Assembly: GCA_023512255.1 (NCBI GenBank)
Contig: JAILZY010000026.1
Coordinates: forward strand, 1-42,632
Source: a bacterium
GTDB lineage: Bacteria; SZUA-182; DTGQ01
Length of the DNA stretch: 42,632 nt
Direction: 5' to 3'
Under the pieces are notes generated by a model. The model made no database searches. It was not told the DNA's origin and saw only the letters and a program-made list of their open reading frames with translations. Shown here piece after piece: positions 1-42,632 of this stretch. A program made the translations under genes and the position numbers. How positions within the stretch are numbered: position 1 is the stretch's first letter; every line of letters begins with the position of its first letter.

Positions 1-62
1 TAACTTTCTTCTCTCTTTATTTTCTCTCCTCCCCTTTATATTTTCAACATTATTTTTTCAAC

Positions 63-377
63 ATGGGGAACATCTGGCAGTTCATCATTAGATTTGACAT
101 CCTTCCTGGGAAAATGCAAGAGCTTGATACTTACCTTGAACAGGAAATGATTCCCTACTGGACATCCCACAAGGAGGTTCGCTCTGTTGAAGTCTTCGAG
201 GACGCATTCATCGGCTGGCCAGAGCGAATGCTGGTGGTAGAGGTTGACGACCTCTCCTGCTTGGAGCGGATCTTAGCCTCACCCCAAACCCGGCAGATGA
301 AAGAGCGGTTCACTTCATATGCCACTGACATCCAGACCCAGATCGTAGAGCGGGTTTTCCAAAAGAGATCGGCATAA
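63..377 (+). CDS. Small dimeric alpha/beta-barrel-like protein, function unknown
   Basis: This 104-residue soluble protein has no signal peptide. It begins with a beta-strand-like segment (IWQFIIRFDILPGK), followed by a helix rich in Glu and Leu, a second strand around SVEVFED, and a third strand MLVVEVDD. That beta-alpha-beta-beta pattern, with the 'pGK' turn after strand 1, resembles the ferredoxin-like dimeric alpha/beta barrel (ABM/NIPSNAP-like) fold. The family includes monooxygenases, but no catalytic residues can be identified here, so no reaction is assigned. Translation starts at ATG 63 without a strong Shine-Dalgarno sequence. It stands alone and is followed 25 bases later by a clear terminator. 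The ORF is well supported; the fold is inferred from pattern only. Confidence 0.75.
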   Translation: MGNIWQFIIRFDILPGKMQELDTYLEQEMIPYWTSHKEVRSVEVFEDAFIGWPERMLVVEVDDLSCLERILASPQTRQMKERFTSYATDIQTQIVERVFQKRSA

Positions 378-402
378 TCCCGATTTCCCCCATAACTGAT
401 TA

Positions 403-444
403 AGAGAAGGGTATTCCTCCTGGAGAAATACCCTTCTCTTTTTT
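403..444 (+). terminator. Rho-independent terminator
   Basis: A perfect 13-bp inverted repeat (403-415 with 427-439, core AGAAGGGTATT) with an 11-base spacer is followed directly by a run of T. It ends the transcript of the gene at 63-377. Confidence 0.88.
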
Positions 445-785
445 ACTGAGTAATCCTGTCAGGAATGTGAATAATATTCTGAATAATATAAATAAGAGTT
501 AAATAAGAGTTGCAAGCGCCCTGCTGATTGTGGTAAATTCTCTCTACCAGTTAACTTCTGGTAGATAAAAGCCTTTGGACTTTTAAGATCGGCCATGAAC
601 CATGGAGGCCTATTTTTCATGAAGGCCTATTTTTTTGATATGGCCATGAAGACATAACACTGGCTGAAGGTATAACACTGGCTCATGAGGAGAGGCGGCG
701 GATTTCACCAAACTTCTCCTACCATCCGAAGAGAAGGGCGGAAAGAAAATCACTTTAGGCAGACAGGATTTAGGCAGGCAGGATA
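445..785. other. Intergenic region with short repeats, upstream of the SurA-like gene
   Basis: There is no credible gene here. Visible structures are a small hairpin TACCAG/CTGGTA near 545-563, the 11-base word AGGCCTATTTT twice near 606-636, and the word ATAACACTGGCT twice near 655-685. An AT-rich stretch near 468-510 could hold a promoter, but no convincing -35/-10 pair was found. Confidence 0.45.
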
Positions 786-1829
786 ATGAGGATAAGTCAG
801 GTAATAGCTGCACTTTTGCTCTCTCTTTTCCCTCTACTCCTTTACTTTTCGCCTCATGCTGAAGGAGAAATCTACGATCAGATTGTAGCTATTGTCAATC
901 AGGAGATTTTAACCCAAAAAGAGCTTCAGTCGATGATCAACGCCCTACGGGCTGAGGAAGGCAGCCACGCCCTCTTCCCTGATCTTCGATTTTTCGATCC
1001 CAATCTTCCCCCTGAGCAGCCTAATCTTTTCCTTGAGCAGCCACTTAAGCAGATAGAGGAGAAAGTTTTATGGCTCATGATTGATGAGCGGCTACAGCTT
1101 CAGGAGGCTGAGCGAGAGGGCATCTTGGTCAGTTCTGAGGAGATTGAGGAAAATATCAGGCAGATCAAGATAAAAAACGGGCTAGAAAGCGATCAAGCTC
1201 TGGAGAAGCTCATTGAGAGCCAGAACATGACCCTTGAGTCTCTGAGACAGAAGATCAAGCGGGAAATTTTACTGATGAAACTTCAGGATCGAGCTATCCG
1301 CTCAAAGGTTCAAGTAAGTGATGCTGAGATCAATGATTATGTCAACCGGCACAACAAGGAGGGGGGGGCTGAGAGCATTCGCCTAAGCCATATCCTTTTT
1401 CCCGTGCCTCAGGAGGCTGATGAGGCAGCCGTTAGCAGGATTCGGGCCGAAGCTGAACGAGTACGGGAAGAGATTAAAAGGGGCAGGGAGTTTTCAGAAG
1501 CTGCTAGGCAATATTCGCAAGATTCTGACTCAGCGGCCCAGGGTGGAGACCTCGGTTATCTGAGACTTGATCAGATGAGTCTTCCCTTTCGGCAGGAGGT
1601 AGCTAGGCTAGAGATCGGCCAAATCAGCCAACCGGTACGAACCTCTTTTGGGTTTCACCTGATTCAGGTTACTGATCGAAGGATAGAGCAGGTTATCAAA
1701 GGATCGGAGCAGTGGAATGAGGCCAGGGCTGAGCTTCTCAGTCAAAAGGCACAAAAGCTCTTCCAGCAATGGCGGGATGAGCTTCGAGGGCAGGCTTACA
1801 TCGAGATTAAGATAGGAAAGCCGCACTGA
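786..1829 (+). CDS. SurA-like periplasmic peptidyl-prolyl isomerase/chaperone
   Basis: This 347-residue protein begins with a cleavable-looking signal peptide (hydrophobic segment about residues 7-25, then HAEG). It continues with a SurA N-terminal chaperone-type region ('IYDQIVAIVNQEILTQKEL') and long charged helices to about 185. One parvulin (PpiC-type rotamase) domain spans about 197-300, recognisable by 'RLSHILFPV', 'GGDLGYL' and 'SFGFHLIQV'. The family assists folding of outer-membrane proteins in the periplasm. E. coli SurA has two parvulin domains and about 428 residues; this one has a single parvulin domain, as in many SurA/PrsA-like proteins outside Gammaproteobacteria. The start at ATG 786 is preceded by a weak purine-rich site. 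The gene's closest downstream neighbour is the S4 protein 93 bases away. Function is confident at family level; client proteins are unknown. Confidence 0.88.
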   Translation: MRISQVIAALLLSLFPLLLYFSPHAEGEIYDQIVAIVNQEILTQKELQSMINALRAEEGSHALFPDLRFFDPNLPPEQPNLFLEQPLKQIEEKVLWLMIDERLQLQEAEREGILVSSEEIEENIRQIKIKNGLESDQALEKLIESQNMTLESLRQKIKREILLMKLQDRAIRSKVQVSDAEINDYVNRHNKEGGAESIRLSHILFPVPQEADEAAVSRIRAEAERVREEIKRGREFSEAARQYSQDSDSAAQGGDLGYLRLDQMSLPFRQEVARLEIGQISQPVRTSFGFHLIQVTDRRIEQVIKGSEQWNEARAELLSQKAQKLFQQWRDELRGQAYIEIKIGKPH

Positions 1830-1922
1830 AAAGCAAATGGACAGGGGAATAATCTTTAGCTGTCGGCCACCCTATAGCGGGCTGCAAGGTCAGATACATT
1901 ATCAAGCTAAAGATGCATTATA

Positions 1923-2201
1923 ATGCGCTTAGATCTTTTCTTAAAGCTTAGTCGATTAATTAAGCGTCGAACCCTAGCCAAGGAATACTGCGAGCACAGC
2001 CTGGTTGAGGTTAACCACCAGCCTGCCAAAGCAGCCAAAGAAGTGCGGATCGGTGATGAGATTACCCTGAAGTTTCGGAACCGGACAGTAACGGTCGAGG
2101 TCCTCGACCTTCCCCAAAAAGGAATTAGGGCAAGGGAAGCAGCCAAGCTCTATCGGGTGCTTTCTGAATGCCGGAAGGAGGAACCTGATGATATCTTTTA
2201 A
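1923..2201 (+). CDS. S4-domain RNA-binding protein, Hsp15/RqcP family
   Basis: This 92-residue protein opens with the S4 RNA-binding domain signature ('MRLDLFLKLSRLIKRRTLAKE', then 'VEVNHQPAKAAKEVRIGDEI'). S4 proteins of this size (HslR/Hsp15 and RqcP/YabO) bind structured RNA on the large ribosomal subunit. They act in recycling of stalled 50S-peptidyl-tRNA complexes or in ribosome-associated quality control. Length and basic character fit this family; which of the two roles applies cannot be settled from the sequence. Its last 14 bases overlap the start of the DJ-1/PfpI gene, which suggests translational coupling. Confidence 0.85.
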   Translation: MRLDLFLKLSRLIKRRTLAKEYCEHSLVEVNHQPAKAAKEVRIGDEITLKFRNRTVTVEVLDLPQKGIRAREAAKLYRVLSECRKEEPDDIF

Positions 2202-2844
2202 TATTAAATATGTTAAAGTTAATATTAAATATTTTAAAATAGGTTACTTTTTATTAATTTTATTATTAACCATTCCTCTGCTTCGAGGAATAGCAGAAGC
2301 CAGGGAGGGGAAAAAGATGCTAAAGGGAAAGAAAGCTCTCTTTATCATTGCTCATCAGAATTTCCGAGATGAGGAGTATTCACAGCCAAGGCAGGCTCTG
2401 GAAAAAGAGGGGGTTCAGGTTACGGTGGCCTCCTCTTCTTTGAACAAGGCCAAAGGCATGCTGGGTATGACTGTCCAGCCGGATATCCTTCTCGATCAGG
2501 CTAAAGTAGAGGAGTATGATCTGGTGGTTTTTGTGGGAGGCTCAGGGAGTAGTGAATATTGGAAGAGCGCCACTGCTCACCAAATGGCGCGGCGCGCCCT
2601 GGAGGAGGGCAAGATTGTAGCTGCTATCTGCATCGCTCCAGTAACCTTGGCCGAGGCAGGCATTTTAAAAGGGCGAAAGGCCACGGTTTTTTCATCCCCT
2701 AAGGAGATTGAACTTCTTAAGGCCAAGGGAGCCGTATATACGGGATCGGCGGTTGAAAGAGATGGCCAAATCATTACCGCATCCGGCCCAGATGCGGCTA
2801 GCTCATTTGCCAAAACTCTCATTCAGGCTCTCTCAGGTCAATAA
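2188..2844 (+). CDS. DJ-1/PfpI-family protein with an N-terminal membrane anchor or signal
   Basis: This 218-residue protein starts at ATG 2188. A strong Shine-Dalgarno sequence (AAGGAGG, 2175-2181) sits 6 bases upstream inside the S4 gene, so the start is secure. Residues 1-40 form a lysine-rich head and one hydrophobic segment (about 18-37). The DJ-1/PfpI domain follows from about residue 44 ('KKALFIIAHQNFRDEEY', 'DLVVFVGGSG', 'IVAAICIAP', 'ITASGPDAA'). The nucleophile-elbow Cys is present in 'AICIAP', and an acidic residue in 'RDEEY' matches the Glu that pairs with it in DJ-1. The usual residue after the Cys (His or Gly in PfpI/YajL proteases or deglycases) is Ile, so peptidase activity is doubtful. 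Most relatives are cytoplasmic; export or anchoring is unusual. The leader DNA contains a tandem 21-bp duplication. Confidence 0.85.
   Translation: MISFNIKYVKVNIKYFKIGYFLLILLLTIPLLRGIAEAREGKKMLKGKKALFIIAHQNFRDEEYSQPRQALEKEGVQVTVASSSLNKAKGMLGMTVQPDILLDQAKVEEYDLVVFVGGSGSSEYWKSATAHQMARRALEEGKIVAAICIAPVTLAEAGILKGRKATVFSSPKEIELLKAKGAVYTGSAVERDGQIITASGPDAASSFAKTLIQALSGQ
2198..2239 (+). repeat. Tandem 21-bp duplication coding for the head of the PfpI-like protein
   Basis: Two adjacent AT-rich 21-base units (2198-2218 and 2219-2239) differ at about two positions. They encode two similar heptads (FNIKYVK and VNIKYFK). The length is a multiple of three, so the reading frame is kept. Confidence 0.8.
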
Positions 2845-2865
2845 TGGCCAAGAGAGAAGGGATCA

Positions 2866-2883
2866 AACTCACTAGGGTGAGTT
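2866..2883 (+). terminator. Short hairpin after the PfpI-like gene, possible terminator
   Basis: A perfect 7-bp inverted repeat (AACTCAC, loop TAGG, GTGAGTT) lies 22 bases after the stop codon. Only a mixed AT tract follows, so termination would be weak. Confidence 0.4.
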
Positions 2884-2934
2884 AATTTATCCTTATGCTA
2901 GAGCGAATGCTTGATTGCATTTTAAAATCAATCA

Positions 2935-2963
2935 GTTAACTTTCACAAAATGTGTGAGTTAAC
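2935..2963 (+). promoter_or_regulatory. Hairpin immediately upstream of the rsmB start
   Basis: GTTAACTTTCACA pairs with TGTGAGTTAAC (one bulge) and ends 6 bases before the GTG start at 2970. It could modulate initiation or protect the mRNA 5' end. The word GTGAGTTAA also occurs in the hairpin at 2866-2883. Function is not established. Confidence 0.4.
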
Positions 2964-2969
2964 ATTAAG

Positions 2970-4550
2970 GTGGCCAGGTTGCTAGACGATACCAAAATAC
3001 AGCGTTCAAAAACCGACCCTAGGCGGCGGCCAGGGGGAAGGCAGAATCCATCTGCTGAGAAAGCTTTCTCCAAAACCGCCACTCAGCGGCCAGGGGCGAG
3101 CGCTCGGCAGCGGCCAGGAGTGAGGCGCCCCGCCAGTAGGGTGAGGAATTCACCATCGAATTCACCATCGCCTGATAGCCAAATCCTTGAGTCGGCTAGG
3201 GGGCTTTCGGTCAGGATTCTGGTCCGGGCCGAGGAGGAATCCTCCTACCTTGATGTTTTGCTGACCGAAGCGCTCAAGGATTCTCCTCTCTCTGTTCGGG
3301 ACAGACACCTGGCGACCGCGATTATCTATGGTGTTGTGCGCTACCGAAACCAACTGGACTGGTGGATCGATCAAGTGGCCAGCCGGCCGGTAGCCAAGAT
3401 GCATCCTGCGGTCAAGGCTATTTTGCGCTCCGCTGTCTATCAACTCCTTTTCCTAAGCCGAGTGCCTCCTTCGGCTGCAATAGATGAGGCGGTCAAGCTG
3501 ACCTACCAATTTAGTAGCCACCAAGCGGCTGGCTTTGTGAATGCCATCCTTCGGCAAATTCAGAGGATGCGGCCAGGGCTTCGGCTTCCTGCAGAAAGCG
3601 CCGACCCTGTCCGGCACATTGCCCTGGCCTTTGCCCATCCCGAATGGATGGTCAAGCGATGGATAGAGCAACTTGGCCTCAATGAGTGCAAAGCGCTTTG
3701 TCAGGCCAATAACCAGCAGCCTCGGCTGACCGCTCGCCTAAACAGCCTGAGGGTGCCCGCAGATACGGCCGCAGTTTCGCTTTCCAAAGAGCTTCAAGGC
3801 GTTCAGCCTTCGCAGATTGTGCCCGAGGGGTTTTATCTTGAAGGGCCGCGACCTGTAGTAGAAACGCTGACCTACCAGAGAGGTGAGTTTGAAATTCAGG
3901 GCTTGAGCTCTATGCTGGTAAGCCGAGCTCTTGCGCCTCTGCCAGGAGAGCGGATTGTAGATGCCTGCGCTGGACGAGGGGGGAAAACAACGCATCTTGC
4001 TCAACTCATGGATAATCGGGGAATGCTGCTGGCTCTTGATCCCTCTTTCCGAAAATTGGGGCTTCTGCGGGAAAATGCCCGCAGACTTGGGGTTGAGATC
4101 ATACGACAGCTGTGTGCCGATGCCCGCTCGGTCCCCTTGCGCAGCCATCAATTTGACCGCCTGCTCCTCGATGTCCCCTGCTCTTCGCTAGGAATCATCA
4201 GGCGGCATCCTGAGATCAAATGGCTCAGGGCCGAATCAGACCTGAGCAGTCTCTCCGCCCTGCAACTTGACATTCTGGAGCAGAGCTCATCCCTGCTAGC
4301 CGAAGGCGGCGTCATCGTCTACAGTGCCTGCTCGCTTGAGCCCGAAGAGACCACGGTCGTGGTCAGTCGGTTTTTGACCCAGCATCCAGAATTTATCCGG
4401 GAGGATGTGCGGCCCTATCTGCCAAAGGTGCTCCATGAGGCCGTGGGAGAGGATGAGTGTGTGAGGATTTATCCGCATCGGTATCCTCAATATGATTTAG
4501 ATGGTTTTTTTATCGCCAGGCTGAAAAGGCAGGGCGGGAGTATCCGGTGA
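2970..4550 (+). CDS. rsmB: 16S rRNA (cytosine-967 C5)-methyltransferase RsmB
   Basis: This 526-residue enzyme methylates C5 of cytosine 967 in 16S rRNA using S-adenosylmethionine. After a disordered, Arg/Pro-rich extension (residues 1 to about 75) comes a NusB-like RNA-binding domain (about 76-215). The Rossmann methyltransferase domain follows: motif I 'VDACAGRGGKTT' (about 330-341), motif IV 'DVPCSS' with Cys404, and motif VI 'YSACS' with Cys454. The two Cys are 50 residues apart, as in E. coli RsmB (Cys325 and Cys375). The basic extension is longer than usual and may add RNA affinity. No ATG occurs before the NusB domain. GTG 2970 is the longest start, but TTG 2979 has better spacing (8 bases) from TAAGG at 2966-2970. 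It is the first gene of the rsmB/PASTA/rpe/TPR operon. Confidence 0.94.
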   Translation: MARLLDDTKIQRSKTDPRRRPGGRQNPSAEKAFSKTATQRPGASARQRPGVRRPASRVRNSPSNSPSPDSQILESARGLSVRILVRAEEESSYLDVLLTEALKDSPLSVRDRHLATAIIYGVVRYRNQLDWWIDQVASRPVAKMHPAVKAILRSAVYQLLFLSRVPPSAAIDEAVKLTYQFSSHQAAGFVNAILRQIQRMRPGLRLPAESADPVRHIALAFAHPEWMVKRWIEQLGLNECKALCQANNQQPRLTARLNSLRVPADTAAVSLSKELQGVQPSQIVPEGFYLEGPRPVVETLTYQRGEFEIQGLSSMLVSRALAPLPGERIVDACAGRGGKTTHLAQLMDNRGMLLALDPSFRKLGLLRENARRLGVEIIRQLCADARSVPLRSHQFDRLLLDVPCSSLGIIRRHPEIKWLRAESDLSSLSALQLDILEQSSSLLAEGGVIVYSACSLEPEETTVVVSRFLTQHPEFIREDVRPYLPKVLHEAVGEDECVRIYPHRYPQYDLDGFFIARLKRQGGSIR

Positions 4551-4575
4551 ACAGAAGGGAATAATTAGGAAGCTT

Positions 4576-5538
4576 ATGTCGGTCAGAGGGTTTTTTCTGG
4601 GTTTGATCAAGCTGCTGATATTTATCAGTGGACTTTTTATCATCGGATTCCTGAGCGCTCTGATTACCATAAACCTGGTAATGCAAAAAGAACAGGTCAA
4701 GGTTCCTTCCCTAATCGGCAAGGATGTTGTAGATGCCCTTGAGATGCTCAATTCTCTGGGGCTCAATCTGATTGTGGAAAGCCGTGAATTCCATCAGACC
4801 ATGCCGGCCAATACGATTATTTCTCAAAGCCCTGCCCCGGGAAAGCTTCTCAAAACTGGCCGCGACATCAAGGTGTCTCTGAGCAAGGGGACAGAGATTG
4901 TCATTATCCCTGATATTACGGGTGAGCCGCTGCTGCGTGCTCAGAGCATTTTGCAAGAGCACAGCTTAAAAAGCGGATATATAGCCAGGATTTACCGCCG
5001 AAATATTGAAGAGAATATCGTTATTAGCCAAGATCCGCCAGCAGGCGATAAGATTCGTCGAAACGCTACAGTCAATCTTCTGGTAAGCCAGGGGCAGGAG
5101 CCTGTCTACTACTGCATGCCTGAGCTTGTCGGAAAAAGCCTAACCGAGGCAGAGCAAATCCTGCAAAACCTTCACCTGACGATTGGAAACATTGACTATG
5201 AATTTCATGAGAAACTAGAGCCGGATATAATCATTGCCCAATTTCCCGAATCTGGCTACCGGCTCATGCAGGGCGAAAAGGTCAATCTGCGAGTCAGCAA
5301 AAATAAGTCTTTTGAGAATGAAATCAGTACCTACAAGGTCCTTCAGTACACGGTTCCACCTGGAGAAGGACGCCAAAGGAGGGTACGAATTGTGTTGCGG
5401 GATGAGCAGGGGGAGAAGGAAATCTTTCATGAAGAGAAAGAGGCTAATGATCAGATCGAGCTTCTGATCAAAGTAACTCCTGGAGCTGTAGCCCTGATCT
5501 ATCTTGATGAAAATTTAATAAAGGAGGAGCGATTCTGA
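4576..5538 (+). CDS. Membrane-anchored protein with three PASTA domains
   Basis: This 320-residue protein has one transmembrane helix (about residues 10-35). Three PASTA domains lie outside the membrane: about 39-104 ('VKVPSLIGKDVVDAL'), 105-171 ('IVIIPDITGEPLLRA') and 174-241 ('YCMPELVGKSLTEAE'). A C-terminal beta-rich region follows (about 250-320). PASTA domains bind peptidoglycan stem peptides or beta-lactams and are best known at the end of Ser/Thr kinases and PBPs. Here there is no kinase or transpeptidase domain, so it may sense or tether cell wall; that is inferred. It lies 25 bases after rsmB and its TGA overlaps the rpe ATG by one base (TGATG), indicating an operon with coupled translation. 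Confidence 0.88.
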   Translation: MSVRGFFLGLIKLLIFISGLFIIGFLSALITINLVMQKEQVKVPSLIGKDVVDALEMLNSLGLNLIVESREFHQTMPANTIISQSPAPGKLLKTGRDIKVSLSKGTEIVIIPDITGEPLLRAQSILQEHSLKSGYIARIYRRNIEENIVISQDPPAGDKIRRNATVNLLVSQGQEPVYYCMPELVGKSLTEAEQILQNLHLTIGNIDYEFHEKLEPDIIIAQFPESGYRLMQGEKVNLRVSKNKSFENEISTYKVLQYTVPPGEGRQRRVRIVLRDEQGEKEIFHEEKEANDQIELLIKVTPGAVALIYLDENLIKEERF

Positions 5539-6224
5539 TGACCAAGACTCGACCGATCCGAATTGCACCCTCTCTGCTATCGGCCAATTTTGCCTCTCTG
5601 GCTGAGGAAATTCGCAAAGTGGAAGAAGGCGGAGCGGATCTATTGCATATCGACGTTATGGATGGACATTTCGTACCCAATATCACCATTGGCCCACCAG
5701 TGGTCCAATCCCTAAGAGCAGTTACGAAAACGCCTCTTGATGTGCATCTCATGATTGAGCATCCTGAGGATTACTTCGAGGAATTCCGCCAGGCAGGAGC
5801 TGATATCTTGACTATTCACTGGGAAGTATGTCATCATCTTCATCGGAGTATCCAGGTGATCAAGGAAAAGGGAATGCGGGCCGGGATAGCTATCAATCCC
5901 TCGACCCCAGTGCAGGTCTTGGAGTGCATGTTATCTGAAGTTGACCAGATCGTAATCATGTCGGTAAATCCAGGATTTGGCGGCCAGCGGTTTATCCCCT
6001 TTGCTCTCTCTAAAATCAGGACCTTGCGCCAGATGATCAGCCAGGCTGGGCTTGATGAGCGGGTTGATATCCTGGTCGATGGTGGGATCAAGTTGGACAA
6101 TTGTTTAGAAGTAATTCAAGCAGGGGCCAACATCATTGTTTTGGGCTCTGGAATTTTTTACACCTCTGATCCTGCGGCTACGGTAAGAAAGGTCAGAGGG
6201 CTGATAGAGATGGGAGTACCATGA
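5538..6224 (+). CDS. rpe: Ribulose-phosphate 3-epimerase
   Basis: This 228-residue cytoplasmic TIM-barrel enzyme interconverts D-ribulose 5-phosphate and D-xylulose 5-phosphate in the pentose phosphate pathway. All family signatures are present: 'APSLLSANFASL' at strand 1, 'HIDVMDGHFVPN' (metal-binding His and Asp), 'HLMIEHPEDY', 'MSVNPGFGGQ', and 'VDGGI' with the second catalytic Asp. The length is typical (about 220-230). Its start overlaps the PASTA gene by one base. Its TGA overlaps the next gene's ATG by four bases (ATGA), so it sits inside a translationally coupled operon. Confidence 0.97.
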   Translation: MTKTRPIRIAPSLLSANFASLAEEIRKVEEGGADLLHIDVMDGHFVPNITIGPPVVQSLRAVTKTPLDVHLMIEHPEDYFEEFRQAGADILTIHWEVCHHLHRSIQVIKEKGMRAGIAINPSTPVQVLECMLSEVDQIVIMSVNPGFGGQRFIPFALSKIRTLRQMISQAGLDERVDILVDGGIKLDNCLEVIQAGANIIVLGSGIFYTSDPAATVRKVRGLIEMGVP

Positions 6225-7642
6225 AAAGTTCCTCGATGGTGAAATTCATATCTTCAGCAGCTCTTTTTTTGGCCGGACTGATACTCTGTTTTCTCCTCAA
6301 AACATCATCTGCCCAGGTGGGCTCACCTCCTGAGGACAATAACGACCTGCACCGGCAAGCCCTAGCGGCTAAGCAGGCCGCTGACGCCTACTCGAAAAGC
6401 GGAGAGATTCAAAAGGCGATCGAGGCTTACGAGAAGGCTCTGCAACTCTATCCCGATTATGCTGATGTGTACTATCTGCTCGGTCTGATCTACGATCTGC
6501 ATCAGGGGAGGCTGGAAAAAGCCATTGCCTGTTACCAAAGATTCTTAGAGCTTGCTCCGAATGCTCCAGAGGCCAGGGATGTTCAGCTGTTGATCGAAAG
6601 TGCCAGACAGGCTCTATCAGATGCCCAGGGAATTTCGCCAAAGCCAGCAGCAGATGCCCAGGGAATATCAACAAAGCCAGCCGCCACTTTTTCCGGTACG
6701 GAGGGTAAGGATGAGGGAAAAATTCAGCCCCTGGCCGAAGGCGAGCAGAAAAATGCCGATAAGATAAATGATTATGATAAGGTAGAGGAGCAAGTAGCCG
6801 TCTCCCAAATAGGGCCAGCAACTTTCTCCAAAGATATAAAAGATGATAGCCATATAGAGCTGCATAAGGAGCTAGCTGATAGCCCACAAGAAGTTGACAA
6901 AAAAACAAAACAAAAATCATCCTTATCGGGAAAGGGCAGGTCAGCCTCAGAGGCCGGGGCTTCGGAGCAGTTCATTTCCCGCTCGATTGAGGGAAAGATT
7001 TTAAAATATACCATTAAGCTTGCCGTCTGGCAGCGAGAGGGATTCATTGACAAGTTTAATGAGCTGGCACTGGCCAGGGGGTCTTATCTGACTAATAACG
7101 TCTCGGAAGTGCGAGCCAAGCTAAGAGAGGAGAGGCAAAAGGTTACAGAATTTATCGATTATGCAAAGGAAGCAGAGCAGATGATGCTGCGACAGCTCCT
7201 CAATGAGCTGATTAAAGAATGGGGTATAGAGCTTCCCCACCTACCACAAAAGGTAGACATAGAGAAGGCGGTATCTTCTATTCAGGTTCAGGATCTTCAG
7301 GAAGATAAAAAATATATTCATCTTTCTTTGGAGGCCAAGGTTAACGCTAAAAACCTGAGAGAGCAGCTCTTGAAGCTAGGGTATCAGTTTACTCCATGCA
7401 GGGTTCATCTGCAGTGCTCTAACCTATATGGAGAATTTAAGGATAAGTTCTTTGAGGCTATTCAGCGAAAGTCAGAGTATATAAAAAGCCAGTCCGAGGG
7501 AGTGTATGAGATTTATGCACCGGCTAAACTCTTTGCTTCTGAGCTGAGCAAGATGGTTATTGGTACCTATGGGATTAGGCTTGATAAGGTAGGTGAAGAT
7601 ACTATTACCTTTAGGGCTGAAGCTGTGGAAAATGGATTTTGA
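6221..7642 (+). CDS. Membrane-anchored TPR protein with a C-terminal domain of unknown type
   Basis: This 473-residue protein has an N-terminal signal anchor (about residues 10-32). About two and a half TPR repeats follow (about 44-130, for example 'SGEIQKAIEAYEKALQLYP' and 'GRLEKAIACYQRFLELAP'). A low-complexity linker (about 130-250) contains a near-duplicate DAQGIS(P/T)KPAA. A helical, charged C-terminal region (about 255-473) was not recognised. TPR repeats bind protein partners; placement after the anchor suggests a periplasmic scaffold. The gene overlaps rpe by four bases and is the last of the rsmB operon. A consensus promoter for the cold-shock gene starts only 13 bases after its stop. 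No enzymatic motif is visible. Confidence 0.82.
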   Translation: MKSSSMVKFISSAALFLAGLILCFLLKTSSAQVGSPPEDNNDLHRQALAAKQAADAYSKSGEIQKAIEAYEKALQLYPDYADVYYLLGLIYDLHQGRLEKAIACYQRFLELAPNAPEARDVQLLIESARQALSDAQGISPKPAADAQGISTKPAATFSGTEGKDEGKIQPLAEGEQKNADKINDYDKVEEQVAVSQIGPATFSKDIKDDSHIELHKELADSPQEVDKKTKQKSSLSGKGRSASEAGASEQFISRSIEGKILKYTIKLAVWQREGFIDKFNELALARGSYLTNNVSEVRAKLREERQKVTEFIDYAKEAEQMMLRQLLNELIKEWGIELPHLPQKVDIEKAVSSIQVQDLQEDKKYIHLSLEAKVNAKNLREQLLKLGYQFTPCRVHLQCSNLYGEFKDKFFEAIQRKSEYIKSQSEGVYEIYAPAKLFASELSKMVIGTYGIRLDKVGEDTITFRAEAVENGF

Positions 7643-7654
7643 TGGTTAATTTTC

Positions 7655-7683
7655 TTGACACTAATTTCTTTTTGAGGTATAAT
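7655..7683 (+). promoter_or_regulatory. Consensus sigma-70 promoter for the cold-shock gene
   Basis: A perfect -35 TTGACA (7655-7660), a 17-base spacer and a perfect -10 TATAAT (7678-7683) are present. Transcription would start near 7690, giving a leader of about 219 bases before the ATG at 7909. Confidence 0.88.
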
Positions 7684-7689
7684 AAAGAA

Positions 7690-7908
7690 TCAAGTTTAAA
7701 ATAAAAATCCTCATAAGAGGATAAAAATACTGAGGAATAATTCCCTCATATAATTTAAGGAATTACTCCAGGGCAAAGTTTCTTTTTCCCTGGTAGAGCA
7801 TTAAGTTGTGGATAGGTTATCTGAAACTTTGGAGGCCTATAGCTTTTCCTGAGCTTTACAGAGATATCCCAACTTAAGAATTATTTTAAGAAAGGAGGGA
7901 TATTGAGT
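7690..7908 (+). promoter_or_regulatory. Long structured 5' leader of the cold-shock mRNA
   Basis: The leader runs from the predicted start near 7690 to the ATG at 7909. It can form several hairpins: ATCCTC/GAGGAT near 7707-7722, TGAGG/CCTCA near 7730-7748, and CCAGGG/CCCTGG near 7769-7794. It ends with a strong Shine-Dalgarno AGGAGG (7893-7898). E. coli cspA has a comparably long leader that acts as a temperature sensor. An analogous role here is inferred from length, position and folding potential only. Confidence 0.6.
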
Positions 7909-8115
7909 ATGGCTCAAGGACGAGTGAAATGGTTTAACGACCAAAAAGGCTTTGGTTTCATCAAGATCGCGGGTGAAGACAAAGATGTGTTTGTACACTA
8001 TACCGCCATTGCTGGCTCAGGCTTCAAAAGTCTCCAGGAAAATCAGCTTGTTGAGTTTGAAATTCAACAAGGTCCCAAAGGACCGCAGGCAATTAATGTA
8101 CGGCCACAACAGTAA
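7909..8115 (+). CDS. Cold-shock protein, CspA family
   Basis: This 68-residue single-domain OB-fold protein binds single-stranded RNA and DNA. RNP1 'KGFGFI' and RNP2 'DVFVHY' are intact, with the usual '[11 protein letters not shown]' start and '[12 protein letters not shown]' end. Length is standard for CspA proteins. ATG 7909 is preferred because AGGAGG (7893-7898) is 10 bases upstream. A TTG two codons earlier (7903) would leave only 4 bases. The gene has its own consensus promoter, a long leader and a terminator, so it is monocistronic and probably highly expressed. Confidence 0.95.
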
Positions 8116-8141
8116 TTACTTATTCTGATTGCCAATTTCGC

Positions 8142-8180
8142 AAGAGGGAGGTTCCTTACGGTTCCTCCCTCTTCCTTTTT
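8142..8180 (+). terminator. Rho-independent terminator of the cold-shock gene
   Basis: A 10-bp stem AAGAGGGAGG (8142-8151) pairs with CCTCCCTCTT (8164-8173) across a 12-base loop and is followed by a pyrimidine run CCTTTTT. Confidence 0.88.
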
Positions 8181-8247
8181 CTGCTAGTGTGTATCTTTTA
8201 AATTAAATAATAAGCTCCTTATAAAATAAACTTCTTATAAAATCCAA

Positions 8248-8559
8248 TTACTTCGACCATAAAATCGGAAATCCAAGTTTTTCAACTATTTGTTTCCTTA
8301 TACCTTTTCTTTTCTCAAAATTACTCTTTACATCATCGATTGAAGTCGGAAATTCATATTCCTCGATCCACTTGGGAAAACTCTCGATGATAAAATCCGC
8401 GGTGGTCTTAATCGAATCCATAGTCTCCTGCAGGAACGCCTTGACCGGCCTTGTATTCTGCTCTCCTTCACCGGCATAAGAAGACTCCCCAAAAACAGGG
8501 CAGCAAATAAAACCATACGTTAACAAAAGAACCAGGAAAAGCTGAAACTTCTTTTTCAT
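8248..8559 (-). CDS. Small exported protein of unknown function
   Basis: This 103-residue protein starts with a textbook signal peptide (MKKKFQ, hydrophobic 7-20, 'CCPVFGES'). The mature part is charged and helical (about residues 35-95: 'VKAFLQETMDSIKTTADF'). It is not similar to a family I recognise. Two adjacent Cys occur at the end of the hydrophobic core, but the preceding residues do not make a good lipobox, so signal peptidase I cleavage after VFG is more likely. The start is well supported by AAGGAGG (complement of 8568-8574), 8 bases upstream. It is a solitary gene, convergent with the cold-shock gene. Confidence 0.78.
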   Translation of the reverse strand: MKKKFQLFLVLLLTYGFICCPVFGESSYAGEGEQNTRPVKAFLQETMDSIKTTADFIIESFPKWIEEYEFPTSIDDVKSNFEKRKGIRKQIVEKLGFPILWSK

Positions 8560-8579
8560 CTCTCTATCCTCCTTACTAG

Positions 8580-9533
8580 ACTTGTACTGTTATATGGTTA
8601 ATAAAAGTAATGATTAATTTCACCTACTATTTCGGATTAATATAAAAAAAACCATTACTGATTAATAACCTGATTAAAAAGGCGAGTAATACTTACTAAT
8701 ATTCCTAAACCAGATCGCTATTACAAAAATCGATAATCATGAATTAAACCCTTATGAGGATGACATAGATTTTATGACGCCTCAGATAATTCTTTATAAA
8801 TAAAAAGCAAATAGATCATCAACCTTTTATGCTATCACCATAAACATTGTAAACTCTCCCTAGAGATAAAGAATAGATAAGATGATAGAGAGGATAACTA
8901 AAATCATTCTCTATCAAACTCTTATCAAAATATTGGCAAGGGCTGGCACTCTATATGCTCGATAAAAAGGTGAAAATAATGATCAATTCATACTTTTATA
9001 ATAGCCAGATTATAAAGGAGACGAATCTCAAAAAGAGGAATAAATCTTATGAATTTCTGATTAGATATTTTGCTGATCTTCAGCATAAGATGTAGTTTAT
9101 ACAGCATACATACAACCATGTGAGTCTGAACTTGTTGGATAGGCTTGATTCATATTCAAGTTCTCAAATCTCCTGCTCATGCCGAAGCTGCTTTTTCCCG
9201 ATAATCAAGAATCAATCATAATTTCTACTGCTCGATTTTATCATCAGCTAAAGAACCAATAAAAGACAAAATATGGTTTTCAAACTCACACAAATAAGAT
9301 GGTGAAAATAAGATGATGAAAAACCAGCTCTTTGAGTACACCGGAGTAAAAGGGGGGATAAAAAGCATCCTGAAAATACAAGGGAGGTGAGAGATAGGGA
9401 GTAAATTTGGAAGTAAGTTTTTGGGAAGGAAATTTTTTTTTCGGAAGTGATGAGGTTTTAAGGAAAATTGGGTAGGAATTTTTGGAAGTTAATTGGAAAG
9501 AAATTTAATTGTATTAACCATTTTTAAGGTCAC
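8580..9533. other. AT-rich intergenic gap, no gene seen
   Basis: About 950 bases carry no ORF with coding character. The last 200 bases before the next gene become purine-rich (GGAAG and GGGAG repeated, 9370-9500). No tRNA-like or riboswitch-like fold was recognised. Confidence 0.5.
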
Positions 9534-9552
9534 TATAATCTTTACGATTATA
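9534..9552 (+). promoter_or_regulatory. Inverted repeat and -10-like box before the Pro/Trp-rich gene
   Basis: TATAATC (9534-9540), a 5-base loop and GATTATA (9546-9552) form a perfect 7-bp palindrome whose left arm is itself a consensus -10 box. It lies 22 bases upstream of the preferred start. It could be an overlapping operator or a 5' hairpin. No strong -35 was seen. Confidence 0.4.
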
Positions 9553-9574
9553 AGTGATGGAGGAAGCATTGGAA

Positions 9575-10129
9575 ATGGTTATTATTAGAAGAATCCCCAG
9601 CTATGTCTTTTTAGTCATGATCGGCATTATGGCTCTTATTTTCGTATGTCCAACTGCTCAGGCTCAGAACTGGATGGCTATGCCGCCTTATAATACGCTG
9701 TGGCCATTATGGTCCCCAGCCCTGTCCCCTGTTGATCCCACGACTGGGCTGCCGACCCCGATTGTAACCAGTCTGACCTCGACTACTGTTTTGCCTGTGC
9801 AACCTGGGCTAACCTGGAATCCAGCCCTCAAAAATCCCTGGCTGCTCTATAATACCCCTCTTGGCTTGGCCTATTACGATCCTCTCCTTGGGATTAATCT
9901 CTGGCCTCCGACTGGATTTTTGACCGGCTCTGGTGTTCCTAAGCCGCTTACCTTACCAGCCAATTACGCCACGCTGCCGATTACAAGCTCTACTTGGATC
10001 ACCACGTACGTACCGCTCGGCAATTCAGCGCTCATAGCTTACCTAAAGACCATTGCTCCTGCTGGACCACCGGCTGTGCCTGGTCCACCACCTGTGCCGG
10101 TATTTCTCACGCCAACGGCGATTATCTAG
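9575..10129 (+). CDS. Exported Pro/Trp/Leu-rich protein of unknown function
   Basis: From ATG 9575 this 184-residue protein has a signal peptide ending near 'TAQAQN'. The mature chain of about 155 residues is unusually rich in Pro, Trp, Thr and Leu and almost devoid of charge. It contains blocks such as 'NTLWPLWSPALSP' and 'NPWLLYNTPLG'. It ends in a Pro-rich segment ('GPPAVPGPPPVPVFLTP') and a hydrophobic terminus. No known domain was recognised. The composition suggests a surface or structural protein and resembles the low-complexity tails of the exported proteins near 27-40 kb. A GTG at 9554 gives a longer product, but GGAGGAAG (9559-9566) then lies inside the gene, so ATG 9575 is preferred. 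Confidence 0.72.
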   Translation: MVIIRRIPSYVFLVMIGIMALIFVCPTAQAQNWMAMPPYNTLWPLWSPALSPVDPTTGLPTPIVTSLTSTTVLPVQPGLTWNPALKNPWLLYNTPLGLAYYDPLLGINLWPPTGFLTGSGVPKPLTLPANYATLPITSSTWITTYVPLGNSALIAYLKTIAPAGPPAVPGPPPVPVFLTPTAII

Positions 10130-10155
10130 TATTTCTAGCTTTGGCTATAGGCTAT

Positions 10156-10172
10156 AATAGCTGAGAGCTATT
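10156..10172 (+). terminator. Weak hairpin after the Pro/Trp-rich gene
   Basis: AATAGCT, loop GAG, AGCTATT form a perfect 7-bp stem 26 bases after the stop, without a T-run. It could stabilise the mRNA 3' end or terminate weakly. Confidence 0.35.
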
Positions 10173-10237
10173 GTTGATAATAAGTCTGCTTACCGGATGC
10201 AGCTATTTTCTATCACTCCAAAGATGATTTTAGCCCC

Positions 10238-10272
10238 GGGCCCTCTCCCCCTCTTTTTGGGGGGAAGGGCCC
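10238..10272. repeat. GC-rich inverted repeat
   Basis: GGGCCCTCTCCCCC (10238-10251) and GGGGGGAAGGGCCC (10259-10272) pair over 12 of 14 positions around a short T-rich loop. No T-run follows on either strand, so it is not a clear terminator. It is much more GC-rich than the surrounding DNA. Confidence 0.6.
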
Positions 10273-10347
10273 ACGACATGCAAAGTACACCATAAGAGTC
10301 AAACCTGAACGGCGCTGCACAACTCGCAAAAGGCCCACACGCAAAGG

Positions 10348-10437
10348 ATACCACCCCTACTCCTTTTGGATCCACGACCGACGGCGGCCAGACCTTTACC
10401 CGCGATAAATACTACCCCTACTCCTTTGGGATCCACG
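10348..10437. repeat. Two imperfect direct repeats of 29 bp
   Basis: Copies at about 10348-10376 and 10409-10437 share the core CCCCTACTCCTTT and the end GGATCCACG, offset by 61 bases. The rest of the gap 10130-10566 contains no supported gene. A 61-codon minus-strand ORF across it has no recognisable domain or ribosome site. Confidence 0.65.
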
Positions 10438-10566
10438 CCCCCACGCTTAATAGAGTCGATCGGTCAAATTCTCCCCCTTGCTTTTCTTGCAGGCCCTGCC
10501 CTACTCCTCAATTAATGGTAAAGTGAAAACTGATTCTCTCCTGCCTACTTTGCGCCGACGACCGCC

Positions 10567-13128
10567 TTAGGTCTGATGTCCCTCTGGTTTCTCTCCCCTT
10601 GATTTTTCAAGAAGCTCTCTTAGGCTCTTGAGCAGATTGAGCAAGGAAACGGGTTTGTGGAGAAGCCGAAATCCTCGCTCCCGTATGGTGGGCCATTGAT
10701 CCTGCTTGTCAGGATAGCCGCTGATCAACAGGATTTGAAGTTCTGGCCGAAGCAAAAGAAGCTGGTCAGCCAACTCAATAGCGCTTTGATCAGGCAGAAT
10801 GACATCACTCAGTAGAAGGTCGAAATTTCCTCTCTCCTGAGCAAAAATAGACAAAGCCTCACGGGATGAGGCAGCCGTATAAACAAGATAGCCATTTTGC
10901 TGAAGCATGGTAGCCGTCAGTTTCCTAACTCCTCCATCATCTTCCACCAGCAGAATGCGCTCGCCCTGGCCTTGAAATTTCCTCACTGAAATTGCCTCAT
11001 CGACCTTCTTTTCCGGTCTCATCAGAGAGGCTGGCAGGCAAATGGCAAAGGTTGCCCCTTGTCCTGGCAGGCTAGAGACGTTGATCCATCCCTCATGCTG
11101 CTTGATGATGCCATAGACTACAGACAAACCAAGCCCGCTGCCCTTGCCAAACTCTTTGGTAGTATAGAAGGGTTCAAAAATCCGGCTCATGACCTCACTG
11201 CTCATCCCACAGCCCGTATCCGTAATTGACAGGCGCACAAATTGGCCAGGTCTGGCCTCCGGAAGGCAGGCCGCCTGCTTCTCATCTAGGATCAGATTTT
11301 CGGTCCTGATGGTCAGCTCTCCTCCTCGCGGCATGGCATCCCTAGCATTGATCACCAGATTCATGATCACCTGCTCGATATTTCCCTCATCAGCCAGTGT
11401 TGTCCACAGGTTCGGCTCAAGCTCTAGCCTGATTTTAATGTCCTCGCCGATAACCCGATAGATCATCTTGAGAAGCTCGTCAATCGTCTGGTTGAGATTC
11501 AGACAAACGGGCTCGGCCGGCTGCTTGCGGCTAAAAAGAAGAAGCTGACGGGTGAGATTGGCTGCCCGACCTGCGGCCACGCGAATCTCCTTAAGATCCA
11601 TAGCCACAGGATCATTCTCGCTGATTTCCAGTAAGGCTAAGGTGGCATGTCCCTGGATCATAGTCAAAAGGTTATTGAAATCGTGAGCCACTCCTCCGGC
11701 CAAAAGGCCGATAGCCTCCATCTTCTGAGCATGAAGAAGCTGAGATCGGATTTTTTCTTTTTCCTCTTCAAGCCGCTTGCGACTCGTAACATCCCGCACA
11801 ATAACCATGATCGCTGGCCGACCTTCATACTGAATAATGCTGCTTGAGACCTCACCATACTTTATAGTCCCATCCTTGCAAATAAATTTTATCTCAAAGA
11901 GAGGAGGAATCTTTGTCCCACAAAGCAGCCGATCAGAGAGCCAACTTGCCATCTGCCTGGCTTCAGAGGTTATAAAATCTAGAAAGGGTTTGCCGAGCAG
12001 CTCATCGTATGAATAGCCACCCATCCTAAGAGCACTACTGTTGACAAACTTAAAAACCCCATCCTGAACAATGGCTACCCCATCCTGGGCCTGCTCTACT
12101 AAGGCTGAGTACTTAGCCTCAGACTCCCGCAGCAGCTCTTCAGCCCTCTTGCGATCGCTAATATCTCTGATAAAGGACACGATACCTCGAAGCTCGCCTT
12201 GCACTCCCCGAAAAGGGCTAACTGCCATAAGACAGGGGACTCGGCTGCCATCCTTGCGCCTTATTTCCTTCTCAATCTCGACAAACTCCTCCCCATTGAG
12301 AATTCGAACCAGAGGGCAACCCAAACTGCCGCAGGCAGAAATGTGAAATATATCAGAGCAGCGGTAGCCAATGACCTCATCCTTGCTAAAACCAGCCAGA
12401 GTACAAAAGGCCCGATTGACCCGGACAAACTTATAATCAAGATCTATAAGGCATATTCCCTCGGCTGCACCATCGAAGATCTGGTTAAGCTCAGCGTAGG
12501 CAAGCCGCGAGGTATCCTCAGCTCGGTAGCGATCGATAATTTCAACTTGGAGTTGCTCGTTTGTCTTGATCAGGCGATCGGTGCGTTCTTTAATCAGCTC
12601 CTCAAGGTGGCAGCGATATTTGTGTATCTCCTCTTCCGCCTGTTTTCGCTCGGTAATATCAGTGGCTGTTCCAACCACCTTCACCAGCCGGCCATCTTTA
12701 TCTCGCCTCGGAAAAGCCCGATTGTAAATCCAGCGGATGGATCCATCTGGCCGCATAATTCGGTATTCAAAATCTGTGGCTATTCCTTCTGCATGTTTTT
12801 CAACTTCAGCCCAGAACCGCTCACGATCATCAGGATGGATAGTTTCAATCAAGGCCTCAGGAGATCGGTACAAATCCTGCCGACTGCGGCCCCAAATCTT
12901 TTCATAGCCTGGGCTAAGATAGAAGATCTCACCAAACCCAGGCGAGCTTATCCAAAAGACATCCTCAATGGTCTCGGTCATGAGCTGAAAATTTTCCCAC
13001 ATCTCCTGCTCGATCTGCTCAAAAGCTCGGCCATCGGCCATATCTTCGATTGGGCCAGCACCTCTTGCCTCCTCCTGATTATCCCCCCCTCTCACAAGTT
13101 GCTCATTACTCTTGTCTTGATCTCTCAT
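10567..13128 (-). CDS. Hybrid sensor histidine kinase, PAS x3 - HisKA - HATPase - receiver
   Basis: This soluble kinase of about 853 residues has no transmembrane segment, so it senses a cytoplasmic signal. In order it has PAS-1 (about 45-165, PAS_3-type, 'HPDDRERFWAEVEKH' and 'GTATDITERKQ'), a coiled coil (about 165-205), PAS-2 (about 215-335), PAS-3 (about 340-460), HisKA with phospho-acceptor His482 in 'GVAHDFNNLL', HATPase ('NLVINARDAMP', 'DTGCGM', 'GKGSGLGLS') and a C-terminal receiver with Asp775 ('LLLSDVILPD'). The HDFNN box is typical of hybrid kinases that pass phosphate internally and then to a partner. No cognate regulator is adjacent. The GTG at 13155 lies in a (GTAAGTGT) repeat, so ATG 13128 with GGAG just upstream is preferred. 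The ligand is unknown. Confidence 0.93.
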   Translation of the reverse strand: MRDQDKSNEQLVRGGDNQEEARGAGPIEDMADGRAFEQIEQEMWENFQLMTETIEDVFWISSPGFGEIFYLSPGYEKIWGRSRQDLYRSPEALIETIHPDDRERFWAEVEKHAEGIATDFEYRIMRPDGSIRWIYNRAFPRRDKDGRLVKVVGTATDITERKQAEEEIHKYRCHLEELIKERTDRLIKTNEQLQVEIIDRYRAEDTSRLAYAELNQIFDGAAEGICLIDLDYKFVRVNRAFCTLAGFSKDEVIGYRCSDIFHISACGSLGCPLVRILNGEEFVEIEKEIRRKDGSRVPCLMAVSPFRGVQGELRGIVSFIRDISDRKRAEELLRESEAKYSALVEQAQDGVAIVQDGVFKFVNSSALRMGGYSYDELLGKPFLDFITSEARQMASWLSDRLLCGTKIPPLFEIKFICKDGTIKYGEVSSSIIQYEGRPAIMVIVRDVTSRKRLEEEKEKIRSQLLHAQKMEAIGLLAGGVAHDFNNLLTMIQGHATLALLEISENDPVAMDLKEIRVAAGRAANLTRQLLLFSRKQPAEPVCLNLNQTIDELLKMIYRVIGEDIKIRLELEPNLWTTLADEGNIEQVIMNLVINARDAMPRGGELTIRTENLILDEKQAACLPEARPGQFVRLSITDTGCGMSSEVMSRIFEPFYTTKEFGKGSGLGLSVVYGIIKQHEGWINVSSLPGQGATFAICLPASLMRPEKKVDEAISVRKFQGQGERILLVEDDGGVRKLTATMLQQNGYLVYTAASSREALSIFAQERGNFDLLLSDVILPDQSAIELADQLLLLRPELQILLISGYPDKQDQWPTIRERGFRLLHKPVSLLNLLKSLRELLEKSRGEKPEGHQT

Positions 13129-13308
13129 ATACTCCACACTTACACACTTACACACTTACTCTTTTTAAGGTTTCAAACTAAGATGATTAGCCTGTCATTG
13201 TCATTAAAGATTATACAATCGAGCTAGCAAATTTTAAAGTTATTTCTCGACTTCTTTTTCTTGTGGACCTTTGCTCATCTTCAGGATAAACTTAAGGGAA
13301 TCTCTCTG

Positions 13309-13326
13309 AGCTCCCTTTAGGGAGCT
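13309..13326. promoter_or_regulatory. Perfect palindrome between divergent genes
   Basis: AGCTCCCT, TT, AGGGAGCT is an 8-2-8 palindrome in the 261-base region between the kinase (-) and glycosyltransferase (+) starts. It could be an operator or a small hairpin. No function is established. Confidence 0.4.
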
Positions 13327-13389
13327 TCAAAAGTCAAAATAAGTAAATCCAAAATATAGCAAGTATAGCAAAAACCAGGATCAAAGCTT

Positions 13390-14472
13390 ATGCGAATCTT
13401 ACACCTTGATACTGGCAGGGGATGGAGAGGTGGCCAGCGGCAGGTATTTTTCCTCCACCAGAGCCTTCTTAGCCTGGGGATTGACAGCCTAGCCGTGGCT
13501 CAGGAGCGGGGAGAGCTCTACCGGCGGCTTCCTGATCCCAAAATTCCTCTTACTTGCCGGGGCGAGTGGGACCTTGCGGCTGCTTTCAGACTGGCTCGGA
13601 TGTTAAGGCAATTTTCCCCTGATGTTGCCCATGCCCATGATGCCCATGCCCATACCTTGCTCCTTCTAGCCTCGCTTTTGGTGAGGAGGAGCCGCCCTAA
13701 GCTTGTGGTTTCCCGAAGAGTAGATTTTCCCATCGCCGGCTCCCGATGGAGCAGGTGGAAGTATCAGAGCTGGCAGGTTGACAAAATCATCACTGTTTCC
13801 TATGGCATCAGGGAAGTGCTTATTCGAGATGGAATTTCTGAAGAGAGAATCAGCGTGGTTCACAGTGGTGTTCCTATTCAGGAGCGGCCACGGGAGATCA
13901 GCCTCAAGGTCAGGCAGCAATTATCAATCCCACCCGAAGCCAAGGTTATAGGGTGCGTTGCTCACTTTGCCGATCATAAGGACCACCGAACCCTACTTCG
14001 GGTTTTTCAGACACTGGCTGAAAAGGAAGATAATGTCTATCTCCTCCTAGTAGGAGACGGCCCTCTTTATGAGAAAATTTTGGCTGAGAGCCGAAAAATA
14101 GCGGCTTCGGATCGGATCATTTTTACCGGATACCAGGAAGATGTCTATCCCTACCTGATGAATTTTGATATCTTTGTGCTGACCTCATACCTTGAAGGAT
14201 TGTGCAGCTCGCTGATTGATTCTCTCTCCTGTGGTGTTCCAATCGTAGCCAGCAGAGTAGGAGGGATTCCGGAGCTGGTCCAAGATGGAGAGAATGGTTT
14301 CCTAGTAGAGGTGGGAGATGTTGCCGGCTTTGTTAATGCCATACTTAGGCTGTTGAAAGATCCTCTGCTGTATCAAACTTTCAAGGGAAATTGCTTAATC
14401 CAGGCTAAAAATTTTTCAATAGATTCTATGGTCGGCAAAACATTAGAAATTTATCGCCAGCTTATAAAGTAA
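13390..14472 (+). CDS. Glycosyltransferase family 4 (GT-B fold)
   Basis: This 360-residue GT-B enzyme probably transfers a sugar from a nucleotide-sugar to a surface glycan or lipid. The N-terminal Rossmann domain (about 1-165) begins 'MRILHLDTGRGWRGGQRQV' with the Gly-rich acceptor loop and 'DVAHAHDAHAH'. The C-terminal domain has 'GCVAHFADHKDH', 'LLLVGDGPLYEK' and the GT4 donor-site motif 'EGLCSSLIDSLSCGVPIVAS', in which the first Glu of the usual E-x7-E signature is present. The second position is Asp instead of Glu. No signal peptide is visible, consistent with action at the inner face of the membrane. It stands alone, so donor and acceptor cannot be named. Confidence 0.88.
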   Translation: MRILHLDTGRGWRGGQRQVFFLHQSLLSLGIDSLAVAQERGELYRRLPDPKIPLTCRGEWDLAAAFRLARMLRQFSPDVAHAHDAHAHTLLLLASLLVRRSRPKLVVSRRVDFPIAGSRWSRWKYQSWQVDKIITVSYGIREVLIRDGISEERISVVHSGVPIQERPREISLKVRQQLSIPPEAKVIGCVAHFADHKDHRTLLRVFQTLAEKEDNVYLLLVGDGPLYEKILAESRKIAASDRIIFTGYQEDVYPYLMNFDIFVLTSYLEGLCSSLIDSLSCGVPIVASRVGGIPELVQDGENGFLVEVGDVAGFVNAILRLLKDPLLYQTFKGNCLIQAKNFSIDSMVGKTLEIYRQLIK

Positions 14473-14616
14473 ATTCCTTAATGAAATAGACACACGGTAA
14501 GTCTTTCCTTAAAATATGCCCGATTTGAACTCTTAAGGAGAGCAGATTAAAGGCTCTTGAGACCATAATTAATTGACAAATGAAGCGAGAAGAATGAAAA
14601 GCAAGGAGCACTTACC

Positions 14617-15786
14617 ATGACAAATGACCAAAGAAGCACGCTCTTTATATGGCTATCAGTATGTTCACTTATAATTATTATCCTATTTTTGGGCTATCCA
14701 GGAGGAGAAGCAAAGTATCCTTTAGCGGCGGAGCTATCCAGTAAGGAAAGGCTTGGCAAACTAATCTATTTCGATCAGCAGCTGTCTGAGCCAAAGGGGC
14801 AGTCTTGTTCTGTGTGTCATTTCCCGGAAAATGGTTTTAACGGAATTGGGGATCCTAATATTGCTGTCTACGAGGGAGCAGTGCCCGGTCGATTTGGTTT
14901 TCGCAATCCCCAAAGCTCAGCGTATGCCTCCTTTAGCCCGGCGCTTCACTTCAGCCAGGAGGAGGGTGAGTATATTGGCGGCCAGTTCTGGGATGGTCGG
15001 GCAAATAGCCTCACTGAGCAGGCCAAGGGGCCTTTCCTGAATCCAGTAGAGCAGAATAACCCGAGTGGAGAGGAGGTAGCCAGAAAGGTCTGTCAATCCT
15101 CGTATGCGGATCTCTTCAAGGAGGTATATGGTCCCTGTGCCTGCGATGATCTCACCAAAGCCTTTGATTTCATTGCTGATGCCATTGCTGCCTATGAGTC
15201 ATCCAGTGAGTCGAACCGCTTCAGCTCAAAGTATGATTGGTATCTCAAAGATCCAGCCGCCTACCCTTTGAGCGAGCAGGAAGCATGGGGTCTTAGGCTC
15301 TTTGAGACCAAAGGCAACTGCAGCTCCTGCCATCCGAATACAGCAGGTCCTTACTGCGACCGGCCACTGTTTACCGACTATACATATGATAATCTTGGTC
15401 TGCCAAAGAATCCTGCCAATCCCTGGTATCGTATGCCTCCATCCATTAACCCTGAGGGAGAGAATTTTATCGACCGCGGGCTTGGCGACACAGTCAAGGA
15501 TCAGGCCCAGATAGGGAAATTCAAGGTACCAACCCTTCGAAATGTCGCCGTCGCACCTCCCTATGGGCATAATGGCTTATTTAAAACTCTCAAGGAGGTG
15601 ATCCACTTCTATAACACCGCCGGTATCCCCGGTATGTGGCCACCACCAGAGGTGCCTGAAAATGTCAATAGAGTCGAAATCGGCAATCTTGGCTTAAGCG
15701 ATGAGGAAGAAGATGCCCTGATCGCCTTCCTGAAAACCCTAACTGACGGCTATGAGCCGCCAGAGTTAAGGGGAAAACCCTTTTGA
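14617..15786 (+). CDS. Di-haem cytochrome c peroxidase, MauG/CcpA family
   Basis: This 389-residue periplasmic protein is anchored or exported by an N-terminal hydrophobic segment (about 8-27). It has two CxxCH haem c sites: Cys64-Val-Cys67-His68 ('SCSVCHFP') and Cys235-Cys238-His239 ('NCSSCHPN'). The family signature 'RNVAVAPPYGHNG' and the conserved 'HFYN' follow. Bacterial CCPs reduce hydrogen peroxide to water with electrons from small c-type cytochromes; MauG relatives instead oxidise proteins. Which applies is not decidable here. AAGGAG about 9 bases upstream of ATG 14617 supports the start. The TGA lies within the hairpin that terminates transcription. Confidence 0.93.
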   Translation: MTNDQRSTLFIWLSVCSLIIIILFLGYPGGEAKYPLAAELSSKERLGKLIYFDQQLSEPKGQSCSVCHFPENGFNGIGDPNIAVYEGAVPGRFGFRNPQSSAYASFSPALHFSQEEGEYIGGQFWDGRANSLTEQAKGPFLNPVEQNNPSGEEVARKVCQSSYADLFKEVYGPCACDDLTKAFDFIADAIAAYESSSESNRFSSKYDWYLKDPAAYPLSEQEAWGLRLFETKGNCSSCHPNTAGPYCDRPLFTDYTYDNLGLPKNPANPWYRMPPSINPEGENFIDRGLGDTVKDQAQIGKFKVPTLRNVAVAPPYGHNGLFKTLKEVIHFYNTAGIPGMWPPPEVPENVNRVEIGNLGLSDEEEDALIAFLKTLTDGYEPPELRGKPF

Positions 15787-15803
15787 AAAAGGGTTTTCCC
15801 CTT
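15769..15803 (+). terminator. Terminator-like hairpin overlapping the peroxidase stop codon
   Basis: AGGGGAAAACCCTTTT (15769-15784) pairs with AAAAAGGGTTTTCCCCTT (15786-15803) around a one-base loop. The stop codon TGA (15784-15786) sits at the tip. Confidence 0.7.
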
Positions 15804-15816
15804 AAACCCTTTTCCT

Positions 15817-15903
15817 AAAACTTTAATATTAATTAAAATTAATTAAAGTTTTGGGAGGATGGGTTGGAAGGAACCCTTATTGAATAAGGGTTCCTTCCAA
15901 AAT
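15817..15903. repeat. Dispersed double-hairpin repeat, copy A
   Basis: There are two successive inverted repeats. The first is AAAACTTTAAT (15817-15827) with ATTAAAGTTTT (15842-15852). The second is a perfect 18-bp stem TTGGAAGGAACCCTTATT (15864-15881) with its complement 15883-15900. Block 15845-15876 matches 18847-18878 at 30 of 32 positions, so this is one copy of a repeat family. It ends 6 bases before the HD-domain gene start. Confidence 0.82.
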
Positions 15904-15908
15904 CAATT

Positions 15909-16478
15909 ATGAAAAACAAAAAAAATTCGATGATCAACCTAGCCATAGAGGTTGCGGCTCAGGCCCATCAGGGGCAGGTCCGCAAGGGGACGAATATCCC
16001 CTATATTACCCATCCCTATGCGGTGGGTATGCTCCTTGTGCAGGCTGGCTGCGCTGAAGAGGTGGTGGTTGCCGGGCTACTCCACGATACCCTAGAGGAT
16101 ACCTCCCTTTCACTAGAAGAAATAAGGCGACAGTTTGGCCAAAGGGTTGCAGATATCGTTCTAGGATGCTCTGAGCCAAACCGCGCTCTGCCCTGGGAAG
16201 AGCGCAAGCAGCACACCCTGAATTTCCTGCGTCTTGCTCATCTCGACATCCGCTGGGTAGTCTGCGCCGACAAGCTGCATAACCTCCGGACCCTGGCCCA
16301 TGACCTTACCCTGCTTGGCGATCAGGTATGGTCTCGGTTTAGTCGTGGACGCAGCCAGCAGGAGTGGTACTATCGGGGGATAGTAGACAGTCTGTGGCAC
16401 AATTTGCATCTTCCCCACCTTTCGGGGTCTTTATTTCATCAGCTCAAGGAAGAGGTGGAAGAGCTTTTCGGCAAGTAG
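15909..16478 (+). CDS. Solo RelA/SpoT-type HD-domain hydrolase (small alarmone hydrolase-like)
   Basis: This 189-residue cytoplasmic protein consists of one HD domain. Its metal-binding motifs match the hydrolase half of SpoT: 'RKGTNIPYITHPYAVG', 'AGLLHDTLEDT' with the HD pair, and 'CADKLHNLRTL' with the distal Asp. SpoT-type HD domains remove pyrophosphate from (p)ppGpp; stand-alone forms (SAH, Mesh1-like) do the same without a synthetase. There is no synthetase or TGS domain and no room for them, so a degradative role is likely but substrate is inferred. ATG 15909 follows a repeat hairpin with no visible Shine-Dalgarno sequence; a second ATG at 15930 is possible. It converges with priA. Confidence 0.87.
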   Translation: MKNKKNSMINLAIEVAAQAHQGQVRKGTNIPYITHPYAVGMLLVQAGCAEEVVVAGLLHDTLEDTSLSLEEIRRQFGQRVADIVLGCSEPNRALPWEERKQHTLNFLRLAHLDIRWVVCADKLHNLRTLAHDLTLLGDQVWSRFSRGRSQQEWYYRGIVDSLWHNLHLPHLSGSLFHQLKEEVEELFGK

Positions 16479-16512
16479 GCGCCTCAAGTAGGATCACATC
16501 AGCAAGGTATGA

Positions 16513-18798
16513 TCACATCAGATTGATAGGGTCAACATCAATATCAATCTGAATTCCCTCACCAGTGAATCCTGCCTTAAATTCAGCTAGCCCAGCGCGG
16601 ATAAGATCATTGAGCAAAAGCGTATGGCTAGATTTTAGCAGAATCTGAAGCCGCCACTGGCCACGGATCTTGAAGATCGGAGCCTGGGCCGGTCCAAGAG
16701 CAATGATTTCATCCGGCTTGAGCGAAACAAGAAGGTTCATCAGCCGCGTCGCGGCTGCCTTGAGCAGATTGATATTCCCACCCCGAACAATGATATTGAC
16801 CATCCGGCTAAAGGGTGGATAGCCAAGCTCTCGGCGGTATTGGATCTCCTGCTGGTAAAAGGCCAGATAATCCATGCGGCTGGCACATTGGAGGCTGTAG
16901 TGCGAAGGGGAGAAGGTCTGCACTATGACCTCACCCTGGATATTTCCCCTACCGGCCCGTCCCGAAACCTGGGTAATCAACTGAAAGGTCCGCTCAGCGG
17001 AGCGAAAATCTGGCAGGTTAAGGATAGAGTCAGCAGCTACCACACCAACCAAGGTTACGTGGGGAAAATCAAGCCCCTTGGCGATCATCTGAGTGCCGAT
17101 CAGAATATCGATTTCACCCCGGCCAAGCCGGCAGAGGATTTTCTGATGTGAGCTCTTGCGGCTTACCGTATCCTGATCCATCCGCTCGACCCTGGCTGTG
17201 GGGAAAAGGCGGCTGATCTGCTCTTCAACCTTCTGAGTGCCTGATCCGATCCCCTGAAGCTGCCCTCCGCAGGCTGGACAGAGGGAAGGGGCCGGTAGTG
17301 CGAAATTGCAATAGTGGCAGCGAAGCCGCCTATCGCACAAGTGATAGGTTAGAGAGACGCTGCAATTTTTGCACTTTGGAACATGGCCGCACTCACAGCA
17401 AAGCAGAAAATGAGAAAAACCCCGGCGGTTGATGAACAGAATCGTCTGCTCCCCACGGCTAAGCCGTTGCTCGATAGCCTCAATCAGGGGACGAGAGAAG
17501 ATGAGCGACTTGCCTCTGCTGGCTCGAATTTCCGCTTTCATATCAATCAGTCGAATCCTGGGGCTGGCCTGGGTTGTGGCCCGACTCGGCAGACTGATCA
17601 GGCCAAATCTTCCCTGGCTGGCGTTGAAAAAGGTTTCAAGAGAAGGGGTGGCTGAGCCAAGCACCAAGAGAGCATTGGCCATCTTAGCCCGCATCAGGGC
17701 TACATCGCGGGCATGGTAGCGGGGCAAGTTATCCTGCTTGTAAGAGGTCTCATGTTCTTCGTCGAGCACAATCAAGCCAAGTTTTTCCAAAGGAGCAAAA
17801 ATTGCCGACCGCGCTCCAATGACCACTTTGGCCTCACCGCTTAGGATCTTGCGCCACTCATCCAGCCGCTCTCCGCGGCTTCGCCGGCAGTGGAGCACAG
17901 CAATCGTGCGGCCAAACAGGGCAAAAAAGCGGCTAATTAACTGATGAGTCAAGGAAATCTCAGGAACCATGACCAAGGCGGTCTTGCCCAAGCTGAGAGT
18001 GTGAGCTACGGCCTGAAGATAGACATAGGTTTTGCCACTTCCGGTAACTCCATGCAACACATAAGAAATAAATTCATCCCGCTCCAGGGCAGCCTTGATC
18101 GTCTGAATGGCCCGCTGCTGATCCTGAGTGGGAATGATCTCTTGGGCAGGAGCAGATGGTGTAGCCTCATTCTCTACCATGAGCGAATCAGGCCAAACCT
18201 CCTGCTCACAGATTTCGACCAGCCCCTGCCTGATCAGGCAATCGAGAGCGCCACAGCTTGCTCCGGTGAGCTTGAGAAGCTCCTGTCTGCTCATCTCCTT
18301 GATACTGCGGAGAGCAGAGAGGATCTTGGCTTGTTTTGGTGCCCTCAATCCTTGAAGCTGAAGAAAACTTTCCACTCTGGCCTCATCTGCCGTGAGCCGA
18401 ACCATTTTTTTCTTTTTACCGGCAATGGGCTTTTCCCTAAAGCTAACTCCGGCAGGCAGGCAGCCTGAAATCACCCTTCCCCAGGGGGCCAGATAGTAGT
18501 CAGCGATCCACCTGGTCAAGCGCAGGATCGAAGGAGGAATGAGCGGCCTGTCATCCAAAACCTCAAGGATTTCCTTGATCTCGATATCCTTGCCATCTCC
18601 ATCGTGAGCAGCAGGATGAGGCAGGATGAGGTGGTTGGGTACTTCAGCAATTACCTCAACTAGATAGCCGATAACCCGGCGGCTGCGGAAAGGGACCAAG
18701 ACCCTTGTACCCAAGGTTGCTTTCTCAACCAAGTGTGGGGGAATCCTGTAGGTGAAAACTTTATCCAAGGGGATATTGATCACTACCTGGGCAAACAT
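16513..18798 (-). CDS. priA: Primosomal replication-restart helicase PriA
   Basis: This 761-residue superfamily 2 helicase recognises stalled replication forks and D-loops and reloads the replisome. In order it has the N-terminal 3'-end binding domain ('FAQVVINIPLDKVFTYRIP'), a winged-helix region (about 100-200), helicase lobe 1 with Walker A 'GVTGSGKT' (Lys256) and 'DEEH' at 346-349, and the zinc-binding insert (about 465-515) with paired CxxC motifs ('CCECGH', 'CKNCS', 'CHYC', 'CPAC'). Lobe 2 follows with 'QMIAKGLDFPHVTLVG' and 'QVSGRAGRG', then the C-terminal domain. All key residues are present and the length is slightly above E. coli PriA (732). It is the second gene after the UDG-like gene on the same strand. 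Confidence 0.96.
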   Translation of the reverse strand: MFAQVVINIPLDKVFTYRIPPHLVEKATLGTRVLVPFRSRRVIGYLVEVIAEVPNHLILPHPAAHDGDGKDIEIKEILEVLDDRPLIPPSILRLTRWIADYYLAPWGRVISGCLPAGVSFREKPIAGKKKKMVRLTADEARVESFLQLQGLRAPKQAKILSALRSIKEMSRQELLKLTGASCGALDCLIRQGLVEICEQEVWPDSLMVENEATPSAPAQEIIPTQDQQRAIQTIKAALERDEFISYVLHGVTGSGKTYVYLQAVAHTLSLGKTALVMVPEISLTHQLISRFFALFGRTIAVLHCRRSRGERLDEWRKILSGEAKVVIGARSAIFAPLEKLGLIVLDEEHETSYKQDNLPRYHARDVALMRAKMANALLVLGSATPSLETFFNASQGRFGLISLPSRATTQASPRIRLIDMKAEIRASRGKSLIFSRPLIEAIEQRLSRGEQTILFINRRGFSHFLLCCECGHVPKCKNCSVSLTYHLCDRRLRCHYCNFALPAPSLCPACGGQLQGIGSGTQKVEEQISRLFPTARVERMDQDTVSRKSSHQKILCRLGRGEIDILIGTQMIAKGLDFPHVTLVGVVAADSILNLPDFRSAERTFQLITQVSGRAGRGNIQGEVIVQTFSPSHYSLQCASRMDYLAFYQQEIQYRRELGYPPFSRMVNIIVRGGNINLLKAAATRLMNLLVSLKPDEIIALGPAQAPIFKIRGQWRLQILLKSSHTLLLNDLIRAGLAEFKAGFTGEGIQIDIDVDPINLM

Positions 18799-18833
18799 AG
18801 GTTCTCAGGCCATCCCATCTATATTTTGGGTAT

Positions 18834-18902
18834 AAACTTTGGGCATAAAGTTTTAGGAGGATGGTTTGGAAGGAACCCTTTTTCAAAAGGGTTCCTTCCA
18901 AA
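18834..18902. repeat. Dispersed double-hairpin repeat, copy B
   Basis: AAACTTT/AAAGTTT forms a small stem (18834-18853), followed by a perfect 18-bp inverted repeat TTTGGAAGGAACCCTTTT (18865-18882) with 18885-18902. It has the same sequence and orientation as copy A near 15817-15903. It lies between the UDG-like gene and priA. Confidence 0.82.
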
Positions 18903-18928
18903 ATACCATTCCTCCTCTATATCCACTA

Positions 18929-18967
18929 TACACGCCTCTCACTACCTAATACACGCCTCTCACTACC
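18929..18967. repeat. Two direct repeats of 18 bp, period 21
   Basis: TACACGCCTCTCACTACC occurs at 18929-18946 and 18950-18967, just after the UDG-like stop codon in the direction of transcription. Confidence 0.8.
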
Positions 18968-18972
18968 CACCT

Positions 18973-19728
18973 CTATTCTGACAATTCCTTGCTGATCAAT
19001 TGCATATCCTGCCAAACAAGCTTTTTTTTCTCTCTTATTTCCCTCTCTTCGGTAGTTTGCAGAATGAAGCCTGGAGAATAGGTGGGGATGACTCTTGTTT
19101 GTCTCTCCCCGACCCAGAGGGAGAAGAGCTTTCCTCGAAGGTCGCACACCGATCCCATTGGTCTTCCCAGCACAGTCTGGGTAGCTAAGGCATCAAGGTT
19201 ATCGAGGGTACAGATGACCCGAGGCCTTTCTAAAAGCTGCAATTCCTGAAGAAGAATCCTTCGGCATCTCAAAGATGCCTGAGCTCGGATCGGCCCATCA
19301 GCTTCAGGGAGAGGGCATTTTACAGCATAGGTCAGATAGATCCTCTCCCGACTGAGCTTGAGGGCGCTCAAGAGCCTATCGAACAATTCCCCTTCCTCTC
19401 CCTGCAATGGCTTTCGGCGAGCGACTTCAGCCACCCCGGGCGAGCGAGCAACAAAAACGAGGGGAGAGGCTCGATCTCCCTCTCCGGCAACAGCCAAAGA
19501 CCTATGAAGCGATATCAGACAGCGACGGCATCGGCCAAGATAGCTGGTGAGCTCATCCAAGGAGGCGAAAGGAGAGAACGGCGGCTGATCTTCTTCAAAA
19601 TTCAAGGGCATTCCGATCAGACCGCTATTTTGGTAGTATTGAATCGAGCTCCTCACCAAGTGAACGAGCTGATTGTATTCTCTTTTAAACTGAGTAAGGG
19701 AGAAGATAGGTAACATATATGTTGTCAT
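18973..19728 (-). CDS. UDG family 4-like Fe-S protein with altered catalytic motifs
   Basis: This 251-residue protein has the overall plan of family 4 uracil-DNA glycosylases. It has a CxxC pair (about residue 68, 'GRCRRCL'), a first motif followed by a long helix ('GELFDRLLSALKLSRERIYLTYAVKCPLP'), the third and fourth Cys spaced 16 apart ('KCPLPEADG...SLRC'), and a C-terminal motif before 'VWQDM'. The four Cys could hold the 4Fe-4S cluster. However, motif 1, normally GExPG, reads 'ARSPG', and motif 2, normally HPxx, reads 'YSPGF', so the usual Glu and His are missing. Uracil excision activity is therefore doubtful. It may bind DNA or act on another lesion. It probably heads a two-gene unit with priA. 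A second ATG lies four codons downstream. Confidence 0.75.
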   Translation of the reverse strand: MTTYMLPIFSLTQFKREYNQLVHLVRSSIQYYQNSGLIGMPLNFEEDQPPFSPFASLDELTSYLGRCRRCLISLHRSLAVAGEGDRASPLVFVARSPGVAEVARRKPLQGEEGELFDRLLSALKLSRERIYLTYAVKCPLPEADGPIRAQASLRCRRILLQELQLLERPRVICTLDNLDALATQTVLGRPMGSVCDLRGKLFSLWVGERQTRVIPTYSPGFILQTTEEREIREKKKLVWQDMQLISKELSE

Positions 19729-19740
19729 GATCTAATTAAG

Positions 19741-19853
19741 TGGTTCTTTCGCTAACAAAGTGCGCAATTTAGGCGACCCTTAGAGCCGCCCCTACAATTG
19801 ATAGCGTAATTGATACGCTGCGTATTTGTGTTACGCACTTAGCGAAAAGACCA
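19741..19853. mobile_element. MITE-like element, copy 1 (113 bp)
   Basis: Terminal inverted repeats start TGGTTCTTTCGCTAA at the left and end TTAGCGAAAAGACCA at the right. Extended arms carry GTGCG/CGCAC. The 5-base word TTAAG directly flanks both ends (19736-19740 and 19854-19858), as expected for a target-site duplication. There is no coding capacity. The reverse complement of 41877-42009 aligns along its whole length. Confidence 0.85.
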
Positions 19854-19858
19854 TTAAG

Positions 19859-20169
19859 GTTACAAGATAAAATAAGCGCAATCGCTGGTCAGAAAATTGC
19901 AGGGACGCGGTTTTGGTCGCACTATCAGCGTGATCAAACTTACCATAGTCTTTCGATTTTATCAACTCTGATTCCCTGCTCAAAAAGATAAAGAATAGAG
20001 CACTTATGATAAACTACGGACAAAATATTCAAATAAGGGCCAATAAATTCTTCGATAGTCTCCTTCCTAGACTCTGAATTGGATTTGATTTTTGTGATTT
20101 AAATCTATAAAATTTTAAAGATATTGGGTTGGGTCTAGGTTCTGATTCTGCTATTAAAGGACAGTAGCA
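19859..20169. other. Intergenic gap before the Ig-like gene
   Basis: No gene was seen. Near 19872-19895 a short stretch (AAGCGCAATCGCTGGTCA) resembles the centre of the inverted-repeat element at 41358-41470 (AAGCGCCTCGCTGGTCA) and may be a remnant of the same family. The rest is AT-rich. Confidence 0.4.
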
Positions 20170-21897
20170 ATGGGAGTAAAAGACAACGACAGAAAAAAAC
20201 GACCTATCTTCGGCTACGTTAGCCTGCTGCTGGCAGGTCTAACTTGTTTTAGCATCTTGGTTATCTTTTCGGCTTCAACCGCGGCCAGCAGGTCATTAGT
20301 GATTGACGATTTTGAATATTGGGATTCTCCCTATAACCACGGCTGGCAAAGTTCTGATTATGCTTATCCGGTCATGGGTTATGGAATCGGATATGGCCAG
20401 ATATTCACCCAGCTTGATTTCGCCGAAGGGAGTAGGGTTTTAACCGTGCACTATCAGCCCTCTGTCTTTAACCGTATGGAGCCATACTGTCTGGCAAACT
20501 ATAAGTTAAAAGATCCTGAAACTGGCCAAGCACCAAAAACTGTTGGCTTTAGCTACAAGCTGAAGGCCCCGATAAGCTTTGAAAACTTTACTCACCTTAG
20601 ATGTTTTCTCCTGATCAAAACCTCAGAGAGCGGCTGGCTTTGGTTAAGCTATCTTCCTGTTGAGGGAAAGAAGGTGCAGGATTTGGGGAATTTTTTACCC
20701 GCTACTCCTCCCCCCTCAGAGCTCATACCGTCTGGCTCTAGCCCCATTCGCTGCCTAGGCTATCCTGCCGGACGCGAGCTTCAGGATTCTACCTGGCATT
20801 GTCTGGTTCGCAATCTGGCCAAAGACCTGACCCAGGCTGTTGAGGAAGGCTTTTTGCCCGCGCCTCAAACCCTTGAGGGAATCTATGGGATTGTCTTTTT
20901 AGGGTATGAATATTCTGTGGATGAGATCACCTTGACCGATGACCTTTGGCGTTATGAAAACCGCCATCCTTTTGTCTGGAATCCAGGACCACAGTTTGCC
21001 ACCCTGTTTGAGCCTTTTGAGCTGGTTCTCTATGCCTCTGATCCGGAGAATAAAAAGCTCTCCTTTCATATTCAAGTCGATGGCTGGGGTATTCATGGTC
21101 TTCCTGCAGATAGAGGATTTTCACTCAGAGAGCTTGGCCCAGGCGACTTTCCAGATGATCCCTATCTGGCCGCTATTCCTTCCATTCAAAGGGCTATGAT
21201 AAGTTTTACTCCTCAGTATCTTGAGGATTTGATAGTTACGGTAACGGTATCTGATGGCTACACTAACGATATCACCATGTTTCCCTTGTCAGTGGTTAAC
21301 TACAGGGTTCAGAATCATCCCCCTTATATTCAGCGAAGCGGTATAATTTCACGGTTTGTGGCCTGGGTGGGAGAGCCGTTCTCCCATCAGGTCAGGGCAT
21401 TTGACCCAGACTATGATCAGCTTACCTACTCGGCCACGATTAACGGCCTGCCCAGCTATCAGTACGGCCCCTGGCAAGAGCCTCTCATTGATCCCCACAG
21501 CGGTCTGATCAAATTCACCCCCCAATTTGAGGGTTTTTTTAAGCTTACGGTAGTGGTCAGGGATGAAAAAGGAGCCATCGGTCAATCTGTCTGGGATTTG
21601 ACCGTAGCCAACCGCGGCGCTTGGCTCAATCACCCACCGGTAAGGGTGGTAAATATACCCAGCCCGCAGATGGTCCGCGCTGGTGAGCTCTACACCGTAG
21701 CCACCGGCTTTGTTGATCCTGATGGCGATGACCTATACTACAGTACCAACATCGGCGCTATGACCCCGGATGGAACCTTCTCCTTCCTAACCTACTTTCC
21801 TGGCCAGTACCAAGTAAGTATTATTGCCTACGACTTTTTAGGAGCCCATACCTACCTTAATTTTCTCCTCGATGTCCAGCCTTGGTGGAGCTATTGA
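20170..21897 (+). CDS. Exported multidomain protein with cadherin/He_PIG-type Ig-like repeats
   Basis: This 575-residue protein has an N-terminal signal peptide (about residues 14-40). A beta-rich N-terminal domain follows (about 44-250, 'SLVIDDFEYWDSPYNHGWQ'). Similar openings are seen in carbohydrate-binding-like jelly-roll modules. Three Ig-like modules come next, about 265-380, 385-480 and 488-573. The last two start 'NHPP' and contain the D-x-D-x-D turn typical of cadherin/putative-Ig folds ('FDPDYDQLTY', 'VDPDGDDLYY'). These calcium-binding-like turns suggest a rigid extracellular stalk. No protease or glycosidase active site is visible. It probably works at the cell surface in adhesion or glycan contact. 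It is a solitary gene with AAAGGA upstream of ATG 20170. Confidence 0.8.
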   Translation: MGVKDNDRKKRPIFGYVSLLLAGLTCFSILVIFSASTAASRSLVIDDFEYWDSPYNHGWQSSDYAYPVMGYGIGYGQIFTQLDFAEGSRVLTVHYQPSVFNRMEPYCLANYKLKDPETGQAPKTVGFSYKLKAPISFENFTHLRCFLLIKTSESGWLWLSYLPVEGKKVQDLGNFLPATPPPSELIPSGSSPIRCLGYPAGRELQDSTWHCLVRNLAKDLTQAVEEGFLPAPQTLEGIYGIVFLGYEYSVDEITLTDDLWRYENRHPFVWNPGPQFATLFEPFELVLYASDPENKKLSFHIQVDGWGIHGLPADRGFSLRELGPGDFPDDPYLAAIPSIQRAMISFTPQYLEDLIVTVTVSDGYTNDITMFPLSVVNYRVQNHPPYIQRSGIISRFVAWVGEPFSHQVRAFDPDYDQLTYSATINGLPSYQYGPWQEPLIDPHSGLIKFTPQFEGFFKLTVVVRDEKGAIGQSVWDLTVANRGAWLNHPPVRVVNIPSPQMVRAGELYTVATGFVDPDGDDLYYSTNIGAMTPDGTFSFLTYFPGQYQVSIIAYDFLGAHTYLNFLLDVQPWWSY

Positions 21898-22158
21898 TTC
21901 TTGATTGGTTTTACTAAGAGTATCGCTTAAGGATCATTGATCACTTTTTCCACACCTTGCCTGCCCTGGCCTGCTTTTCTTATCCTGCCTGCTAGAGAGA
22001 CCTTCTATAAAAAATATTAGGTATTAAAAATGCATATCTATTGGCTCGATCAGATTTAATTTTAACCGCAGGAAGCAAACCCTGAAATTTTTTAGCCACA
22101 AGTGAGGTGATTTTGGGATTGCTGGGAGTTCCTCAATTTAGCAGGAAGGAATAATTTA

Positions 22159-22187
22159 TTGACATTATTTGCATCTGCTATTATATT
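22159..22187 (+). promoter_or_regulatory. Sigma-70 promoter of the first methyltransferase-like gene
   Basis: TTGACA (22159-22164), a 17-base spacer and TATATT (22182-22187) are present. The position rules out the upstream TTG at 22169 as a start codon and predicts a leader of about 65 bases before ATG 22259. Confidence 0.75.
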
Positions 22188-22258
22188 TAGAAATACTGAA
22201 AATAAATTTGGCTTATTGCTTCTTTTTAACCTTCTTTTCAAATGAGAGGCTGCACAAT

Positions 22259-23119
22259 ATGAGTAATAAAATGAACAATAACTGCTCAGGAAAAAATCCT
22301 GCTGCTGTCTATCTATCTAGAATTATCGATGATCCGGTTCCGTTTTTATTCTTCGGCTCTCTAGTTAGTTTGAAGATCTATCACTTTATTGGGAAAATCG
22401 ACCTTACCACTGATTTTGTCAGCATCATGTATGGAATTGACCAGAGCATGTCTGGCATCAAGGCAATTCTATTTTCACGGCCTGTGCTAGATCTGTTCTA
22501 TACAATCACTGCCATTTTGTTTGATCTGCTGATCATCATCAGCTATCTGATTCGGGTCAAACCGGTCAGCAACCAAGGGAAAGCCAAAGGGTTTTGGGAA
22601 ATGTGGTATCCGATTATCACTGTTCTCATTCCCATGATTTCATTTACCTATCTTCTGTATCGCCCTATTCCGGTAGAAAAAGATCCGCTGTTTCGAAATC
22701 TCTACCAGTCTGCCACCTTTGTTCATAGTGTCGGCCTGGCCGGTTTTCTGCTCTCCCTGATTGGGTGCACGCTGAGCATCATTGTTCTGTGGAAGCTAAA
22801 AAATTCCTTCAGCCTAATGGTTGAGGTCAGGGAGCTGGTAACCGATGGTATGTATAAATACATGAGACATCCGCTCTATGCTGCCGAATTGACCCATGCT
22901 CTTGGCACAACCCTGCTGCTGCTGAACTCGGCCAGCATTTCAATCTACATTCTTTTCTTTACCCTAGAGGCCATCAGAGCAAAATTTGAGGAAAGAAAAC
23001 TGCTGGCAGTGATTCCCGAATATGCTGACTATAAAGCCAGAACAGGCTTTTTCTTCCCTAAATTTGGCGGTGCACCACAAAAAGCCAAATTGCACGGGGT
23101 AGCGCAAAGATCATTTTAA
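22259..23119 (+). CDS. ICMT/PEMT-like membrane methyltransferase, paralogue 1
   Basis: From ATG 22259 this polytopic protein has 286 residues and about six hydrophobic segments. The C-terminal part has the signature of the isoprenylcysteine carboxyl methyltransferase / phospholipid methyltransferase superfamily: 'LVTDGMYKYMRHPLYAAEL', then 'AKFEERKLLAVIPEYADYKARTGFFFP'. The 'RHP-Y' and 'E-R/K' elements bind S-adenosylmethionine in this fold. Bacterial members methylate diverse lipophilic substrates; the substrate here is unknown. A longer version from TTG 22169 is rejected because that codon lies inside the promoter spacer. The next gene is a diverged paralogue in the same orientation, so the pair arose by tandem duplication. 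Confidence 0.83.
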   Translation: MSNKMNNNCSGKNPAAVYLSRIIDDPVPFLFFGSLVSLKIYHFIGKIDLTTDFVSIMYGIDQSMSGIKAILFSRPVLDLFYTITAILFDLLIIISYLIRVKPVSNQGKAKGFWEMWYPIITVLIPMISFTYLLYRPIPVEKDPLFRNLYQSATFVHSVGLAGFLLSLIGCTLSIIVLWKLKNSFSLMVEVRELVTDGMYKYMRHPLYAAELTHALGTTLLLLNSASISIYILFFTLEAIRAKFEERKLLAVIPEYADYKARTGFFFPKFGGAPQKAKLHGVAQRSF

Positions 23120-23213
23120 GATTTTAGATTTTAGATTTTGTCGAATCTTTCAATCCACCTTCACCAGGGGGAGGCTACCATTTTCTCCTCTTTGGAGGGT
23201 GTCATCCCCCTGG
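23115..23213 (+). repeat. Short tandem repeat and nested inverted repeat between the paralogues
   Basis: Three units of GATTTTA (about 23118-23138) follow the stop codon. Then CCAGGGGGA (23164-23172) pairs with TCCCCCTGG (23205-23213), enclosing a second stem CTCC/GGAG. The structure may attenuate or terminate transcription between the two genes, though no T-run follows. Confidence 0.6.
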
Positions 23214-23264
23214 GGTTGTGCGAAAAAACGCAAAAGAAATAATATCAACAATTAAAGATGAGGA

Positions 23265-24065
23265 ATGGGAATGGTCGCGTACATTCAGGGTATTTTTCAG
23301 ACTCTTATAGACAATTGGAGTATGATACTTCCCCTGCTCTTTTTTTCTCTCTTTATCTATTGGATCTCTCCTGAGGAGGGCCGCCAATGGATAAAAAATT
23401 ATCCTGTTCCAATCATCTTTTTCCTGATCATGTTCCTTCGGGTTCTGATAACTACCCTATTCAGTCTGAAAACACAGCTCAGTTTTCCCTCAATTCTTGG
23501 GATAGTCAACAGCCTCTTTGTGGCTATTTTCATGGGAATCGTGGTCTTCAGCTACATTATTCGATCCGCGCCAAAGAAACAAGCTCAAGGGGTGTTGGAA
23601 AGATTCTATCCGGTTTTCGTGGTGGTTTTTCACCTGATTGGAACCTCGATTCTATCTACCCATACTAAGAGCAACTATGTGCCCTGGGTGTATATTACCG
23701 GTCTCATCCTGTGTGTTAGTGGAATAACCCTAAATATCGCCTCTCTTTGGCAGCTAAAAAACTCCTTTAGCGTCATGGTCGAGGTGAGAAAGCTAGTCAA
23801 TACCGGCGTCTACCGCCTCATTCGCCACCCTCTCTACACTGGCGAACTCATTCACCTATTAGGGGTCTGCATGCTGTTCAATAATCGCTTTTCCTACCTA
23901 TTTTTTATTGTAGTTACTACCATGCAGCTTTCACGGGCCAAACTGGAAGAGCGAAAGCTGTCGATGCATCTGCCCGAATACCGTCTCTACAAACAGCAGA
24001 CAGGCTTTATCTTCCCACGGCTTGGAATCCTGTGGACGCAGTGGAGAAGGGGCGGAGGGAATTAG
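23265..24065 (+). CDS. ICMT/PEMT-like membrane methyltransferase, paralogue 2
   Basis: This 266-residue polytopic membrane protein shares a colinear core with its upstream neighbour: 'LKNSFSVMVEVRKLV' matches 'LKNSFSLMVEVRELV', and 'RHPLYTGELIHLLG' matches 'RHPLYAAELTHALG'. Both have 'AKLEERKLS'-type and 'PEY..YK..TGF.FP' endings. It therefore has the same SAM-dependent methyltransferase fold with an unknown lipophilic substrate. The N-terminal half diverges strongly, suggesting different substrates. Two ATGs (23265 and 23271) are possible; the second has GAGG at better spacing. It converges with the GT-C-like gene. Confidence 0.83.
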   Translation: MGMVAYIQGIFQTLIDNWSMILPLLFFSLFIYWISPEEGRQWIKNYPVPIIFFLIMFLRVLITTLFSLKTQLSFPSILGIVNSLFVAIFMGIVVFSYIIRSAPKKQAQGVLERFYPVFVVVFHLIGTSILSTHTKSNYVPWVYITGLILCVSGITLNIASLWQLKNSFSVMVEVRKLVNTGVYRLIRHPLYTGELIHLLGVCMLFNNRFSYLFFIVVTTMQLSRAKLEERKLSMHLPEYRLYKQQTGFIFPRLGILWTQWRRGGGN

Positions 24066-24104
24066 GGAATTAAAAAATAAGGGAATTAAAGATAGGCAAA
24101 TCTC

Positions 24105-25625
24105 TCACTCCTCCACCTTTTCATACACAACGGCCACAGCTGTATCTTTGGTCATCTGCCAAAAGGGACTGATTTGCAGCCAAGGCAACATGAGTTGTGC
24201 TTCCCATGAGCGCTTATATAAAATAATAGCCTCGATCTGGTATTTGGCTGCAAGCTCGGCAAAGTATTTCGGATCTGCCAGCCTCTGAATATTATTCAGG
24301 AAATCACCGTAGACCTCCCACCTGCCATCCAAGGCTACTTTTCGAGGAGGATACAGCTGCCACAGGAGATAGCCTCCGATATCAGAGCTGTTAAAGATGT
24401 TTCCAGCTATATTTTTGCTCCTAAGGTAGGAGACGGCCTCGGTTGGATAGGTCGCCGAGAGGCCAAAGCCGAAGCTACGCAAATAACCAAGCCGCCGATA
24501 GAGACTGTTATTAACAATAGATACACAAATTAAAAGGCAAAGAACAATACACCCTGCTCCGGCTATTGGCTCGATGGGCTGGCCGGAAACCTGCGACCTT
24601 TTCTCCCGCACAAAGTCAAAAATTCCGTAAATATTCCTGATCGTCATCGGAGTAGCCACAATGGCTAACAAGGGTACATTTCTTATGGCTAGGGTTGACA
24701 GATAGAGGAAAGCCCCGTATGGGAAAAGATGAGCCAGGCGGATACGCTTTGCCTGAAAGAGCAAGGCAAGAGCTGAAAGAGGAAGAAATATCCTGTAGAT
24801 GACCGAAGGATCAGGAAATGGAGCATGTTTGATCGCCAGGGGAGAGACCAGCTCGGCGACCAGGGAAAAGATCGTTGGCTTGACTTTCAGCTCGCTGAAG
24901 ATCTTATAAGGATATAAAATGCCATCAAGTCCATTGGCGTTAAGTAGGAGAGCAAAGCAGGTCAGGCCAAAAAGTAGCCCTTTCTGCTTCCATTCCCTGA
25001 AGGTAACTTGAGGGGATGAAAAGATGCTCGGTAAATAGCGAGCAAGCCCAGCCTGAAGCAAATCTCCTAAAAGGTATAGCCCAAGAAAGGCGCCCCCCAA
25101 AAGATGCAGACCGTGCATATTAGCCCACAGCACCTGACTGATTGGGATAATTATCAGGGCAAGCCGAGGTGAGCGGGAAAAATTTTCAGCAAAATAAACA
25201 AAAACAGCCAGAAAGAGAAAGGTGAAAATCTCAGGTCTTAGTAGAAATCTCTGGAAGGACATAAAGAGGGCCAAAAGACAAATTAAGATAGAGGCAGGGT
25301 AGTATTCCTTGCGGTAGACAGTAAGAAAGAGCAGGCCGAAGGTCGCAGCCACAATGAGCATCCGCAGCATGATGCTACCGCTAACCCCTAAGAGAGCATA
25401 CGAAAGATACAAGATGACTTGAAACAGCCAGTGAGAGTCAACCCACGGATTCCCCTGAGCGATATAGGAAAAAATATCCTGCCTAGGGATGGATCGGCTC
25501 GAAAAGATATACTCGCCGGCCTTCATATGCCAGCCAACATCAAAATCCACAATTTTAAACCAGCCAAGCAGTATAACCACCAGAAAGAAAGAGAGAATCG
25601 CTAAATATCGTAAGGCCTTTTTCAT
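24105..25625 (-). CDS. Polytopic membrane protein, GT-C-like
   Basis: This 506-residue inner-membrane protein has about ten to eleven transmembrane helices. The first loop carries 'DFDVGWHMKAGEYI' and then 'DIFSYIAQGNPWVDSHWL'. This Asp-bearing loop is typical of GT-C glycosyltransferase-like proteins (PMT/ArnT superfamily), where the acidic residue is the catalytic base. A soluble C-terminal domain (about 395-506) has 'NSSDIGGYLLWQLYPPRKVALDGR'-type sequence seen in the same family. Lipid-linked sugar transfer is therefore plausible but unproven. The first residues (MKKALRYL) fit a membrane start. It is divergent from the subtilase gene across a 342-base gap. Confidence 0.75.
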   Translation of the reverse strand: MKKALRYLAILSFFLVVILLGWFKIVDFDVGWHMKAGEYIFSSRSIPRQDIFSYIAQGNPWVDSHWLFQVILYLSYALLGVSGSIMLRMLIVAATFGLLFLTVYRKEYYPASILICLLALFMSFQRFLLRPEIFTFLFLAVFVYFAENFSRSPRLALIIIPISQVLWANMHGLHLLGGAFLGLYLLGDLLQAGLARYLPSIFSSPQVTFREWKQKGLLFGLTCFALLLNANGLDGILYPYKIFSELKVKPTIFSLVAELVSPLAIKHAPFPDPSVIYRIFLPLSALALLFQAKRIRLAHLFPYGAFLYLSTLAIRNVPLLAIVATPMTIRNIYGIFDFVREKRSQVSGQPIEPIAGAGCIVLCLLICVSIVNNSLYRRLGYLRSFGFGLSATYPTEAVSYLRSKNIAGNIFNSSDIGGYLLWQLYPPRKVALDGRWEVYGDFLNNIQRLADPKYFAELAAKYQIEAIILYKRSWEAQLMLPWLQISPFWQMTKDTAVAVVYEKVEE

Positions 25626-25794
25626 AGATCATACCTCATCATTTAAGCCGCGAGTGGCAAGGTAGCATAAAATTACCGAAAGGTCATAAAATTTATTATT
25701 CTTCATAATCCAAGGGAGAACTTCTCTTCAGAAAAATTACCCGTCCCCAAAAGCCCGCTTTTCCCTCATCTCTCACTGTATTATTAAGCCGATT

Positions 25795-25830
25795 AGCCGC
25801 TTGAAGGTACGGCTCTAGCCGCTATTTTTT
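25795..25830 (+). promoter_or_regulatory. Hairpin with T-run in the divergent region before the subtilase
   Basis: AGCCG/CGGCT (25795-25814) is followed by a further partly complementary segment and TTTTTT ending at 25830. On the + strand this resembles an attenuator or terminator about 140 bases before the protease start. The rest of 25626-25967 shows no gene. Confidence 0.4.
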
Positions 25831-25967
25831 CACAATAGAGCCCCTGGCATTAACTATGCTTACCCATATGAGGAAGCAAGAAGTAGGGCTATTCCTAACC
25901 GTAGGATATAGTTTATAACTTCACAGTTGTTCTCAAAAAAATATACAATTTGAGAGAAAAATTAAAC

Positions 25968-27866
25968 ATGATCAAAGCTCGTTTGTCAAACAGAAATTGT
26001 CTAGCTAGAGTATCGAAATTCGTTTTTTCGCTTCTTTTGATATGTTCTCTCAGTTTTTATCCAGCAAAGGGTGAGTCGGCTTTTCTGCCGCCTGCCGCAC
26101 CGCCAGCTGGGATAGTTGTAGCCAATTTTCCCTCCCTCGATCTTGGCCAGTTTGCTCCCAATGAAGTTATCTTTAGAGTCAGACCGGGAGCCAATCAGGC
26201 CCAGGTCAGCAGGCTTTTGTCAAGCTATGGGATCAGAGGGGCTGAGGGAAGTATCCGAGCTGGGTTCCAGCGGGCAGTACTTGCGAGCAATAATGCCCTT
26301 GAGGTTGCCGCCCTGTTGAGCCGCGATCCGACGATCGAATATGCAGAGCCCAATTACCTGGCTAGGGCGGAATTGTTGCCAAATGATCCCTACTATAAAT
26401 ATCAATGGCATTTTCGGATGATCAATATGGAATTGGCCTGGGATCTGTCAACTGGGGCAAATGTTATTGTGGCTGTGGTCGACACCGGCGTAGCCTTTGA
26501 AAATAATGGAATTTTTGCCCAAGCACCTGATCTTGCCGGCACTCGCTTTGCTCCAGGTTGGGATTTTGTCAATGACGATGCCTATCCAGATGATGATAAT
26601 GGACACGGCACCCATATGGCCGGAACAATTGCCCAGACGACCAATAATCTCTTGGGAGTGGCTGGAGTAGCTCATGGATGTACCATCATGCCGGTCAAGG
26701 TGCTAGACAGTGCCAGCAACGGATTGTTCAGCGATATCGCCGACGGAATTTATTATGCGGTCAACAATGGAGCCAAAATCATCAATATCAGTTTCGGCAC
26801 CTATACTGCTTCGGTAACTCTTGAGAATGCAATTGCTTATGCCTACCAGAACGGAGTGAGTGTCATCACCTCGGCGGGAAATAATGCCACAAGCATTCCT
26901 CACTACCCATCATCATATCCCACCTGCGTGTGTGTCAGTGCGGTTCGATATGACCGGACCCGTCCGTTTTATTCTAACTATGGCCCGGATATTGATGTTT
27001 GCGCTCCGGGGGGTGATCTTTCCGTTGATCAAAACCTCGATGGCTACCAAGATGGCATCTGTCAGCAAACCCATAACGGAAAGATCTACTACCAGTTCAA
27101 TTATGCCCTCTACCAGGGAACCTCATGCGCGGCAGCCCATACTTCGGGTGTGGCTGCTCTGGTTCAATCCGTAGCCGCAAATACCTTAAGTCCTGACGCC
27201 CTGAAAACCCTGCTTGAGACCACAGCCGTGGACCTTGGCCCTGTGGGCTGGGATCAAGACTTTGGCTGGGGGCTGATCGATGCTCTAGCTGCGGTTCAGG
27301 CTGCTCTACCTCCACCTGCGGCAGCAGCAGTAGCAGGCGCTCTTCTGCCCTGGCCACTAGCGGCAGATCCTTTCTTGAATCCAGGGCTAGTAGTTACTCA
27401 GAATCCAGCGCTAGTGGCTACTCAGCCATATTCCCCGGCTCCGTTATTCAGCCTTGGGCTGATAGATCTTGCCCTGGGTGAATTAGCTAACTCTCTTATC
27501 TGGTCAGAAATTTTAAACCTTTCTTCTCTGGCTGGAGGAGGTTCAAAGACTAGAACACTATCAACTTTGGCTATCTCAGGATCACCTTTGGCCATCTCAG
27601 GCAGCAGCCTGCCGCTCGCCATGATGCGGATGAAGGATCCCCTGACGGCGGTGCAGGGTTTGGCCTGGCAGCCTGCTGAAAGTCCTCTTCAGCAGCAGAT
27701 ATGGCTTTTTAGGCCGCAGAATCAGGGATTGGCCTGGGAAAATCCCCTGGTCAGTCAACTATCCCTGGTTGTTAATCCTTTATCGTTGCTGATAAGTCCA
27801 CTATCAATTTTAGGAAATCCGGTATCAGTGATCCAGTTTCCCTCGTATTCATATACCGGATCTTAA
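25968..27866 (+). CDS. Exported subtilisin-family (S8) serine protease with low-complexity tail
   Basis: From ATG 25968 (632 residues) the protein has a signal peptide (about 12-37) and an N-terminal prodomain (about 60-135) of the fervidolysin/I9 type ('NEVIFRVRPGANQAQVSRLL', 'EYAEPNYL'). The S8 catalytic domain (about 145-455) follows, with Asp172 in 'VVDTGV', His213 in 'GHGTHMAG', oxyanion Asn305 in 'SAGNN' and Ser386 in 'GTSCAAAHTSG'. The triad is complete, so an active secreted endopeptidase is expected. The last 170 residues are a non-catalytic Leu/Pro/Ala/Ser-rich tail with short repeats ('NPALVATQ', 'PLAISGS'), possibly for surface attachment. TTG 25950 is an alternative start. A strong Shine-Dalgarno sequence just after the stop has no associated start codon. 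Confidence 0.93.
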   Translation: MIKARLSNRNCLARVSKFVFSLLLICSLSFYPAKGESAFLPPAAPPAGIVVANFPSLDLGQFAPNEVIFRVRPGANQAQVSRLLSSYGIRGAEGSIRAGFQRAVLASNNALEVAALLSRDPTIEYAEPNYLARAELLPNDPYYKYQWHFRMINMELAWDLSTGANVIVAVVDTGVAFENNGIFAQAPDLAGTRFAPGWDFVNDDAYPDDDNGHGTHMAGTIAQTTNNLLGVAGVAHGCTIMPVKVLDSASNGLFSDIADGIYYAVNNGAKIINISFGTYTASVTLENAIAYAYQNGVSVITSAGNNATSIPHYPSSYPTCVCVSAVRYDRTRPFYSNYGPDIDVCAPGGDLSVDQNLDGYQDGICQQTHNGKIYYQFNYALYQGTSCAAAHTSGVAALVQSVAANTLSPDALKTLLETTAVDLGPVGWDQDFGWGLIDALAAVQAALPPPAAAAVAGALLPWPLAADPFLNPGLVVTQNPALVATQPYSPAPLFSLGLIDLALGELANSLIWSEILNLSSLAGGGSKTRTLSTLAISGSPLAISGSSLPLAMMRMKDPLTAVQGLAWQPAESPLQQQIWLFRPQNQGLAWENPLVSQLSLVVNPLSLLISPLSILGNPVSVIQFPSYSYTGS

Positions 27867-27872
27867 ATAAAA

Positions 27873-27962
27873 AAGGAGGTGATAATACATCTTACTTAAA
27901 TTTTTTCAACCGGTGATTATACCTTGGGGGCATCTTGCGCCTGCAAGGCAGAAAAATCACCT
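27873..27962 (+). promoter_or_regulatory. Leader with orphan Shine-Dalgarno and competing GGTGAT/ATCACC pairings
   Basis: A perfect 11-base complement to the 16S rRNA 3' end, AAGGAGGTGAT (27873-27883), follows the protease stop with no ATG, GTG or TTG at usable distance. GGTGATT (27912-27918) can pair with AATCACC (27955-27961), enclosing CCTTG/CAAGG and CTGC/GCAG stems. The first AGGTGAT (27877-27883) could pair with the same ATCACCT instead. This could be a two-state leader of the GLYG gene; the role is inferred. Confidence 0.45.
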
Positions 27963-28013
27963 AACATTCATCGCAAGGTTGGGGGAGAAGATAAGTGGAA
28001 GGAGTAAAAATTT

Positions 28014-28748
28014 ATGCGTTTTTCTAGGGTTAGGGTAGTAATTGCAGTTTCTGTCTTGTTATTTGCTCTGATTGGTTCTTCGGCGAATAAAGCAGATGCT
28101 TATTATGGTTTGGGCGGCTTGTATGGTTATGGTGGTCTTTACGGCGGACTCTACGGCGGGCTCTATGGTGGCCTCTACGGGATGTATGGCGGGCTCTACG
28201 GCGGATACGGACTCTACGGCGGCCTCTACGGTGGACTCTATGGCGGATACGGACTCTATGGTGGCCTCTATGGTGGACTCTACGGCATGTATGGTGGGCT
28301 CTATGGCCTTGGCGGACTCTATGGCGGCCTCTACGGCATGTACGGCGGGCTCTATGGCCTTGGCGGACTCTATGGCCTGGGCGGTCTGAGATATGGCCTG
28401 GCCGAGCAGGCTGGGACCTGGCAAGGCCTCTGGTCTTCAGGGCTTGTCTCTGGGCCGATGACCCTAAACCTGGTTCAGGATCCGCTCCTTGGTACCCTAT
28501 CCGGTTATGTACAACTGTTGGGTAATCCCACCCTGGGCAGCCTGGTGAGTGTTACTGGATCTGTGCTCAATAACCAGATCATCCTCTCCGGCTCAGGTAT
28601 CGGCCTCGGTACCATGACCTTCACTATTGATATCGTCGGTACCATGACCTCTACTACCACCATGACCGGAACCTATACCTTGACTAACAGCACTTCGCTG
28701 GTAGAAACCGGAAGTTTCAATCTCAGTCTGCTGACTCCGGTTATCTAA
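28014..28748 (+). CDS. Exported Gly-Leu-Tyr-Gly repeat protein 1
   Basis: This 244-residue protein has a signal peptide (about 1-29, ending 'NKADA'). Residues 31 to about 127 consist almost only of Gly, Leu, Tyr and a few Met in units such as GGLYG, GMYGG and GYGLYGG. From about 131 a different beta-rich domain follows ('EQAGTWQGLWSSG', 'PMTLNLVQDPLLGTLSGY', 'TTMTGTYTL'). This domain recurs in the next gene. Aromatic Gly repeats are known in structural proteins such as silks, cuticle and eggshell proteins, so an extracellular fibre or matrix role is inferred. GGAAGGAG sits about 9 bases upstream of ATG 28014. No family is recognised; gene reality is strongly supported by frame-specific repeats. 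Confidence 0.85.
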   Translation: MRFSRVRVVIAVSVLLFALIGSSANKADAYYGLGGLYGYGGLYGGLYGGLYGGLYGMYGGLYGGYGLYGGLYGGLYGGYGLYGGLYGGLYGMYGGLYGLGGLYGGLYGMYGGLYGLGGLYGLGGLRYGLAEQAGTWQGLWSSGLVSGPMTLNLVQDPLLGTLSGYVQLLGNPTLGSLVSVTGSVLNNQIILSGSGIGLGTMTFTIDIVGTMTSTTTMTGTYTLTNSTSLVETGSFNLSLLTPVI

Positions 28749-28847
28749 ATGATAAGGGAATTCTAGCTAGTGCTTATAAAACAGGCGCTGGCTGATTCCG
28801 GTTATCCAAGAGGTATCATAAATGAGCTGATTTTTCAGAATGTTCGA

Positions 28848-28889
28848 GAGGGTAGCCAGCAGGAATTAATGCTGCTTGGCTACCCCCTC
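28848..28889 (+). terminator. Strong hairpin after GLYG gene 1
   Basis: GAGGGTAGCCAGCA (28848-28861) pairs with TGCTGCTTGGCTACCCCCTC (28870-28889), with bulges. It lies about 100 bases after the stop; a T-rich region follows from about 28910. It likely ends the GLYG-1 transcript. A 67-codon ORF crossing it is rejected. Confidence 0.65.
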
Positions 28890-29067
28890 CTCAAATTACC
28901 GTATTATGCGTTTGTTTATTTATTTTATGTATGTATTTCGTGCTATGGGTTTATTTGTGTATTTATTGATTGAATAGTCAATTTGTTATGCTCACTGGGT
29001 GGTCCTGGTAGCAAGAATAAATTGTGGATCGTGTGTGTTTTACGGTTCAAAGAAGGGAAAGTGTGTG

Positions 29068-30432
29068 ATGAAAGAAGATCTTGGAAAGTTGTGGTTAATA
29101 AAAGCCTGCCTATCGTATCTGTTGATATTCTGCCTGATTATCGCTCTCTCCCGGCCAACTGAAGGATACTTCAGCACCTCAAGCGGACTGTTAGGCAGTA
29201 CCATCTACAGTGGCGCCAGCAACTTATACAACAATAGTCTCTATACCGGCAGCGGCTTAAGTGGCTTATCCAGCGGATTGGGCGGTATGTATGGGTTAGG
29301 CGGCTTATATGGCAGTCTTTACGGTAGCAGTCTGTACGGCGGCCTCTACGGCAGCAGCCTATATGGTTATGGCGGTCTGGGAAGAATGTATGGTTTAGGT
29401 GGACTATACGGCTTGGGCGGACTCTATGGCAGCAGCTTATACGGCAGCAGCCTGTATGGAGGACTCTATGGCAGCAGCCTCTACGGCGGCATGTTTGGCC
29501 TGGGTGGCCTATATGGCGGCATGTTTGGCCTGGGCGGTATGTACAGCGGCCTGCTCGGGCTGGGTGGCTTAGGCGGACTCTATGGCAGCAGCCTCTACGG
29601 CGGCACCTATGGTGCTCTGGGTGGCCTGAGCAGTCTGGGAGGACTCGGCGGACTCTACGGCCTTGGTGGCATGTATGGAGGTCTAGGCATGATGGGGATG
29701 ACGAATCCTCTGCTGGCTGGCCTGGGTGGGCTTACGCCAACGACCACCACGACCACCACTACGGCCCCAGCTCCGGCAGCTCCCACTGCGGCAATTTCTG
29801 CCGAGCAGTTTGCCGGCTCATGGACTGGCACCTGGTATCTTGGTTTCCTGTTTGCTGATATGACCCTGACCCTGGTTGAAGATCCTCTGACTGGATTCCT
29901 CAGCGGAACAGCCACGCTCTTTGGAAATGCAGCTATCCCAACTCCGGTTACGGTCTATGGTACCTCAACTCCATACTCGGTTACGCTAAGCGGGATTAAT
30001 GCTACTGGCACCTATGCCCTCCAGATCAGCGGAACCCTGACCAGTCCGACCACCATGACCGGGACCTGGAGTATTGTCAGCGTATCCACCGGTCTGCCGG
30101 TAAAAACGCTGGGAGTTACTCAGACAGGAACCTTTGATCTCACCCTGACGGTCTTCCCAACGGTCGCCGCTCCTGTTGTCGCTCCAGCACCAATAGTGAC
30201 GCCTACCGTGGTCGCTGCGCCGATTGCTCCTACCGTGGTCGCTCCGGTTGTGCCTACGATTGTTGCGCCGCCAGTTGTACCTACGGTGGTGGCTGCTCCT
30301 GTTGTTGCTCCAACACCGGTAGTTACGCCTACTGTGGTCGCCGCGCCGATTGCTCCTACCGTGGTTGCGCCTACAGCTACCGCGGTGCCGGCTGTCGTCT
30401 CTGGCTTGCTTCCCTTCGTTCCCTTTATCTAG
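29068..30432 (+). CDS. Exported Gly-Leu-Tyr-Gly repeat protein 2
   Basis: From ATG 29068 (454 residues) the protein has a signal peptide (about 8-33, ending near 'TEGYF'). A long Gly/Leu/Tyr/Ser/Met repeat region follows (about 65-220, units GGLYGSSLYG and GGMFGLGG), then a Thr linker (about 225-235). The beta-rich domain shared with GLYG protein 1 is at about 246-365 ('EQFAGSWTGTWYLG', 'DMTLTLVEDPLTGFLSG', 'TTMTGTW'). A tail of Val/Ala/Pro repeats (about 366-445, VVAAPIAPTVVAP) ends hydrophobic. The tail resembles cell-wall-spanning or surface-exposed Pro/Ala stalks. GTG 28999 gives a longer frame but lacks a site; GAAGGGA upstream of ATG 29068 fits. The pair is clearly a tandem duplicate that diverged in repeat type. 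Confidence 0.86.
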   Translation: MKEDLGKLWLIKACLSYLLIFCLIIALSRPTEGYFSTSSGLLGSTIYSGASNLYNNSLYTGSGLSGLSSGLGGMYGLGGLYGSLYGSSLYGGLYGSSLYGYGGLGRMYGLGGLYGLGGLYGSSLYGSSLYGGLYGSSLYGGMFGLGGLYGGMFGLGGMYSGLLGLGGLGGLYGSSLYGGTYGALGGLSSLGGLGGLYGLGGMYGGLGMMGMTNPLLAGLGGLTPTTTTTTTTAPAPAAPTAAISAEQFAGSWTGTWYLGFLFADMTLTLVEDPLTGFLSGTATLFGNAAIPTPVTVYGTSTPYSVTLSGINATGTYALQISGTLTSPTTMTGTWSIVSVSTGLPVKTLGVTQTGTFDLTLTVFPTVAAPVVAPAPIVTPTVVAAPIAPTVVAPVVPTIVAPPVVPTVVAAPVVAPTPVVTPTVVAAPIAPTVVAPTATAVPAVVSGLLPFVPFI

Positions 30433-30504
30433 CTAGGAGCGATAAGAAAATTATTTTGAGAAAAATTTTATCTCCTAGATTCAACCGATTGCTTGCTCAA
30501 ACAA

Positions 30505-30532
30505 AAGGGCAGCCTGAACATAGGCTGCCCTT
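30505..30532 (+). terminator. Hairpin terminator after GLYG gene 2
   Basis: AAGGGCAGCCT, 6-base loop, AGGCTGCCCTT is a perfect 11-bp stem 72 bases after the stop. The U-tract is weak. A second small stem, CCCTTC/GAAGGG, is at 30703-30719. No gene is supported in 30433-30809. Confidence 0.7.
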
Positions 30533-30809
30533 CATACTCCCTCACCCCTCTAGCTAATTTTGGCGAATCTAAGCAGCTCCTCAGCGCAACTGTTCAATAA
30601 CCTACCACCCCTTGAGCGGAAAAGCACACTTTATTTCTCTATTTCTCTCCCCAAAAGGGAAAAGGCCGTATTTTTTTTCTGTCTAAAATACCTTCCTGTC
30701 CACCCTTCACCCCGAAGGGATTCCCCTGGTACAGAATATGCTTTGATCTTAAAGAAAAGCTCATAGTCATTGATGTTATCTCATATGAAGGGAAGAGGAG
30801 TGGCTCATT

Positions 30810-33752
30810 ATGGTTCAATGCTTTCGCCTGTTTGCTTTCCTAACTACCTTGCTACCTGTATTGATTTTCGCTTGGGGAGTGATTTTGTGGGATAATCCTG
30901 CCTATGCTCTATTTCAAACCAGACAACAAGGGGAGCGAAATTTAGCTACTGGCAATTATTCAAGCCGCAAGGAGAATGTTCAAAAAGTGTCTATAAAGGA
31001 GCTGCGGAAAGATGCCTCCTGGACCTCATTTCTCTCGCGCAATGGAGAAGGATGGAATGTCCTTCAGGATCAAGCGACCCATTATCTGCGGGTCGAAGCC
31101 ACAGATTCCTCACCGAGAACTCAACGAAAGCTGAGCAGGCAGACTGTAGCAACGCAAGCGGATGATCTGGCCGAAGAAGCGAAAAAATTCATTAGGGAGA
31201 ATGAGGCGATCTTTAAGGTAAGTTGGCAGGATTTTCGGCTGGAGAAAGTTCACCAGCGTGTAGGAATATGGTATGTCAGGTTCAGCCAATATGCTCAGTC
31301 AATCCCTGTCTACGGCGGGAATCTGACTTTGCGGTATAGTAGCTCAGGTGATCTTCTCGGCTTTAGGGGAAATATCTATTCGGGGATAACCATTGAGCCC
31401 CACTCATCTTTGGATAGTCAAACCGCTATAGAGATTATAGCCAAAAGCCTTGGCCTTTCTCCTGATTCCATAACGTGCAGCCAATCGCGGCTCGTTATTT
31501 ATCCTTTTTTCGTAGAGGAGGGCAGTGAGTCAAACTCATACCTATTGTGCTGGGAAATCGAGACCACATCTCCCCAGCAGATCAGAGGGTGGAGATACTT
31601 TATCGATGCTCAGAAGGGGGAAATTATTGAAAGCTACGATCAAGCACGCTATGTGGTTTCAGGAAAAGTTCAAGGGCAGATCTTCCCTAAATATCCTGGT
31701 AAAATGATCACGGTTCCATTTCCCAATTTAAAGGTCATGCTCGCTGATAAAACATCTCCCCTTATGTATAAGAATCTCGACCAGGATCCAGGCTGGTACG
31801 GAACTTCCCTGTTTCGCTGGGAATACGGTACCCCCCTGGTAAGCTATCCCGGGACAGAGGAGGCAGACCCTGAAGCAGGCCATAGCGGATCGGCTTTCTA
31901 TGGCTATAATCTTCGCGGCAGCTACTACGAAAACCTCCCCAAGCGGGAATACCTAACCACAAAGCCAATCGCTCTGCCGCAGCAAAGTGATGGCAAACAG
32001 ATAGTGCTAAGATTCTGGCGGTGGCTTGGGGTCGAAGGATCTGGTTCAGATGAGGCTGATATCGAAATCAGCACCCTGCCCGGCAACTGGCAGGTAATCT
32101 GGTCAAATCCGAAATATCCGATCTTTGATGGAGAGTGGAAATTGATCTTCTACGATCTTTCTCCTTACCTGAGTGCTAATCAAAGTACCCTTTCTATCCG
32201 CTGGGGCATGGGGCCTACCAACAGCTTTTATAATTATTGCGGATGGAATCTCGATGATATCGGCATCTTTCGTGCTGTTCAGGGAATAACCAATGAGAGC
32301 GGAAATTTCACCTTTTCAAATGAGGCAGAGAATAATATCCTCGACCTCAGCCTTCAGGGAACCTATTTCCAGATCAAGAACCAAAAGGGTGAGGGGCTGG
32401 TCTATACCAATGGCCATATCAGCCGAAATAGCACCATAACCATTACCCTAAAAGCCACAGGCGACTACAATCCCTTAACAGATACCGGAACTATCAGTGC
32501 CTCTGATGATATTGACGAGCTGAACGCCTACTATCACGCTAACCACCTCATTGAATACCTTAAAACCCTAGATCCTAACTTTCCCGAAAATAAGGCTCTC
32601 TTCCCCGTCTCAATTACGGTACATAATACTGCCGAAAGCACCAAATCCTACTGGCGTAATGGTGACGGTATCTACCTTGGGGAAGGGGATAAGATTGAAT
32701 ATCAGGATTTTGCTCAATATTCGGATATCATTTACCATGAAGTGACTCATGCCGTAACAGACAGCATCTATGAGAGCAGCCCATCGTCCAATCCCGTTCG
32801 TTTTACTCAGTTCGATGCCATGCATGAGGCGTTTTCCGATTACTGGGCCTGCACCATCAATGATGATTCCCAGGTGGCCGATGGCGGCTTCTGGAGTCAA
32901 GGAGCTTTGCGAGACTTGGAAAATGATCTACACTACCGGCTCAATTATGGAAAAGAGCTTTATGAAAGCAGCCTCATTCTGTCAGGGGCCATGTGGAACC
33001 TTCGGAAAGAGCTTCGCCGCCGCTACGGCGAACAAGGGATCGTCATAGCCAATACCCTCTTTCTGTTAGCTACCTATGCAGAGCCAGTCACCTACCTTGA
33101 TTTTCTCCTTGATGTTCTGGCGGTCGATGAAGTTAAATATAATCGGGCCTATCGAGATCTGATCAAAGATAGCTTTGGCCGCAAAGGCATAGCTGAGCCT
33201 CCCGCCAGACCAACCTCAATCGTAGTCTCGGTTGACCGCTCCACTATCAAACTAAGCTGGGAAAAGGTTGCCGAAGCTAGCGGATATAACCTCTATTATG
33301 ATATTTCCTCGATCAGAGCCTTACAATCTGAAAGCCGCTACACCCCAGGTGGAATTCCCGGCAGCGGCGGCACAGGCGGAGGCGGTGATGGTGGAGGCAT
33401 GGACAATACCGGCGGCGGATGGGGAGGCAGCGGCAGTGATATGAATAACGGAACCTCAGGCGGAAGTAACGGAAGCAGCAGCTCGGTCAAAAATCTGGCC
33501 AACAAGATCAATGTCGGGAATGTAACCTCCTATACCCTAACTAACCTACAGAATAATACTACCTATCGGCTTCTGCTGACCGCATACAATAATTATGACG
33601 TTGAAAGCTCACCCTCGCAGGATATTTACGCTACCATAGTAGACCCAAATAGTAACAAGCCTACATATATTTATGTCCCTACGCCTGTTTCGAGCGGCTC
33701 TTCCAGCAAATCAAAAACATGCTTCATAATGACCCTGGGCAGATGGTTTTAA
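30810..33752 (+). CDS. Large exported gluzincin metalloprotease with nested beta domains and FN3
   Basis: This 980-residue protein has a signal peptide (about 5-35). An FTP/PepSY-type propeptide (about 85-275, 'IPVYGGNLTLRYSSSGDLLGF') follows. A beta-sandwich module opens 'VVSGKVQGQI' near 285 and resumes 'ITNESGNFTF' near 495; a jelly-roll-like domain (about 327-487, 'DPGWYG', 'GWNLDDIGIF') is inserted in it. The catalytic domain (about 520-795) has H643-E644-x-x-H647 in 'YHEVTHAVTD' and third ligand candidate Glu673 in 'MHEAFSDYW', as in M4/M36 gluzincins. An FN3 domain (about 797-940) is split by a Gly/Ser-rich insert (about 846-891). The last residues 'KTCFIMTLGRWF' resemble a CFI-box C-terminal motif (CFIATAAYG), altered and short. 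An active, zymogenic secreted protease is expected. Confidence 0.88.
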   Translation: MVQCFRLFAFLTTLLPVLIFAWGVILWDNPAYALFQTRQQGERNLATGNYSSRKENVQKVSIKELRKDASWTSFLSRNGEGWNVLQDQATHYLRVEATDSSPRTQRKLSRQTVATQADDLAEEAKKFIRENEAIFKVSWQDFRLEKVHQRVGIWYVRFSQYAQSIPVYGGNLTLRYSSSGDLLGFRGNIYSGITIEPHSSLDSQTAIEIIAKSLGLSPDSITCSQSRLVIYPFFVEEGSESNSYLLCWEIETTSPQQIRGWRYFIDAQKGEIIESYDQARYVVSGKVQGQIFPKYPGKMITVPFPNLKVMLADKTSPLMYKNLDQDPGWYGTSLFRWEYGTPLVSYPGTEEADPEAGHSGSAFYGYNLRGSYYENLPKREYLTTKPIALPQQSDGKQIVLRFWRWLGVEGSGSDEADIEISTLPGNWQVIWSNPKYPIFDGEWKLIFYDLSPYLSANQSTLSIRWGMGPTNSFYNYCGWNLDDIGIFRAVQGITNESGNFTFSNEAENNILDLSLQGTYFQIKNQKGEGLVYTNGHISRNSTITITLKATGDYNPLTDTGTISASDDIDELNAYYHANHLIEYLKTLDPNFPENKALFPVSITVHNTAESTKSYWRNGDGIYLGEGDKIEYQDFAQYSDIIYHEVTHAVTDSIYESSPSSNPVRFTQFDAMHEAFSDYWACTINDDSQVADGGFWSQGALRDLENDLHYRLNYGKELYESSLILSGAMWNLRKELRRRYGEQGIVIANTLFLLATYAEPVTYLDFLLDVLAVDEVKYNRAYRDLIKDSFGRKGIAEPPARPTSIVVSVDRSTIKLSWEKVAEASGYNLYYDISSIRALQSESRYTPGGIPGSGGTGGGGDGGGMDNTGGGWGGSGSDMNNGTSGGSNGSSSSVKNLANKINVGNVTSYTLTNLQNNTTYRLLLTAYNNYDVESSPSQDIYATIVDPNSNKPTYIYVPTPVSSGSSSKSKTCFIMTLGRWF

Positions 33753-33779
33753 GGGGGGAGTCTCGAGGAAAAGAGGGTT

Positions 33780-34670
33780 TTATGGAGATAACAGAATGCC
33801 TGACAGGCGATCTACCTCGGTGAGATGTTCCTTTAACTTGCGAAGAGAATCAATCAGGCTATGAGATTTGTAGGGTAAACCACTCATTTGAGCCAGCCCC
33901 TTCATCATCTCGGAACGTAACAATTTTCTGAGACCGAGCTTTGGCTCACAGGCATAGGTTGAATAACCTAACTGATGGCACATCAGGTCAGATATGGAAA
34001 GTAAGCTAATCCAGCATTGGTTATCTCTTGCCAGCTCAGGGTGGTGGTGATAGAGAACCATATCGATCAACTGATTGGGGAATTTCCATTTTTTCAGCAA
34101 CCTGCCAGCTAAGAGAGCATGATCAAAACCAAATATTTTCCGCTCTGCGGCCTCCATGCTAATAGATGTCTCTTCAACCAGCTCCAACACCCTGGCAAAC
34201 TGTTCTGGAAAATAGCGGTCCATCAAAACCTTGCCGATGTCATGGATCAATCCCCCCACAAATAGTTCCGCTATAAGTCCTCGGCTCTTCACTACCAAGC
34301 TACCCAATATCCTAGTTCCCAGCCCGCAAAGCAGAGAATGGTTCCAGGATCGCAACCGATTGTAGTAGACGCCCCCCCTTCGCAGGTACACAGAGTCAAA
34401 GACAGACATGGCCATAGCTATGGCCCGAACTTCTTCAAAGCCGAGAACTACGATAGCCCGATCAATACTCTTTACCTGCTGAACAAGCTGATAAAAGGAT
34501 GAATTAGCCATTTTCAAGATCTTGGTAGCCAGCGACTGGTCGGAATAGATGACCTGGGCCAAATCCTTAACCGAGCTTTTTTCAGAAGAGGTAATCCGCA
34601 GAATCTCTCCCAAAACCGTCGGGATAGTAGGAATATCTTCAATCCTGGCCACGGCCTCATCAAGCGTCAT
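33780..34670 (-). CDS. HDOD-domain signalling protein
   Basis: This 296-residue cytoplasmic protein is an HDOD domain over most of its length ('IEDIPTIPTVLGEILRITSS', 'DQSLATKILKMANSSFY', 'LGFEEVRAIAM', 'GGLIHDIGKVLMDRYFP', 'YHHHPELA'). HDOD proteins are HD-GYP relatives, often lacking phosphodiesterase activity, that act as scaffolds in signalling. Here an HD-like pair (HD in 'IHDIG') and later His residues remain, so metal binding is possible. The gene begins 20 bases after the NtrC-type regulator stop on the same strand, so the two form an operon and probably one pathway. Confidence 0.9.
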   Translation of the reverse strand: MTLDEAVARIEDIPTIPTVLGEILRITSSEKSSVKDLAQVIYSDQSLATKILKMANSSFYQLVQQVKSIDRAIVVLGFEEVRAIAMAMSVFDSVYLRRGGVYYNRLRSWNHSLLCGLGTRILGSLVVKSRGLIAELFVGGLIHDIGKVLMDRYFPEQFARVLELVEETSISMEAAERKIFGFDHALLAGRLLKKWKFPNQLIDMVLYHHHPELARDNQCWISLLSISDLMCHQLGYSTYACEPKLGLRKLLRSEMMKGLAQMSGLPYKSHSLIDSLRKLKEHLTEVDRLSGILLSP

Positions 34671-34690
34671 TTTAATCTCATCCTGTCGTT

Positions 34691-36124
34691 TTATTCTAAC
34701 CCTGAAGTTTTTCCTAATCCTTGCAATCTGTGCTTTTTAATTTTATAGTTGATCACCCGGCTACTGATCCCAAGCAGCTTGGCTGCATCTTTCTGAACCC
34801 CGTTGCTCATCCGCAGGGCCTGTATGATCAGCTCTCGCTCAACAGCCTTCAAGCTCATCCCCTCTGGAGGCAAGATGATATGGAAGCCATTATGACGATC
34901 ATGACTTTGGCTGCTGCTCCCATAGCTACATCCAGCAGGCTCTTCAACCGCTACTTTTGGAGTATTCGGTATGAGCAAATCTTCCGGCAAAATATATTCG
35001 CCGTTGCTAACCAGCACAGCCCGCTCAATAACATTTTCCAGCTCCCGCACATTGCCCGGCCAATTATATTCTTCTAGAATGGCATAGCAGGCCGGATGAA
35101 AGCCGATCAGCTCTTTTCCCCCCTTTTTTTTATACTTATTGAAAAAATGAACAGCCAGAGGAGCGATATCCTCTTTTCTCTCCCGTAGAGGAGGAACCGT
35201 AATCGGAAGAACACTGAGCCGATAGTAGAGGTCCTGCCGGAACCTCCCCTCTTTGACCTCGGTCTGCAAATCACGATTTGTAGCTGCAATCACTCTAACA
35301 TTTACCCTGATGGTTTTGCTTCCCCCTACTCTTTCAAATTCCTGCTTCTGCAAAACCCGCAGCACCTTGGCCTGAACCGAAAGACTCATTTCCCCAACCT
35401 CATCAAGGAACAGGGTGCCGCAATTTGCCTGTTCAAATCGGCCAATTCTCAGGGTATGGGCACCGGTGAAAGCTCCCTTTTCATGGCCAAAGAGCTCACT
35501 TTCCAGCAGGTTCTCATTTAGCGTGGCACAGTTTACAGCCACAAAATTCTCCTGGCATCGCAGGCTGTTGTAATGCAAAGCCGCGGCAATCAGTTCCTTC
35601 CCGGTGCCTGTCTCGCCCTGAATAAGCACGGTGGAATCACTCTTAGCCACTTTTTTGATAAAGGAGAAAACTTCCTGAATCTTCTGGCTGACTCCAACGA
35701 TATTATCAAATTTAAAAACATACCCTTGAGTGTGAGTCAGGTAGCGGATTCTGTGATTCAACTTGATATTTTTAATCGTGTTATTGATGGTGTTGAGAAG
35801 AGAGTCGATCGTAAAACCTTTTTCCAAGACACTCCAAGTGTAGGGTTTAATGAGGTCCTTGAAGTCCTCCAGTTTGTACTTAACGAGAAGCAGGTTTACC
35901 GGCATGGCCTCATCAATCATCATGGCCAGCTCCAGGACCCGAAAGCAGCCCCGGTCAGAAAGATCGTCCCTGATGACGATCAGGTGAAATTGCTCAGCCT
36001 GGAGCATCTTGATCGCGGTTTGCCAATCGCTGGCCACAACCAGCTTTTTGTCATCTCCACCGATTCGCTGGGCTAGCTCATCAGCAAACCTATCATTCTG
36101 GTCAACCAGTAAAATCTTCCACAT
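34691..36124 (-). CDS. Sigma-54-dependent NtrC-type response regulator
   Basis: This 477-residue activator has a receiver domain (about 1-120), a sigma-54 AAA+ domain (about 140-375) and a Fis-type helix-turn-helix (about 435-475, 'LKAVERELIIQALRMSNG'). AAA+ motifs are complete: Walker A 'GETGTGKE' (170-177), the sigma-54 contact 'GAFTGA' (218-223) and Walker B 'LFLDEVGE' (238-245), so it should remodel sigma-54 RNA polymerase. The receiver is atypical: the second acidic position is Gln ('VDQND'), the Thr/Ser switch is Lys ('LLVKYK'), while the acceptor Asp53 and a Lys in 'LEKGF' remain. Phosphorylation control may be weak or different. Targets are unknown. It leads the operon with the HDOD gene. 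Confidence 0.94.
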   Translation of the reverse strand: MWKILLVDQNDRFADELAQRIGGDDKKLVVASDWQTAIKMLQAEQFHLIVIRDDLSDRGCFRVLELAMMIDEAMPVNLLLVKYKLEDFKDLIKPYTWSVLEKGFTIDSLLNTINNTIKNIKLNHRIRYLTHTQGYVFKFDNIVGVSQKIQEVFSFIKKVAKSDSTVLIQGETGTGKELIAAALHYNSLRCQENFVAVNCATLNENLLESELFGHEKGAFTGAHTLRIGRFEQANCGTLFLDEVGEMSLSVQAKVLRVLQKQEFERVGGSKTIRVNVRVIAATNRDLQTEVKEGRFRQDLYYRLSVLPITVPPLRERKEDIAPLAVHFFNKYKKKGGKELIGFHPACYAILEEYNWPGNVRELENVIERAVLVSNGEYILPEDLLIPNTPKVAVEEPAGCSYGSSSQSHDRHNGFHIILPPEGMSLKAVERELIIQALRMSNGVQKDAAKLLGISSRVINYKIKKHRLQGLGKTSGLE

Positions 36125-36382
36125 GAATACGCCTCATCGGGATAGTCTAAAGCGGATGAAAAATTCTTTGGAAGGAATCAATAAACCAGGATTAATAAAC
36201 AGATAATATATTTTTTTAAATAATCAGTTTTATTCCCTCTGTCTACAAATATCGGAACAAGCCTCCTTTTTCATCAGAAGAATTCCACAAAAGGGAAGGA
36301 TTAGTTTTGTGGTAAATAGTGGATGGTAGATACAAGCGGTAGGATAAAATATTATGCAGGAAAGAATGTAAGGTGAGGTAGA

Positions 36383-36404
36383 GGCGCGCACCCAGTTGCG
36401 CGCC
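36383..36404. repeat. GC-rich inverted repeat between convergent-to-upstream genes
   Basis: GGCGCGCA (36383-36390), a 6-base loop and TGCGCGCC (36397-36404), flanked by GTAG/CTAC-like ends, form a strong stem. The rest of 36125-36520 shows no gene. It lies about 120 bases downstream of the propeller gene (-), so it may be its terminator or a REP-like element. Confidence 0.6.
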
Positions 36405-36520
36405 CCCTACACTATATTCTCTCATACTAAAAAGCTGGGCTTAAAGGTTTGGATTTCCTCCTACCCTTCCTCCATAACCAAGAAAGGCTAAAACCAGCTA
36501 GAAAATGGCACCGTCAAAAA

Positions 36521-39124
36521 CTAAGGCTGAATAAGCCAGCTCGTCGCCGGAATGCTCCATCCCAAATTAGCTTGGTTAAAGGAATAGATGGCGGCTGAAA
36601 ATGGATTGAGGGAGCTACTCAGATTAAACAGGGTATTTGAGCTAAGTTGAGGAAATAGCGTAGTAAAGCTCCCTTGCCACAAAGAACTCCCTTGCCACAA
36701 AGAAGAAGTTAACCAGCTGTTCTGAAATTGAGAGCCGAACAAGCTAGCGGGCGCAGACCAGGTAGGAAACAAGCTAGGCTGGCCACCGAACCACCCGCTG
36801 GTATACGACCATCCAGAAGATAAGGCAGGAAATCCAGTCCCTGTCCCGCTCCATCCCCCGGCGCTATAGCTTGTTGGGATCCATCCCCCACTGCCGCCAG
36901 TGCTGGGAAGCGTCAGACCACCAGTGGCTGGAGGTAGCAGGCTTCCACTAGTAGGAGGTATTAGACCACCGCTAGCCGGTGGTGTTACCACCTTCTTTTC
37001 GACCGTAAAACTTACCGAGACAGTATCCTCATCTTCTCCCCCAAGGCCATCCTGATCCCCATCAAGCTTGTTGCCGACCAAATCCTGCATCTTGGAGCCA
37101 ACCACCAGGGTATAGGTTTCGCCTTCTCTCAATAAACCTGAAGGAGGAAGAGTGAAAGTTAGAATATTCCCGTCAAGATTGAGCTGTCCTGAGACTAGGT
37201 TGTGGCGAGAATCATACAGGCTGAAAAAGGCCACAGAATTCGGATCCAAAGCCTCGGAAAAGGTAATAATGATTGGGCTGTTTTTGGCTACCTTCTGAGC
37301 TGCGTTTGCGGGTGAAGTGGATACAACCCGGGGCGGATTTTCATCTCTTCTGGCGAGCCGGGCAGTGCCAGCAACCCAGATTTCATAGCGCCTTGGGTCA
37401 GGATTAATAGCTATCTTAGTTACAGGCTCGGCTGAGAGAGGATAGCCCAGCATCATCTTATTCTCATCAGCAGAATAATCTACCCATCCTAATTGACCAT
37501 CAAACCTAATCAGCCCCTTGTTAGTTCCAATCCAGATTCCCCCTGATCGCCTATCTAAAGCCACAGTGTTGACAAAGGTGTTTGGTATAAAATACGCCCA
37601 GCGGGGAGCTTCCCCTTCAGCACCTGGATCGAGCTTCAAAAGGCCAGCGCTGGTGGCTACCCATACCGTGCCCTCAGAATCAACAGCCAGATCATTAACT
37701 GTAAAGTCAACCGGCTCTCTAGCATGGATCGAATAAGCATACTGCTTCCATTCCCCATCAGCACCTAGCCGCATTACCCCATAAGGCGCAGTGCCTGCCC
37801 AGATACTGCCATCGGGGCCGATGGCTACTGCTCTGACTTGAATATCCTCAAATTCGCTATCTTCAAGCCCTCGGGGCAGGCTGTGATTTTCAACCAACTC
37901 GATCAGGCCACTGTTGGTCGTAGCGATCCAAAGATGATCCTGAGCGTCAACAGCTATCTCATTGATTTCCTCATCAGCGGGAACACCAATTTGCCCAGCG
38001 CTAAGAGATGACCACCCTTGCCCATCAAATTTCGCCAACTTCGGAACTGTGTACGGATCATCTACTGAACCTGCATCATTAAGAGCAACCCATACCTGAC
38101 CGCGACTGTCAACTGCTATGGCCGTGGCGCTGTCACTGCCTAAACCATCTGCCGAAGTATACTGCCGCCAGCCGCTACCATCAAACATCTTAACGCCCCC
38201 ACTTCGGCCATCTGAGCCTTTTCGCAAGGCTAACCAAAGATGATCCTGCTGGTCGATCACCATAGCAGCCAAATCAGGCAGATCCTCAGCCTCAATAGAC
38301 CAGTGTCGGTCCGGCAATCTCATGGTAGTGAATGAGTAAGACTGCTCAAGGCTATTGTGCACGTAATCTTCTACATAAATAGAAACAGTAACTCTTTCGC
38401 CATACCCGAAAGGAACAGCCGGAGAGTAGACAACCTCTAACTCCTTCGCCGATATCGGATTAAGCGCAGGAGTTATTTGCTGCCCATTGATTTTCAATAC
38501 CAAAGAGCTAGGATTAACCCCGGCATTATTATCCTTGATATTAAACTTAAACTCAGATAGACAAGAAATTTCTCCCCCTTCTGAGGAAGGTGAAAAATCA
38601 GTAATCTCAGGAGCCAGCGTATCGGCCACAGTAACAAAATACCACAGGATATCTCCTTCTCCCTCAGACAGCATCTCCTGGATACCCTGTAATTTGAGAC
38701 CATCAGTATCAGTGGCTTGCCTGCTCACCACTACCTGATAGACCGAGCCCTCGGCTAGAAAAGCTGAGGGCGTAAAGGTAAAGACTCTGCCCTCAACCTT
38801 ACACGATCCTTCAACCAAAATTCGGGTGCCAGCTCCACTGATCCGATACAAGGCAAAGGCAGAGCAGGTCGCAGCCTGATTCATATCTTTACTGAAGGTG
38901 ATGCGAATAATTTGAGATATTGGCACCTCCTCCTGTGGAGGATAAATAGCAGGCTCTGCTCCTACAATCACCGGGCCAATCGATGAGGCCGACGACAAAG
39001 AAGTAACCGAAAGCCCACCGCTTGCAGCCTGAGAGGCTGATAGCCTTCCTACCCCAAGCAAACTGAAGGCTAAAAACAAAAAAATAGCAAGACATATAAA
39101 TTTTAATTCTTTTTTATACTTCAT
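36521..39124 (-). CDS. Exported protein with SbsA Ig-like domains, beta-propeller and G/S/W-rich tail
   Basis: From ATG 39124 (867 residues) it has a signal peptide (about 7-33). An SbsA-type Ig-like domain (Big_5, about 45-165, 'IIRITFSKDMNQAATCSAF') is followed by a second beta domain (about 170-270). A two-component-regulator-type propeller (about 275-600) repeats 'AIAVDSRGQVWVAL' and 'DLAVDSEGTVWVATSAGLLK'. A second SbsA domain (about 605-715, 'PPRVVSTSPANAAQKVA') precedes a Gly/Ser/Trp/Pro-rich tail (about 715-867). Such propellers are usually sensor ectodomains; here there is no transmembrane helix or kinase, so it probably works as a free surface protein. The longer start (39142) places the AGGAG site inside the gene, so 39124 is preferred. 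Confidence 0.87.
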   Translation of the reverse strand: MKYKKELKFICLAIFLFLAFSLLGVGRLSASQAASGGLSVTSLSSASSIGPVIVGAEPAIYPPQEEVPISQIIRITFSKDMNQAATCSAFALYRISGAGTRILVEGSCKVEGRVFTFTPSAFLAEGSVYQVVVSRQATDTDGLKLQGIQEMLSEGEGDILWYFVTVADTLAPEITDFSPSSEGGEISCLSEFKFNIKDNNAGVNPSSLVLKINGQQITPALNPISAKELEVVYSPAVPFGYGERVTVSIYVEDYVHNSLEQSYSFTTMRLPDRHWSIEAEDLPDLAAMVIDQQDHLWLALRKGSDGRSGGVKMFDGSGWRQYTSADGLGSDSATAIAVDSRGQVWVALNDAGSVDDPYTVPKLAKFDGQGWSSLSAGQIGVPADEEINEIAVDAQDHLWIATTNSGLIELVENHSLPRGLEDSEFEDIQVRAVAIGPDGSIWAGTAPYGVMRLGADGEWKQYAYSIHAREPVDFTVNDLAVDSEGTVWVATSAGLLKLDPGAEGEAPRWAYFIPNTFVNTVALDRRSGGIWIGTNKGLIRFDGQLGWVDYSADENKMMLGYPLSAEPVTKIAINPDPRRYEIWVAGTARLARRDENPPRVVSTSPANAAQKVAKNSPIIITFSEALDPNSVAFFSLYDSRHNLVSGQLNLDGNILTFTLPPSGLLREGETYTLVVGSKMQDLVGNKLDGDQDGLGGEDEDTVSVSFTVEKKVVTPPASGGLIPPTSGSLLPPATGGLTLPSTGGSGGWIPTSYSAGGWSGTGTGFPALSSGWSYTSGWFGGQPSLFPTWSAPASLFGSQFQNSWLTSSLWQGSSLWQGSFTTLFPQLSSNTLFNLSSSLNPFSAAIYSFNQANLGWSIPATSWLIQP

Positions 39125-39289
39125 TATCTCTCCTTTCATCATCCTAACTCCTTAGTATGGCAATTACCCATGAGACAACACCTTAATAAGGATAGATTAG
39201 CATACTATCTTTCCGATTTATTCCATCCCTCCCTTCTATGGTTTATCAGCTATCAAGATAAGAAATTACCAAAATAACATAAAAAATTA

Positions 39290-39344
39290 TCAATAAATTA
39301 TTAATATAATAAATAGTCAATAAATTATTAAATATAATAAATAG
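39290..39344. repeat. Tandem duplication of 27-28 bp, AT-rich
   Basis: Units at 39290-39316 and 39317-39344 differ by one inserted A. They lie in the 590-base AT-rich gap 39125-39715, which has no supported gene. Confidence 0.8.
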
Positions 39345-39426
39345 GCTCAAAATAATACGAGCCAAATAAAAACCACTTCACTTATTGAGATGAGGAGACT
39401 TTAACTTAAGACCTGCTTGACCAGGT

Positions 39427-39468
39427 AATTGAAGCAATTGTACTACCGGCAATTGAGGCGATTGTACT
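39427..39468. repeat. Two direct repeats of 18 bp, period 24
   Basis: AATTGAAGCAATTGTACT (39427-39444) and AATTGAGGCGATTGTACT (39451-39468) match at 16 of 18 positions. Confidence 0.75.
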
Positions 39469-39616
39469 TTAAAGAACTTGATAAAATTCAGCCCTAGTTA
39501 TTATTATTTTATTACTTTTTCAATATTATTGCAATCCTTAATGGGAAAAAATAAGATTATCGAGCAAATACTCGATCGGCAAGGTGTGAAAAAATAAGAT
39601 ATCCCCCTCTTTAACT

Positions 39617-39666
39617 CCTGAAAAACATTGCTTCTTCTCCCCGGCGAATCAGGGAGAAGAAGCAAT
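39617..39666 (-). terminator. Rho-independent terminator of the 42-residue-repeat gene
   Basis: Read on the minus strand, a perfect 15-bp stem (39666-39652 with 39641-39627, core GCTTCTTCTCCC) with a 10-base loop is followed by GTTTTT. It lies about 50 bases after the stop codon. Confidence 0.88.
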
Positions 39667-39715
39667 GAAGATGAAGAAAATTGGTAGTTATTATACCGCA
39701 AGGTAATAGAAGAAG

Positions 39716-40492
39716 TTATAACGCAATAGCTGTAGCCACGGTTGTTGCTGGAATAGTGGCTAGCGGTGCGGTTGCTGCCGGAGCTGGGACAGATGGGGTT
39801 ACTACTGGCGTGGTTGTTGGAGACAAAAGAGAGCCCAGCAGACTACTGTAGAGGCCGGGATATCCCATACCCATCATGCCGCCCATCAGGCCACCCATGC
39901 CAAATCCGAAGGGTAAACCTGATAAGCCGCTGGTCGTGCTCCCAAAGAGCCCACTATTGCCAAGCAGCCCTGAGTAGAGATACGGGCTTAAATGGCCAAA
40001 GCCTCCCATGCCGCCCATAAAGGGGAAGGGATAGCCAAAGCTGCTTGTGGTCGTCGTGCCACTTGTTCCCGTAGTGCCAAGATTGCCCAAAAGACTTCCA
40101 TACAGATATGGGCTTAAATGGCCAAAGCCTCCCATGCCGCCCATAAAGGGGAAGGGATAGCCAAAGCTGCTTGTAGTCGTCGTGCCACTTGTTCCCGTAG
40201 TGCCAAGATTACCCAAAAGACTTCCATACAGATATGGGCTTAAGTGGCCAAAGCCTCCCATGCCGCCCATAAAGGGGAAGGGATAGCCAAAGCTGCTTGT
40301 GGTGCCAGATGTCCCTAAATTGCCCAAAAGACCTGAGAGTAAAAATGGGTTCAGATGCCCAAAGCCTCCTAAAAAGAGAAAAGGATTATATCCAAGGCCA
40401 GTAGAGGTCTGAGCCGCAGCCATCCCACCACCAAGATGTGAACTTAAGAGAAAAAATACAAACAAACAAACTACCATAATTATTCTTTTCAT
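39716..40492 (-). CDS. Exported protein with three near-identical 42-residue repeats
   Basis: From ATG 40492 (258 residues), preceded by AAGGAG 8 bases upstream, the protein has a signal peptide (about 3-27, ending 'MAAAQT'). The mature chain is rich in Gly, Phe, Pro, Leu, Tyr and Ser with three 42-residue repeats (about 50-190), each holding 'GYPFPFMGGMGGFGHLSPYL' then a Thr-rich linker. A Met/Gly block ('GGLMGGMMGMG') and a Thr/Pro/Ala tail ending hydrophobic follow. No known domain was recognised. It parallels the GLYG proteins in composition and tail but uses a different motif. It is probably a structural surface or matrix protein. A longer start at 40516 is unlikely because the ribosome site lies within it. 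Confidence 0.85.
   Translation of the reverse strand: MKRIIMVVCLFVFFLLSSHLGGGMAAAQTSTGLGYNPFLFLGGFGHLNPFLLSGLLGNLGTSGTTSSFGYPFPFMGGMGGFGHLSPYLYGSLLGNLGTTGTSGTTTTSSFGYPFPFMGGMGGFGHLSPYLYGSLLGNLGTTGTSGTTTTSSFGYPFPFMGGMGGFGHLSPYLYSGLLGNSGLFGSTTSGLSGLPFGFGMGGLMGGMMGMGYPGLYSSLLGSLLSPTTTPVVTPSVPAPAATAPLATIPATTVATAIAL
39984..40361 (-). repeat. Three 126-bp DNA repeats within the exported repeat gene
   Basis: GGGCTTAA(A/G)TGGCC recurs at 39984, 40110 and 40236, an exact 126-base period (42 codons). A fourth, diverged start is near 40347. Copies are nearly identical even at silent positions, which points to recent duplication or ongoing conversion. Confidence 0.9.
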
Positions 40493-40556
40493 AACTACTA
40501 CTCCTTCACGAACCATAAACTAATTAACCATAAAAACACATCATCGCCACAATATA

Positions 40557-40571
40557 CCACGCTCCTCGTGG
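40557..40571 (-). promoter_or_regulatory. Small inverted repeat upstream of the repeat gene
   Basis: CCACG, 5-base loop, CGTGG sits 65-79 bases before the start of the minus-strand gene. It could be an operator or a leader hairpin. Confidence 0.3.
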
Positions 40572-40756
40572 CAATTCTCCCCAAAAACCAAACACTGGAT
40601 AGCTATATTTTTTGAGTATCCATGTTTTTGAGGAGTGCAACATCTATAACAACTTAAAATTAAAAATTCATCTCTAATTCTGCCGGTCTGAAATTAATCT
40701 CTTCCGGTTTATCCTGAGAATTTATCCCTCTTATTCACTACCGACACTTTTTTATC

Positions 40757-40831
40757 GTCATGCCCGCGAAAGTGATAATCCATGTATAATTGCAGCAACC
40801 CTCTGGATTCCCGCCCACGCGAAAATGACAC
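40757..40831. repeat. REP-like inverted-repeat remnant
   Basis: The left arm (CGTCATGCCCGCGAAAG, then AATCCA) and the right arm (GGATTCCCGCCCACGCGAA, then AATGACA) are imperfect complements of each other. They resemble the widespread GTCATTCCCGCG...AATCCA palindromic repeats of many bacteria. It has no coding content. Confidence 0.65.
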
Positions 40832-41357
40832 GAAATGCCTGCACTTTCAGGCGTATACAAAACCGGAAGATAAAATGTGTCCGGTAGCAAGCCCTCTTAA
40901 ATAATATAATATAAATATGCTGTTAATTTCCAGCCTGTTATCGTTTCCTAATTCCTAGATAATAATTCTCCTCCCTTGGTGTGAGACTAAAAAACCAAAT
41001 CTGTTAAAATATCCGATATTATTCGGGTAAAAAAACTATGTACTGCCGGCTCACCCCCTTTAGTGCCAGGAAATAACCCGGCTCCTGGCCAGAAAACAAG
41101 GCTCACAACCCACCCCTAGGTTATCTCGTTACGATGCTGAAAAAATGGTTCTTAAGCGAGTTGCTCTGCCTACTTTCGCTTAAGTAAGCTGCTTTACTCC
41201 TCCTGGGTATTTTGGTTATGATCCTTTAACTTAGATTCAGACGCTATATCTTTCTCCACCGTTACGTTTCATGGCTCTATGTCTCATAGCTCCATTTAAT
41301 CTGGAGAATATTATTCCTCTATTTTCCCTCTAAATGTCAAGCTATAAACCTTTATAA

Positions 41358-41470
41358 GTATCCGACCATAATAAATTATAACTTTTTGGTAGGATAAGCG
41401 CCTCGCTGGTCAAGCACAGGCGAGACGATTGCGCTACTTGAGTAAGTTATAGATCTTTATGCTCGGACAC
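41358..41470. repeat. 113-bp inverted-repeat element
   Basis: About 53 bases at each end are imperfectly complementary. The left begins GTATCCGACCATAA and the right ends TTATGCTCGGACAC; both contain TATAACTT and a TCGC/GCGA core. No clear target-site duplication was seen. It could be a MITE-like element or a long hairpin RNA. A piece of its centre resembles 19872-19890. Confidence 0.65.
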
Positions 41471-41876
41471 TTAGTCGGGTATAGTCGGGCACTGATTGAT
41501 TGAAAATACTCTCAGGAGAGAGTTCATGCTAACATATTTTATTTTTTATCAAAAATGAATTAATTTATTAACCTTTACTTGATGTTAAGTGATTTAATAT
41601 ATTGATTAATCATAGGTTATATAAATTAAATAATCTGTCTGAAAATAATATTCAAAATTAAACAATCTGTTATGGTCAATATATTAATCCATCAGATGAT
41701 AGATATGGATTAATTATTATTAGTTACAATATGTTATTTATGATTGGTTAATATTAAAACATTGTTTTAATAAAAATAAAACAAAAAACCACCCACTCTC
41801 TCTCCTGCCACCCACTATAGACCTGCATACTATAGAGCTATGACATAATCACGATATATTGCCTAACCTCTACTAG

Positions 41877-42009
41877 TGGTTCTTTCGCTAAGTGCGTAAC
41901 ACAAGTTGCACAGCGGATCAATTACGCTATCACATCAATTACGCTATCAATTGTAAGGACAGACCTTGTGCCCGCCCCCAGCTTGCGCACTTTATTAGCG
42001 AAAAAACCA
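41877..42009. mobile_element. MITE-like element, copy 2 (133 bp), inverse to copy 1
   Basis: It begins TGGTTCTTTCGCTAA and ends TTAGCGAAAAAACCA. Its reverse complement aligns with 19741-19853. Flanks ACTAG (41872-41876) and ATTAG (42010-42014) match at 4 of 5 bases, a decayed target-site duplication. It is longer because ATCAATTACGCTATC is duplicated inside. Confidence 0.85.
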
Positions 42010-42177
42010 ATTAGATAAAAAGAATGGAGTAAAGAGAAGAGGGTAAAAACTCTCCCCAAAAGATAGGAAACATCTGAGGTCAAGATAAGCAAACAATTGA
42101 TGAGGTTATTTTCTGAAGAAAACTAGCCTTGAACCTTGAAGAGTTTGGGAACAGCTCCGTCTCGGCTGTCCAACAGC

Positions 42178-42255
42178 CACACAGGCTGGCTTGAACCTTG
42201 AGGCACACAGGCTGGCTTGAACCTTGAGGCACACAGACTGGCTTGAACCTTAAAA
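42178..42255. repeat. Three tandem 26-bp repeats
   Basis: Units at 42178-42203, 42204-42229 and 42230-42255 begin CACACAG(G/A)CTGGC. The first two are identical; the third has one change plus a diverged end. A further pair of direct repeats (CTTGAACCTT, then GAGTTTGGGA) flanks the array at about 42130-42150 and 42243-42263. Confidence 0.9.
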
Positions 42256-42529
42256 GAGTTTGGGACCGCTACTATGGGTAAAAAAATAGGGAGGGCTTGG
42301 CAGCTCTAACCCTGGGATTGTAAGTTAACAGTATTAAAATTATGTAAACTTAACCTCTTAGCCTTCCCTCCCCCTACCCTTACTCTTTCCCCACCCCCAC
42401 CCTTCCCTTTAATTCACTGCCCAAATTTTTGAGTCTACTATAATTCTAATAATTAGTCTTGATCGATATATAATATAAAGTAAAATTTATATTAATTTTT
42501 TTAATTAATTAGAATAGGAGTTGATAATT

Positions 42530-42583
42530 ATGAAAATAAGAAAATATTTACTAATCTATACTTTTGCACTTTTGAGCGACTAA
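42530..42583 (+). pseudogene. Orphan signal-peptide start, 17 codons
   Basis: ATG 42530 with AGGAG about 9 bases upstream reads MKIRKYLLIYTFALLSD then stops at TAA. This looks like the basic head and hydrophobic core of a signal peptide whose mature part is lost or out of frame; no downstream frame stays open in the remaining bases. It could also be a short leader peptide. Confidence 0.35.
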
Positions 42584-42632
42584 TTGCCTGTTTTGAGTAA
42601 AAGCATAGGATGGGTAAGGTGTGTCCAATAAA

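Follow-up and report, generated by a model that had tools for sequence, protein, structure and literature searches.

The window analysed here is the whole 42,632-nt stretch of contig JAILZY010000026.1 (assembly GCA_023512255.1; GTDB lineage Bacteria; SZUA-182; DTGQ01). It carries two genes on the same strand whose products, proteins 1 and 2, end in or near a common domain roughly 115 residues long. The genes, their parts and the surrounding features are as follows.

25,845–25,860, + strand: sigma-54-like -24/-12 site TGGCATTAACTATGCT, upstream of the S8 gene, 1 mismatch to the pattern
25,950–27,866, + strand: S8 (subtilisin-type) secreted protease, directly upstream of protein 1; TTG start mechanically, ATG 25,968 likely
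27,874–27,881, + strand: leader element AGGAGGTG, 140 nt upstream of the protein 1 start, away from the start codon
28,014–28,748, + strand: protein 1 (ORF1), 244 aa, ATG start; signal peptide, GLYG-rich chain and C-terminal barrel
Protein 1, residues 1–29: predicted signal peptide, ending ..NKADA|YYGLGG
Protein 1, residues about 30–127: GLYG-rich chain, 47% G, 22% L, 26% Y
28,395–28,745, + strand: protein 1 barrel domain, 8 predicted strands, pLDDT 90.4, pTM 0.82; nearest fold, streptavidin monomer
28,999–30,432, + strand: protein 2 (ORF2), mechanical ORF, GTG start, 477 aa
29,068–30,432, + strand: protein 2 from its inferred start, ATG 29,068, 454 aa
29,797–30,156, + strand: protein 2 barrel domain, 8 predicted strands, pLDDT 88.9, pTM 0.80; nearest folds, avidin family
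30,727–30,742, + strand: sigma-54-like -24/-12 site TGGTACAGAATATGCT, upstream of the M4 gene, 1 mismatch to the pattern
30,810–33,752, + strand: M4 (thermolysin-type) secreted metalloprotease with fn3, directly downstream of protein 2
34,691–36,124, - strand: sigma-54-dependent transcription activator (Sigma54_activat and Fis HTH)

ATG 29,068 is probably the true start of protein 2, since the conserved start, the signal peptide and the residue numbers used in a preliminary description of this DNA all fit it. From there the protein runs through a signal peptide, a GLYG/S-rich chain, a Thr-run/Ala-Pro linker and the barrel to a Val/Ala/Pro-rich C-terminal tail. Export signals here and throughout the family were recognised by eye and hydropathy, as N-terminal basic/hydrophobic/A-x-A segments, rather than by a dedicated predictor.

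The sister species keeps the order S8 protease, protein 1, protein 2, M4 protease, HDOD, sigma-54 activator, and there the protein 1/protein 2 pair occurs twice between the same flanking proteases, on two contig ends (L071 and L072; end of G001:C87 and start of C5), in what appears to be a tandem duplication across a contig break. A relative of the activator adjoins other GLYG genes. In the window's own genome (G000), 3 of 7 S8 genes (P 0.003) and both M4 genes (2/2, P 0.002) lie within 3 kb of a GLYG or barrel gene; the majority of barrel genes lie next to no protease, and the linkage holds for a minority of loci. Elsewhere in the window, adjacent related membrane methyltransferase-like genes (22,169–23,119 and 23,265–24,065, the first matching ICMT/PEMT) also accompany the locus in the sister species, and a protein that looks secreted and carries Big_5 domains and propeller repeats of the two-component-regulator type (36,521–39,142) is likewise conserved beside it.

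The C-terminal domains of proteins 1 and 2 are 41% identical, and both agree with the preliminary description in where they begin and end, in the opening G-x-W-x-G-x-W and in the closing TTMTGT(Y/W). Neither protein had a Pfam match at E ≤ 1 or an NCBIfam match, and a 20-member profile of the domain found no credible match among PDB sequences. AlphaFold2, run on a six-row alignment of the window sequences and related loci, returned confident 8-stranded barrels of the same topology for both (pLDDT 90 and 89, the latter the top of a range of 72 to 89 across five models for the protein 2 domain). Foldseek against the PDB ranked streptavidin and other avidins at the top for both (TM about 0.5–0.7, 15–24% identity), with NHBA-C, lipocalins and designed barrels scoring as well. 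The all-beta, calycin- or avidin-like character proposed for the domain is thus borne out by the models, as is the expectation that its two copies would prove comparable, and no named family emerged from Pfam, NCBIfam or PDB sequences.

The models share with avidin, streptavidin and other calycin-type barrels the 8-stranded meander, the G-x-W start and a TTxxGxY strand. The likeness does not extend to detectable sequence homology: hhalign gave a probability of 0.4% between a 67-member profile and streptavidin plus avidin, whose sequences were written from general knowledge for this comparison. The only conserved tryptophans of the barrel family, W9 and W13, both lie in strand 1; the biotin-site tryptophans of later strands are absent, and no conserved set of pocket residues was apparent beyond the Gly/Trp/Tyr positions of the fold. 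Unlike avidin and streptavidin, the barrel also heads a low-complexity protein at its C-terminal side. The Pfam, hhalign and tryptophan results do not support placing it in the avidin family; the predicted fold is avidin/calycin-like, and by the sequence searches the barrel is an unnamed family.

That family is large. The profile search found 21 copies of the domain in the window's own genome (3.83 Mb, 172 contigs), 26 in the sister species, 9 and 4 in two other genera of the family and 7 in another family of the order, giving 67 relatives in 5 genomes, which are all five genomes of the order. Searches of four further class genomes, of viral contigs and of the scored candidates (at most 11 per genome) from about 377 more distant genomes did not find the domain. 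A search of further genome contigs gave a single relative, in the cold-seep MAG CSMAG_150, related at family level (catalogue paper PMC10491686). All complete members read show an export signal, a low-complexity chain and a barrel; the chain is mostly GLYG, in some members Tyr/Pro/Thr-rich (YPTYPT) and in others Pro/Ala-rich.

Reciprocal best matches paired 21 of 21 own paralogs 1:1 with an ortholog in the sister species. Between orthologs the barrels are 69–92% identical and the linkers 25–79%, with changed linker lengths; linker composition nevertheless correlates at 0.75–0.94 (G 0.93, L 0.87, Y 0.79), and barrel dN/dS is 0.04–0.19 (20 pairs). The barrel is under purifying selection, the linker is conserved in composition rather than in length, and the barrel proteins form an extensive paralog family of long standing, kept by selection and restricted to the order. 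At one locus (L109:6266-7144 and 7303-8154, G000:C118), adjacent genes encode different barrels and an identical long GLYG region, reflecting either gene conversion or short-read misassembly.

Within GLYG units, codon differences are restricted to third or synonymous positions, which indicates that selection maintains the protein sequence and not a DNA repeat. Together with the 67 relatives and the low barrel dN/dS, this places the shared architecture beyond chance. A DNA pattern for GLYGGLYG had 115 matches in the own genome and 98 in the sister species; the other members of the order had 12, 2 and 20, and the four class sisters none. About 377 other genomes yielded one match, a Phe variant. 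GLYG chains are confined to secreted proteins, and matches outside the barrel genes revealed at least 12 further GLYG proteins without a barrel in the own genome. The preliminary description covered two proteins; the system to which they belong comprises more than 30 secreted GLYG or barrel proteins in that genome.

Several barrel-less GLYG proteins, and two own barrel proteins, carry a second conserved module (SPFGLQNMYY..GLTYQVPFLQIAPLLGIAGLYNSLFPNLFN; consensus SPFGLQNMYYxIxTGxGLTYQVPFLQIAPLLGIAGLYxSLFPxLFN), present in 4 of 9 class genomes at L002, L006, L133, L141, L146, L147 and other loci. One barrel-less protein with this module bears a CxxCH (c-heme-like) motif in a conserved C-terminal segment, has no Pfam match and is kept in three genomes, and a large adhesin-like protein ends in GLYG:

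L147:6237-6986 (G000:C157), L133:5801-6607 (G002:C11) and G001:C6:98446-98877: CxxCH GLYG protein
L145:1219-4497 (G000:C122): cohesin and HYR adhesin-like protein, 1092 residues, with a short C-terminal GLYG tail

Four barrel-less GLYG genes also stand in tandem at L146:2648-5363 (G000:C146).

The leaders of these genes are enriched in predicted sigma-54-type promoter sites and in an upstream Shine-Dalgarno element. Sites of the -24/-12 type (GG-N10-GC, oriented, upstream) precede 22 of 76 GLYG/barrel genes and 8 of 248 other genes. This scoring was fixed after the motif had been noticed and the orthologs among the 76 genes are not independent, for which a reverse-strand control (0/76) and the figure for the own genome alone (10/32 versus 5/102, p=2e-4) are a partial guard. 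Such sites reach only about a third of the GLYG/barrel genes, and proteins 1 and 2 have no good one directly upstream. The two sites listed above before the protease genes are notable only by position and strand, as the window-wide count is at chance. In 22 of 76 GLYG/barrel genes, protein 1 and its ortholog included, and in 8 of 248 others, a perfect Shine-Dalgarno AGGAGGTG precedes the start codon by 75–255 nt; in the sister-species ortholog of protein 1 it lies 128 nt upstream. Its placement resembles that of STAB-SD 5' mRNA stabilisers (PMC4113751). No leader matched Rfam, and a riboswitch was rejected on that basis.

Searches of the available literature found no described bacterial protein of this kind. 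In a squid ring teeth protein (suckerin), the soft segment reads YGYGGLYGGLYGGLGY (PMC4555047), near-identical to ..YGYGGLYGGLYGGLYGG.. in protein 1, which contains its first 14 residues exactly. Suckerins and GLYG chains alike are rich in Gly and Tyr, uncharged and secreted, and sequence comparison finds the GGLYG soft segments of suckerins here as well. Suckerin hardness, however, comes from beta-sheet-forming (Ala/His/Thr-rich) modules, none of which was seen by eye in the proteins read; these have a folded barrel instead. The likeness is presumably convergent. The GLFG repeats of nucleoporins are likewise uncharged GL(aromatic)G sequences, and changing GLFG to GLYG in Nup98 lowers the saturation concentration below detection, so that the GLYG version phase-separates more readily in vitro (PMC9918544). 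Nucleoporins differ in forming an intracellular eukaryotic transport barrier and in their far lower motif density, about 1 per 12 residues. By analogy with both systems, strong cohesion of the bacterial chains is likely, and the Tyr/Gly self-assembly suggested in the preliminary description is well motivated by experiments on near-identical sequences (PMC4555047, PMC9918544). In overall plan the proteins recall the neisserial heparin-binding antigen (NHBA), an exported protein in which a disordered N-terminal part precedes an antiparallel barrel of 8 strands (PMC6104945; Foldseek TM about 0.6). NHBA differs in being a lipoprotein and in having an Arg-rich site for heparin; by eye, proteins 1 and 2 and the GLYG members read have Gly/Tyr-rich chains, no lipobox Cys (signal peptides end A-x-A-like or E-G) and no Arg-rich heparin-binding segment, the linkers being almost free of Arg.

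Taken together, we consider it about an even call that these are Sec-exported structural proteins of a cohesive extracellular material or a coat, at the cell surface or in a matrix, in one uncultured order, with the barrels as heads. We infer by analogy that the chains assemble into such a material. Once exported and freed of its signal peptide, the Gly/Leu/Tyr chain, which is uncharged, would condense with those of the paralogs, barrel-less GLYG proteins among them, to give a gel-like cohesive phase held by Tyr/Leu/Gly contacts, which tyrosine cross-links might fix at a later stage. The barrel would remain folded and soluble as a head group that limits aggregation and attaches the material to a partner, be it a glycan, other barrels or the cell; its earlier designation as an anchor or nucleator is a guess. 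Neighbouring S8 and M4 proteases could mature or remodel the material, while sigma-54 activators would switch the genes on and stabilised mRNAs would give high output. If GLYG supplies the cohesion common to these proteins, its presence on barrel-less secreted proteins and on the tail of the cohesin/HYR protein would follow. Counted against this reading are the several family members whose chains are Pro/Tyr/Thr- or Pro/Ala-rich, so that GLYG is not universal, the absence of the beta-sheet modules that harden suckerins, the minority protease linkage and the lack of a good sigma-54 site at protein 1.

The same barrels might instead be calycin- or avidin-like receptors for small molecules or glycans, held off the cell by a chain that is merely a flexible spacer. 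We regard this as unlikely, though it draws on a fold that resembles avidins, lipocalin-like and NHBA-type barrels, on about 20 paralogs whose barrels have diverged while each is conserved between species, as would fit ligand diversification, and on the varying kind of chain among paralogs. A spacer need not be 25% Tyr, uncharged or constant in composition, some proteins have a GLYG chain but no barrel, and the barrels lack both the biotin-site Trp and an evident conserved set of pocket residues beyond the fold positions. M4 and S8 proteases beside some of the genes, and the fact that known protease inhibitors share the 8-stranded barrel type, would suit a barrel that guards the chain or the cell from those proteases, as the serralysin inhibitor Inh does; with Pfam giving no credible match to Inh or to any other family, and most barrel genes standing apart from any protease, this seems very improbable.

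That the barrel exports, sorts or assembles low-complexity cargo across the outer membrane, in the manner of a C-terminal sorting domain, is a reading we find improbable. It would account for the way in which most members end in the conserved domain and vary in the part before it, yet protein 2 and several others carry long tails past the barrel, and many barrel-less GLYG proteins look exported. No enzyme or other folded cargo was fused to the barrel in any of the 67 members, and a general sorting signal was rejected on this ground. We give almost no credence to the GLYG chains being selectively neutral, functionless low-complexity expansions: their lengths do change freely between sister species, but variation inside the units is synonymous only, composition is kept across orthologs, and the chains are confined to secreted proteins, with 115 exact sites in the own genome against none in the class sisters.

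The cohesive-material reading may extend further. Tentatively, the whole order could have a dedicated, sigma-54-controlled extracellular polymer system of more than 30 secreted proteins, in which GLYG chains, convergent with squid ring teeth, form one cohesive phase and different heads are plugged in, namely about 20 diverged avidin-like barrels, the CxxCH-bearing domain and the cohesin/HYR adhesin. If true, this would be a bacterial and genetically compact counterpart, by function and not by descent, of the cohesive proteins of squid teeth and nucleoporins, with natural modular heads. It would be a possible source of new Gly/Tyr biomaterials as well as of an unnamed barrel family, and would suggest that this uncultured order, which counts a cold-seep genome among its members, has a surface structure of a new kind.
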